Below, in pieces: positions 1-64,000 of a stretch of 64,000 nucleotides of DNA; the stretch's first letter is position 1; each line of letters starts with the position of its first letter. The notes below the pieces were generated by a model that was not told the origin of the DNA, did no database searches, and was given only the letters and a program-made list of their open reading frames with translations. The DNA comes from Hesseltinella vesiculosa (taxonomy: Eukaryota; Mucoromycota; Mucoromycetes; Mucorales; Cunninghamellaceae): NCBI GenBank assembly GCA_002104935.1, contig MCGT01000004.1, positions 186,001 to 250,000 of the forward strand, given 5' to 3'. Made by a program: the position numbers and the translations under genes.

Positions 1-3000
1 TTTCTTCTTTGACAAAACACTAGCCATGGTATTGTCATCGTCGGCGTCAAGGTCGGCAAAGGGCTGGTCCATCAGGGGCGCACCTTGATGGAGAAGCGCG
101 TCTTGCTGCTGTTGTTGTTTTTGATGGCGCATCTGGTACTTGATATCGCGGGGGCACTGTTTCTTGACGTCATACAGCTCACGAATGAACTTGGCGACCA
201 CTTCGGTGAACTTGCCTTGGGTGACTGGCGCCAGGTAGTCGCAAATGTTCCATTTCATCTTGATAAAACCAGGGGCGGTCTCGGAGCTGGTGACGGCTAG
301 TGGAGCAGCTGGGTCCATGGACGCAGGGACACGGCCGACAATGCCGCCATAGTTCATTTCATCCATCCAAACCGTGACGTCCCAGTAATTGATCAAATTC
401 AGTTCCAGGACTTCGAGCACTTGTTTGCGCTGGATCGAGCGGCACAGGTATTGCCAGTAGGGGATCGCTCCTTCCATGGTCTCCTTGGTGGTGCCGATGA
501 CAAGGCGATGGAAGCTGGCATAGATCACCTTGGCCCCCAGGCGTTTGACTTCGGCCACAAGCTGCATAAACACCTTTTTCATCAGGCTGTGCACCAGGCT
601 ATACATGCAGCCATCGTACATGTTGGACGAGGGGCTCAGCAACCAACGGAACAGTGAGTCCAGAAGGAGTTCGCTGATAGGATTCTCTTTGGTCAGGGCT
701 TGTTGGAACCATTGTTGGACCAGGTTGCGCAAGACTGAGAATGTTTTGTGGGAGATAGCAGCATCACCCAGTAAAGCGACCTGCTTGAGCGCCCCATTCA
801 CCGGTGTCATGTTCACGTCACCATCCAAATCCTTGGCTGGGTTCTTTTTGTCCTCTTCCTTGGTATCTGTACAAAAAAACGATGAGATCAATGAAAAAAA
901 AAAAAAAAAAAGAGGGGCTTACCGTCTGAGACAACCCCGAGGGCCGTATGAGTGGTGGCGTCGTCAAAGCCAACGGTGGCAACGGTACCTTCGAGTTCGT
1001 TGATCACAGGCGCCATGAGGATCGTGTTGAGACAGAGTCGGAGCACGTCGATTTCGACACTGATGGTTTCGTAGCTGCCGGGGTTGTTGATTTCGCTGTT
1101 GACCAGATCATTGATGTTGGCCATGTGCTCATCGTCCTCACGGCCGCCGAGATCCGGCCGGCCGGAGGCTGACCACCAAAGGACCATGTCATTTGTCAGC
1201 AGCTGGCGTGCAAAGGACAGATCGGCAATGAACACCTGCGGGTCGTTGGGGATGTTACACAGCGGCGCGTTGGCATATCGGGCTTGTTGAATGCGGCTCT
1301 CGAGGAAGTTGTTCAGCTGCATGTATCGGCTGACCATGCGCTTAAAGGCTGAGTGGGTCCAGTTCAAGGAGTCGAGACGGTTATCGTTGGACATGCAAGG
1401 CACCATCAAGTATGGGAAGCTCGGCAGGGCGGAAGACAGGTGCTGGGAGAAAAACTGCACAGGTCGAGGTGACACAATACACAGCATCACTGGCCCAGGT
1501 TTGGTGTTGTTGAGGTCTTGGAGTACGCGGCTGAGAGATCTGAGCAGCTTGGGTTCAGAGGTTTCATGTGTGGTCTTGAAAGTCATCGATGGCTTGTACT
1601 CAACGAGCTTGGAAGTGACGCCAGGCACAAGCTGTTCATATCTGTCGCTGTACACACGACTGAAGTTGGGAAGGTTGTCACGGGAGGCATTGACGAAGAA
1701 CAGATGACTTTCAGGTAAGCAGGCGCCCACCAAGGCATAAAAGTGGCGGGGGCCGGCCATCACATGGTGCAGGTATACATAATTGAACATGTTCTCCGGT
1801 GAGTCCAAGTACTTGGGTTGCAGATCAGCGCGAGGTTTGAGCCAGTCCAAGCGGAAAGTGTCTTCAAGTCGAACGCGGGGGTCGGCTGCCGAGCGATCCA
1901 CCTGACATACTGAGCCAAGCTGAAGGATGGCCCGTACAGACAATGGCACCTGCGTTTCGTACACGCCTAAGAAAAGATGCATGCAAGATGAAAAGAGGCA
2001 ACTTTTTTTTTTTTTTTTTTTTTACCTTCGGTGGAAGGATCGTTGAAGAGCGAGGCAAAGGTTTTGCATTCGTTTTGGTAGATGTTTTCTTCCATGGATA
2101 GTCGGAAAAGATGGTAACAGGGATGTGAGCGAGGGAGGGTGCGTACGCACTTGACGATTTCACAGGCATCTGGATCCGATTCAAGTAGGACAGGAGGGGT
2201 TTCGTTGAAGCTGTTGACGTAAAAGGTACGCGGCACCGTCAAGCGGATGCAGTGTAGTTGGTTTTGCATAGAGACCCACATGCGGAATTGACCAGGGCCG
2301 TCGGCATCGACGATTTGGATCACCTGCCAGGGCACGGTCAGCAGGGAGCCGGTTTGACGTTGGAAAAAGTGGTTGATTTCACCCACGCCGGCGCCTGCAC
2401 GCTGGGCAGGCAGGTTGGTCAGGTTGCCCATGGTTTCTCGAAGGAGGGCACGCTGGCGTCGTTGGCGTTTCCATTTCTTTTTTTGATACACCAGCCAGTC
2501 TAGGTAGTCGTCTTGCATATCGGGAGGAGGCTCGTTCAGGGCCTCATCGTCTTCGTCGTCGTCGTCCAAGTCAAGCTGTGAGCTCTTGCCGAGGCGTTTG
2601 CGTTTGGTGACACGGGCTGTCTTGGGCAACCCAGATGGGGCGCGACCGTTACCGCCGATGTTTAGGTCTTCGATGTCGCCGGTGTCCATGTGGTTCGGGT
2701 CTTGCTGGCGCGGTTCTTCGCCATCGACGTCCATTGCACTGGTGGAGGTAGGGCGAGGGGCTTTGCTGAACATGTCGGTGATGCGGTGCTGGCGAAACTT
2801 ATCGTCACGGGCGGCAATGCGCTTGAAGAGCCAGTCGGGGTGGGCAACGCGAGGGACAGGGTTGCGCACTTTCTGCATGGCAGCGGGGATGGTGATGAGC
2901 TTCTGGATGACGGAGCCAAAGCGTTCCAGATAGTAGGCCCAATCGAGGATATTGCGGATATCGAAGGCTGTCAGGCTGTCGTCCTTGAGCCACTTGCGAA

Positions 3001-6000
3001 GATAGTGCTTTTTGACACTGGGTTCGGCGGAGAAGATGGCGACGGGAATGGCTCGTTCGGAGACCGGCAGGTCATATGGGCGCGCAGAAATAACAAACTG
3101 ACAGGCGAGACCTTTGTCCTTGACCATCTGGTCGCCCAGGAACTCGGCCAGGCGCTTGGCGGTGCTGATGGAAGTGGATTTCTGGCTGCCATATTCTTCA
3201 AGGGTGCGGGACATGCTGCGGTTTTCAGAAATCAGTTCGAACAGCTCTTCGTCTTGCAGTTCCACGCCCTTGCTGTACAGGATATCGAGCCACTGGTTGG
3301 CTACCTTGGCCACGGCATCGTAGCATTCTTCAAGGGACAGGCCATCCAAGAAAACCTTGAACAGATCCGACTGGAAAATCTTGATCAGCTTGAGTTCGCC
3401 ACGGCGCTTGACTTCGAAGCCCTTGAGTTCAGCGAGCGAGCCATCGTCGTTGAAGACGGCATAGCGTTTCTTGAGCAGCTTGTCCTCTTGCGTCGAGGCT
3501 GGTAGGATCATGGCGCGGTAGGGCCCGTCGATTTCGAAAAAGATGGAGTTTTCGCTGTGGGTGGCGTAGACCATATTGCCGCGGTCGACCAGGTCTTGAT
3601 ATTGGTGGTTGGTAAAGCCGGCGTGGACAAGATGGTTCAGCATGGTACAGGGGTAGTCGATCTTGAAGGATTTGCCATTGGTCATGGTGAACTTGAAGGA
3701 TTCGGGGAAGCTCTTTGGCAAGATGCACCAGATGCCGTCGGTGTCGAGTTCCAGCGGACGACCGATGCGTTCGACGAGCTGGCGAGCCATTTGGATGATC
3801 CGGGAGCCAGTCAAACACACAATGCCGGCCATTTCGAGCGAGTGCCAGCGGGCACCTTTACGCATGACGTAGCCGTAAAAGGAGTTGAGAATACACTTGT
3901 GAGCAAGCTGAAGCGAGTCGTACAGGACAATCATGTTTTTGGCGTCGGTGGCTTTGGTGAGCGATCCTTCCTTGTTGGCGGCATCGAGGTTTTGTTTCCA
4001 GGTTTTATGTAAGCCTTTGTATTCATAGCGACGGTCACGGAAGGCACGCACGGTTTCGATATAAAACGGGTTTTCGCGTTGGCAAATGATGGATTCACGC
4101 TCCTCGACTTTGGTCTCTCGTAGCTTCTTGTATACTTTTTTCGAGTATTCGCTTAGACGTTTGGAGATCAGGGCTTGCTGCTCAGCTTCGGCCAGGGCTT
4201 GCCAGGGTCGGCGCGCACCATTGGGTATCTTGGGAGGGAAGGTTTCGATGCTGAGTTGATGGACAATCATGCGGTATTCATTGCGTTTGGCTGGCGAGTA
4301 TTCGCCACGCCACATCCAGGTCATGCGCCGATCACATTCTTTGCCGGGCAAGTTGAATTCGCAAGTGGCGCAGGTTGATTCGTCAATCATGGCGTCGGGC
4401 TGCAAACGGTTGGTGAGAATGATGTTTGGGTACATGGCAGCGACATCCAAGTGATAAATCAGAGGCGTTTCTTTGCGCGTGGGGTTGTCGCGAAGGTCCT
4501 CCAACTGGGCTTTGATGGCGTTGTATACTTCGTCGTAATTGGCAATGTCTTCCAGCTTTTTGTTTTCTTCCACTCGGATGGTGAATTTCAAGGCGTCGTC
4601 CAATTGATCGATCAGCTAAGCGTGTAGAGAAAACAATAAAAAAAAAAAAAAAGTAAGTCTCGATCTTGAGCTCTTTCTATTTTTGTTACAGCTAAAAACC
4701 TACCTGCTGTGCCCCTGTTGGGTCCAGTTTGAAGTCTGTGGAAATGTCGCTACGGAACACGCCAGCCTCGAGCGCTTCGACGTGGCCACCAACATAGGTT
4801 TGATTCTCAACCTTGTGTCCTTCATAAAACTGGTCATTGTCTTCCACGTGCTTGTTAGGGATGATCACATTGACTTTATAAGCTTCGACCTAGAAAGGGC
4901 AAAGGGAAAAACGGTAACGTGTTGGCATCGTGGCAGGTAGACGTTCATGTCGAGCCGCTTACCATAAGGAGCAGTTCGCAAAGGGTGCCGGTGCCTTTCC
5001 GCAGCACTTCATCAGGAATCAGAGGCAGGATATTGCAGAGCGAGAAGATGAAAGGATGCACATATTTCATGTAGAGGTAAAACGTGGCCACAGCGTCGGA
5101 GACAGAATACTGTGCCAGTGTTTGAGGTTGTTCTGAGGCAAACCTAATAGCAAGTGAACGATGAGTGGGGCTGGGTGGCATAGAATGGGCATGGAGAATG
5201 TCAAGGTGTACCGTGTCATATCTTCTGGATCGAGTTCCATTGGGTTGTAGCCAAGCTTGGCAGTGGTTACAGCTTTTAGGCCCTGGCTGCCTTGGGGTAA
5301 ATAGGAATCACGCTTGACCCAACGGAAGGCGTCCATGTGTGTTGCATGTTTGCATTTGTATTCATCTTCGTCATCCTTGTACACGCCAATTTCCTATAGA
5401 TGTAGCAGACGATGAAGAGGTCAGCGGGTCAGGCCAAGCAGGCAATCAAAGGGCGGCGGTCGGCGGCTTACCCTGTACATGTCAATGCCATGGAATTTGG
5501 CGCGCGCTTCCACGAATGGCCAATCAAAAAAGTCACCGTTATAAGTTACAAAGATGGTGGGGCGAGCTTCTTGAATGTGCTCAAAGAATCGATGCAAAAG
5601 TGATCGCTATGAACAGAAAAGAGGGAAGGGCAGGGATGAGTGGTTCGTTTCGGTCAGGGGTAGCTGTACCTCGTCTGGCTCGTTGAAGATTGTGAAAGGG
5701 CCTTCGAATTCGGGCTTTGGTGTGTATTCAAAGTCATCAATATCCTGGCTGACGATTTCGCGATTGGTGATCAAGTAACCCTATGCAAACCAGACCAGAG
5801 TAAGACTTCGCGACCCCCCCCCCTTGTCTTCGTTGCTTACCCGCCCTTCGATCATGTAGGAAATCATCATGATGGAATCGATGGTGGCGTCAGGAAACTT
5901 GAGCGGCAGTTTGGTGGTTTCGATATCAAAGGCAAGAATGACGGGATCAGGACGGTGGACCATGTCGGTTCTTCTTGTAAAGGTAGTCGTGCCGCTGTCC

Positions 6001-7116
6001 AATGCTTTGACGTTGTACCAGAGCCCAACGCGAATATCTAATAGCAAGTCGAAGTCGACATATCGTAGGTGAGGGCCGAGAGAGAACAAAATCCTGTGTA
6101 TCCACTTACCCAGATCAATGGCCACCCGCACATAATAGGGGACGTCATATTCGCGGATGTCAATGATGTTTTCGAGGGTTTCCTGGGGGTTTTTGCGAGA
6201 TGACATGGCGGCAGATTGGTGATCCTGATCGTAGGCGATGTGATTGGTTTCACTACAAGGACAAGAGGTCAGATCAGGTGGCTATGTGGGGGGGGGGGGA
6301 AGCTTACTTGACCACCTCTGTATAGGTATCGATTGCATCAAGCTTTTGCTGGTTTTTCTTGGCTACCGGAAGTAGGACTTTGCGCACAGACAGTAGATCC
6401 GAAACATTGCGAAAGGTGAGCTTGATCAAGAGACGGGTGTTGCCCAGCAGATGGTTGGGCTATGAAAGAGAGAGGATGCCGTCGTGAGCTTTTCCATGTG
6501 AATCGATGTTTGACTTACTTGGTCTAAATCTTCTCGTTCTTCGCGAGACATCTTTTCAATCACATTTTCAAATCGTCTGCGTAGGTAGTCTTCCACCTCA
6601 GCTTCGGTGCCTCGCTAACAGAAAAGAGGGTGAGATGGCCGTTCTGTTGGTAGGCGAGTGTACCTTGCAGCCAATGTAAAAGTAGGGGCTGTATTTGATC
6701 GTGGCCTTGAAGGTTTCTCCATTTTCAGCAAGGAAGTAATAGTTGACAGCAGCATAACCACCGGTCCATTCGTCATCCATAATCAACGTCTAAGGAAGCC
6801 AAGGGCAAAAAAAAAAAAAGAAAGGGTGAGTGGTGCATCGTTGTACTTCGTTTCTTCTTACTGCATGCATATTCATTAACCAGCCCAACCGTTCAGGACC
6901 TTCTTCATAGCGATCAAAGCCAAATCGAGTGTCGATTTCATCCAGGATCCGGATATCTTCAAAGCGTTGATCAAGATTGGTTGGCGCATCACTTGTCCTC
7001 GTCGGTAGACCGTATTTGTTGGCATGGGTTGATCCTGGGCGAGCTGCACCGCCACCTCTATTGCCAAATTTGTTAAAGCGAGAAGAGGACACCCCAAACT
7101 CTGCTCGTTGTGACAT
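1..7116 (-). CDS. POL2: DNA polymerase epsilon catalytic subunit, 3' end cut by window edge
   Basis: Catalytic subunit of the leading-strand replicative polymerase epsilon (B family), acting in the nucleus. The start is the ATG at 7116-7114, opening with [18 protein letters not shown]. Fourteen exons can be placed: 6862-7116, 6664-6789, 6519-6614, 6308-6459, 6110-6252, 5841-6037, 5670-5780, 5472-5606, 5212-5394, 4963-5143, 4704-4889, 2026-4615, 923-1966 and 1-866. Together they give about 2,090 residues of a family that is usually about 2,200. Visible motifs are Exo I FDIETTK, pol motif [18 protein letters not shown], motif [11 protein letters not shown] and motif C DTDGIW, all characteristic of epsilon. 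The inactive C-terminal polymerase-like half follows. The last exon is open to base 1, so the C-terminal zinc fingers lie outside the window. Acidic and KRKR-rich linkers occur near 2540-2760. All introns seen are GT-AG. Confidence 0.97.
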
Positions 7117-10144
<3,028 letters not shown>

Positions 10145-12393
10145 CGTTTATACTTTGTCACCCCGCATCTTTTTTTTCCTGCACTTGACCATTGCTTTGA
10201 TGTTACTCTTCCATCCAAACCGTTAAATAAAGGCTCTAATGTCATCAATTGCTTAGGCATTCTTTTTTCATTTAAAAGCTGAGAACCAAGGGTATTCCCA
10301 GGTATGAAGAACATAGGAAAATTGTGAAAACTTACCGAGGAACTGGCTGCTGAAGTTTCATGGCATTGTGCTTCCACCAATACTCCTGTGGGCAGATGTA
10401 ACGTAGTGTTGCGGTCGACATCACCTCACTTTTGGGCACTTCTTAAGCGCAGATGTAAAGTAGTGTTCAGCAGAGGCATTTGTCTTTGTATGAGCGAGAT
10501 AATCCTATCTTGCGAAGAGGAGAAAATATTAGATGGAAAAAAAAAAGTTCAAATTCTTGATATAGGAAGCGCAGGAAAATAGTTGTCGATTGAAGCGGTG
10601 TTGGCGATGTACACTCTTTTCAACAACACAGTGGTTGATGACGCAGGCGAAAACGAGGGTACTAAAAAACTGCCAGGATCTCTCAAGCCAAAACTCATTG
10701 TACAACCAATCTCCTTATCAAGACAGTGAAGATGAAGACGACGAAACCGAAATACAACTGTTCTTGGTACTCATTTTTTTTTTCATTTCATTTTCTTTTA
10801 AAAAAAAAAGCCGCAAAGGCAACAAAAGCCTCAAAGGCAACAAAAGCCGTAAAGGCAACAAAAGCCGTAAAGGCAACAAAAGCCGTAAAGGCAACAAAAG
10901 CCGTAAAGGCATAAAGAAAAGAGAAAGAAAAACGAAAACATTTAATTTATGCCCGACAAACAAAGGCTACACGAATCCTCCAATGAAATGCATTTTCTGT
11001 TTTTGGAATTTTCATCCAACGTCACCTCTCTCCAATGCGCGTTTCGCATCTCGATGCATGCCCCTCCAAATTCTCTGTGTGGAAGTTAGCCTGGTCCCAT
11101 GCTTTCTCATCTCGACCTCTGTCCTCTCCTACCGACCTGATCAACTGCTTGGAACAACAGCAATGGCCCCACCCTTCTTCCTACTTAGAACTTGTCCCAC
11201 CATCCCTCCTCTTCAGCTCTTTCATCTTGGGAATTTGGCGAGCTCACTGGGACCTCATCTACCATCAAGTCCCATTTGCGACGTCCCTGGTGGTCACCCG
11301 GATTTCCAAAATCATTGACGCCCTACACGCTGAAACTACACCTCATTTAGAGTGATAGATTCACCCCACCTGCATTGATATCTTGACTCATGCCTGCTGC
11401 CCCTTTTGGTCTATCCAATAGCTCCGCCACGATAGGTAGCAAATAAAAAAATTCCCTACGCTTTCTACTGCCTTTTTTTTTTTAGAACAGATTCGGTATG
11501 TTGCTTTGTTTGACTTCTTTCACTCTGTCCCAACTTACTCATTATCATTTTATCATGAATAAAGGTGCCATATTTTACGTTTAACAGTCAAAGAGTCATA
11601 GAAAAGGATTTTTGACAATTTTGCCATGGGTTCCCTTTGCTTTCTGAAAATAAAGAAAACGACTTTGAGCGCTTTCAACAACAAGGAGCGACATGAAAAT
11701 TTGTATACAACCTTCCTTTCATGAAAGGCATGGGCACTGAAAAATTTGGAAGAATCTGAAGTGTTCATTCAGCCAGATCAGCACGCGGTTCCCTTGGCTT
11801 TATTGAAAAAGACAAGGCTTCTCTAATATTTTGAGCTAATAAATCAAACTTGGCTTTCAACATTGTCATCGAGAGGGAGAGGTACAGTTATTTTTTTTTA
11901 AGGAAATGTGATGCTTAAAAAATCAGGTCGATTAGTGTAGTCTGTCTACAGGAAGAATTGGAATCCCCGTTTCCCAGGTAAAAAACAAAACGCCAGCCAA
12001 AGTTTTGCGCTGTATGAACCGACATAATGCCAACGATCACGGTGTAAATACAAAAGGGTGTGCTGAAACTGTAGTATAGAGCAAGAGGTAGACATAAACC
12101 CTACACTGGGCTCATGGCTTTCAGAGCGGAAAAACTCAAATACATCTTTCCTTAACAGGCTCTAACTGTTGCCTTGGAAGCTGCACTGGGTTCAACCTCT
12201 TCGAGACAATTCCATAGAACAGGTGTAACAAAGCTGGCTGTGTTGCTTAGGAGATCTGGCCAGCACGGCAACCCAGCGCTAAAGCGGGAGATCCAAGCCG
12301 GTGACACAAAAACTCAAGAAGAGGAACCTTTCTTTTTTTTTTTTTTTCTTGTTTACCACTTTTATTTGCTATAGATTTTTCCCTGGCGCGAAC
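10145..12393. other. Gene-poor intergenic region with minisatellite and diverged repeat
   Basis: About 2.2 kb without a gene I can support. It contains the 18-bp tandem repeat listed separately. An open frame at 11035-11355 (+) has protein-like composition (GIWRAHWDLIYHQVPF) but is not recognised. A stretch around 11690-12010 loosely resembles the repeats at 41.6 and 50.1 kb, with shared fragments such as catgaaaatttgt and aaaaaatcaggtcgatta. No tRNA or rRNA was seen. Confidence 0.45.
10808..10914. repeat. Minisatellite, 18-bp unit, about six copies
   Basis: Tandem copies of aaaagccgtaaaggcaac with one or two base changes in the first two copies. It follows a poly-A run. Because 18 is a multiple of three, it is open in several frames (KGNKSR-like repeats), but no gene context supports translation. 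Confidence 0.85.
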
Positions 12394-15300
12394 ATGAAAA
12401 GAAAACCCTCCATTGAGCCGTCGCCTGAGAAGAAACGCAAGACAGTGGAGACAATGGCTGCACGATATCCATTGCAATCATTGTTTGCCGGCCTTGCCCA
12501 TCGTCAGCCATCGACATGCGTGTCAACATCCAGCCAAGGCCTCGTTGTTTGTTCGCCTCCACGTCCCAATGCTCTCTCACTTTACAGCGTGTCCAGCGAT
12601 CTGTACACACTGAACCCATCCTTGGGTGCTCCAGCCACTGCCAAAAAGGTCCCCTTGCGATTGGCCGAAGCCCATCACCAACACACCCTCAGCCATATTC
12701 AATGGCATCAAAACGGCACAACACTCGCTACCGCTGATGAGACTGGCAAAATCGCCCTTTGGCATCTCGAGGTACGCATTCGTCATCTACCAGCTACATA
12801 CCCTCTGTCCTCAATAATTGTATTCATCCGCCATCCTTTTTCTTTATTTGCTAGAACTCTGTGGAGAACTGGAGCTTAACGTATGAAGTGGATCTGAAGC
12901 AGCCGTTGGCAAGTTTCTTTTGGCTGAATGCCGAGCGACAGGTATTGCCAACTGCCAGCCGATCACTGCGATTAGAACTGACCCATCGTTTATTCCATCT
13001 TGCTCTCCTGCCTCGCTTTTTTTTTTTTTTTTTTCTTTTAGTATACGTCAAGAGAAACGGACGACCAAGGGTGCGTGTTTACCAGAGAAACGGTGGTCGG
13101 CCCACGGAATCCATTTGGTTATCTTGCATTTGTTGCCGTCACGGCACATGGCGAAGTATCCGTCCATTTCCAACGCAATGGCTCCATCTTTTCATCGTTT
13201 ACCACCACTCTGCCGTTAACCGGACACCGTGATACCTGTCGCTCAGACACCGGCTGCTATGGTATGGCACTGGCTGGATTGGAGGACTGGGAACGCCTGT
13301 CCCACGCTTCTATGGCCTTTGACAATGGTATGATAAAAAAAAAAGAAGATGGCGAGATCGCTTTTATTTAGTTCATCCATAGAGGGTGACCTGTACCTGG
13401 CCACGTTTTATGCCGAACTGCCCAAGACAGTGTACCTGTACAAGATCAACCTTCGCTTCCCACACAAAACGAACGACGGTGCAATTCACTGCCAACACGT
13501 CACGGAGCTTTCCTTCGTCCAGCCACCTACCCCTCTCGAGCCTGTCGCTCAACCTGAAACACCTGTCACTCATATTTTGCTGTCAAACGACCCACAAGGA
13601 CTCTTATTGCATGTCGCTTTTGGCAATCAAGGTAAAAAACACAATTGGACAGAGGTTGGGATGGCTGTGCTCAGGTTTTTTTTTTTTATTATCAGAAACA
13701 AGTTACTTTGGAAAATGGCGATTGCAGCCCACCACACAACAGATACCCAGTCATTATTTCGATGGCTACAGCGCGTCCGCCATCACCAATGAATGCATTG
13801 TACGTAGAGACAGGTGGTAGGCATGCGCAGCCGCTAAACTTCTTGCTCTATCATTCTTGACCCTTAGGATTTCCATCACATCTATGGTTTTGCGCTGGAC
13901 AAGCGCTTGATCACGTCTGCTCATTGCACGTCCTCAGGCCTTGTTGCACTAGGGTTGTCTGACGGGAGCATCCACATGGAATTTCAGCAAGGCCAACAAA
14001 GATTGCAACGTTACCACGCCGAAAAGGATAGCAGTTCCATCTACCGATCTTTTTGGCAAGTCACCGATGGCTACCTGGATGCTGATGGATTTGCTGGCAA
14101 GTGGAGATTGACCAAACGAGCCGCTGTTGCTGACCCTTATTTTTACGCCCTGCTTAGATCCTGTGGTGGGTATTGCCTTTTCACCAAGTGAAACACATTT
14201 GGTTTACATGCTGGCATCTGGACGAATTGGCACGTCAAGATTGACCCAGGATCTCGAGGAAAATGGAACTGAAGACGACATCCATGTTACTCGATTGGAA
14301 CAAGCTCTCAAGTTGAGCCTGCTCAACCGCCGGGATAACTTGGATTTGATCTCAGAAGTCATTCGACTCGGACGACAAGCCAACAGCCAAGGTGACCACC
14401 TTCCCCAATGTAAAAGACAACCTCAACTCATCCCCTTTTGCTTCTCCGTTCGCAGATCTTCCTGACCGAATCACCAACAATGTCTTATCCGCCCTAGAAT
14501 CCTTCAACAGCCAAACCAATATAAACCACCTGGTCAGCAACCAAGCTGACACGCCAGAGTTCAGCCTTTCTGACGAAATGAGTCTTGCCAAGATTGGTCA
14601 TGCCTACGGCTTCGCCATTGGCGTCTATCGGCGCCTACCTTCCAAGAAATTTGCCTTCACCAATCTGACAAAGGCCCTGCAATTGCCCATTATCCTCGAA
14701 TGCTTCATCGGCAGCTGCACGTCCAAACACACCGACATCGCGACCGCATTAGGCAAAGGCTTTTTAAAATCACATGCCATCAAGAGCTCACCAATCTCTC
14801 TTTTCTGCCTTAGACGTGACCACAGGCGATGAAGCCATGTCAGCCCTGACATTCAATCCTGGTAATTCAGAGGCAGAGCGCTATAAAGCAAGAGACTGAC
14901 GCTTTCGCTTGATGAACAGAGTCACTTTGGTCGCTAGTGTATCTGTCCATGTGGGTTCTAGACTATACTCGATGGGTTTTGAAAGAATGGAACGTGTTGT
15001 TCAACAGCCGTCATCCAGAAGGCTCTGGTAAACAGAAAAATGAGCGTGGCCTTGATGTTGATTTTTTTCTTGCTTTCTTTGACTTGTAGACATCTCGACG
15101 CGCGCTTCTCACGCGGTGCTTTTGGTGCACCGGGCGTCGCGATTAGCCTTGATGAAGATTTTGGTGATGATCCAGCAATTCAGCCAGTTCACCCTCCAAG
15201 GCCAGTACGACATGACCCAATTGACCGAGACCAAGCCAATGCTGGAACGCGAGGTCAAGATCATGACGGCCAGTATCCCAGTGGCAATAGACGACGTTCT

Positions 15301-15741
15301 AGTGTTCTTAAAGGCATTGCACGGTACTGCGGGTCAGCTGGACCAGTCTGGCCACAACAATTCCCTGGCCATCCTCATCAAGGCTCAGCTGCCGGCCGTC
15401 GGACCTGTTCTCGATGGCTTAAAGAAAGTGACGAGTGATTACCGTAGCAAGTGCGCCGTGCCCTCGATCTATTTAGAAAAACACCAAGACCACCCTGTCG
15501 ATGTCATCCGAAAACGTCGTATTGCCCTGACCGAAAAACGTGTACGCACTTGCATGAGGTAAGAGGATCCCCGCCCGAAAAAAAAAAGAAAGGGCTTTTC
15601 ACTCACTCTTTTTTTCACGTTTGGGTCAGATGTTATCAATTATACCTTCCGGAGAACCCTGACGTGGTTGACCCGAGTGCTTATTCTACGTGGTTCCACA
15701 GTATGACCCGTCGCTGTGTTTGTGGCGGCATCTTCTGTTAA
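12394..15741 (+). CDS. MED16: Mediator complex subunit 16-like protein
   Basis: Tail-module subunit of Mediator, the nuclear coactivator of RNA polymerase II. Twelve exons can be placed: 12394-12771, 12855-12941, 13042-13327, 13383-13631, 13696-13799, 13868-14096, 14158-14391, 14456-14752, 14814-14861, 14920-15027, 15090-15558 and 15630-15741, about 866 aa. The N-terminus has a basic, NLS-like KRKPSIEPSPEKKRK. WD40-like blades follow (HTLSHIQWHQNGTTLATADE, then KIALWHLE), then NPFGYLAFVAVTAHGEVSVH. The rest is helical, and a short Cys motif ends the protein (RTCMRC, then RCVCGGIFC), as in Med16 C-termini. Intron 14097-14157 uses a GC donor (gcaagt). Intron 14753-14813 probably does too (gcaaag), since no GT is available there. 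Identity rests on domain order and the C-terminal Cys motif, not a search. Confidence 0.72.
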
Positions 15742-15847
15742 TAAACTCGGCAAACCTCACTTCTGACCTCACGAGGCGGGAGTCTTTTTTTTTGTTTTTT
15801 TTTTTTTTTCTTTTGTATTTGTACATCTCTTCTATTTTTGTTCCATC

Positions 15848-17405
15848 ATGCCAGAAGACGGTTGCAACAGCAGTATGACCAACAGCAACGGCAACAGCGA
15901 GATCAGCTTCCCATCATTACTCACAGTACGGCAGCGAAAGCTCGAGTGCAAACCTCTACCATTCTTTGGCGACTGTCGAGACATCAACGATTTCGAAAAG
16001 ATCAATCGGGTTGGCGAAGGCACTTATGGTATTGTATAGTAAGCATACCAAAAAGTTAGTCCCTTGGCTATTCATCGATCCACTCATATATTCTTTTCAT
16101 TTCACGTCTTAGCCGGGTCAAGGATGTCAAAAATGGACAGACAATGGCTGTCAAGCGGATACGAATGGAGCGAGAAACCGACGGCATGCCCATCTCCAGT
16201 CTACGAGAAATCAGCATCCTGAAACGAATGAAACATCCCAACATCGTCAATGTCATGGATGTTGCTGTGGGCCGTCAGCTCGACTCGATATTCTTGATCA
16301 TGGAGTACTGTGAGCAGGACCTAGGCACGATTCTAGATATGGTCAAGACGCCCTACACCCCGTCCGAAGGCAAGTCTCCTTCCTGGCAAGCAAGAACTCA
16401 CACCTTTTCTTTTTTCGACGTGGACAGTAAAATGCTTGATGCTACAGCTACTGCGCGGGTTAGAATATTGTCACAATCATTCGATTATTCATCGGTAAGG
16501 ATGTCCGTGGCCGATCTGGACAGAAGGTGGTGACGCTCTCTCTTTCGTTAGTGATTTGAAAATGTCCAATTTGTTACTGACGGCCCGTGGTGTATTGAAG
16601 ATTGGTAAAGGATCTGCAAAGGAGAGACCAATATAGTTGAACGAGGATGATCGTTGATATCTATTTCGCAGCTGATTTTGGCATGGCAAGAACGCTCAGC
16701 TTGCCCGGAAAGCCCATGACCCCGAATGTAGTGACGCTTTGGTATCGATCACCGGAATTGCTGCTTGGTGAGGCGAAATACACGACTGCTGTGGATCTGT
16801 GGTCGGTGGGATGCATCATGGGCGAGCTGATCCAGCATCGCCCACTTCTGCCAGGGAACACTGAGCAAGCACAGCTGACCAAGATTGCCGAGCTACTGGG
16901 CGTGCCATCGGAAACCGTCTGGCCAGGCTTCAAGGACCTGCCTCTCGCCAAAGCCTTTGTGTTCCCAGATATCCCCTCCTCCAACGTCCACACTATCTTC
17001 CCTCGCATTTCCAAGCAAACCTCACATCTGCTCTCCGGCCTGCTATGCTATAACCCAAAGGCTCGGTTCACTATCAAACAAGCCCTCCAGCATGCTTACT
17101 TTTTTGAATCCCCTCGAGGTAAGCGGCTCATGAGAGAAAAGAGAGCCTCACTTTCTTGTTTTAGCCCAAGACCCAGCCATGTTACCCACCCATCCCGACC
17201 TTCGCAAGCAAATTTCTGAGCAAGAGCAGTAAGTCCTGGGCAAGACCCATCCGTGACCGAGTCACTCACCTTTTCCCCTTTCTTCCGCCGGCTTAGAAAT
17301 AGACGGGTCCAAGAACAAGAACGAAAAAATAGAGTACTGCATTTAATGGATGATAGCGGCAGCGATAATCCGATCATGCGATACAAAAAGCAAAAACTAG
17401 TTTAA
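15848..17405 (+). CDS. Cyclin-dependent kinase, CDK10/CDK11-like
   Basis: Ser/Thr kinase of the CDK family. Exons are 15848-16038, 16113-16369, 16428-16494, 16552-16604, 16672-17118, 17165-17228 and 17297-17405, giving 395 aa. Motifs: Gly loop GEGTYG, AVKRIRM Lys, the cyclin-binding helix GMPISSLREI (the PISSLRE signature of CDK10), catalytic HRDLKMSNLL assembled across an intron, ADFGMAR, activation segment VVTLWYRSPELLLG, and the CMGC insert region. The short C-terminal tail is basic and coiled-coil-like (QEQERKNRV). Intron 16370-16427 has a GC donor (gcaagt) in place of GT. CDK10 versus CDK11 is decided mainly on PISSLRE against PITSLRE and on the short N-terminal region. Family members act in transcription and cell-cycle control. 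Confidence 0.9.
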
Positions 17406-17509
17406 TTCCAATCAACAAATGAAATGCATACTGTAAAAATCAACGTCGGCTAAAACCCATCTGGTGTTTCAAAAAAAAAAAAAAAAAAGGAGGGTGGGTT
17501 GGGCCCAAT

Positions 17510-18587
17510 CTAAACACCAGGGGAATCGTGGGTAGAGGCAGAGATAGACTGAACGTCATCGTCGTCATTGGCAAGGGGAAGGATGGGAGTGTTGGCCGCG
17601 GTCGAGGTATCATCATCACCGCCAGCGGAGCCGGCAGCTGCTTCGGCTTCTGCCAGCAGCTTCTTCTTGCGATGTTCACGAAAGTGGACCATTTTCCGAT
17701 GTTTGGTAAGTTGGCCCGAAGTAGCAAAGCTCTTTTGGCAGCCGTCGATCCCACAGACGTTCTTCTTTTGGCCGTGCATGTTGTTCTCGTGGGTCTGGAG
17801 CTGTTCAAAGTTGGTGAAGGATTTATTGCACCCGGCATGAGTACACAGGAACGGCCGGAAATCCTTGTCGTTTGAGAAGAGCTTGTCTACTTCGCCTGGC
17901 GTTGTTGGCTCGGTCGATCGTGTATTCAAATGCATCCGCTCATCTGCAGAAGAGAGAAAGAGTCATACATTGGCAGCAAGAGAGGTGTATTGGGTGCATT
18001 TTTCATACCTGTTTGCCAGCAGCCCACAGGAATTTCGACTTTGCCACCGCCAATGGTGTAGAATTCCAACGGCTGGCGTTTCCATTTCCGTACAGGAATG
18101 CCCTTGTGTGCAGTGAGGTTTAGAATACGATAGGAAGCTTTTGGCTGTGTGGACGACGGCCGGCTGAGAATGGAGCCTTCAGAGAAACAAGGGATGGTTA
18201 GGTCCATCCAAATTGTCATTGCCGGCCAGATCATCGTCTGGTGCTTTCTTACCTTGCTCGTCATTGGATGCAACTTCATTGGTGCTATTGTCGACCAGCC
18301 TTGAAGATCAAAGGAAAATAATAATAATAATAATGGTTAGCTCATGCTTCGTTATTATTTTGCACAGCTCAATTTAGCTATGGCACAGGGATTGAGATAG
18401 GTTCTTACATTGGTTTCCTTGGTTTAGGTCTAGAGCGAGGTCGTTTGGCTGGAGGAAGATCACTGGGAGGTTTTCTATCCAGAGCCATTGGCGAGTTTGC
18501 TGTGGATGATGCTGGCGTGGCATCTGCTGAAGACAGTGGTTTAGGTGCGGTCACTTTCAGCTTGATCCTCAATCCAGATGTAGCCAT
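17510..18587 (-). CDS. C2H2 zinc-finger nuclear protein, unassigned
   Basis: Four exons: about 18409-18587, two short ones near 18180-18305 and 18012-18175, and a last one ending at the TAG at 17510. The start is the ATG at 18587 (MATSGLRIKLKVT). Order: a Pro/Ser-rich N-terminus with an AT-hook-like RPRSRPKPRKP; a conserved-looking block with VRKWKRQPLEFYTIGGGKVE; then two C2H2 fingers, CTHAGCNKSFTNFEQLQTHE and CGIDGCQKSFATSGQLTKH. A basic helix REHRKKKLLAEAEAAAG and an acidic Ser-rich tail follow. The arrangement recalls fungal INO80-associated C2H2 proteins (Iec1-like, YY1-like), but I cannot confirm that. It is convergent with the kinase gene, about 100 bp away. Confidence 0.75.
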
Positions 18588-18842
18588 TGTGTAATTCAAG
18601 CGGGTTAAAAAAATGAAAAGAAAAAAAGAGGAGGCCAAAGGTGAACGAAGAAAATGTCGTCGGGTCATGCTTTTCATCGTGATTTCTGTCCCGCTCCACA
18701 AATTTGTTCACTTTTTTTAACCCGTTGGAGCAGAATAAATAGATTTACTATATGGAAAAAAAAAATCATGCAAAATTTCACTAAATAAACGGAAGGGATA
18801 GACACAGGGAGAGGAAAAAAAAAAAAAAAAGAAAACGGCTAA

Positions 18843-20633
18843 CTACATTTGCATTTCAAAATCATTCCAGCCAGAGCCGAGCAGGGTGTCGGGGTCCAGC
18901 ATAAAAGCATTGCCGATCAGTTCGTTGCGACTGGCAAGAGAGGCATGGTTGATCGCATGAAACGAGGTCGAGGAAAACAGGTGCTGGTGAGGGTTCTGTT
19001 CAAATCTGTCCAACGAGAAGCCGGTGGTGAAGCTGCGAGGTGCCCAGGTGTGGTGATAGACGGAGCCGACGCCACAGGAGCTATGAGGCATGTCGTCGAT
19101 GGCTTCCTGGTGAAAGTCAGGATGGGAAGGCTGCTGTCCGGCAGAGAGTGGATGTGAAGGATGGGGTTCTTGAGGATGATCAGGTTGATGAGGTTGGGAT
19201 GCATGGTCCTGATTGGGTGCTGGTAGCGAGTCGAAATTGGACACGGTATAGCCGTAATCAGAGGTATCATAGGGGTGTGAGTGGGCATCTACAAGAAAGC
19301 CAATCATCAGCTTCTGGCCAGGCAAAATAGATTTTCATGCGAACTTACGGTGGTCGGCGATAGAGGACGAGGACGAAGAAGTGGCATCATGACAAGTGAG
19401 CTCTTGTATGGCGAGCGAGGCAGGTGAAGAATGATTCGAAGGCGAAGACATCAATGTAGAAGATATGGCGTAAGGATAGGTGGGTGGCTGGCCAAAGGAC
19501 GAAGGGAAGGGTTGCTGTGGGTGAGGGGGTGGGAGGTATTGGACGGACGGAGAAGCTCTGGTGGAGAGATGGAACTGCGGCGACGATGGCAGAGGTAAGA
19601 CGAGGGAGGTGTCAGGTACGAGCGACGTAGGTGGGTTTGAGGAAGGGGAAGCGGGCAGATTGGTGGTGGCCATCAAAACATAAGGACTTGCCGAGTACTG
19701 GGTCAGGCTATCGCGGCGTTTGGGTTGGTTGGACGCCTGTCGTTTTCTTCGAGGTTTGGTGTTGTGTTTCTTGCTTGCCGCTGGCAGTTCTAAAAGAAGA
19801 AGGATGAGAAAAAAAAAGAATGAAACACTAAATTCACCAAAATGGATCTTTTCGATTGTCAACCCCATGTCCACCTCCTGATAATCATAGAAAAAGCCTA
19901 CCGTTTTGTTTGTCTTCATTACTGCCATCCAAATAAAAGGGAATGCGGAAATTCTGGCCACGGATCAATTCAGGCGAGATTTCAATCGCGGCCAGCTCAG
20001 GAAGGCTGCAGGGTGTGTTGAAACGTTGGTGCAATATGTCGTCTTTGGTGTAGTAGCTGATCAAATGCTGCTGCACGCCGTTGACAACGAGAGACATGGA
20101 TTTTTTGATCAGGCCATTTGGTTTGAAGCGATAGCTGCTCCGGAGTGAACCCACCAACGACCGTTCTCGCTGTCGTTTGGACAGGAGCGTCAGGCCTGAA
20201 GTGATGGACTGTGGCGTCGAAACGGGATCTTCTACAGCATGATCATCTTGTCGATCGTCCAGCTCTCGATATATCAGAAAGTTGCCAAGAATACGGGAAG
20301 GACTCCAGACAAGGCCATCCGTCCAACGCTTAATGCCTACATTAATGAAAAAGACACGGTAAGTGCATGAATGAGACCCCAGCCTATGTCCTATTGTGGG
20401 AGCAGGCACGATTCTGAAATCAGGGGATGAAGTGAGGCGGGCTGTAGGGAAGGCTACTTGCCGCTTTCTTTGCCATCGAAACAAAAGACAGCACCACTCT
20501 TGATTAAATGGCGCTCTTGATCCTGCAATCGCCGCTGTACACGAGGCAGCACTCCTTGGCGGCATGCTTCAAATACAAGTAATGAATCCTTGGTAGTTTC
20601 AATGTAACCAAAGTACGTTTCTACCACAGGCAT
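18843..20633 (-). CDS. WOPR-domain transcription regulator (Gti1/Pac2/Wor1 family)
   Basis: Fungal-specific DNA-binding regulator. Exons: about 20462-20633, 19903-20336, 19349-19789 and 18843-19288. The first exon encodes WOPR box 1 (ETYFGYIETTKDSLLVFEAC, then GAVFCFDGKESG). Exon 2 begins with KRWTDGLVWSPSRILGNFLI and continues through the second WOPR half (LIKKSMSLV, then LISYYTKDDIL). Exons 3-4 encode a basic patch (KPRRKRQASNQPKRR) and a long Pro/Ser/His/Gln-rich tail, probably an activation region. The intron at 20337-20461 has a GC donor (gcaagt on the minus strand) and splits the WOPR box between SG and IKRW. Relatives control morphology, mating or host switches (Wor1, Ryp1, Gti1). The role in this species is not shown by sequence. 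Confidence 0.93.
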
Positions 20634-21294
20634 TGTACAAAAAAAAAAAAAAAAGGCCACAAAAGAGGAGAAATAAAAAAGGGGTCCTAATGGAAATTCA
20701 CTTTTGGAGATAATTTGAAGCCCAGAAGGCGGTAAACAACTTGTTGCACATGAGCAAACCTTACTCTTTCTTTGCCCATTTCCTTGATGCATGATATAGA
20801 AACCATAGAATGAGACAAAGCCGCTTGGTTGATAATGGGAAGTATGAATATTCGTCAATTGGAATCGCTATTAATATCGTTGTCATGGTCACCATGATCT
20901 CGGCATGTCCCCTCCCGTCCTTTCCCTTTTGCCACTGGTAGCTCAATAATGCAGAACATTGCTTGCCCCTTTATTACGTCATTGAAAATCACCTTTCTTG
21001 ATCACTAGGTTACACCGCTGTTCCAATATTTTTTTTTTTTTTTGATTTACAGCAATTGACAAATTACGGCGAGGGCCCACAGGCAACAATGGAAGCAGAC
21101 GGGGGAAAAAAAAAGGCGTTGGCAGATGGCGGCTATTTTGGTGAAACTCCCTTCCCGCTATCCATTCTATCTCTGATTTTAATCAAAGGGCCCTCTATGA
21201 TTTCACGGCCTTTTGGTCAAATGATCCATCACATCACCAAGGACATCTTTCCCAATCAGGCGAAACATTTCTTATCACACCCATTCTTCAGAGT
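20634..21294. other. Intergenic, WOPR gene promoter side
   Basis: 660 bp upstream of the WOPR gene and downstream of the deubiquitinase gene. It contains a poly-A run at 20639-20655 and a poly-T run near 21030. No coding or RNA gene was seen. Confidence 0.5.
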
Positions 21295-24258
21295 TTATTG
21301 CTTGTGCAAGAAATAAAGATAGCCTTCGCCAACAGGAGGATCAACGCTGACAGCCACCTTGTTATCGTTGTATAGAATCCATTGGCCATCCTTGAGAACA
21401 TGGGCAACATAGTGCCCGCAGTGCACCGAAGTTCCTTTGTGCGACACAAATGCCTTTACAGCAAAATCGAAGGGCGGGTGGTTATGGCCAATGGCATGTT
21501 GTTCGGTCGTACTTGAGCCTTCATCTCCTTGATCATCTGGGTGACTAAACAACCAATCCAACGCTCTCTCGGTATTGTTGTCCTAAAAAGAAACAAGTCA
21601 AGTCTCTGGCCGCCGGCGGCTTATTTCAACTTACCGTTTCACGCAGCGCTTTCTTGACCTGGGCCGCGCTGAAGCCCATCTCCATCAATGAGGCTACTTG
21701 CTCAGCATTGGCTTCCGTGGGTGCAGGCTTGCCACTCGTCACAGGATCATCGATGTCTATCCAAATGAAAAGATAAGCATTTTGTCAAAATGACACACTT
21801 CTTGTGCTTCTGTCGGACTTACCAGGATCCTCCATATGTTCAAACAGCCAGTTCATGGCTACTTCAGCGCCATTGTTACCCGTCTTCAGCAGAGCACGCT
21901 TGCATCTGTTTTCACCAAAGCCCATGGCCATCAATTGCTCCAAAGCATTACTGTCTACCGTAGGTTCTAAAAGATGGAAAGTCAGGCACCGGTTCGTCCT
22001 TGCCATTGATCTTGGTTACCTGGCGCCTTGTCCTCGGGCAGCTCTTCCTCACCAGATTGTAGTCCGTGGCCCATGTATTTTTCCAAATGGATCTTTCCTG
22101 TCGGAAAGTTGACCTTGATGTCTGCGTTCACATGAAAAGGAAGAGTGAGTGAATCTGCTCCAGGTGGAAATTGGTAAGTTGCCACCTACTGAGCTTTTGC
22201 GGCACCCAGTCGATAAACGCAAACCGTCTGGCATGAATGACCAGCACATCAGGCACGGTCTTGAATTTGACAGATCTATACAAAGGTTAGGAATGCGAGA
22301 GAAAATAAAAAGGCAGGATGGAGCATGCTTATACCTTTGAGCAGTCGTTTTTGTTTGACACTGGGGGCAGTTGTAGCCTTCGACGACTTCGTTGGAGATA
22401 AACAGATCCAAGCATTCGTAAAAATCGACAGGCTCGTATGCGGCTTCTTGGGGCGCAGTGCTGGCAGGGTTGCTTGCCAAGGGCCGGTCTGGTATGTTGA
22501 GTGAAATAGAGTTGGTGTCATCGATTTGGTAGCGCACCTTTTGGCAGCTTTGGCATTGCAGGCGGGACTCTGTGGTGAATTGGAACAATCGAGTAGGGTC
22601 TTGATCTTTGGTGGCGGCGTGTTCCTTTTGGGAAATGAACTTGCAAAGATACTGGAAAAACTCAAAGGCGTCTTGCTGTCGCATAGTTGAGAATTCTTGA
22701 TGACCTTTGCCGATCAAGCTTTTGAGCATGGTCGGGGCAATGCCATCTTGGCTAGGGACGCCGCTATCTGTCTCTGCATGTTTGGGCTGTGAATAACGGC
22801 CGCAGAGTAGACCGTCAGCCATCTTGTGCAGCTGGCAGTGCCAGCAGTTGGCAGGTTCCTCCACTGCGCAGGAAGCGGCATGTTGTTCTAGGCTGGCACC
22901 ATAGCGTTGTTGGAATTCAGGGATATCAAATACAGATTGAAGCACAGAGGCCATGTAACAGCTAGGGAAAGACACAAAGAGTGAGCAGATGTCCAGCCCT
23001 CCCGTCAGTTGTACCTGTTGCCCAAGTTTTTGATGCCAGTATACCCCGGCCCGAATTTGGGTTCCAAATGTTTGCCATCCTCGGTCGTCATGCTAAAGTC
23101 AAACTTCATGTTTTGCTCCAATTGCTGTAAAAAAAAAAAATTAAATCAAGTCTGGTAAATAAGCGTGCAGGCGCCACTGACCAGCTCTGTCATGCTCTTT
23201 TCCGTTTTTGACTGATCCAAAACATTGATGCCCCAGTTGGCAAGACGGCTGGCAAGTTGGTCATCCAGCTTGGCATCGTCGCAGCTATAACAGTAGATAT
23301 CTACACTGAACGTCAGTAACTCTGTGGTGTGTCTCTTCCTTTTTAAGAGTCGTACCTGCGGTGCCTTCAGGAGTGATGGTGCCTAGTTTGCAAGCAACGG
23401 CATGGCCAGTTTGTTCAAAATGCTGGACGGCGTGGTTGTTACCGCCTGATCCATCATAATGGCGACGACCGCAGGAAAGGTGACCGCAGGTCAAGCAGAG
23501 CCAAAGGTTCTCCTTGAGATCGCACATGGCACAGTGTGCCAAGGACTGCTGTTCAAGTTTTTTTGGTGCTTCTTGTTGCATGCACAGGGTATGTTCGCAT
23601 GCGGTGATGTCTTCTTCCCAAGCTTTGATATCCGACTGTGTAGACGAAGAGGTGGCAGCCAAGACAGCATCTACAATCGACGTGATCTAAACGATTAGCC
23701 CATCCCAAAAGCAGTGAGTTTCAGCGTGGTTTTGCAGGACAATGACATTTACCTCTTGGTTGACGTCTTTGGGAGCCTCTATTCCTTGGCAGGCGTAGCA
23801 GCGCACTTTGGTAATGTATTCATAGGTTGGTTCATAGTTTTCAGGAACAATGGCAAGTTTGGTCATTTTTTGAGGAGGTGGGGTGCCGTCATCCTAGGAT
23901 GCATAAAAGCGAGTGATGAGGGTCTTTTTTCAATCTGTGGCCTTTTTTAAAAAGCGTACACGTTTTGACTTTTCTACACGTCGAATGTTCACCACAAGCG
24001 GATGGCTGGTTTTATCGAAATGAAGTTTAGCGTGGTGTCGTTCGGTAGATACACAACCGCCATTGAAACAGGTCAAACATACATCGATGCCTTCAGCAAG
24101 ATCCTAAGTCGAAAAGCAAAAGCTCGATGAGCTGCCGAACACTTGAAAGGCAAGCCACTGACCTGTGAATCAAAGCATTGGCAACATTCATCCTTGTATA
24201 CTTTTGTAAATGCACCAGGAGGTGCAAAACGAGTAGTATTAATATGTTCACAAGACAT
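21295..24258 (-). CDS. UBP14: Ubiquitin-specific protease, USP5/USP13/Ubp14 type
   Basis: Deubiquitinase that disassembles free ubiquitin chains. The start is the ATG at 24258 (MSCEHINTTRFAPPG). About twelve exons. The N-terminal cryptic zinc-finger region (CCQCFDS, CLTCFNGGC) is followed by a ZnF-UBP domain (CAMCDLKENLWLCLTCGHLSCGR, positions about 23460-23540). The catalytic Cys box LGNSCYMASVLQ is split by an intron near 22962-23010. The USP fold carries a CxxC pair in the finger (CQSCQK; CPQCQT) and contains two UBA domains (ALEQLMAMGFGENRCKRAL at about 21900 and QVASLMEMGFSAAQVKKAL at about 21680). The catalytic His is in VHCGHYVAHV. The order ZnF-UBP, USP with two inserted UBAs, His box is the USP5 architecture. 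It looks complete. Confidence 0.96.
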
Positions 24259-24480
24259 GTTATGGAAGCGACAAGAAAAAAGAGAAAATAAAAAAGCACG
24301 CAAACGTCATTTCCGCCCCTATCCTAGCTTGGCTTTCCTTTTTTGGCGCAATCTTTTTTTTTTTGGAATGGTCCAGGCCAGCCGTGTTTTTTTTCCTTTC
24401 CCCTTTTTTTTTAAAAAAAAAATCCTTCTCTGCACCTTTCTCTTCTTTTTTATCCATTATAAAAGCCACAAACGTTTTGA

Positions 24481-27400
24481 ATGCCTTTTGGGACGGTGCA
24501 TAGACCTACAGGACCCAACCATGACCGTCCTGATGATGGCAATCTAAACAACAATAGGAAATCCTTCATGAACTTCGCCGTCAAAGCTCGTTCCGCCACC
24601 CTTCTTCGTAGACGTCAAGCTGGCAATCCTCTCATTCAACTCGATGCCCTGCAGATCCAACCCCCGGACCTATCCATTGTCACCATGCAGGACTTGGCTA
24701 CTGCTTTTGAGCAATCTACGCAACTTCTGCCGTCACCGCTTCCACCGCCATCCACCGCTCCCGCATTGTCTTACCGTTCCCAGACCCCGCAGCGGCCACC
24801 TTCACTCCCTGAACATCAACCGTTGCCAGCCATGCCGCACCCTCCACTACACCAACCAAGGCTACCTGAAGACGACCTAGAGCTAGAACGACTTCTGACC
24901 ACCGATTCTGACACCGCTGGCCTGATCGCCCACGCCGCTCCTATCTCCCGCCCTTTCCAAGAGGTTGACAACACCAGGCAACCTCCTGCACCCACCAAGC
25001 CCGTACCCCTGCGCCCGATCTACCAGCCTGCGCCCATCCAGGATGACCTCAACCGCCGCCATTCACCCTCGCTCAAAACCCTCTGTGTAAAATTGGTCCT
25101 TGCAACAATTCACACCATCCAAATGGCGGCTCGTCGCGTCATCAATGTACAAAACATCAACGTATCATTATTCCTTTTGCAACACATAGACACTCCTCCA
25201 CTGCATTCTCATTCCCAGCAACACGCCCCACATCCTCCACTATACCATGACTCGCCTGCCCCAGCTTTCACCTTGGATCGACGCTTATCGGCGCCTGTAC
25301 CCTCTCACGCCACGCATTTCCCTTCAAGGACCCACAGTCATTCTTCGTTCTCCTCGTCCTCTCTGTCCTTTGACCCTGTGCCTTTGGTCGGAAAGAGCTG
25401 CGGAATATTTACCCCTGAAAATCATGTCCGCAAGCTGCTTGCCAAATGGTTGGCATGGAGGTAAGTAAAAAAAAAAAAAGGCTTACTTTCCTGCGGGTTT
25501 CTTCCTATTTCTTATTTTTATTTTTTTTTAAAAAATAAAAAATACAGATGGACGGAGACCTTTGCCATGATTTTGCTAGTGCTGCATGGCCTCATCCTCT
25601 TAATCGTTGGCCAGACCTCCACACCAACCACTCAGCCCCCATCCTCCTTTGGTGAATCTTGGGATCAGTACGCTTTGCTTGCCATCTTCGCCTTTCACAC
25701 GTAGGTCTTTGTGTAAAGCCATCTAAATCGCTGCTTACTTAACCTTCACACTTTTGCTTTAGGTGCTTTCTGATAGCCAGGATCCTTGTGTTTGGCCTTG
25801 TTTGGCACAAGAAATCCGACAGTGGCCCGCTTCCGTTCCTGCGACATAGCTGGAACCGAATCGACTTCATTTCTGTAGTCGCCTACTGGCTAGACTTTGC
25901 CTTGCTGCTCACTCAGCAAGAAATCGTCGATGACACCCGACGCATCCTCGTCTTCAAGACCCTGGCAGCTCTGGTTCTCCTTCGTCTCCTTAACATCACC
26001 AAAGGCAACACCGTCATTTTGCATAGCCTCAAAAAAGCAACACCCTTGCTGTCCAACGTGGCCTTCTTTGTCTTGTTTTTTGTCGTGATCTTTGCGTAAG
26101 CGAAAAAACGCAAGGACTTGGCACTCAGCGTCTCACATCTTTTTTCTTCTTCACAAGCGTCATTGGCGTCCAGTCCTTCAAAGGCTCCTTTTTGCGGCAT
26201 TGTGTTTGGCAAGGTAAGTCGTTTGACCAACCGGAAAATACAGACTCACGCTTTATTCTCTCTGCGTAGATCCAACAAATGCGACCAACATACAAATCCT
26301 CGATCAATACTGCGGCAGCTATCTTGACGCATCTGGCCAGAAACAACCCTTTATCAAGCTGGACGGCGAGCCCTCGGACTGGTCCAAAGGCTTCACGTGT
26401 GAGGTCGGCCTCCAGTGCAAGGAAACAGCCAACCCTTACGACAATACCCTAAGCATGGACAATATCTTTGGGTCGATGATGGTTGTGCTGATCATCGCTG
26501 GCAGTAAGTCTCCCCCCCCCCCCACCAAACAAGCAAAAGATACGATCCCAGTGCTCAATTTTGTCATTAGACCAGTCTTGGACGGATCTGATGTATCTGA
26601 TGATGGATGCCGAGTACTTCCTTGCCTGTGTGTATTTTATTGTCATTGTGGTGGTGATGAATTACTGGCTAGTGAACTTGTTTGTTGCCGTTATCAACGA
26701 AATGTTTGCCAAAGTGCGTGAAGATTCCCAGCATTCGGCCTTCACAATGTCCAAGTAAGTCTAGCCTACCTTCATTTCTTTTACACGAAGAGAGCCGGCC
26801 AGACTAGATTGACCCCTGTACTCTATTTTTTAGAGCCGCCCCATCATTGGCCGATGCCGACGGTGGCACCTGGTCCTTTAAAGAAAAGTCCAATGCGAAA
26901 AAAACCGGCGCCCCCCTTCTGATCCGCTTGGTTCATGCTTGCAAGCCACTGTGGGTGGCTCTCGTGGTGGTCGACATTGTATTTCTTGCTCTCAAGAACA
27001 ACGATATGACCGCCGACCAAATCCAGCTCCTCGGTAAAGTCTTTTCCAGGACTCGAAAAAGTAGGAGGAGCTCAAAATATTTTCGTTCTTAGATTACATC
27101 GAGTTTGTCTTCTCCATGGTGTTTTTGGCCGAGATCACGGTGCGATACCTGGCACATTGGCAGCAGTTGGACGTGTTTTTCAAGAACAAAGCGAACCGCG
27201 CGGACATGATCATTGCGTTCATGACCTGCATTATCTGGATCCCACCCATCCGCAACAATCAAGTCGCCTTTGCTTGGCTCAGCGGCTTCCAAGTATTACG
27301 TATCTACCGCGTCATCTTGGCCATTCCACGTCTCAGGATCTTGATCGTAAGCTGCCTCCTACAGCCGCACCCCCTCCCCCATGACTCTGCCCTTCTGACA

Positions 27401-30400
27401 ATCGGGGTAAAAATGGTACAGGTACACTCACTCTTTTTTTCTCCCTCTCTCTCTCTCCTGCCATAGGCGCGAGTGCTTGGCTCTGTCTATGGTCTGCTGA
27501 ATTTGATTTTCTTTATTTTCATGTCCACCTTGATCTGTGGGATTCTTGTAAGGAACCACGCTTAATGGCCCCTCTCATGAGCTTTTCTTCATAGGCCTTT
27601 GAATTGCTGCAAGGCAGCCTCCAGCAGGCCACGGATACCATGCAGTTCTTCTCAGTGTACAACTCTTTTGTAGCCTTAAATCAGGCAAGACGACCAGGAG
27701 ATGAAACGAACGAAGACACTCACGCTCTTGCTCGTCTCTATAGCTCTTCTCAGGTGAAAATTGGACCACTGTGCTTTACAACGTGATGCAGTTTGGCGCT
27801 CCCACCGGCAACGCCGCAATCAACGCGCTCTTTTTATGTCTCTGGTTTGCCTTTTCCAACTGTAAGTGTCCTCTAACAATGTAAGGTATGCTCATCTCAT
27901 GCCCCCCCCCTTCTTGCTTTCGGCAGTTGTCATGGTCAATATGTTCATTGCGATCTTGATGGAAAACTTTGAAACAGCCGAAGACGAGAAAAGGCAGCAG
28001 CAAGTCCATCAATTTTCCAACTCAGTTAACCATACCGTCCACGACAACACAGAGGCCATGGTTAGCCGCTGGAACCTGTACCGCTACCTTGTGCCGACAC
28101 CTGTGGTGGCCACTGCGCACGAGATACCGGCGAATCTGGTGCTCAAACTACCAAAGAATGAACTCAGGTCCTTCTTGAAAGAGTGGCAGCCTGATGAAAA
28201 CCGACGCGCCAAGTACCAGGAAAAACAGCACCAGCACCGCCAACAGCTGAAGCAGAGACAAGCCCGCCAGCGCAAGTTCGGTCCTCTGTACACCGTCGGC
28301 CGCTTCATGCATGAACAACTGACTCGCCTGAATCAGGCCTCCCTCGTCCAGTCGTCCGCAACACTGCTCAACAGCTCTGGTACAGCCGCTGGCTCCAGCC
28401 AAGCATTTCGGTACTACCCCACCGGTGCATCTTCTGTTTCTCAGCAAGAAGCCATGGTGTCGGTCTTTGGCACCCAGCAAACAACGTTTGACCAGCTGCA
28501 CACGTTTTACGATACCAGCAAGAATGTGAAAATCGATTCTTCCGCTGACGACGACCGCAGCACCTCCCTACGCTACCTCCTTGCACCCAGCCTCCGCGTC
28601 AACATTGCCGCCTCTGTCGAAGAAGTCGTCCTGCAGGACCTCGAAGAACGCCGAGCCATGCACCGCGATTTCCTGCGCGCCCACCCCACGTACGACCGCT
28701 CACTGTTTCTGTTCCATCCACCACACCGCCTTCGCTTCTGGTGCCAGCGGCTCATCCCTCCCAGCCATGGCGAGCGCACCTTTGGCACCGCTCCCAGTTT
28801 CTGGGGAAAAACCCTATTTCTGACCCTGATCACCCTGTGTGTGCTGACAAACGTCGTCCTCACCATCTATACCAACCCAGTCTTCCAGCTGGAGCATCAG
28901 CACGACACGTCCATCCCAACCAAGCTGGCCTATGCGGACTGGGCCTTCACCTGGATCTTCACCTTTGAGTTCCTCATCAAGATCGTGGCTGACGGTTTCT
29001 TGTTGACACCCAATGCGTACATGCTGAACGGCTGGAATGTGCTGGATGTGTTTGTCCTTGTGACGCTGTACCTCTCCAACTTTGGTCATTTTGCTGCTTC
29101 GACCGGCCTGGCCCGTGTGTTCCGTGCGTTCAAGGCGCTGCGGGCGCTTCGGCTCATCAACTTGCTGCGCCCAGCCAAGCAGATCTTCACTGTCGTGCTG
29201 ATCCATGGCTTCTCGCTCATCCTTGATGCTGGCATCCTTGGCATGGGCCTGATCATCCCTTTTGCGCTGTATGGCAAAGCGATCTTCATGGGTCTCTTTT
29301 ACACCTGCAACGACAATGCCATCCTTACCAAAGCAACGTGTGTCACCGAAGCCTGGCAACCCACCACCGCACCCCTCGCCGATACCATGTCCATCTATGC
29401 ACCCCGTGTTTGGTCCAACCCCTACGTTTACAGTTTTGACTCGTTCTGGTCGTCGTTGTTGATCCTTTTTGAAATTGCCAGTGGCGAAGGCTGGATCAAT
29501 GTGCTAGAAACAAGCATGTCCATTGTTGGCAAAGACCAGGCGAACCAGCAAGATGCCAGTCAGTACTGGGGAATCTTCTTTATGGTGTACAACCTGGCCG
29601 GGTCGATCTTTGTTATCTCCTTGTTTCTCGGCATCATCCTGGAAAACTTTGCACGACGCAGCGGCACCGCCTACCTGACCCTTGACCAGCGTCGTTGGCT
29701 CGACCTTCGGAAACTTCTCTCCAGCATCCGCCCTGCCAAACGACCCAAGCAGGTGCCCACCCACGGCTTCCGAAAATTATGTTTCAAGCTCGTCGAGGAT
29801 AAGCGTGGAGTCTTTTACAAGATCCTAACCGGAGTCATTTTATTCAATATCATCCTCCTATGCACCGATTACTATGGCGCCGACGACCTTGCTTGGCTCA
29901 CCATCTTCAAAGGTAAAATGGTCTGGCGGAAGGTGGGACAGCGCGCGGAAGTGATTGACGCCTCCATTTTTTCCCCCTCTTATTAGATACGTTGTACTTG
30001 GTTTTGGTGTTGTTCTACTGGATGGAGCTGGCAATCAAGTGGCTCGGCCTCGGCTGGACAGCCTTCCGCCAAAGCCGCTGGCATCTATTTGACCTGGTGG
30101 TGACGCTTGGGGCAACTGTTTCGATCCTGTTCAACATTGCTGCGGACCGCCATCACGTCAATGTGGAGAGCCAAAAGCTGTTTTTTACTGCTCTCTGCTT
30201 CAAGCTTGTTCAGCGCAACGACTCGCTTCATCAATTGTTCACCACCATGGCGTAAGCTCCACTTCCGATGATGCGTTTACAGGGCAAGAGCACCCCGCTC
30301 ATTGTGTCTCTTTCTTTTTGATTTAGAGCATCGTCCTATCAGATCATCAATGTGTATGCGGTATGGTTGGTGGTGATGCTGACCTATTCGATTATGTTCA

Positions 30401-32026
30401 TGGAGATTTTTGGCCTGACCAAGTATGGCCCTGTGGCAACGACGGAACATGTGAATTTCCGGTCGTTTTCCAACACCTTTGTCTCACTGATCCGGTTCAG
30501 CAACGGCGAAGGCTGGAATGAAGCCATGCATGATTTCGCTGTCGAGGCGCCCAACTGCGTCACTGCCGAAAATTACCTGGACTCCGATTGTGGGTCGCAA
30601 ACCTGGGCCTATTTTTTATTCCTGTCCTTCAACGTCATCTCCATGTACATCTTTACCGCCATCTTTGTGGCTGTTGTTGCAGACAATTTCTCCTATGTCC
30701 ATCAAGTCGCTTCCAACTTTTCCTTGGTCAATCGTGATGAAATCAGAAAATATCCTTTTTTTTAGAGTTTGTGTGTTTTGTAGAGAGAGGTCGATCCAAC
30801 GCAACTCGCATGGTTCTAATTTATCCTTGACTCGGACCCTTTTTCTTTTTACGTTCAAGAAATGCTGGGCTACCTTTGACAAGGATCGCACTGGGTTTTT
30901 GAAACGCAGGGACTACCTTTCGTTTTGGCAGGTAAGACAGTGGAAAACGTGGAGGGCGAAAACAACTCGTTGCTGATGGTGCTTGATTTTTTTTATATAG
31001 AAATTACAAGGGACGTTTGCTGTGCAGGTATACGACGACATGTTTTCCTACAAAAACTTGGTCAGAATGTGCTCTGTACCACCTAGGGCCGATGATGATC
31101 CGCTTTATCCAGTTCGCGTCAATCTGCAGCAACTCGGTTTATATTTGAACCATTTGGACGGCAAGGTTATTCACCAGCGAAAAAAAGACCTCAACATGAT
31201 TTATTGGGTACGAAGCAATAGCCGATGCTAACAAATGGAAAGAAAATGGCGTAGGCTCACCTGCTACTTTTTTTCGAGACAGGAAACCGCCTTGACCGAG
31301 ACTGAGCAGGGGATTGCCTTTAATGACATGCTGCTGATGCTGGCCCAACAAAAGCTGATTGTGCCTGAAAATGCACTCTTGTAAGTGAAGCCAAAAGTGG
31401 CACAGCGCCAACGGAAGGCATGCCAAAGATGGACATGTGAAACCATGTGGTAAGGTTCACCGACGCTGATGGTTTACCCTTTAGGCTGGATGAGTTGTTG
31501 TTCAATCAAAAGAAGAAGGAAGCGATTCAAACCTTGATCAGTATTGACAGAGTGAAAGGCATGATAGAAACGATTGCCCTGCGGAAAAAATTCTTGCGCC
31601 ATTTGAAAGCAAAGCGCAAAGAGCAAGGTACTGAAAAAGCGAATGCGTGCAAAAACGCTGACTGGCCTCAACTTTTATTTTTTTATTAAAAAAACGCAGG
31701 CACGCCAACATCGCAGCAACGATGGCCTGATGTCAAGTCCACCATGGACTCTCCTCCATTGTCTCCCTTTGGCGATGAGCCGCCGCTGCTGCCAGGACTG
31801 TGAGAACTCAAACAACCTGCTCAATTTACGTTGGCGTTAATACCCTTTTTATTCCAGCTCCTTATTAGAATTAGATACCAACGCACAGGAGACATCTAAC
31901 GGAGCTACTCAAGCAAGTATATGGAAATGTGAGCCACCATCCTCCACATAAAAGAAATGACCGTCTGCTAACTTTGTCTTTTTCATTTTGATAGCTATGC
32001 TTGATCAAGAAGTGCAAAAGAAATAA
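24481..32026 (+). CDS. CCH1: Voltage-gated calcium channel alpha-1 subunit, fungal Cch1
   Basis: Plasma-membrane calcium channel that works with Mid1 in stress and mating calcium influx. It has four repeats of six membrane segments. The Pro-rich cytoplasmic N-terminus (about 320 aa) starts at the ATG at 24481. Repeat I starts near 25550, II near 26920, III near 28800 and IV near 29800. Pore-loop centres are AGNQSW (I, intron 26504-26570 within), SGENW (II), SGEGW (III) and NGEGW (IV), so the selectivity ring reads N/E/E/E. After IVS6 there is an EF-hand-like segment (CWATFDKDRTGFLKRRDY) and a helical C-terminal region. The gene ends at the TAA at 32024-32026. Intron 27685-27743 has a GC donor. 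Intron 30750-30852 is AT-AC (separate entry). About 20 introns. The long middle exon (27.93-29.91 kb) is uninterrupted. No truncation seen. Confidence 0.95.
30750..30852 (+). other. U12-type AT-AC intron in CCH1
   Basis: 103-nt intron beginning ATATCCTTTT, an exact match to the U12 5' splice-site consensus. A perfect U12 branch-site match TCCTTGAC lies at 30824-30831, and the intron ends in AC. Splicing here joins AA to GTTCAAG and gives DEIRKFKKCWATFD, the expected link from IVS6 to the EF-hand-like region. No GT donor is available before the in-frame TAG, so a normal GT-AG intron cannot rescue the frame. Confidence 0.85.
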
Positions 32027-32280
32027 AATGGTGCACAACCGCATGACAAATGCCAGCCAATGAGCGGCTCTCGTCACCCTGAGAAAAGAAAAAAAGTTGC
32101 ACCAAAACTTTTTTTTTCTCCCCTTCCCTTTTCTTTTTTGTTTTGTCCATTTTTAAAAATATCGTGTGCATCCTGTCATTTCCATTGTCGATAATTGTTG
32201 GACTTGGCCATTGACGTATTTAAACTTTCCTGCTTTTCACCGCACCATCCCTTTGATTACTCCCTGTTTGTGCTCACTTA

Positions 32281-33636
32281 ATGGATTACGCCTCTTCTCG
32301 GCTAAAAAGTTTCATGTAAGTCGTTTTTTAAGTCTTGTCACCTATCAAACAAACTTTGATTTCTTTCTCTTGTGGACGCCATCACTCATATGTTTATACC
32401 ATAGCCGATCACATGAAAATTTGAAACATGCAATTGCTGGTGCAGGCGCTGGAGTTGCCTCGTCGATCGTAGTGGTGCCGCTGGATGTCGTCAAAACTCG
32501 ATTGCAAAACCAAGGCAAACCTAAACCTGGCACAGTTTTATACCATGGCACTCTAGGTACATTTGAGAACAAAGGAATTCTTATTTTCATTACAATTGCC
32601 GTTCGCTTCATCTTTTCTTTTTCTACCGCCACTAGGAACACTTTCTAGGATTTGGAAAGAAGAAGGCATTCGAGGATTATACAGGGGCCTGGGCCCAACC
32701 ATCTTCGGCTATCTTCCTACATGGGCTATCTATTTCACTACCTATGATTACTGCAAGGCTGAATGGGCAAATTACTTGCGTGGTAAGTAGAAAATGTTGT
32801 ATTGCCTAGGATCGAACATGCGCTTCACCTATTTTTTTTTTTTTTTTGGAACTAGAACGATCGGCTGGGCATGAATGGATGATTCACATTTTATCGGCCA
32901 TGACAGCCGGGGCAGCTTCCACCACCCTGACGAATCCTCTGTGGGTGATCAAGACGAGATTTATGGTAAGGACTCAAAACGGGAGTCAGAGTAGGCATGA
33001 ATGGTAGGGCTGACTAGTTTCCTCGACACCCTTTAGACCCAGAACGACAAGACGCCTTATCGATACAACAATACCCTGCACGCTTTCCGCACCATTGCTA
33101 AAGAAGAAGGCATCCGAGGCTTTTACAAAGGATTAGGTACCTCGTTGATTGGTGTCAGCCATGTTGCTGTGCAGTTCCCCCTGTATGAAAAACTCAAGAC
33201 GTTGTTTGGTAAGCGTGAGCCTGGGAAACCCCATCATAAGCTGCCAGGACCCTCATGACTTTTTTATTTACTAGCTCAAAGCGATGTGACCTCTGGCAAT
33301 GTTGGGATCCTCCTCGCGTCGTCTCTTTCGAAAATGGCTGCCAGCACTGCAACATACCCACACGAAGTAATAGGACGGAAAACAAGAGAAGCAACAGGAA
33401 ATTGACGTCGAGACTTTTTTTAGGTGATCCGCACTCGACTACAAAACCAAACGGTCCAGCCTTTTAAATACAAGGGTGTGATCCATGCCTTCAAGGTGAT
33501 TCTGGCCGAAGAAGGCTGGCGGGGCTTTTACAAGGGCATGCCCACCAACCTGCTGCGCACCGTTCCATCCTCTGCATTGACCATCCTAACTTATGAAGTG
33601 ATTGTATTCCGATTTGATCAGCTCAAGAACTCATGA
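32281..33636 (+). CDS. YIA6: Mitochondrial carrier, NAD+ transporter (Yia6/Ndt1) type
   Basis: Inner-membrane carrier of the SLC25 family with three repeats. The start is the ATG at 32281 ([11 protein letters not shown]). Signature motifs: [13 protein letters not shown] (repeat 1), [11 protein letters not shown] (repeat 2) and [13 protein letters not shown] (repeat 3). The aromatic residue in place of the acidic one in repeat 2, together with [14 protein letters not shown] and [14 protein letters not shown], match the yeast NAD+ carriers Yia6/Yea6. The FAD/folate and pyrimidine carriers share the repeat-2 feature and are the main alternatives. Six or seven exons; introns carry T-runs (for example 32832-32847). 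Ends at the TGA at 33634-33636. Complete. Confidence 0.88.
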
Positions 33637-34044
33637 AATCTCTCTATTTGCTTGTATTTACTCGTTTTCATACCTCCCTTTGATAATCTCCTTTTCCCTT
33701 GCCGCTCGCTCCTCTTACTCATCCTTCCCTGCTCCCCTGCACATTCCCTGATTGCCCAAGTCTGCCTGTGCCTCTCGATTCATACCGACCTAATCCACAC
33801 CCTCACTTGCGACACACGTTCAATAGACACATTGCTCAAATCAAAAGCAATTAAAAAAAAAAGAAGTGCATTGCAATACAGCTTGTGGTGAGTTCCGAAC
33901 GATCGGTGTAAGATGGTTTTAAAAATCCGACCGTGATTCATCCATTGGTTTCTGACATCCTTGTTTATTCACTTTTTCAGCATTGGTATCAATGGACTCC
34001 CCCCTCAAAAAAAAAATAACGATAAAAAATAAATAGGCTGGGCA
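33637..34044. other. Intergenic between convergent genes
   Basis: About 400 bp of 3' flanking DNA, pyrimidine-rich near 33660-33800, with A-runs near 33850 and 34005. No gene seen. Confidence 0.5.
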
Positions 34045-35803
34045 TTATGTTGGCTGCTGAGTAGAAGTAGGGGATGATTGAGGGGCAGGACCAAAGCTGT
34101 GCTGGGCAATAAAGGGATGCTTGGCGACTTCGGCAGTGATGCGGGTCATGTTCAAGCAGCCTTGTTTGATTGCCTTGGGCCATACCACGTCTTCCTCTGT
34201 TGAAAGGGATCGAATTTCACTCAGTAATGCCACAAAGAGCTAAAGAAGGTTGAGAAGGAGAGAGAGAGAAAAAAAAACGTTATACTTGATGTCTTGATTC
34301 TGCAGGCAATTTCATCTTTACCTTGAGAAAGCCGTGGACTTGTTCAAAAATGCACTGTTGGTGAAGGAGGGACGTGGCAACAGCAGGGTCACGCGTGGAT
34401 TGGAGGGAGATCTGCAGTTGATGCGAGGATTGCAAGGCTAACTGGGTCTGGGTATGTAATGCGTCGAGCTTGAGAGTACCAGAAGAACTGGCGCCATCTC
34501 GGAGCTGCTGTATAGCCTCCGTCAGGACGTTGTTCAGATGGATGGAAGCAGTCAAGGCTAACTGTAACTGGTGCATCAGAGGGGACGAAGGGGAAAAAGG
34601 TGAGGTCAACGGTGACTGGGGAGAGGACCCTGGCGCGTTTTGGGTAGGTGGGGGAGACGAGGAGGAGGAGGAGGAGGAGCGCGTATGTCGATGATGAGAT
34701 GTGGTGGTGGACGTTGATTTGCTGGAAATGGCAGAGATGCCTGGCAAGGCAGGGACGGCAGTGGTCGGGCTGGTGCCGCTGCTACTCGCTGATGGTGTAG
34801 CAGAGACTAATGGTGGCGACGGAGAGCCTGCCGGCTTTGCATTGCTGGAGGAACCAGAGGATGGCGGCGGGACAGGTGGTAGTGAGGAGGCATCTGTATC
34901 GGATTTGGTAGGAAGCCAGGGTTCGTCATCAGCGACGATCGCCGAAGACGCTTGCAAAGCGAGACAAGTCTCTTTGATATCGAGGGTGGCACCATGCACG
35001 GTGAGGATTAACTGACGAAGTCGTTTGCGGTCAAGTGAGGATGCAAACATCGGCAGCTTTGATTGAACCTGACGACAGATTTCCATCAGCAGCAGCACAC
35101 ATCGGCTGGCTAAAGACGAGAGGGAAGCGGCAGGCGGAGGAGAAGACGTGGCTGAATAAGGGGCTGAGGAAGGTGAATGTGGTGGGGTCGACCCAGACGG
35201 ATCGGCTTTTGACCACGGCGCATCTTGACCCTTTTGGCGCTGCACAGCGGCATCCAATTGCATCGATGCAGAATGCAGGGATTGGAGGATCGGGGCAACC
35301 GAGCTAGAGGCGGCATCGTGAGGAGGCAAGCAGCGATCGAGCGTCGAAGCAATGGACTGGCAGGTAAAAGCCAGCGAATCACATGTGTGGAAGAGTCGGT
35401 CGGATGGGCAAGTAGGCGAGGCTGATTTGGACGAGGTGGGCGGTAATGTTGTCTTGGAATCAAGCGAATGCTTGCGAATCGTGGGGATTCGATGTTGCTG
35501 GACTGGTCGGCCAGGATGGCCAAGATGGGCCATTCGCTGGGTTTGTGGTTGTGGCTGGCGGTGAGGGGGAGATGAAGGAGCAGAAGGCGGGTCGTTCGCA
35601 ATGGGAGCAAAGCCGAGTAAGATTTGGGTTGGGCGTCGCTGCTGTTGTGGTGTGGGGGCTAAGGAAGGGGCCGAAGCGACGCTGTGGACAGACAAGCCTC
35701 GCTTGCTCATGGCCAACCCAGCGACATGGGAGCCGCTGGGGCTGACAAAGGCAGCATGAGATTGGGATGCATTGGCTGGCACATTGCCTCCAGATACATC
35801 CAT
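34045..35803 (-). CDS. Sog2-like protein (RAM signalling), C-terminal domain type
   Basis: Two exons, 34322-35803 and 34045-34239; start ATG at 35803. Long Pro/Ser/Thr/Gln-rich N-terminal half, then a helical region (FTCQSIASTLDRCLPPHDA; SRCVLLLMEICRQVQSKLP; QLILTVHGATLDIKETCLAL). The C-terminal block runs from HQQCIFEQVHGFLK over the intron to LFVALLSEIRSLSTEEDVVW and IKQGCLNMTRITAEVAKHP. These helices resemble the C-terminal domain of fungal Sog2, a component of the RAM network that feeds Ndr-type kinase Cbk1. The N-terminal leucine-rich repeats of yeast Sog2 are absent here. The assignment is by motif resemblance only. Confidence 0.6.
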
Positions 35804-36296
35804 ATATTAATATATTAAAATGAAAGAGGGAAGAGAGAGAAAAGAAAGCGAGGAAGAAAATGAACTCAAAAAACTCTTTTTTTTTTCCGCTTTGCGCCAT
35901 GGGCATCGTCATTTTTAGGCATTTGTGTACCCTTTGAACTTTGACATACAGCATTTCATGGCTATCCTTGCACGAGGTGTTATGACGGTGACGGTGTGGT
36001 GCACCATTCAACTTGGCGTACTTTCTGTCTCTCCCCCTGTTTTCTCGGTCTACGCTGTTGCCATTGCATGAATTTTGAACAGTGGCAGATGGAAGCCTTG
36101 TTTTTAAGGAATCTTTAATTTATTACAAATCCATAGCCATGGCCATTCATGTTAAAGTTACGGCAGGAAGGTGATGGTGGGTGTGGCTAAGAAAAGATAG
36201 ATACTGTCACTACGATGATATAAGGGCCAAAAGGGTGGTGTCCTCGGCAGACGAGGACGCAAAAGAGATGTATTTCTCGATGTATTTTTGAGCGCA
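35804..36296. other. Intergenic
   Basis: About 490 bp upstream of the Sog2-like gene and downstream of the UCH gene. T-run at 35876-35886. No gene seen. Confidence 0.5.
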
Positions 36297-37159
36297 CTAC
36301 ATAGGAACAAAAATTACCCATGGAGCACCCGTTGCTAGCCGGTTATTTTCATCACTTACCTGGGCTAGAGAGCTAGCAAGACGGCCATGGTTGATAGGCA
36401 AAGAAAACTGGCTGTCAAGTTCATACAAGTGATCGTCAACCTCAACGAAACAAACGTAATGGTGGTTTCCGTCTTGGCGTCCAGGTTGCTGCTTCTGAAG
36501 CAAGGCAGCTGTTTGGTGCAAGTGTCGAAGTTCATCCGACTTTTTGAGCCATTTCTTACGTTCGTCGGGCGACATGCCTTTGGCTTGCTCGAAAAAGCTG
36601 TGCATCGTACCGGGGCCGATGATTTCTTTGTCATCGTTGTTGGCAAGAGCATGCAGAAGCGCCATCATCCCGCAGTTGTTGTGATGGGCCTGCTGGAAGA
36701 AAATCACATTGGGGCTGATACATTGTTCCATTTTGGCCAGCCGCAACACCTCTTTTTGCTTGTAACTTTCATACTCATCGCTACGAGGAAACACATATAC
36801 CAGTGCCAGTGCCTCTGCTGGTAAATTTTCTACGCCATCTATTTCCAAACCAAGACATTAGAAAATACAAGACCTGTCACGTCTACTTGCCCTGCAGAGA
36901 AACAAAGTGCCACTCGTTGCTGACACCTGATTCATGAATAATCTATATGTGGAAACATGGTGATGAGTGTTTTGTCTTTCATGGCCATACCCAAGTCGGA
37001 GGAATTACCGAGTTCCAAACCTGGTCACGCCAAGAAAAAAAGTGAAACACGCAAACATGAATACGAATGCATTTTATAACAAAAGGATGCAAGACTTACT
37101 TGAGGGTCGGCTTCAAGAGGATGCCATTCAGATGCATAATTGGTGGTATTTTTTGTCAT
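36297..37159 (-). CDS. Ubiquitin C-terminal hydrolase, UCH-L3/Yuh1 type
   Basis: Peptidase C12 that trims small adducts from the ubiquitin (or Nedd8) C-terminus. Three exons: 37100-37159, 36891-36942 and 36297-36838, giving 217 aa, close to the 230 aa of UCH-L3. Substrate-binding start WHPLEADPQ, then catalytic Cys in HHNNCGMMALLHALANN, catalytic His in NHHYVCFVEVDD, and Asp in HLYELDSQ followed by PINHG, all in the family order. The crossover-loop region is the usual length (GMSPDERKKWL). The 52-nt intron 36839-36890 has a GC donor (gcaagt, minus strand); skipping it or using another donor breaks the frame. Confidence 0.93.
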
Positions 37160-37274
37160 TGTTGAAACACATTCAAACTACAGCAAAAGTAAACTAAAAA
37201 GAGAAGCAGCCGATGTCCTAAAAAAAAAATGAGAAACTTAAAATCGAAACTCAGAACGCATGAATCCCTGGATA

Positions 37275-37296
37275 CTGTAGGATGGAAGGTGTCAGG
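37275..37296 (-). repeat. Terminal-like motif, left of Fanzor gene
   Basis: Read on the minus strand it is cctgacaccttccatcctac followed by ag. It closely matches motifs at 41666-41686 (+), 50202-50222 (+) and 49950-49969 (-). Consensus is about TTGACACCTCNNATCYNCAG. With the copy at 41666 it forms an inverted pair around the Fanzor gene. Confidence 0.5.
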
Positions 37297-37511
37297 TTTT
37301 TTTTTTTATTTTTGTTTCATAAGTTTGACACTTCAGAAAAAAATCCAATGTTAATAGCCAATCAGGCGCTTGAATTATTTTCATCAAAACTTACTTTATT
37401 CATTTTCATGACAAACCTGCCAATAAAAAAAAATTAGCATTTCCTCTTCACATTCTGCCTCAGGCTTGCGTAAAGAAGCTGGTTTATTGGCCAGCGAGGT
37501 AGAGATGTTCG

Positions 37512-40500
37512 TTAGTGAGGGTCCCGAGACGAAGAAGCAATTGCTGAATTTTGTTGGTGTGGTGATGATTGGTCGGTGGAGGTGGATCGTGGTGGGCAGA
37601 ACAACGCTGGGCGAGGCAATCCTTGGACGGCAGTCTTGCCAAGACGCAGCATATTCCAAGCCGCAAGCTTGTCCCTGTCCCAGTTGATTTTACAGTGTTG
37701 GCACTGTAGAACCGACCACAAAGACATGCTTGCGCCTCGCAGGAATGGGTCACCGACGGTCTTGTGTTCAAGGTCTTTTTCATCACACATTGGACAGACC
37801 TGTAAAAAAAAATGAAATAGAAAAAAAGGTCATTTTGCGCTTCACTTTTCCCTCTCCTCATGATTACCTTGCTTGTGTTGTATTCATTTGTTTTTGTAAC
37901 AAGAAGTAACCCTTGCTTTTCCGCTATTTTGAGTGCTTTGTACACTTTTCCGGAGCGAGCAGACATTTTCCCTCTACGGGTTTGCGCAAACAATGCACCA
38001 CCATAGGCAATCACTGGAAGTTTGCGGCTATAAAAAAAGTTAGTCCAGGCATCACACCTTTTTTTGTGAAGTGCATGCCTATCATAGTCTTCCTTCTGGT
38101 GTTTGTACTTGTTACCACCATGGACGAAGTGGTTGACGACTTCTGCGCACATCTTCTTGTCCCCACAATAGTCCAGGAACCGATGCAGGCTATAGTCATC
38201 AGCAAAATGTTCGGTGATATCATCAAGGTGTTGGAATACATAGATGGTGCGCTGAATGAAGCGGTCAGGATGGCTAGTTTTTGCTGGTGGTATACGCGTG
38301 AGGATCTCCTCCATGCCAGAATCTTTGAGCCAACGTTTTCGAATGCATGAGCGCCCATGTCGACCAGAGAGTGATAGCCATTCATTATTCGAGAATCGCA
38401 TGTACCGACCATGCCAACCATTGGTGCTGTTGCTGTTGCTGTTGTGCTCAGTGCCTGGGGCAGTGCGATCATTTCCCGGGAGGTGCTTGTCTTCTTGAGC
38501 AGATGTGTAAAGCTCACTATGTCCTGGATCGACTCCATACAGCTGCATACGTTCTTGTGGTTCATCATGCAAGTCGTCCATTTCGAGATCGGTAAGTTCA
38601 ATTTGGGGTGCGCGCTTGCCATAGATAAATTCCAATTGAAGCCCATCAGTGCGAACACGGTTGGAAAATACCAAGGAGGCAGGGTCATCATCTTCCTCTT
38701 CATCGTTACTATCGATTTCACTCAATTGAGTATCGCTGCCATCGTCCTGGCGTGTTGTCTCGTCAGTAAATCTGCCATGATCTTGATCACCATCGTCGAT
38801 TTCGCCCTCCGATGGGGTATTGTGAGCACCATCAGAACCGCCAGCAGGGTTGCCGATGTCATTAGCATCTCCATCAGTAACACCGCCACTATCATCTTCG
38901 GCATCACCGTTGTCAACATCGGGATCAGCACCACCAGCGTCATCTTCACTGTCGCTGTCAGTTTCAGTGAGCGTTGGATAATGCAAAAATGCGGCAGCAC
39001 TAAAAAAAAATCAGTCACGATTCCTGCCATCACAATGTTCCTCAGTTGCCATTTTCGAAGACGAGCCTACTGAAAGTCCAGGTAGGTGAAAAAGAGAGTG
39101 GCATCGCGAGCAAGGCGAATATAAGGATGAGAATGGTCACCCGACGGCACAGTCACGTTTATACCGGCTTGCTTGAGAATTGACCGAAATGAGTAGGCAT
39201 CCAAAGTGATAAACCGGCGACGAAAGGACAGAGTCGGCACAAGGGAAAAGAGGGCTGTTGACTTGGATTGCCTCATGGTGGAGGAGGAGAAGCAAAGGTC
39301 TGCTGATGTGTCAGTGCCGGCCAGTTTCGCCTTGGAGTTTGCCAACTTTACACGAAGGCCAAGGACGAGATCTGACAGCCAGGTCTTAAATTCTTCCGGT
39401 TGACTCCAGGGGATGTCAATTGGATTGTCTGGGTGCTCCAGCAATTGCATCATGCCCTTGAATACTCTTTGGCGACAGCGACGAGGCAGCACCTGATAGT
39501 CCATGTTAGATGATAGTAAGAGCTTCATGGTGATTGTGTCCATTTGATCATGCACATCGTCCATGCCCCATCTCAGATGGTTCCAGGTCGTTGCCTTGTT
39601 CCATTTCTTGCAATAGTCGGTAAAGTACTTGTAAATATGTTCCGGGGCTTGCAGTAAGTTCCTTCAGCGTAACTGGACTTGGACCAAAGTTCAGGGTTGA
39701 GATAAATGTTGAGACGATCGTTCGCAAGAAATCAGGGCTATTTTCTGACAGTGGTTCAACTTTTTCTTGACAGGTGACAGTGTCGTAAATATTCTGGCAT
39801 GCGTTCATAATATAACCGGACTTTGGCATATCCTATGTCAAAAAAAAAGTGAGCAACTCGCGCCTTCTTATTTTCTCTCTCTTTCTTACTGACCTGGCCT
39901 TCAGACAGCTGATCCTTGAGGGTGTTGACCAAGCGAAAGCGAATATACTTGATACACTTTTCTTCAAAACGTTCAGTCACAGCCAAGAGATTGATTTGGG
40001 CTAACTCATCCGCCATTTCAGAAACCATGTTACTAGCACCCTTGATCCAATATAGTTCGAAGCGGCAGTCACCCAAGAGAGACTGGTAATGGTGATACAT
40101 TGCTGTAGGATCAGGTATGTTCGAGTTGGGGGAGGTCACAGCCTTGCCAGTCACCAGTTGGCAGATCCCATAGAAAAAATCTTTACAGAATACAGTATCG
40201 TTGACCACAGAACCCTCAGACATGACATGCAGAACATAATAGCTGAAGAACGACTGGGCGCAGATTGAGACATAGCGGATGTGATCGACCCATAGGAGGA
40301 TGGTTTCTTGGACGTCCATCTTTGCTTGGCGTTGGTCTTGGATATTGTCTTGGGTCATGTTAAGAGCATTACAAAGAGATATCTTGCGAACACGGGTTTT
40401 GAAATTGGTACCAAGCAAGAGAGACTGGAGATCCTTCAACTTGAATTTCTTGGCTTGCGGGCCATGGAGCCAGCCTTACGTAGAAGCTTGTTGGCCCTTT

Positions 40501-40809
40501 TGAGCTGGGTTTTGGACTTTCGTTTGCCACCTTTAAAAGTAAATGTTAGAAACTGGCAATGTAGGGGCGATCAATACTAACGGTTGAAAGGACAATCTGC
40601 TCGCTTGTGCCCTAATCCATGGCACAATGTACACTTTAAACCTAATGGAAGAGAGGGAGATCATGAAGCAACGCGTTTTAAAAAATAAACAAACAAGGTC
40701 AATAATAGGATTTACCTTTGAGAATGTAATATTTTCTCATTTTCAAGTTATACAGCCAAGTCTTATTTGCATCTATTCGTAATTGCCTTCTTCTTATATG
40801 ACGCCCCAT
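37512..40809 (-). CDS. Fanzor-type RNA-guided nuclease homologue (TnpB relative), with two apparent frameshifts
   Basis: Exons (minus): 40716-40809, 40582-40641, 39894-40530, 39071-39832, 37868-38999 and 37512-37799; conceptually about 990 aa. Start ATG at 40809 (MGRHIRRRQLRID). Exon 2 encodes a CCHC knuckle (CTLCHGLGHKRADC). Helical guide/target-binding region in exons 3-4, then FSLVPTLSFRRRFITLDAYS, typical of Fanzors. Exon 5 opens with about 100 residues rich in D/E/G/S, then RuvC-I YGVDPGHSELYTSA (Asp codon 38528-38530), then AYGGALFAQTRRGKMSA and TNEYNTSK (Glu codon 37883-37885). Exon 6 has the zinc ribbon CPMC...CQHC and RuvC-III DRDKLAAWNML (Asp codon 37671-37673). Frame is lost near 40455-40475 (one base short) and at the C-run 39644-39647 (one base extra). 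Both are in C-rich runs, so decay or sequence error are both possible. Confidence 0.85.
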
Positions 40810-40930
40810 TTTAAATGTAAATAAATGCTGAAGCAAGGTTGTAAAAAAAAAGTAAAGAAAGAAAAAGAACTCTTTGAACGCGCAGCACCCTTTTCAATAA
40901 ACCCCGCTCGTTGTTTTTCTTGCCTCTGGC

Positions 40931-42201
<1,271 letters not shown>

Positions 42202-44034
42202 TCACAGGTGCTGTGAAACGGAGGAAAGATTGCGGGGGGTGTTTTGGTCAGAGGTGAGATAATCGCTGGTGGAAGAGACGGTGACATTACTGAATCGGTT
42301 CATCACTGAGAGGTGTTTATTGCCGATGGTGGCTGGTTCATCCATGTCATTGTTGAAGTCTACCCATTGCACCGACAGAACAGAGCGAGAGCCGAGGGAG
42401 CTGCGCGGATCGACAAGTCGGACACCAGCGGGGGAATCTTGCTGGCTAGGCATCAGGCTCGGTGATTGTCTGGAAATGGAAGGCGCTTCATGAATAGGCG
42501 ATGCAATGGTGTAACGTTTGAGCTGAGGGTCTTCCTGAAGAGCTTCATTGGGCCGGAAAAGGCTCAGGCGGAAACGTTTGAGGGTGGCATGACTAGCTCG
42601 TCGAGAAGGGTGATTGGTGGTGAAGGGGGAGGGTGGCGGAACGGGTGGCTGCTCGGTCAAGAAGGGATAGTGGACGGTACCGTGGCGAGAAATAGAGGCA
42701 GCAGGTGGAATGGAGGATGGAGGGACAGGTGTTTCACAAATCCAATTAGTGTACAACTGGCGACTAGGGCTTTCCAAGGTACGCGTGTGGTTGATTTCGG
42801 ACAGGTGCTGTGTCGAGGCCGAGTAAAAGCTGTAAGCTTCATCGACGCTGGTGCCGGTGCTGAGAGGGACGTGAAAGTCGGAGCCAAAGGACATGTGGCT
42901 AAGCCGAGACTTCACAGAGTCGATGGCAAGGCTGCTCTTGCTGTTGTTCATATACCGATTGGGTGGTAACGCAGCAGTGGTCAAGGTGTCGCCGTTGGTA
43001 GGCGGCTGGGACGCCAGACTGAAGCGAGCGGCCCGGGATGCGTGTAAATCGTATTGGCGTCGTTGTCGCCTTCTTAGTAAAACGATCCAAGACACAGCAA
43101 TGACAAATGCCAAAACAACGACAATCCCAATCACAAGACCAGCCAAGGCACCGCCCGACAATCCTTGCTGAGGTTCCGTAGAAATAGAGGATGGCAGGGC
43201 TCGTTTGACCAGGCGAGCGGGGGTGGTGTATGGGCGAGACATCACGAGCTCCGCTATTTCCACGTCAATGACAAGTAAATCCTTTGGGTTGTTTTGCGAT
43301 TGGATCACGACAAAGGGTGTGTTGGGAAGGGTGCGCAGGGTCGGGTGAGGGCGAGGGTCCAAATGCATGCAAAGGGTCCAGGTAGGATGTTCTTGTGAGT
43401 GATCAAGCCACCAGAGGTCCCCCAGAGACCGTGTCGTTGGCTTTTCATTCGATAGGGAAAGACCGCCGTACACAAGTGCATGCGTGGTATTGAAAGCGGT
43501 CAAGCCAGCGAAGGCTCTTGGTGGTGGTAGCCGTGACGAGGCGTTTTCTTGCAACACTTTCCAGGTCGACTTGGCAGTGTCAAAGTCGATGCAGGAGGTC
43601 AACAGTTGGTGATGCTGATCCAAACCAAAGCAGGTCAACAGGTGGCCATGGCGAGCCGGCAGAGTGAGATGACCGTAGCGCTGAAGCTGAGGATGGGACC
43701 CAAGTCGAGTCCAAACGTGGTTGTGCCTTTGCCAGAGATCATCAAGTAAAACCATATTGGATGTGATGCCACCAAGTACGTACGAGTGGGTGGTTGTGGA
43801 GGTAGATGCATAGGCATATCGTGGGTGATCAGGTGGAAGTGAAGGCTGGATTGGGGAAGAAAGAGAAAAAAAAGGTGGCTCATCCGAGTTTCCATAATGG
43901 GCGGGCGGTGCATTGCTGATCGTCTGTTGCTGAGGTTGCAGAATCAAGGCAGCTAGCTGTTCGTGTAATGAATATGCATGGTTGCTTGACGCTTCTATTG
44001 ACGGGTCACTGTATGCAGTTTGCTGCGTAAACAT
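42202..44034 (-). CDS. Kelch-like single-pass membrane protein
   Basis: The frame is open from 44133, but the first in-frame ATG is 44034 (MFTQQTAYSDPS). An upstream exon could supply a signal peptide, since an acceptor-like tttgcag lies near 44060. Extracellular half with beta-propeller-type strands: SYVLGGITSNMVLLDDLW with a following W, then HALVYGGLSLSNEK and SLGDLWWLDHS, as in Kelch repeats. One membrane segment at about residues 295-320 from that ATG (GGALAGLVIGIVVVLAFVIA), followed by RRRQRR, so the Ser/Pro-rich C-terminal half is cytoplasmic. Fungal proteins of this layout are common and mostly uncharacterised, and I assign no function. Single long exon, unusual in this window. Confidence 0.75.
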   Translation of the reverse strand: MFTQQTAYSDPSIEASSNHAYSLHEQLAALILQPQQQTISNAPPAHYGNSDEPPFFSLSSPIQPSLPPDHPRYAYASTSTTTHSYVLGGITSNMVLLDDLWQRHNHVWTRLGSHPQLQRYGHLTLPARHGHLLTCFGLDQHHQLLTSCIDFDTAKSTWKVLQENASSRLPPPRAFAGLTAFNTTHALVYGGLSLSNEKPTTRSLGDLWWLDHSQEHPTWTLCMHLDPRPHPTLRTLPNTPFVVIQSQNNPKDLLVIDVEIAELVMSRPYTTPARLVKRALPSSISTEPQQGLSGGALAGLVIGIVVVLAFVIAVSWIVLLRRRQRRQYDLHASRAARFSLASQPPTNGDTLTTAALPPNRYMNNSKSSLAIDSVKSRLSHMSFGSDFHVPLSTGTSVDEAYSFYSASTQHLSEINHTRTLESPSRQLYTNWICETPVPPSSIPPAASISRHGTVHYPFLTEQPPVPPPSPFTTNHPSRRASHATLKRFRLSLFRPNEALQEDPQLKRYTIASPIHEAPSISRQSPSLMPSQQDSPAGVRLVDPRSSLGSRSVLSVQWVDFNNDMDEPATIGNKHLSVMNRFSNVTVSSTSDYLTSDQNTPRNLSSVSQHL

Positions 44035-44528
44035 GCTGCAAGCAAAGGCTTTGTTACAACGGCTGCAAATGATAAAAAAAAACGAGTGGGAGGGGTTGAA
44101 CGAAAAAAAGGAGAGGATCGATGACGACACCAAAGAGACAAGCCTTTTTTTCTTTTCTTTCTAAATCAATTAACTAGAAATGAAAAAAAAATATTTCAAC
44201 CAAGGGGATAAGGGGAAAAGCCAAGTAAAAGATTTTTTTTTACAAAGAGAAAAGAAGAAGAAAAAAAGGAGCAAAAAAAAAGAAAAGGGCAGAGATAGGT
44301 CTTTTAGGCTCGACAGAAAATTTAAAACGCCGTCGCTTTTTTCATATAAAAACGTGCTTGCTTGCTTTTCTATTTTTCTCTTCTTTTTTTTTATCTGGGT
44401 TTCCAAGAAAATCATCATCTTCAAAAAGTAAATAAATTGTGAGGGAATGGTATCCATTGGCGACTTTATACTCTTCGGTACAAGATCTGTTGATATCTCT
44501 GAAGAATCTCCTTTGTTACCTACTCTTC
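44035..44528. other. Divergent promoter region, 5' ends uncertain
   Basis: About 490 bp between a minus-strand and a plus-strand gene, rich in A/T runs (44070-44290, 44376-44392). It may contain a first exon of the Kelch-like gene. Nothing else seen. Confidence 0.4.
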
Positions 44529-46660
44529 ATGCTGGCAAATCTAATCAGAAATTATCCATCAGACAAAGTAAATTTTTGTGAAACCCGACTCTTTCTCTTT
44601 TTGGCAGACTTCACAAACTTTTTTCTGCTAGAGCTGTTTGCTTTGCTACAGTGGTCTTTTATTGCTAATGCGCTACCGGTGTTGGTCGGTCTATTTATTT
44701 GGTTTGGCTTGGAGGCTAATCAAGAACTTACACCCACTGCTATTCATCTCCTGGCAGTATTCACCAGGTAGGCGACAAAAAAAAAAAAAAACGCACCGCG
44801 TTTAACCTTTACTTTTGCAGCTGTATCATAGCCTTGATCACAACGTCGATGGATATTTCAAAGATCGTGATGACGGGGTTGACATTGCTGGCGGTGACTC
44901 AATCGTTTGCATGCGTAGACCAAGCAACCGGATTATCAACAGAGTGTCGCTTATGCGGGGAAACAAACCCGCTGACCAACGAATTGATCGAGTGTGAGGC
45001 GACCAAGGACGCTTTTAATCAATCCCTGAAAGGCTTCTCCAGCACCGTTGTCTGGCTTATTTTTGCAGCCTTCCACCTGGGAAAGGCTGTGCAGGTGACG
45101 CAGCTCGGACGCAGATTGTCATTATGGATGATCTCTATCTTTGGAAAACATATCCTGGGCATTGCCTATGCCATCGTCCTTTCAGGTACCCCCCCCCTTT
45201 CCGTCCATTTTTGGAACGGCAAATTAAACTTTTTGACATTGCCCCTGACCACTCCTTTTTCTAGAGCTTGTCCTTGCACCCTTTGTGCCAAGCAATACAG
45301 CCCGAGGAGGAGGCATCGTATTACCCGTGGTCCAGTCTATCGCAAGCACGCTTGGGTCTAGCCCTCAATCGAATCCTGCTTTGGGGGGTTACTTGATGCT
45401 CGTTGCATCTCATGCAAACTTGCTCTCAGCCTCCATGTATCTCACAGGTACTCCTTTGTTTTCAAAATGAAAATTTTGTCTGCACGGTTATCTCAATTTG
45501 AATGCGTATTGGTAGGCATGGCATCCAATCCTATTGTTGTTGCCAAAGCGAATCAGTTGTTTCCACATTTGAATTTTGGGTTTATGACTTGGCTCCTCGG
45601 AAGCAGTGTCCCTGCACTGTGCTGTGCCATCTGCCTTCCTTTGATTCTCTACCGATTTTGTGGCATGGCCGATCAAAAAAAATATCAAGTGACCTCGGGG
45701 GATGAAATCACCAATCACGCACGCGACGAACTGATGGCCATGGGGTACATGTCACTAAAAGAGCTTGTAAGAAATGAGTGTCCTAGCCATGCTTCAAATG
45801 GAGGGGTTGCCTGGCCATTGCCTCACTTTTATTGTTCTCTAGCAATTGTGTTTCGTCCTTCTTGGCTGCTTGGGTCTCTGGATCACGGCCAACATCACCA
45901 AATTAGATGCCACTCTGGTGGCCTTGCTGGGCATTGTCTGCTTGCTACATTTGGGCACGATTTCTTGGAAAGACATTTCCTCTAATACGAATGCTGTAAG
46001 TCTCCCTGTTTCTTGACTTTCTATGGGCTCCCCTTTATCGTTCAATGCCAAGAAAACGCCTATTTTAATTGACACCCTGCGCCTTTTTTGGTATTCTGAG
46101 TCTCCTTTCTTACTTTTTTTTTATTTTGGAAAGTGGGATACCTTGTTCTGGTTGGGAGGCTTTGTGACGATTGCGCAGCAATTGTCAGACACAGGGGCCA
46201 GTGCTTACCTCGGAGATTGTATTTCCAATGTGATCAAGCAGCATCAATTGCCTCCTGTGCCAGCCCTGGCCTTGGCATACTTCTTGACCACGTTCATGTT
46301 CTCGTCCCTAAGTGCTCATACTGTGGCTTTTGTCGCGACCTTTTTAGAAGCTGCCAAATCGCTTGGTGCCCATGCCCAACTGCTCACTGCATTTTTAGCT
46401 TATTTCGGTGCCTTGGGCGGATGCATGGTAAGAATCGCCTCCCTGAAAGAAGATGAAGCCCCCCCCCTCACTTTTTTTTTTTTTTTTTTTTGGTAACTTT
46501 GAAGACTAACTTCTCCACCGGAAGCGCCGCCATGTATTATGCCCCAGGCTACGTGTCGCGATCCATGTGGTTTATCGTTGGCTTAAAAATTGCTCTTTTC
46601 TACCTCCTTGTCTATTTTAGCATTGGCATGAGTTGGTGGAAGATCCTTGGTTGGGAGTGA
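44529..46660 (+). CDS. Dicarboxylate transporter, DASS family (2-oxoglutarate/malate, SodiT/DiT1 type)
   Basis: Polytopic anion transporter of the divalent anion:Na+ symporter family. About 10-12 hydrophobic segments over six or seven exons. Motifs of the SodiT/DiT1/CitT branch: PSNTARGGGIVLPVVQSIA, LGGFVTIAQQLSDTG, SSLSAHTVAFVATFLEAAK and TNFSTGSAAMYYAPGYVSRS. These match the plastid 2-oxoglutarate/malate carrier and bacterial relatives better than the SPX-fused or SLC13-like DASS proteins known from fungi. The start is uncertain: ATG 44529 is the first in-frame ATG, and the first coding part (MLANLIRNYPSD) may instead be partly intronic. Ends at the TGA 46658-46660. No targeting signal is evident, so the membrane is unknown. 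Intron 46429-46506 holds a 20-T run. Confidence 0.85.
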
Positions 46661-46792
46661 TCGCTCACGACGTATACCGAAATCCTAAACACCCCAATAA
46701 ATAACTCCCTTCCATACCCTCCTTTTTTCAACCACGCCTCGGATCAACAGGTTCTTTTCTATCTTTGAATTTAATGCAAGGTCTTAAAAAAA

Positions 46793-48339
46793 TCAGGTGG
46801 TTGTGGATGACGAAGGAGTGGGGTCTGATGTGATATCTCCCATTCCCCAGACCCAGCGGATACGACCATTCTTACCAAAGACATATTCAAAGCGGTGACT
46901 CGAAATCAGGGACACAATGATCCACCCATTCACGACAAAAAAGACAACACTTGACAACCACAGCGAGAAGAATGTGTTCTGACCCAAGAATTCAAGCTTG
47001 TACGCCGCTTGAAGCCATAGCGCCTGGCCCAGCACCCAAAACAAAAGCAGTAACCCACCTTTCCATTTGAGTTGAAGCGTGGTCGATGGTAAAATCAATG
47101 GGAACAGACAGATATACCACATAAAGTACTACGACGAAAGAATAGTAAAAAAAAATCATACATGACCTGGTTCTTTCACTTTTTTCTTCTTCTTCTCTTT
47201 ACCTGGGAAGTGCACACCTTGTTGAAAGTGACAAATAAAAAGGTCTGGATAAAGCAGGCAAAAAACACATCCTGAGCAAACACAATGCCAGCCAACGCCA
47301 CCAAGAACAACTGGGGTAAAAAGGCAGCTAGGCCAATCCACCGAGTTTCGAAGCCAAGGTACATTTCATAAAACCAGATCGAAAAGTTGTGACGATGATC
47401 CATACGTCCCACATGATATAAATAGGTGTGTTCCATTAATTCGTGGCCGTACCTATAAAAAAAGAAAGAGCGCAAAATGAGAAAAGGAGCCAGCTCAAAA
47501 AACTAAGAAACGTACAATTGGTACATCCACCAAGTCAAAAAGAAAAATGTGCCACCGCTGCACAAGCCAAACATGATGCGTGTAGGTGTCAAGAATAGCA
47601 GGCACGAGCGCAATAGCTGGGTAACAAATCCGGGTTCGGCGTCTGTGTCAGCATAGGTAGGACGTGTGGTGGTTAGGCGTTGGAGTAGGCAGGTGCGGGC
47701 GCGTTGATAGGATAGGATCAACTGGGGCCAATTGCCTACTGGGTCCCCATAGTGATCGTGGTCAAGAAGGAAGAGCAAAGGCAGGGCGTAGATCACTGGA
47801 TAGATTTTGAAATGTACAGCGAGGCCAAACAAAGCACAGGCAAGATAGAATCGACGGATCAGAATCAAATACAACGTACCAAGCACCATGATTCCCAGGA
47901 GCGATTCAGCACTGCCCCGTGTCGAGATGTTGGCGACCATTGGGTTTAGGAGCCACAGGGAATCGAGCATCAGCGCACGCTTGGTAGACAAGCCTCGAAG
48001 GACAAGCATTTGATGAATTAAATAGCCAACGCCAATATCTGACAGAGCAAACATACACTTGCCAAAGGAGTAGAACCATAGAATGTTGGGTGTCAAAGCA
48101 AACGCCAGGAGAGGCGTATAACGATAAGTTTCACGGTCATAGGGCGAGCCACCTTGCACCACAAACCGTGCAGCATCCGTAAACACAACATAGTCAATGT
48201 CTGTGTATTTGACAGCCATGTTTGCATCTTGCCATTCCCCATAGATCAGGAGCACCACACGTAACAGAATCGAGACTATCAGCAAGTGTTGAAACGTCAA
48301 TTTCTCCACCAATGTCGATGATCTTGATGGGACGGTCAT
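46793..48339 (-). CDS. GPI14: GPI mannosyltransferase 1 (PIG-M/Gpi14)
   Basis: ER membrane enzyme that adds the first mannose to GPI anchor precursors from dolichol-phosphate mannose. Three exons starting at ATG 48339 (MTVPSRSSTLVEK). Lumenal DxD-type motif YTDIDYVVFTDAARF at about residues 45-59, then GGSPYDRETYRYTPLLA and LWLLNPMVANISTRGSAES, both PIG-M hallmarks, then HFKIYPVIYALPL. Later exons have HNFSIWFYEMYLGF and [20 protein letters not shown]. Multiple membrane segments throughout; length about 440 aa, normal for the family. Confidence 0.95.
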
Positions 48340-48604
48340 GCTCTACAATCGTGAAAGGCTAACAATAAAAACAAACGAAAACAATGCTACGTCATAAATA
48401 AAAAGCAGGTGAATCTATAGTGCCATTGTTCGTATGTCTCAAGTCGACGCTTACAAACTGGTATTGGTATATTTAAAAGCGCCGGATCGCGGGAAAGGAT
48501 GCTTTTTGAGGGAAGAAGAAAAAGGTGGGGGCGGCCGTTCAAAGGCGTGAAAAGATGCCATGCTCCTGGGTGTACTTTTTTTTTTTGCTTTCTTTTCCTC
48601 AGGG

Positions 48605-48770
48605 GACATCAGACCGTCTGATCAAAAATCATAGTGCAAAATTGCTCTGAATGGATTCACCGCAACTATTACACGCGTGTCCAAACTGATGAGAAGTAAC
48701 CTTCTTCTCTCTCAGATAGCCAAGCGAGGAGCTAGAAGGCGGGCAATCATGTACCAGAGATGATGTTTTT
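48605..48770 (+). repeat. Inverted repeat arm, left of decayed GYARKS gene
   Basis: Starts ccgtctgatcaaaaatcata and runs to ctctctcagatagccaag and beyond. Its order and sequence match, in inverted orientation, 49740-49907, and in direct orientation 50266-50430. Confidence 0.7.
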
Positions 48771-48832
48771 TTTTTATCACACCTATTCTTTTCAGCGCCA
48801 TGGTCCTCATCAGTAGAGAGCAAGCTATATGC

Positions 48833-49640
48833 ATGTTTTATTGTGAACCATATAATGAATCCAACGTGGCAACGTTATCGAAGAAAATTGATGATATGGA
48901 CAACCTCCAAATCTGCTTCTCTTAAGATCCAGCAGAACCTGTGCTCGTATGTAAAACAAGAATCAACCAAAACCCGTTCAAATATAAAAAGTACATCAAC
49001 AGAGATGTCTCACGCGAAGAAAATGGAACGGTTCAGGAACACCTTCTCGGTAAAATGGAGCATAAAAAAAGCACAGCTGATATTGATATAGAATTAACTC
49101 TCTTGTTATCTTCATACTGTCAATCAACAGCAGGTTGTACAATTCCTGAATACATGCTTTCTACCTTCTGACCCAGGAAACGACGAACTCTATGAAGAGA
49201 AATGCGTTACGAACGGCGACATCTTCTCAACAATATTGCAACACACACATACTGTATCCACAATGACAAACGTGTCACGTCATTTGGAAGATGGTATTCG
49301 TCAAGGAAGGCTGATTTTTTAACTTGCAGACCAAACAGAAAACGCGATGCCAATAATACGATGATCTCCGTTCGTTCGCTCTACATTCTAAAAGAAAAAT
49401 TTGTTGGTAAAATATTTAATCCCTCTCTGAATACCATACGCATATTCGAAATTTGAAGAAAGAAGGATTCAATATTTTGGGTTATGCAAGAAAGTCCAAC
49501 GGACCTGAACCTCATGAAAAACGAGTGCAACTGTTGAAACTTATGTGTAAACGGCTAAAAGATCGATCGTTGGTTGACCATGTGTACGTCTCATTAACTC
49601 TCAAGCCAACGCACCATTTGATGTTCCAAGTAAGCAGGTA
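48833..49640 (+). pseudogene. Decayed mobile-element-like gene with GYARKS motif
   Basis: One reading frame runs from the ATG at 48833 (MFYCEPYNESNVATLSKK) to 49456 with in-frame stops at 48923, 49169 and about 49190. A frameshift near 49450 then leads into EGFNILGYARKSNGPEP and LMCKRLKDRSLVDHVYVS, after which similarity-like character fades near 49640. Protein-like blocks include LLLSSYCQSTAGCTIPEYML and RRHLLNNIATHTYCIH. GYARKS followed by a spaced R...RSLVDHVYVS pattern resembles the start of serine recombinases (YxRxS), which is inference. It lies between inverted repeat arms (48605-48770 and 49740-49907), so it is probably the dead gene of a transposon. No functional product is expected. 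Confidence 0.65.
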
Positions 49641-49727
49641 TATAACACGCACGGATTTCTGCCATCATTTGGCGGCGATCAGATTTTTAGTTGAGCTACA
49701 GTATAAAAACTTATATAGAGTGAAAAC

Positions 49728-50443
49728 AAATCTCTTTTTGTGCATGTTTACCAACCTACTCGTTCTTCCCTGCGCCGTCTGAGAGAGTTGCAATCTTCAT
49801 CAAGGCCAGTTCTCATCATTTTTCACGCGCACTGGCCTGCAATTTCTGAGGTGAATTTATTTAGAACAATTATGCACTGTGATTTTTTATCAGACGGCCT
49901 GAGGGCACCCTGTTGAAAATGATCCTTTTTTTTTTTTTTTTTTTTTTTGCTGGAGAATAGGGGTGTCAAAGTGAAACTGATCAGAAGCGGCTGGGAGAAG
50001 AGTGGACCAGCGCGGAGATTGAATATGGCGATCCAATTTTTTCTCCATTTTGAAAAAAAAAAGTGTGTGCAGCACAGGCCTTTTCAGTGATCTGATCGAT
50101 GTGAAATTTTGTGCATGTGCGCAAGTACATGAATGTTAGAGGTGCTGAAAAAACCAGGTCAATAGGTGAATGTTGCCCAGCTTACTTTTTACCATGTTCG
50201 TTTGACACCTCCGATCCTACAGCAAAAAAAAATGAAAAGATCAGCCATTTTCGCCAGGGCGACCCCCAGGCCATCTGATCAAAAATCACAGGCATAATTT
50301 CTCTTAACAATTTCACTCCAAATTTTGCATGTTCATATACAATGGTGATAAATGGCCTTGATTAAAATTGTAACTCTCTCAGACAGCGCAGGGAAGACCG
50401 AGTAGGCAGGTAAACATGCACTAAAAGTGATTTCGCACGTACT
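49728..50443. repeat. Large imperfect inverted repeat (MITE-like)
   Basis: The left arm 49728-49969 is the reverse complement of the right arm 50202-50443, by eye roughly three-quarters identical, with a spacer of about 230 bp. Shared landmarks include gtgcatgtttacc/ggtaaacatgcac, ctctctcagac, tctgat.aaaaatca and the motif TTGACACC...CAG. The left arm contains a poly-T run of about 23 (49926-49948), which corresponds to a shorter A-run in the right arm. Confidence 0.85.
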
Positions 50444-51183
50444 TGAAAATGATTTAGCGGCTCGTCTGATTGGTTTGCTCTCTATGGTCACAGCTCAAAT
50501 AAAAAACCTGATTCCCGCCAAATGATGGTAGGAAAGCCAGTAGATGATGATTAAAAAGTAAACAACCTACCGACTGCGTTCAGTGTCTTTCCTTAAAACA
50601 AGTAAAAATTGTAGAATAAAGAAAAGTAAAAAAAAATGGAATGAAGGGGAAATGCAAAGTGTGACGTGGATTGGACAATGGAATATTGGCCTTGATGCGT
50701 AAATTAAGACATGATTGGTTTATTTAAACTTTTATTAAAGTGATACCTTCCGGCTTGAACTTCATCGAGAATGATGTTTGGGCTAGTGTTGGTGATGGAT
50801 GCCTTTGGCAGTCATCAAAGAATGACACAGCCATCGCGGTTGCCCCAAAAAGGGGAGAGGGTCGTCAAAAGGTGTGCACCTGATCCATGGTTTGAAAGCC
50901 CGTTCTTTTTTTTTTCGGTTTTCTTTCTGCCCTTTTTTTTTTTAGTTTTGTTGAAGTTCGTAACATACACATCCCGTTTAGAAATTAGACTAGTAATCTT
51001 CATTAGTATTCCTGCTTCTTTTGTCTCAACCTTGGTTCCTCTCGTCTCCATCTATTGTTAGCTGTCCTTTTTCTGACAGCCCCCCTTTTTTAGTCTATCT
51101 CACCCTCTTCCTACTTCATTACTCCATTTACTCCCTTCCCTTCTCTTGCTACAAACGTCTGACAACAGGTCCTTTCTGATAGC
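50444..51183. other. Intergenic, myotubularin promoter side
   Basis: 740 bp without a supported gene. It contains A- and T-runs (50628, 50904, 50932). Pyrimidine-rich before the start at 51184. Confidence 0.5.
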
Positions 51184-53347
51184 ATGTTACAAAGTCGCAT
51201 CGATCTACTGAAAATCACGCAGGTAAGTCTAGGCCTCATCTGGTTGCCACCTTTGTAGCGTAGTGTCATCACTGACAGCTCTTTACCGCTTTCATTTTGT
51301 TTTAGGTCTCTGATGTGCAACTTGAAAAAGACAAGGAGATGATCAATGGCACTTTGCATTTGACTGTCCATAACATGATATTCAATTACCCTGATGGTGA
51401 ACTATGGGTAAGAAAACGATGGACGAAAAAAAAGGAGTCACGGGCTTCTCTCACGCTCTGCCTTTTTTTTTTCTTTTCTTTTCTGGCACAGATACCTTAT
51501 CCTATCATTCATACGATGGAGCGACGACCACCTTCCCTTCAGTCAGGACGACATCCCTTGGTGATTCGCTGTCGAGACTTCTTGGTTGTCACTCTTTCTA
51601 CTCTCAAGGAAGGTGAAGCGCAGGACGTTTTCGAAAGCGTTCAAAAATTGACGTGTATCAGTAAGTTCGCCCTTTGAAAGCTAAGCTACGTATCTCACTT
51701 CATTTTGTAGATTCACCTGAGCAACTCTATGCTTACTGCTACCAACCCTGTCCTCCGTTTACTGCCAACGATGGCTGGAAAATATACGACCCAATCGAAG
51801 AATATTCACGCATGGGCGTTGGGACCAAATCTAATGCTTGGCGATTCACCACCATCAATCGTGACTATTCTGTAAGTTAGCCTTGTTCACACTTTCCCTT
51901 TATTCATCGCGATGTGGGTTTAATTTGACTGCTTTTGACTCAGTACTCGCCCACATACCCTCGTACTTTGGTGGTGCCTACCAAGATCAGCGACAACGTG
52001 TTGAACTATGCCGCCAAGTACCGCAGCAAGGCTAGAATTCCTGCATTATCATACCTTCATTGGCATAATATGGTAAGCGACTGCCAGTACCTTCAAGTGT
52101 CACACTAAGTCATGTTGCCGTATTCTTATCCAGGCCACCATCACACGCAGCAGCCAGCCCATGGTTGGTTTCAAACAAGCTCGGTCCATTCAAGATGAGA
52201 AGCTGATTGAGGCTATTTTTGCCTCAAATGTGCCTTCTGCACCAAATGGAAAAACGGTGTACGGATCTACAGCCGCCAACATGATCGTCGACGCAAGACC
52301 GATGGCCAATGCAATGGGGAACGTCGCTCGAGGCGCCGGTACCGAGAACATGGACAACTATCGCAATTGCAAGAAGATATATATCGCCGTCGACAATATC
52401 CATGTTATGCGCGACAGTTTGGCCAAGATGTGTGAAGGTAAGACGTTTTGCAAATCCTAGACAATGGCCAGTATGGGTCTCATCTTGACTTTTTTTGCTT
52501 TGGCATTTTTCTCCCAGCCATGCAAGGATCGGACAACAACGGGATGGTGAACCGCCAAGTGCTGCAGAAATCCAACTGGCTGAAGCACATTGCTACTTTG
52601 ATTGAAGGCACGCTGTCGATTGTCAAAAACATTCACGTCTACAATTCACACGTCCTAGTACATTGCTCGGATGGCTGGGATCGTACAGCCCAGCTGGTTT
52701 CCATCAGCGAACTGTGCCTGGACCCATACTACCGCACACTGCATGGCTTCCAGGTCTTGATTGAAAAAGAGTGGGTCTCCTTTGGTCACAAATTTGCCGA
52801 CCGATGTGGCCATCTCTCCAACGAGAAATACTTTGTCAACCTAGCGTACAACGGAGGCAATGCTGCTGCCAATACCCTGAAGGATATGCAGAACAAGTTT
52901 TACAACAAAGCCAACAATGCCTTCCAACGTGAAACCAGTCCGGTCTTCCACCAATTCCTTGATTGCGTCTACCAACTTCTACTACAATACCCGACCCGCT
53001 TCGAATTTAACGAGCAGCTCTTGATTGATCTGCATTACCAAGTCTATGCATGTCAATATGGCACCTTTTTATTCAACTGCGAAGCCGAACGAACCAATCA
53101 CCAGCCCCAGTCCAAAACCTACAGCGTTTGGGATGATGTCAACTCACACCACGAAAAATACTTCTGCGCAAATTACGACCCAAAAAAGGACTTTGACTTT
53201 GTTGACGGTGGCGGCGTGCTCTTCCCTGACGCCAGCGACATCCAGTATTGGGCCACCCTGTTCAACCGACAGTCCGAAGACTTCCTTGAACCCGTGTCCA
53301 CTCTGCCCATCCAAGCAAGTCACCCTTTGGAGGCCGAGCCTTTGTAA
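51184..53347 (+). CDS. YMR1: Myotubularin-type phosphoinositide 3-phosphatase
   Basis: Lipid phosphatase acting on PI3P and PI(3,5)P2 in the endosomal/vacuolar system. The start is the ATG at 51184 (MLQSRIDLLKITQ). Seven exons. An N-terminal GRAM/PH-like domain (GTLHLTVHNMIFNYPDGELW, then HPLVIRCRDFLVVTLS) is followed by the phosphatase domain: WKIYDPIEEYSRMG, YPRTLVVPTKISDN, and active site HCSDGWDRTAQL with the full Cx5R (CSDGWDR). Substrate loop and C-terminal FxxFLDCVYQLL segment follow. The Cys and Arg are present, so it should be catalytically competent, unlike the dead myotubularins. No FYVE or coiled-coil extension. Ends at the TAA near 53345. Confidence 0.95.
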
Positions 53348-54325
53348 TGCCTGCTCTTCCCCTCTGCTCTCTTAACCCCCCTAGCCTGTGTAATTTTTTT
53401 ATGTTTTATTTATTATTATCTTGCATCTGGTGCTTCCTTTCTTCCTCTCTTGCTTTCCATTCTCCTTTACATCCTTCCCATAACCCATCAACTATTGCAT
53501 CAAAATAAACCCGTCCCATTTCAACGGAATCAGTCCGACTGTCAGGATGGACACAACAAATGGGATGAAAAAAATCATACTTGGCGTTGCGGTCATTGAT
53601 TTTCCTCGTTTTCACCTGGAAGCCACACTGTGACCCACATCTTTGGTTTGTAAATACAAGGAAGGGGATCCAAGCTGCCGAAAATTCGAATACCCTGAAC
53701 ATTTATACCTGGTGTGGCAACGTCACATCTACTGTACAGGCTAATACCTTTAGGAGGTGGTAGTCCAGAGGAAGAACCATTGAAAATGTACCGCCAGTCT
53801 CGGCAGAGATAGGCTGCAAGTGGCACATTAAAAACGTCACCAAATGGCAGTATAGAAATCTAGGCTTAGTCAATGAGAAAAAAAACATGGGTTAGGATAT
53901 AGCGGGCATTAGTGGCTCGCATACCTACACGCACATTTTCCGCAATCACTTTCCAATGTTGGGATTCTCTCAAAAACCCAGCCAGTTAATTCGTGCCCTC
54001 AGATGACAAAGCTGGGTAAATAAAATTAGCGAGCGTGTGTGCAATCTCAGGCACTTTACACGACCAAGTAAATCGCGTTGTCAGTGCTATTGAGCTGTCA
54101 GCTGATTCAAGTTCTCACACTTGGCTTGTGTGTCGTTTGTGGAAGCTGTGGATGTGAAAGGTTTGACAAAGGCGGGCCGGACATAGTGTTCTGCCTGCTG
54201 ACAAAGCGGCTCCCATTGGCCAGCAGAAAGTTTCAGCATGAAAGTAAGATCCATGGTAATAAAAAAAGGCAGGCGACTTTTTTTTTTTTTCCTTTTCGTT
54301 TTTTATTTTGCAAATTTCTCTAAAA
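53348..54325. other. Intergenic; unassigned minus-strand open frame at 53593-53870
   Basis: About 980 bp. On the minus strand, an open stretch of about 90 codons follows a plausible acceptor near 53865 (ILPFGDVFNVPLAAYL, then CRDWRYIFNGSSSGLPPP), with a possible donor at about 53712. Another frame nearby gives a hydrophobic run (MIFFIPFVVSILTVGLIPL). I do not recognise it; it could be a small gene or chance. Confidence 0.35.
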
Positions 54326-56302
54326 ATGAATAGTAACGTGTTAACAACATCTAACGGTAATCCTGTTGATAACAACCAAACTTCTGAAACGGCTGGGGTC
54401 AATGGGCCCGTTTTGCTTCAAGACTTTCACCTGATTGACAAACTGTCGCATTTCGACCGTGAACGCATTCCTGAACGTGTGGTTCATGCTAAAGGAGCTG
54501 GTGCCCATGGTTACTTTGGTAAAAAAAAAAGATTCCTGGCTAAAGAGTCAAGTCAATAATTCGATAGTTTTTTTTTTAAAAAAGAGGTGACACACGACAT
54601 TTCGCATTTGACCAAGGCCAAGTTTTTGGATACGGTGGGAAAAAAGACACCTGTGTTTGCTCGCTTCTCTACAGTGGGCGGTGAAAAGGGGTCTGCTGGT
54701 GAGTAATAAGTGAACACAGGCACATGGACACACGCTTATTTTTATTTTCCATCGTCTCACAAAAAAGATACCGCTCGGGACCCTCGTGGATTTGCCGTCA
54801 AGTTTTACACTGAAGAAGGCAACTGGGACATGGTTGGAAACAACACCCCCGGTATGAAATGGATAAAGACAATCCTTGTGATTTCCACACTATTCCAATA
54901 CTCACACTTTTTTTGACGTTTATAGTCTTCTTCATCCGAGACCCGGTGAAATTCCCGGACTTCATCCACACCCAAAAGAGAGATCCTAGAACAAGTAAGG
55001 TTTACTTGAAAGAGACAAGAGAAAATATTTAACCGTTCAATGGTGCTATTAGACTACAAGAACATGGATTACTTTTGGGATTTCCTCTCCTTGGTGCCTG
55101 AATCCATTCATCAAGTCACCATCCTCTTTTCCAACCGAGGAACCCCCGACGGTTACAGGTAAACCAAAGAAAACGACCAGCAACTTGTCTAAACATTACC
55201 CCCCCCCCTTTCTCTCTCTTGAAAGACACATGCATGGCTTCTCCAGTCATAGTCTGGTGCTTGTAAACAACAAGAATGAAGGCCATTACGTGAAGTGGCA
55301 TTTTAAGACGGCGCAAGGCGTGAAAAACCTCAAGGCGGACGAAGCCGAACGCCTGGCCGGCTCTAATCCTGATTATGCCACGCAAGATCTCTTTGAAGCC
55401 ATCGACCGTGGTGATCATCCAGCTTGGGATGTTTTTGTTCAAGTCATGGATTTTAAGGATGCCTTGACCTATCGATGGAATCCTCTGGATGTCACTAAAG
55501 TCTGGCCTCAAAAGGTAAGCTTGCTCTCACACATCCATGGATGAGCTGCCTCACGCTTTTTTTTTTTCTCATGTAGGAATATCCCCTGCAGCCTGTGGGA
55601 CGTATGGTGTTAGATCGCAACCCAGAAAATTACTTTGCCGAAGTGGAGCAAGCTGCCTTTTCTCCTTCCCACATGGTGCCTGGTATCCTTCCCAGCAGTA
55701 AGCTTTTATATTCATCTTGAGGTAGGATATTTCCCATTCATCTTTTTTTTCTTTTTTTTTTCGCCTGTCAGGTGATCGCATGCTTCAAGGTAGGCTTTTT
55801 CATCACCTGAGCGGTCCATACTAAATATTTCCTTTCCCTAGGTCGTCTCTTCTCGTACCCTGACACGCATCGCCACCGTCTTGGCACAGCCAACTACACA
55901 CAGATCCCTGTGAACCGCCCCAAGAACCAAGTGGCCAACTATCAGCGTGATGGTGCAATGTCTGTCCTCGGCAACCAGGGCGGCGGCCCCAACTACGAGC
56001 CCAACTCGCTTCACGGCCCTGCGCAAAACAACTTGACAGGCATTTCCTTTATTGACCAAGAAGTCGAGGGCAAGATTGGACGATTCACCTATCAGTTGAC
56101 CGACGACGATTTCTATCAAGCTGGTGCTCTTTATCGCCTCCTGTCTGCCGAGGAAAAGACAGACCTCGTGAACAACATTGCTGGTGCCTTGAGCCAGGCT
56201 AAATCAAGCGAGATTCGCGCCCGCCAAATTTCCCACTTCAGCAGAGCCGATCCTGAATATGGTCAACGCGTCCAAGATCAAGTGAGCAAATTGCTGAAGT
56301 AA
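54326..56302 (+). CDS. Catalase, monofunctional haem type
   Basis: Converts hydrogen peroxide to water and oxygen. The start is the ATG at 54326 ([16 protein letters not shown]). About ten exons. Distal His in [15 protein letters not shown], then [20 protein letters not shown] and [20 protein letters not shown] (distal Asn). Proximal haem-ligand Tyr in [19 protein letters not shown]-binding-type region and short C-terminus, so this is a small-subunit (clade 3-like) catalase of about 500 aa. The C-terminus is KLLK and not SKL-like, so there is no clear peroxisomal PTS1. The first coding residues do not look like a signal peptide. Introns have T/C runs (54281-54292 upstream, 55200-55208, 55558-55568). 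Confidence 0.96.
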
Positions 56303-57233
56303 CCAATTTAATAAAAAAGACGGACGCTTCCTACTATGGCAAAAAAATAAAACGTCGTTACCAATCAGAGCTTTGTAAAGTATTGGCTAAAAGCACCACT
56401 TACCGGTAAAAGCATTAAACGCGTTCTTGCCAGAGCAGACAGTAACCCTTTTTGCAGGGTTGTATTGGGTAGTAAAAAAATAAAGCTAAGCCGTGGGAGT
56501 GGTTGGGAGCATCGGCGTGGGCAAAAGGCCAAGGGGCGTTGCCTGTGTTGGAAAAAGCGTTGACCAATGAAGACCATGACATCCCGGTCGAAGATGACCG
56601 CACAAGAAAGGCACCGTAGAAGTCCATAAACCTTGCTGCAGGAAATGTGCAAAAATAAAAGAAAAAGATAGAAGAGCCTAGATAAAAAAAAAAAAGAATC
56701 GCGTGTTGCGGAAGATCAAACCATTACCAATGCTGGAGAGTATGACCCCCAATCACACCCTTGACCCTTTTTTACTATGTTCCTTTCTTTTCGAATTATA
56801 AAAATGAAGCAGCGTACCATCAAAGATAAAGGTGACACTCCTGGCCTACCTCTATTGGTCATTTTACTATGCTTCTTAGATAAAAACTTAACGCAGTCTG
56901 CCAAATCAAACCATGAAAAAAAATATTCAAGCCCGGCGTCATCCTCAGTAAAAAAAAAAGCACCAGATTGAAGAGATTGCCTCTCCCTATGCCTTGTCAT
57001 GCTTGTATCTAAATCCAAGGTGGTATAGAAAGCTTCCGTTGTAGAAAGAAGCGACAAACTCTATTCTGCAAGCGGATCATATTAGTGCGCTTAGAAGCGT
57101 AAATGCAGTTGGCTTTTTGGTTGGCTGCGCTGTTTTTTTCTTCTCGTTTTTGCCATGGTGTATCGGCCTTCCCCATTTTTTTCTTTCTCTTTCTCCGCTT
57201 TTTTCTTTTCTTCTTTTTTTAAAAAAAACTTGG
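56303..57233. other. Intergenic with possible zinc-ribbon remnant
   Basis: About 930 bp. Apart from the remnant at 56512-56631 (listed separately), I see only A-rich stretches and short open frames of no recognisable character. Confidence 0.45.
56512..56631 (-). pseudogene. Possible Fanzor/TnpB C-terminal remnant
   Basis: The minus-strand frame reads VYGLLRCLSCAVIFDRDVM and then a segment with RPLAFCPRR. CxxC followed by F/W-DRDVM is the second half of the zinc ribbon plus the RuvC-III Asp of TnpB-like proteins, and a following RPxxF block is common in their tails. An acceptor-like tcctgcag directly precedes it. The first CxxC and all upstream domains are missing. The match is short and may be chance. 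Confidence 0.35.
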
Positions 57234-58799
57234 ATGTCACTGCGAAAGAAACGCAATTTTAAAAACCTGACACTGAGCGACAGTCCTGTTGTTGTCAAAA
57301 GTGAAGACATCACAGAAACAGAATACAAAAAACTGGTTGACCAGCTCAGTGAATTAGAGATTGGCCTGGAACTGCAACTCGATTTACGACCGGAAGACTT
57401 TGCCCCTTTGGATGAACTTGGCCGTGGTAATGGAGGTGTCGTCTACAAGGTCAGACATGTACGGACAAATACCATCATGGCTAGAAAGGTAAGCTGATGG
57501 ATGGGGTCGCGATGGAGTGGAAAGGACAATGGACTCATTTGCGTTTCTTTTTCCTTTACGGGCAGACTATTTACGTTGAAGCAAATAGTAACATTCGAAA
57601 ACAAATCATACGAGAACTACAGTTTATGCACGACTGCAACTCGAAGCACATTGTCAGCTTTTACGGAGCATACAACAATGGGGTAGATATCTCGATTTGC
57701 ATGGAATACATGGAAGCGGGGTTCGTTACAAGGTTGGCTCATTCGTCTCTTGTACGCTAACCTATTCCTTCTTTTGTCTACCATTTTATTGCATAGATCC
57801 TTGGAAAGAATATATCACAAATATGGGCCAATTCGCTTGGATGTCCTGAAAAAAATTGCATATGCGGTAAGGACCTGGGCATGTGTAACAGACGCGGGAA
57901 GCAAAATATGTGTATCATTTGCCGCACATTGGGTTCCCTGTAAGGATGTGTCTAATTAACTTGTTTTTAATAGGTGGTCGATGGGCTAATTTACTTGTAT
58001 GATGAGCATCGAATTATTCATCGAGGTAAATTCCCTCTCTTGTCTTTTGATTCTCCTCCAGACCTAACCACGTTTTTTTTTTTATTTTTTAATTACATAA
58101 TGGTAAGATCTAAAACCATCCAACGTCCTGGTCAATAGCAAGGGCCAGATCAAATTATGTGATTTTGGCGTGTCTGGAAAATTGACAGATTCCCTTGCAA
58201 GCACTTTTGTTGGGACAAGCGGATACATGAGCGTAAGTACTCGTGCTTGAAAAAATAGGAGAGAGAGAAATCAAAAATCAAAAAAAATGCAGTTTTCTAA
58301 TTTTATTTATTACGTGTAGCCTGAGCGAATCATGGGCGATCCTTACAGCGTAAAGTGTGACGTGTGGAGCATTGGCATCATGATGATGGAACTTGCCATG
58401 GCCAAGTTTCCCTGGGACAATTCCTTGGCCATCTTTGAAATGCTGCAACAAGTCGTTCATGAGCCTGTCCCAACGTTTCCAGACGACCCTGATTTGTACC
58501 CTCCCGATTTGGTTGCGTTTGTTGCCACGTGGTAAAGCCTCCAAAAAAGGCACAGCACCATCGCATTTGTCATTAACCTATCCTCTTTTTTTTTTTTTTT
58601 TTTTTCTCTTGTCTTAGCCTGGTGAGAGATCCCGCGCCAAGATCCACCCCTAAAGAATTACTAGTAAGTGTCGACGGGTGGAGGTGCCATCTGACCAAAA
58701 TGGCTCACACACCCCCCTTTCTAGGAACATCAATACATCCAATCATCACTCAACGAAAAAGTCGATCTTGAAAAATGGGCTCAAGAAATGACTCGATAG
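57234..58799 (+). CDS. MAP kinase kinase, Ste7/MEK-like
   Basis: Dual-specificity kinase that activates a MAP kinase. The start is the ATG at 57234; the basic/hydrophobic N-terminus [11 protein letters not shown] could be a MAPK docking site. Kinase domain: Gly loop [12 protein letters not shown] Lys next to the first intron, catalytic [15 protein letters not shown] split by an intron near 58024, CDFGVSGKL, activation segment [18 protein letters not shown] with the SxxxT dual site, then [13 protein letters not shown]. About nine exons; ends at TAG 58797-58799. Sequence style is closest to Ste7/Fuz7/Byr1 type MEKs; assignment to a particular cascade is inference. Confidence 0.92.
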
Positions 58800-58970
58800 A
58801 AAGACTTGATTCAGGCCATGCAGCCCCCGCCTTTTGATACCAAAGTAAATCCCGATTGTGCTTTTAATATGCTCGTTTTATTGAGTAGCAGGATAGAGAA
58901 TAGAATAGTTCTGTAGAAATTATTGTCATGGGGAGGAAAGCGGAGACAGAGAGGTAGGCAGAAGTTGGTT

Positions 58971-61043
58971 TTAATGGCGCACAGCTTCTTCATCAGTGAC
59001 AGCCTTGAGGTCGGCGATGTGAGGAACTTGCTTGTCATCACGAGTTGCATATTCGAGTTGTTCATCGGTATTACGAACAATGGCATCATCTGCGACGTCA
59101 CTCTCATCACGCTTGCGATGGAGGAACCAGATGAGGATCGAGCACACAAAAGCAGTGCCAGCAATGCCAGTGTACAGCCAGGGTAGCTTAGGATCCTTGG
59201 CAACGGTGACCAGAGCAAAGTTGAGGATGGAGGCACAGCAGTTTGTGAACAAGAACAGCGACATGACCAGTGACTTCATGGATTGAGGAGCCTTCTTATA
59301 TGCGTATTCCAGACCAGTGACCGAGGCGAAGATTTCAGAAATGGCAATCAACACAAAAGCTGGGATGGCGAGAGCCACAGAGACATTGTTCTTTCGTCCT
59401 TCGGGGTGGTCAAAGTAAGGAGGTTGCTTGTAAACGTAGGATTGAATGCCAGCAGCGTAGGCCATGGCGCAAGCGGCGACGAAGAAACCAATGTAAATGC
59501 GACGAATGGGGCGCAGAGGGTGTTTGATGCGACGGAAGAAGGGATAGACAAGCTGATCCATGATGGGGATGCAGATGATGAGGGCAAAGGGGTTGATGTT
59601 CTGAAGAATGTCGTTGGGGACATTACCGGTTTGCATAGTACCGGTCATGGAGATTAAGTTGTTGGTCATCTGGGAGTAGCACAGCCAAAAGATAGGGAAC
59701 CAGCAGAAAATGATACATGCGCGCAAGGTGCGGCGGATTTCATCAACAAACACATCGTCCCAGGTGGCTCGGGCGGCCAGGGTGGGGTCAATCTTGAGCA
59801 GCTCAGAGGGCTTAGCAGCTTCCAAACGACGGCCATGGCGGATCGCAACGGAGATGACCTTGAAGGTTTCCAGAAACACGCTACCGCGAGGAGGCGTCTG
59901 CACGTAACGGTTGCGGCCAATCAGTGTGATACAGATCCCGATGATAAACATGAGCGTGGGCAAAAGGTAGGCAGGCCAGAAGCCGACAAATTTTTCCAAG
60001 GATGTGGTGGCAATGGCAGACAAACCACCCACGTTGATACCCCAGTAGAACACTAAGGCGTGAAGCAAAAAAAAAAAAAAAAAAAAATTGAGGATCAGCC
60101 ACCTCTTCCTCCGCGAGCCATTTCATGGAAAAATAAGCTTACGCAAAAAGATCTTTTGGATGGTGGCTTGAGGAGTGATGATCACACGTTTGCCGTTTTC
60201 AAGGGTCTTGACATAAGGCTTCTTGGACTTGTATTGTTCAGCAACCAAGGGAGACACATTTGATTTGATGCCACCTTGCAGAGACAGCGTGGTTAGAACA
60301 CGGAAAGTTTTCCATTTTTGGCCGACACCGGTTCTTTTTTTTTTTTTCTGGAGCTTTACCTGTGCCACAGCCAATCAGGATCAAGGAAATGACGAACAGA
60401 GGAAAGGCAGCGGATGTTGAAAGGACAGGAGGGATGGAAGAGAAGGTCAAGAACAGCAAACCGACGAAATAAATGTAGGACGAGTACAAAATGGTCTTGT
60501 ATTTGCCAAGGTATTGATCAGCAATCACACCACTAAGGAAAAAAAAAGAGTTGGCGTCTTGCACAGGATTTTTTTTATGTGATCTTAGACTTACGCGATG
60601 ATGGGCGTGAAGTAGCAGAAGAATGTGAAAAATGTTGTCAACGCGGTGGCCGTCTAAAGGAAGGAAAGAAAATGTCAGATGATTGTCGTTTCCTATTGCC
60701 TCTCGCTTACCTGTTGACCACGGCCCAGAGCACCAGGCTGTTCAGCAGGATCTGTAAAAAAGGAAGAATGAGTCGTGGTGTTTGCGAGAGAGGTTTATGA
60801 CATACAAGATTCAGGGTTGGGATATTGAATGTAATTTTGGAAAGGGCCAGAGAGACCATAGTAAGTGAAGCGTTCACAGAATTCAATGAGAATGACCAAA
60901 TAAGCTGAGGCTGGTAGCTTGTCTGAACTTTCAACCAGCTCTTCCCAATCAGCCTGTGTGGGCTCAGGATACTCATCGATTTCTTGCATCAAACCTTCAT
61001 CACCAAATGTGGGGTTGATATCTTTTTTCTCTTGACCAGTCAT
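58971..61043 (-). CDS. PTR2: Proton-coupled di/tripeptide transporter (POT/PTR2)
   Basis: Plasma-membrane peptide:H+ symporter. The start is the ATG at 61043 (MTGQEKKDINPTFGDEG). About seven exons; last exon 58971-60054. Motifs: proton-coupling EFCERFTYYG in TM1, GVIADQYLGKYKTI (the family signature after TM2), GGIKSNVSPLVAEQY, and FYWGINVGGLSAI. The large hydrophilic loop between TM6 and TM7 is typical of fungal PTR2. The C-terminal cytoplasmic tail is acidic. Introns contain A- and T-runs (60066-60087, 60334-60347). Complete. Confidence 0.95.
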
Positions 61044-62202
61044 AAAAAAAAAAGAGGTATAACTGAAAAAGAGTTGTAAAGGAAAAAAAATTGGCTGCCG
61101 TTTTTATGTTAATGGGCCCTGATTTTGTCTCTTTTTTCAGAGTTTTCCAAGGTTTCTGCCAGTCGTCAGGTCATCCTTTCCCTGAAAGCCAATCAAGCTC
61201 AGATCCAATGACTTTGGGACTTGACGTTTCTACATCCTCGTGCACCTTTTTTCTTTCCTTGTTAATAATCATCTTATTGGCGGGATTTCTCGATCATTTT
61301 CCATGACTACAAATTAAGCTTGTGGGCCAACAAATGACATGTGCCATCTAATTCTGACTACCACGAATGGTAACTGAAGTTGGTAAATACCGACTTCCAT
61401 GATTTCTTTTTAAAGTTTGATCCTGAAAACAGGAATCCTTTTTACGTTCTGATGTTTCCAAACTTTAAAAAGCGTGGGGTATTTTCCCACGAGATGGGAT
61501 CATGATAGCATAGTATTTTTCTTTAAAACTGTTTCTTAAAATTATAATGACGTTTGATAGGAGAAACATGCAAAGGACCAAGTGCACTTCCTCCAAATCC
61601 AAGATGTCTCACCCCCTTTCCCTGTTTGGTCAGGATTCTCCCGCTCCTGAAGCTGTGGAACTTTCGTACTTTCCTCGGCGCAACTGCCCGTCTTTCTGTC
61701 ATACCTTACTTTTGGTAAACCAGGACTATGTAGTGAGAATGAGAGAGAGAAATAGTCGCAATTTTTTTAGACCCGTAAATACTGTAGTGACTGGAAGGGA
61801 AGCGACAGTTGACAATTTCAAAAAAAAAAAAAAAAGGTGGCAGTCATGTTTCAATGACAATGTGCGCACAGACGGTTCTGATTGGACGCGTCTTTTGGCA
61901 GAAGAAAAAAAAGACGTGTGAATCTGGAGCGACTGAAAGGGTATGTTGACAATGCGAATGAAGCGATTTGTACTGTAGCTAAGTTGATGAGGAATGCCAG
62001 CACACAGCAGGCTTTTTGGATTTTTACTGTATTTTTAGTGGACAAACTCTGGCCAATCAAATGCCTTGGCTATGAGATTTTGAGCTAAAGGCGAATGTTT
62101 TGAAAAAAATTGTTTTGCCTGCGCCATTCTTCATCTTTTCGCGTTTTGTGACCAAGTGTCTCATTTTGGCATTTACTTTTCACTTTATTCACGGCATGTG
62201 TG
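61044..62202. other. Intergenic, PTR2 promoter side
   Basis: About 1.15 kb upstream of PTR2 and downstream of the helicase gene. Contains a poly-A run at 61820-61834. Several short open frames (61547-61921 the longest) have no recognisable motif. No RNA gene seen. Confidence 0.5.
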
Positions 62203-64000
62203 TTACACTTGCTGTAAATGATCGTAAAAAGCAACAACTCTTCGGTTAGCAGTGACTTTGATGGGGTTGAAATTCAAGATTTGCAGAGTTTCCAAAGAAG
62301 TTGCTCGAGACAAGGCCACGTAGGCCATACCATCTTCAAACGATTCTCCTAGATCTACACGCACACGCTCCAACGTTTGGCCCTGGCTTTTGTGAATAGA
62401 CATAGCCCATGCTAACATCAAGGGCACTTGGGTTCTGGAAGCAATGACCTCGCCACCTAACACACACACACACAGAGACAGACAGAGAGAGAGAGAGAGA
62501 GAGAGGATAAGACAATGGTCACTTTCTTTTTTTTTTTTTTGCTGGGCGGTATACCTGGGAGCTCAATGGACCAGCTGTCCATTTCAATGGCGATTTCACG
62601 ACCATTGGTGAATTCAACAATGGGTAGCTTGAGATCTAGAATGGTATTGATGTCGTCTTCCGTGGTATCTTCGCCAGACATTCTGTTGCGGTTCTGCATG
62701 AGGCACTGACGGATTGCCTTTTTGGTGGTGAATCGACCTGAGCCAGCAAAGCCAGCAACCACACCCAGAGAGCCATTGACGAGGCTGGAGTCAAGGTTCT
62801 TTAGCAACATGACTTGGGCTCCAGGTTTCAAACGCAGTTGCTTGGGCGCAATGCACGATTCCACCTTTTTGGAATCACCAGTATCACGGGCTGCGAATTC
62901 TCGTGCGTCACCGTTCAAAGCATTCAGTCGGCTGATGTTGGAAGTCTCAACGTCTCTTCGAAGCGGGTACCTAATTGAAAAAAAAACGAGAGTCAGCAAG
63001 TTCTTCTCCTTGTTATTTGTTCTCTGATGCTTATTACAGTTCAGCAGCTTGGATCTTTGATTCTGGCAGGGGTCGTGATAAGGATCGGAACAATTCAATC
63101 GAGGCTGGTGTCAGCCGGCCAGTGCGCATTTCATTCAAAATGTCAACAAAGCCTGTAAGTAGATATGGGTAAACAGGGTCAGTCATGTGTGTGTCTTGAG
63201 GAGATGTCTATTTGCACTTGCGTTGATCTTTCTGACGGAAAACGTGGGTGAGGACGATTGTTTTTTGAATAACCTTGGACCAGGTGCTAGCTTCGAAAGC
63301 AAATTTGGTCGGCCCATGAGGATTCACAGGCGGCAGTTGGAAAAAATCACCAGTGACGACCAGCTATGAAAAGGTGCGAGGAAGGGGTGGTGAGAGCCTT
63401 GTACAGATTTTCCTAGTCACCCTCTTGCTCTCTTATTGTTCATTACCTGAATGCCACCAAAGGGTTTAACAACGCCTTTCGATCGTTGGCCAGGGTTGTC
63501 GGCACGAATGCTTCGGGCAATGGCTTCCAGCTTATCAAATAATTCACCATCCACCATGGAGACTAAGATAGGCGGTGAGTCTATGTCCTCCACAGCGCAA
63601 CGGACATAGTCTTACTTTCATCGATAATCAGCACACGTGTTCGTTTCCAACGTTGGCAAGCACGCTTGGAATATTTGACTTTCTCGATCAGCTTGTGGAC
63701 CGTTTCCGTACCGAGGCCAATGCCAGAAAAGCTAGCAAAATGAAAATATGCGACATGTTAGGATCGGCGTTCACTTCCTCAACCCATCCTTTTTGTTACC
63801 TATGTAGCGTAGACCCGTTGATGTTGCAGGCAGCAATACCCGTCGAGGCGGTCACAGCCACCGCGTCAGGGCCATACTTGTCCATGAGCGCTTCAATCAA
63901 GGCTCGCATCAGCACGGACTTGCCCGTACCTGTAGAACAAGAGAAAAAAAAATGTCACCAGACTGTCCCTCTACTTCACTTGCCACTGATTGTTACCTGC
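62203..64000 (-). CDS. PIF1: PIF1-type DNA helicase, 5' end cut by window edge
   Basis: Superfamily 1B 5'-3' DNA helicase acting in telomere, mitochondrial or nuclear genome maintenance. The gene enters from the right edge just before Walker A ([15 protein letters not shown], near 63900-63935). Next come [21 protein letters not shown], Walker B-like RVLIIDE followed by [26 protein letters not shown], and then the domain 2 motifs: [33 protein letters not shown], and [18 protein letters not shown]. Ends at the stop at 62203. Intron 62457-62554 contains a CA/GA dinucleotide repeat. The N-terminus and start are outside the window. Confidence 0.95.
62461..62505. repeat. CA/GA dinucleotide repeat in PIF1 intron
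   Basis: acacacacac followed by gagaca and gagagagaga units, wholly inside the intron 62457-62554. Confidence 0.9.

Follow-up and report, generated by a model that had tools for sequence, protein, structure and literature searches.

A decayed copy of a probable Fanzor1 element, present in many copies in the genome of the mucoralean fungus Hesseltinella vesiculosa

The window, a stretch of 64,000 nucleotides from Hesseltinella vesiculosa (Mucorales, Cunninghamellaceae), very probably contains one decayed copy of a Fanzor1 element that has many copies in the genome, the intact ones of which would code for RNA-guided nucleases that aid the persistence or spread of the element. The observed part of this explanation consists of the sequence identity of the gene, its copy number, the ends of the element, the lesions of the window copy and the selection on the open copies.

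The gene is read on the minus strand as a spliced model from an ATG at 40809 to a stop codon at 37512, and both of these ends, proposed in an initial annotation of the sequence, were borne out. Five introns had been counted at that time. Alignment of the copies, together with NCBI protein models, predicts six introns and seven exons. The features of the element and of the predicted gene are as follows.

37326..41504, minus strand: whole Fanzor1 element, about 4.2 kb (left end 41504, right end 37326)
40934..41108, no strand assigned: CT dinucleotide array in the 5' region of the element
40716..40809, minus strand: exon 1, with the start codon at 40809 (ATG in all 17 copies) and a GT..AG intron edge
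40582..40641, minus strand: exon 2, with a CCHC zinc knuckle, CTLCHGLGHKRADC, whose C, C, H and C are kept in the 16 copies compared
39894..40530, minus strand: exon 3, N-terminal extension, with a 34-bp deletion between 40455 and 40454
39050..39832, minus strand: exon 4 (family model), with the FSLVPTLSF..FITLDAYS block, an extra base at 39562 and a stop at 39069-39067
39000..39049, minus strand: intron 4, whose donor is GC in the window copy but GT in all 15 others of the comparison
38079..38999, minus strand: exon 5, acidic insert and then RuvC-I (Asp codon 38530-38528)
38028..38078, minus strand: intron of 51 nt missed in the initial annotation; of 16 copies, L038 and the window copy have GC as its donor and the other 14 have GT
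37868..38027, minus strand: exon 6, with NEYNTSK at its end (Glu codon 37885-37883)
37512..37799, minus strand: exon 7, with the C4 zinc ribbon, the RuvC-III Asp (codon 37673-37671) and the stop codon
37326..37511, minus strand: non-coding stretch from the stop codon to the right end, the expected place of an omega RNA scaffold by analogy with what is described for SpuFz1 (PMC10432273)

The donor of intron 4 lies at 39049 in the family, a choice that agrees with NCBI protein model P0001; the GTAGGC at 39070 chosen earlier suits the window copy alone. The 51-nt intron is in frame, and the predicted family protein has 1006 residues if it is read and 989 without it. Models P0001 and P0003 both lack the residues of this intron. 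The DPG stretch is also missing from P0001, a gap taken to stem from faulty gene prediction in a damaged copy. Most Fanzor1 proteins have 600-700 residues, according to the general description in one structural study (PMC11423790). The extra length of the present protein lies in an N-terminal part with the CCHC knuckle, for which Pfam matches were weak and under the cut-off, and in the acidic insert before RuvC-I. The size of about 990 residues, the N-terminal knuckle and the acidic insert are the variant features of this family.

The motifs from which a Fanzor had been recognized all stand in the spliced gene as described: the FSLVPTLSF..FITLDAYS block, GVDPG (RuvC-I), NEYNTSK, and, in the last exon, CPMC, CQHC and DRDKLAAWNM (RuvC-III). 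The Fanzor call is upheld, for the spliced gene contains DPG, the final RD and a Glu ahead of the C4 ribbon. The Glu had been regarded as an alternative placement found in some Fanzors. It is instead the rule for Fanzors, because Yoon et al. (2023), where they define a molecular fingerprint of Fanzors, make it DPG plus a Glu that precedes the zinc finger by six residues (PMC10711439). In the window gene, GVDPG is present and the Glu is followed by six residues and then Cys. The motif that Bao and Jurka give for these proteins, D-X(125,275)-[TS][TS]-X-X-C4 zinc finger-X(5,50)-RD (PMC3627910), is found as well, with 199 residues from D to TS, then TS-K-V-C, the C4 ribbon and RD five residues past the last Cys. 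Two spacings fall outside the search pattern quoted by Yoon et al. (PMC10711439), namely 193 residues from DPG to Glu (pattern 120-160) and 27 residues between the CxxC pairs (pattern 12-18), and the ranges of that pattern are the limits of a single search, not of the Fanzor family. DPG, Glu, the four Cys and RD are invariant in all six aligned Fanzor sequences of the genome, the window's included. Among the copies of the family, DPG, Glu, both CxxC pairs and RD are kept in the 16 of 17 that were compared (the internally deleted L044 was set aside), with CLMC in place of CPMC in L030. This retention, like the PF07282 score given below, goes beyond a chance likeness.

Profile and structure databases gave a graded picture. 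The TnpB zinc-ribbon profile PF07282 matched the C-terminal part with 33.9 bits (cut-off 26.3), and NCBIfam guided_TnpB matched weakly (18.5 bits, cut-off 100). The single spliced sequence found no PDB chain at E 1 and a two-sequence full-length profile found none at E 0.01. A six-sequence profile matched 23 PDB sequences, with SpuFz1 (8gkh, E 1.5e-10) ranking first, GtFz1 (9cer, E 5.7e-7) second, chains of TnpB and Cas12 lower down, and no chain bearing the name PpFz1. The alignment with GtFz1 spans DPG, Glu and the third catalytic position (Asn in GtFz1), and that with SpuFz1 takes in Glu and the final Asp but leaves out DPG. The link to Fanzors suggested by the PDB comparison thus lies in the C-terminal third of the protein, and its two best matches favour a place nearer to Fanzor1 than to Fanzor2 or TnpB. 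Alignment to the solved Fanzors also supports the three catalytic residues put forward in the initial annotation. By homology, D, E and D of the window protein would meet in one metal site, given the PDB alignments and the residues reported to hold the metal ions in SpuFz1, E541, D383, N385 and D606 (PMC10432273). A structure prediction of one exon segment with three database proteins was uninformative (mean pLDDT 34). In the protein database, none of 5089 candidates matched the whole query at E 0.001, and a profile search matched three proteins, all of H. vesiculosa. Viral contigs yielded 41 pattern matches, none of them a relative.

The site had been described as apparently single-copy, which is wrong. 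The genome examined (27.05 Mb in 85 contigs) holds at least 17 copies, the window's included, a lower bound obtained with 46 of 258 candidates scored. A protein search of this genome gave exon-sized matches of 72-97% identity on other contigs. Similarity to the window copy starts at 41504-41490 in 13 of the 16 other copies, exactly at 41504 in nine of them; of the remaining three, two have a shortened left end and one lies at a contig start. On the right, it stops at most 1 base from 37326 in 14 of the 16, the exceptions being one early stop and one contig end. The right-end sequence was found at 16 places, every one within a copy of the family. The left-end sequence occurs at six places beyond the copies; of the four that were read, L049 and L050 may represent short relatives lacking the gene. 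As in other members of Fanzor1, the gene is therefore carried by a eukaryotic transposable element, with common ends in its copies. No empty site of the window copy was found among the matches scored, 40 of 152 candidates; its joined flanks matched the two flanks themselves and a separate repeat.

Several neighbouring features were recorded. The flank left of the element, 41561-41710, is another dispersed repeat with at least 40 further matches of 71-81% identity. A ubiquitin C-terminal hydrolase gene (36297-37159, Peptidase_C12), whose start and first exon are the analyst's own reading of the ORFs, probably starts about 166 bases downstream of the right end at 37326. A gene for a Gti1/Pac2 family regulator is found at 19885-20565 on the minus strand (E 5.7e-30). 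Two adjoining ORFs at 888-4435, also on the minus strand, match POL2_thumb and DUF1744, the latter presumably belonging to the catalytic subunit of DNA polymerase epsilon, and are probably parts of the gene for that subunit.

The suggestion that this could be a recently dead Fanzor was supported, the frame of the window copy being broken at several points. Read in frame, this copy reaches its first stop at codon 83. The 34-bp deletion in exon 3 is shared with L031 and the extra base in exon 4 falls in the same column as one in L034; exon 5 has a 6-bp in-frame insertion. Because of the deletion, the extra base, the nonsense codon at 39069-39067 and the change of GT to GC in two splice donors (those of intron 4 and the 51-nt intron), the window copy is dead and the full protein cannot be made from it. 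A frameshift considered near 39665 was dropped after comparison with the other copies, which placed the lesion at 39562. Movement of an already broken copy in trans, considered on account of the deletion common to the window copy and L031, was likewise rejected, because the copy tree, built without L044, groups L031 with two copies that lack the deletion. Conversion or recurrence is possible as the origin of the common deletion. The coding sequence is open throughout in six of the 17 copies and nearly so in L038, where one base is missing in the stop codon. Among the six, dN/dS is 0.21-0.41 with a mean of 0.29 (15 pairs); the open copies are under selection.

That a host-adapted Fanzor is kept at this locus for a cellular job is scarcely credible. 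The richness of the gene in introns and the position of the element close upstream of the ubiquitin hydrolase gene would fit such a role, yet the frame is broken here in several ways and is open in copies elsewhere, and element ends and introns are common to the copies. The host-adapted status proposed in the initial annotation is thus not supported, as the locus belongs to a set of at least 17 copies, six of them open, and a domesticated full-length protein at this locus is refuted by the broken frame and the multiple copies. Because other copies look intact, the gene at this locus is of a known kind rather than a single-copy gene that has been tamed. The lesions could alternatively be assembly errors in a functional copy, as they were judged from the assembly alone and this assembly is split into 85 contigs. 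This is very improbable, since the lesions are of differing kinds and the 34-bp deletion recurs in another copy. It is still less probable, indeed extremely so, that the gene codes for a TnpB of bacterial type, or for some other transposon protein with RuvC, and is no Fanzor. The weak guided_TnpB match and the TnpB and Cas12 chains among the lesser PDB matches point in that direction; against them stand DPG with the relocated Glu, a Fanzor signature in the definition of PMC10711439, two Fanzor1s as the top PDB matches, and GT-AG introns in a gene located on a fungal chromosome. Taken alone, the window locus is nothing out of the ordinary: a dead transposon copy of an already recognised kind of element.

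This Fanzor1 family resembles several described Fanzors in part. Like SpuFz1 of Spizellomyces punctatus (8gkh), it has the RuvC region with the final RD and with the Glu ahead of the zinc ribbon. SpuFz1 is described as a multi-copy element with full-length and partial copies and Fanzor-free 'ghost' loci, and that account reports no transposase between the repeats of the element (PMC10432273); a multi-copy element in which no transposase was found is thus common to both. According to the catalogue of Bao and Jurka (PMC3627910), SpuFz1 consists of one ORF of 633 residues, which lies between 33-bp inverted repeats. In the window family, in contrast, a gene with six predicted introns codes for about 990 residues with a knuckle in the N-terminal part, and the element has no clear inverted repeats. 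GtFz1 of Guillardia theta (9cer) is alignable from DPG through the ribbon, but its third catalytic residue is given as Asn (PMC11423790), whereas the window family has Asp. PpFz1 of Parasitella parasitica is likewise a mucoralean Fanzor1 with extra domain sequence, which, as described in the same study (PMC11423790), sits inside RuvC, unlike that of the window family. Bao and Jurka (2013) list Fanzor1 elements in Mucor, Rhizopus and Phycomyces (PMC3627910), which belong to the same fungal order and are likened here by description. Their entries also include the multi-exon Fanzor1 genes of CRe-1/2/3 in Chlamydomonas and some unclassified Mucor elements without inverted repeats, both like the window family in these respects (PMC3627910).

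The type of carrier transposon was addressed through the ends and the other ORFs of the element. Six ORFs besides the Fanzor gene, five of them in the 5' region, gave no match and no transposase in a Pfam search. Similarity between the ends as an inverted repeat was weak, being equalled in 40 of 2000 shuffles (global) and 653 of 2000 (local). No target duplication was consistent in the 12 copies having both ends; a 12-bp repeat occurs in L037 alone, where it adjoins a shortened left end. The mucoralean MuDR-type Fanzor1s listed in PMC3627910 have 9-bp duplications, whereas the window family has neither a consistent 9-bp duplication in these 12 copies nor clear long inverted repeats. A Helitron2 carrier would be marked by terminal hairpins, a T-rich target without duplication and a RepHel partner. 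Folds of the element ends were weak in the four copies folded, and Helitron_like_N gave a single match in the genome. Just outside the left end, T makes up a fraction of 0.41 over 10 bases, compared with 0.25 further out, a descriptive figure from 14 copies; the left-end consensus was drawn from 10 of these 14. Some CRe insertions are said to follow TTTT without target duplication in the account of Bao and Jurka (PMC3627910), and the T-rich left flank recalls the Helitron2-borne Fanzor1s of Chlamydomonas described there (PMC3627910).

How intact copies of this Fanzor1 element would act is modelled on SpuFz1, GtFz1 and PpFz1, from which RNA guidance, cutting and benefit to the element are carried over. 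An intact copy would code for a nuclease of about 990 residues that may bind RNA made from the 3' end of the element. The guide part of this RNA would be the host sequence directly past the right end, and the enzyme would therefore be expected to cut the matching empty site, beside a short motif that occurs at the element's left end. Cutting would be carried out by the D-E-D RuvC site with metal ions, and cleavage of empty sites may help the element to persist or spread. An element of this kind, with no recognised transposase, clear inverted repeat or consistent duplication, might even spread in a homing-like manner by means of its own long CCHC-knuckle nuclease. The enzyme would cut the empty site named by the 3' flank, host repair would copy the element in, and the N-terminal knuckle would provide an added grip on nucleic acid. 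This last proposal is improbable. A literature search in which few subscription papers were covered found no paper that pairs a Fanzor with a zinc knuckle or CCHC.

By the same analogy, an omega RNA would be expected to come from the 3' end of the element, with its guide beyond 37326. The last 48 codons of the gene show 2 synonymous changes against 7.9 expected (P 0.015), in a stretch picked after looking, and seven of 863 upstream windows were as low in the scan of synonymous changes. An overlapping RNA could be the cause of these sparse changes. The 186 non-coding bases up to the right end vary as fast as introns (0.141 versus 0.129 changes per site), in a comparison of the 3' stretch, introns and codons made with L044 and L042 set aside. 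This non-coding stretch folds no better than shuffled sequence (z -0.58, 47 of 200 shuffles as good) and had no match at the cut-off in an Rfam search.

Further Fanzors are present in the genome. A search with PF07282 gave 46 matches, none of which are the 17 copies of the family. A second Fanzor family occurs at three places, is 33% identical to the window family over the aligned part and, in a weak alignment, resembles it in a cluster of cysteines close to the start. L045, L046 and L047 are among the places with Fanzor sequences outside the window family, and L047:8034-8165 may hold a fragment (tblastn E 0.045).

The window locus adds to the known Fanzors an intron-rich and unusually long Fanzor1 family of a mucoralean fungus, several copies of which are apparently intact. 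The clear decay of one copy beside maintained copies would help to test of what use Fanzors are to the elements that carry them.
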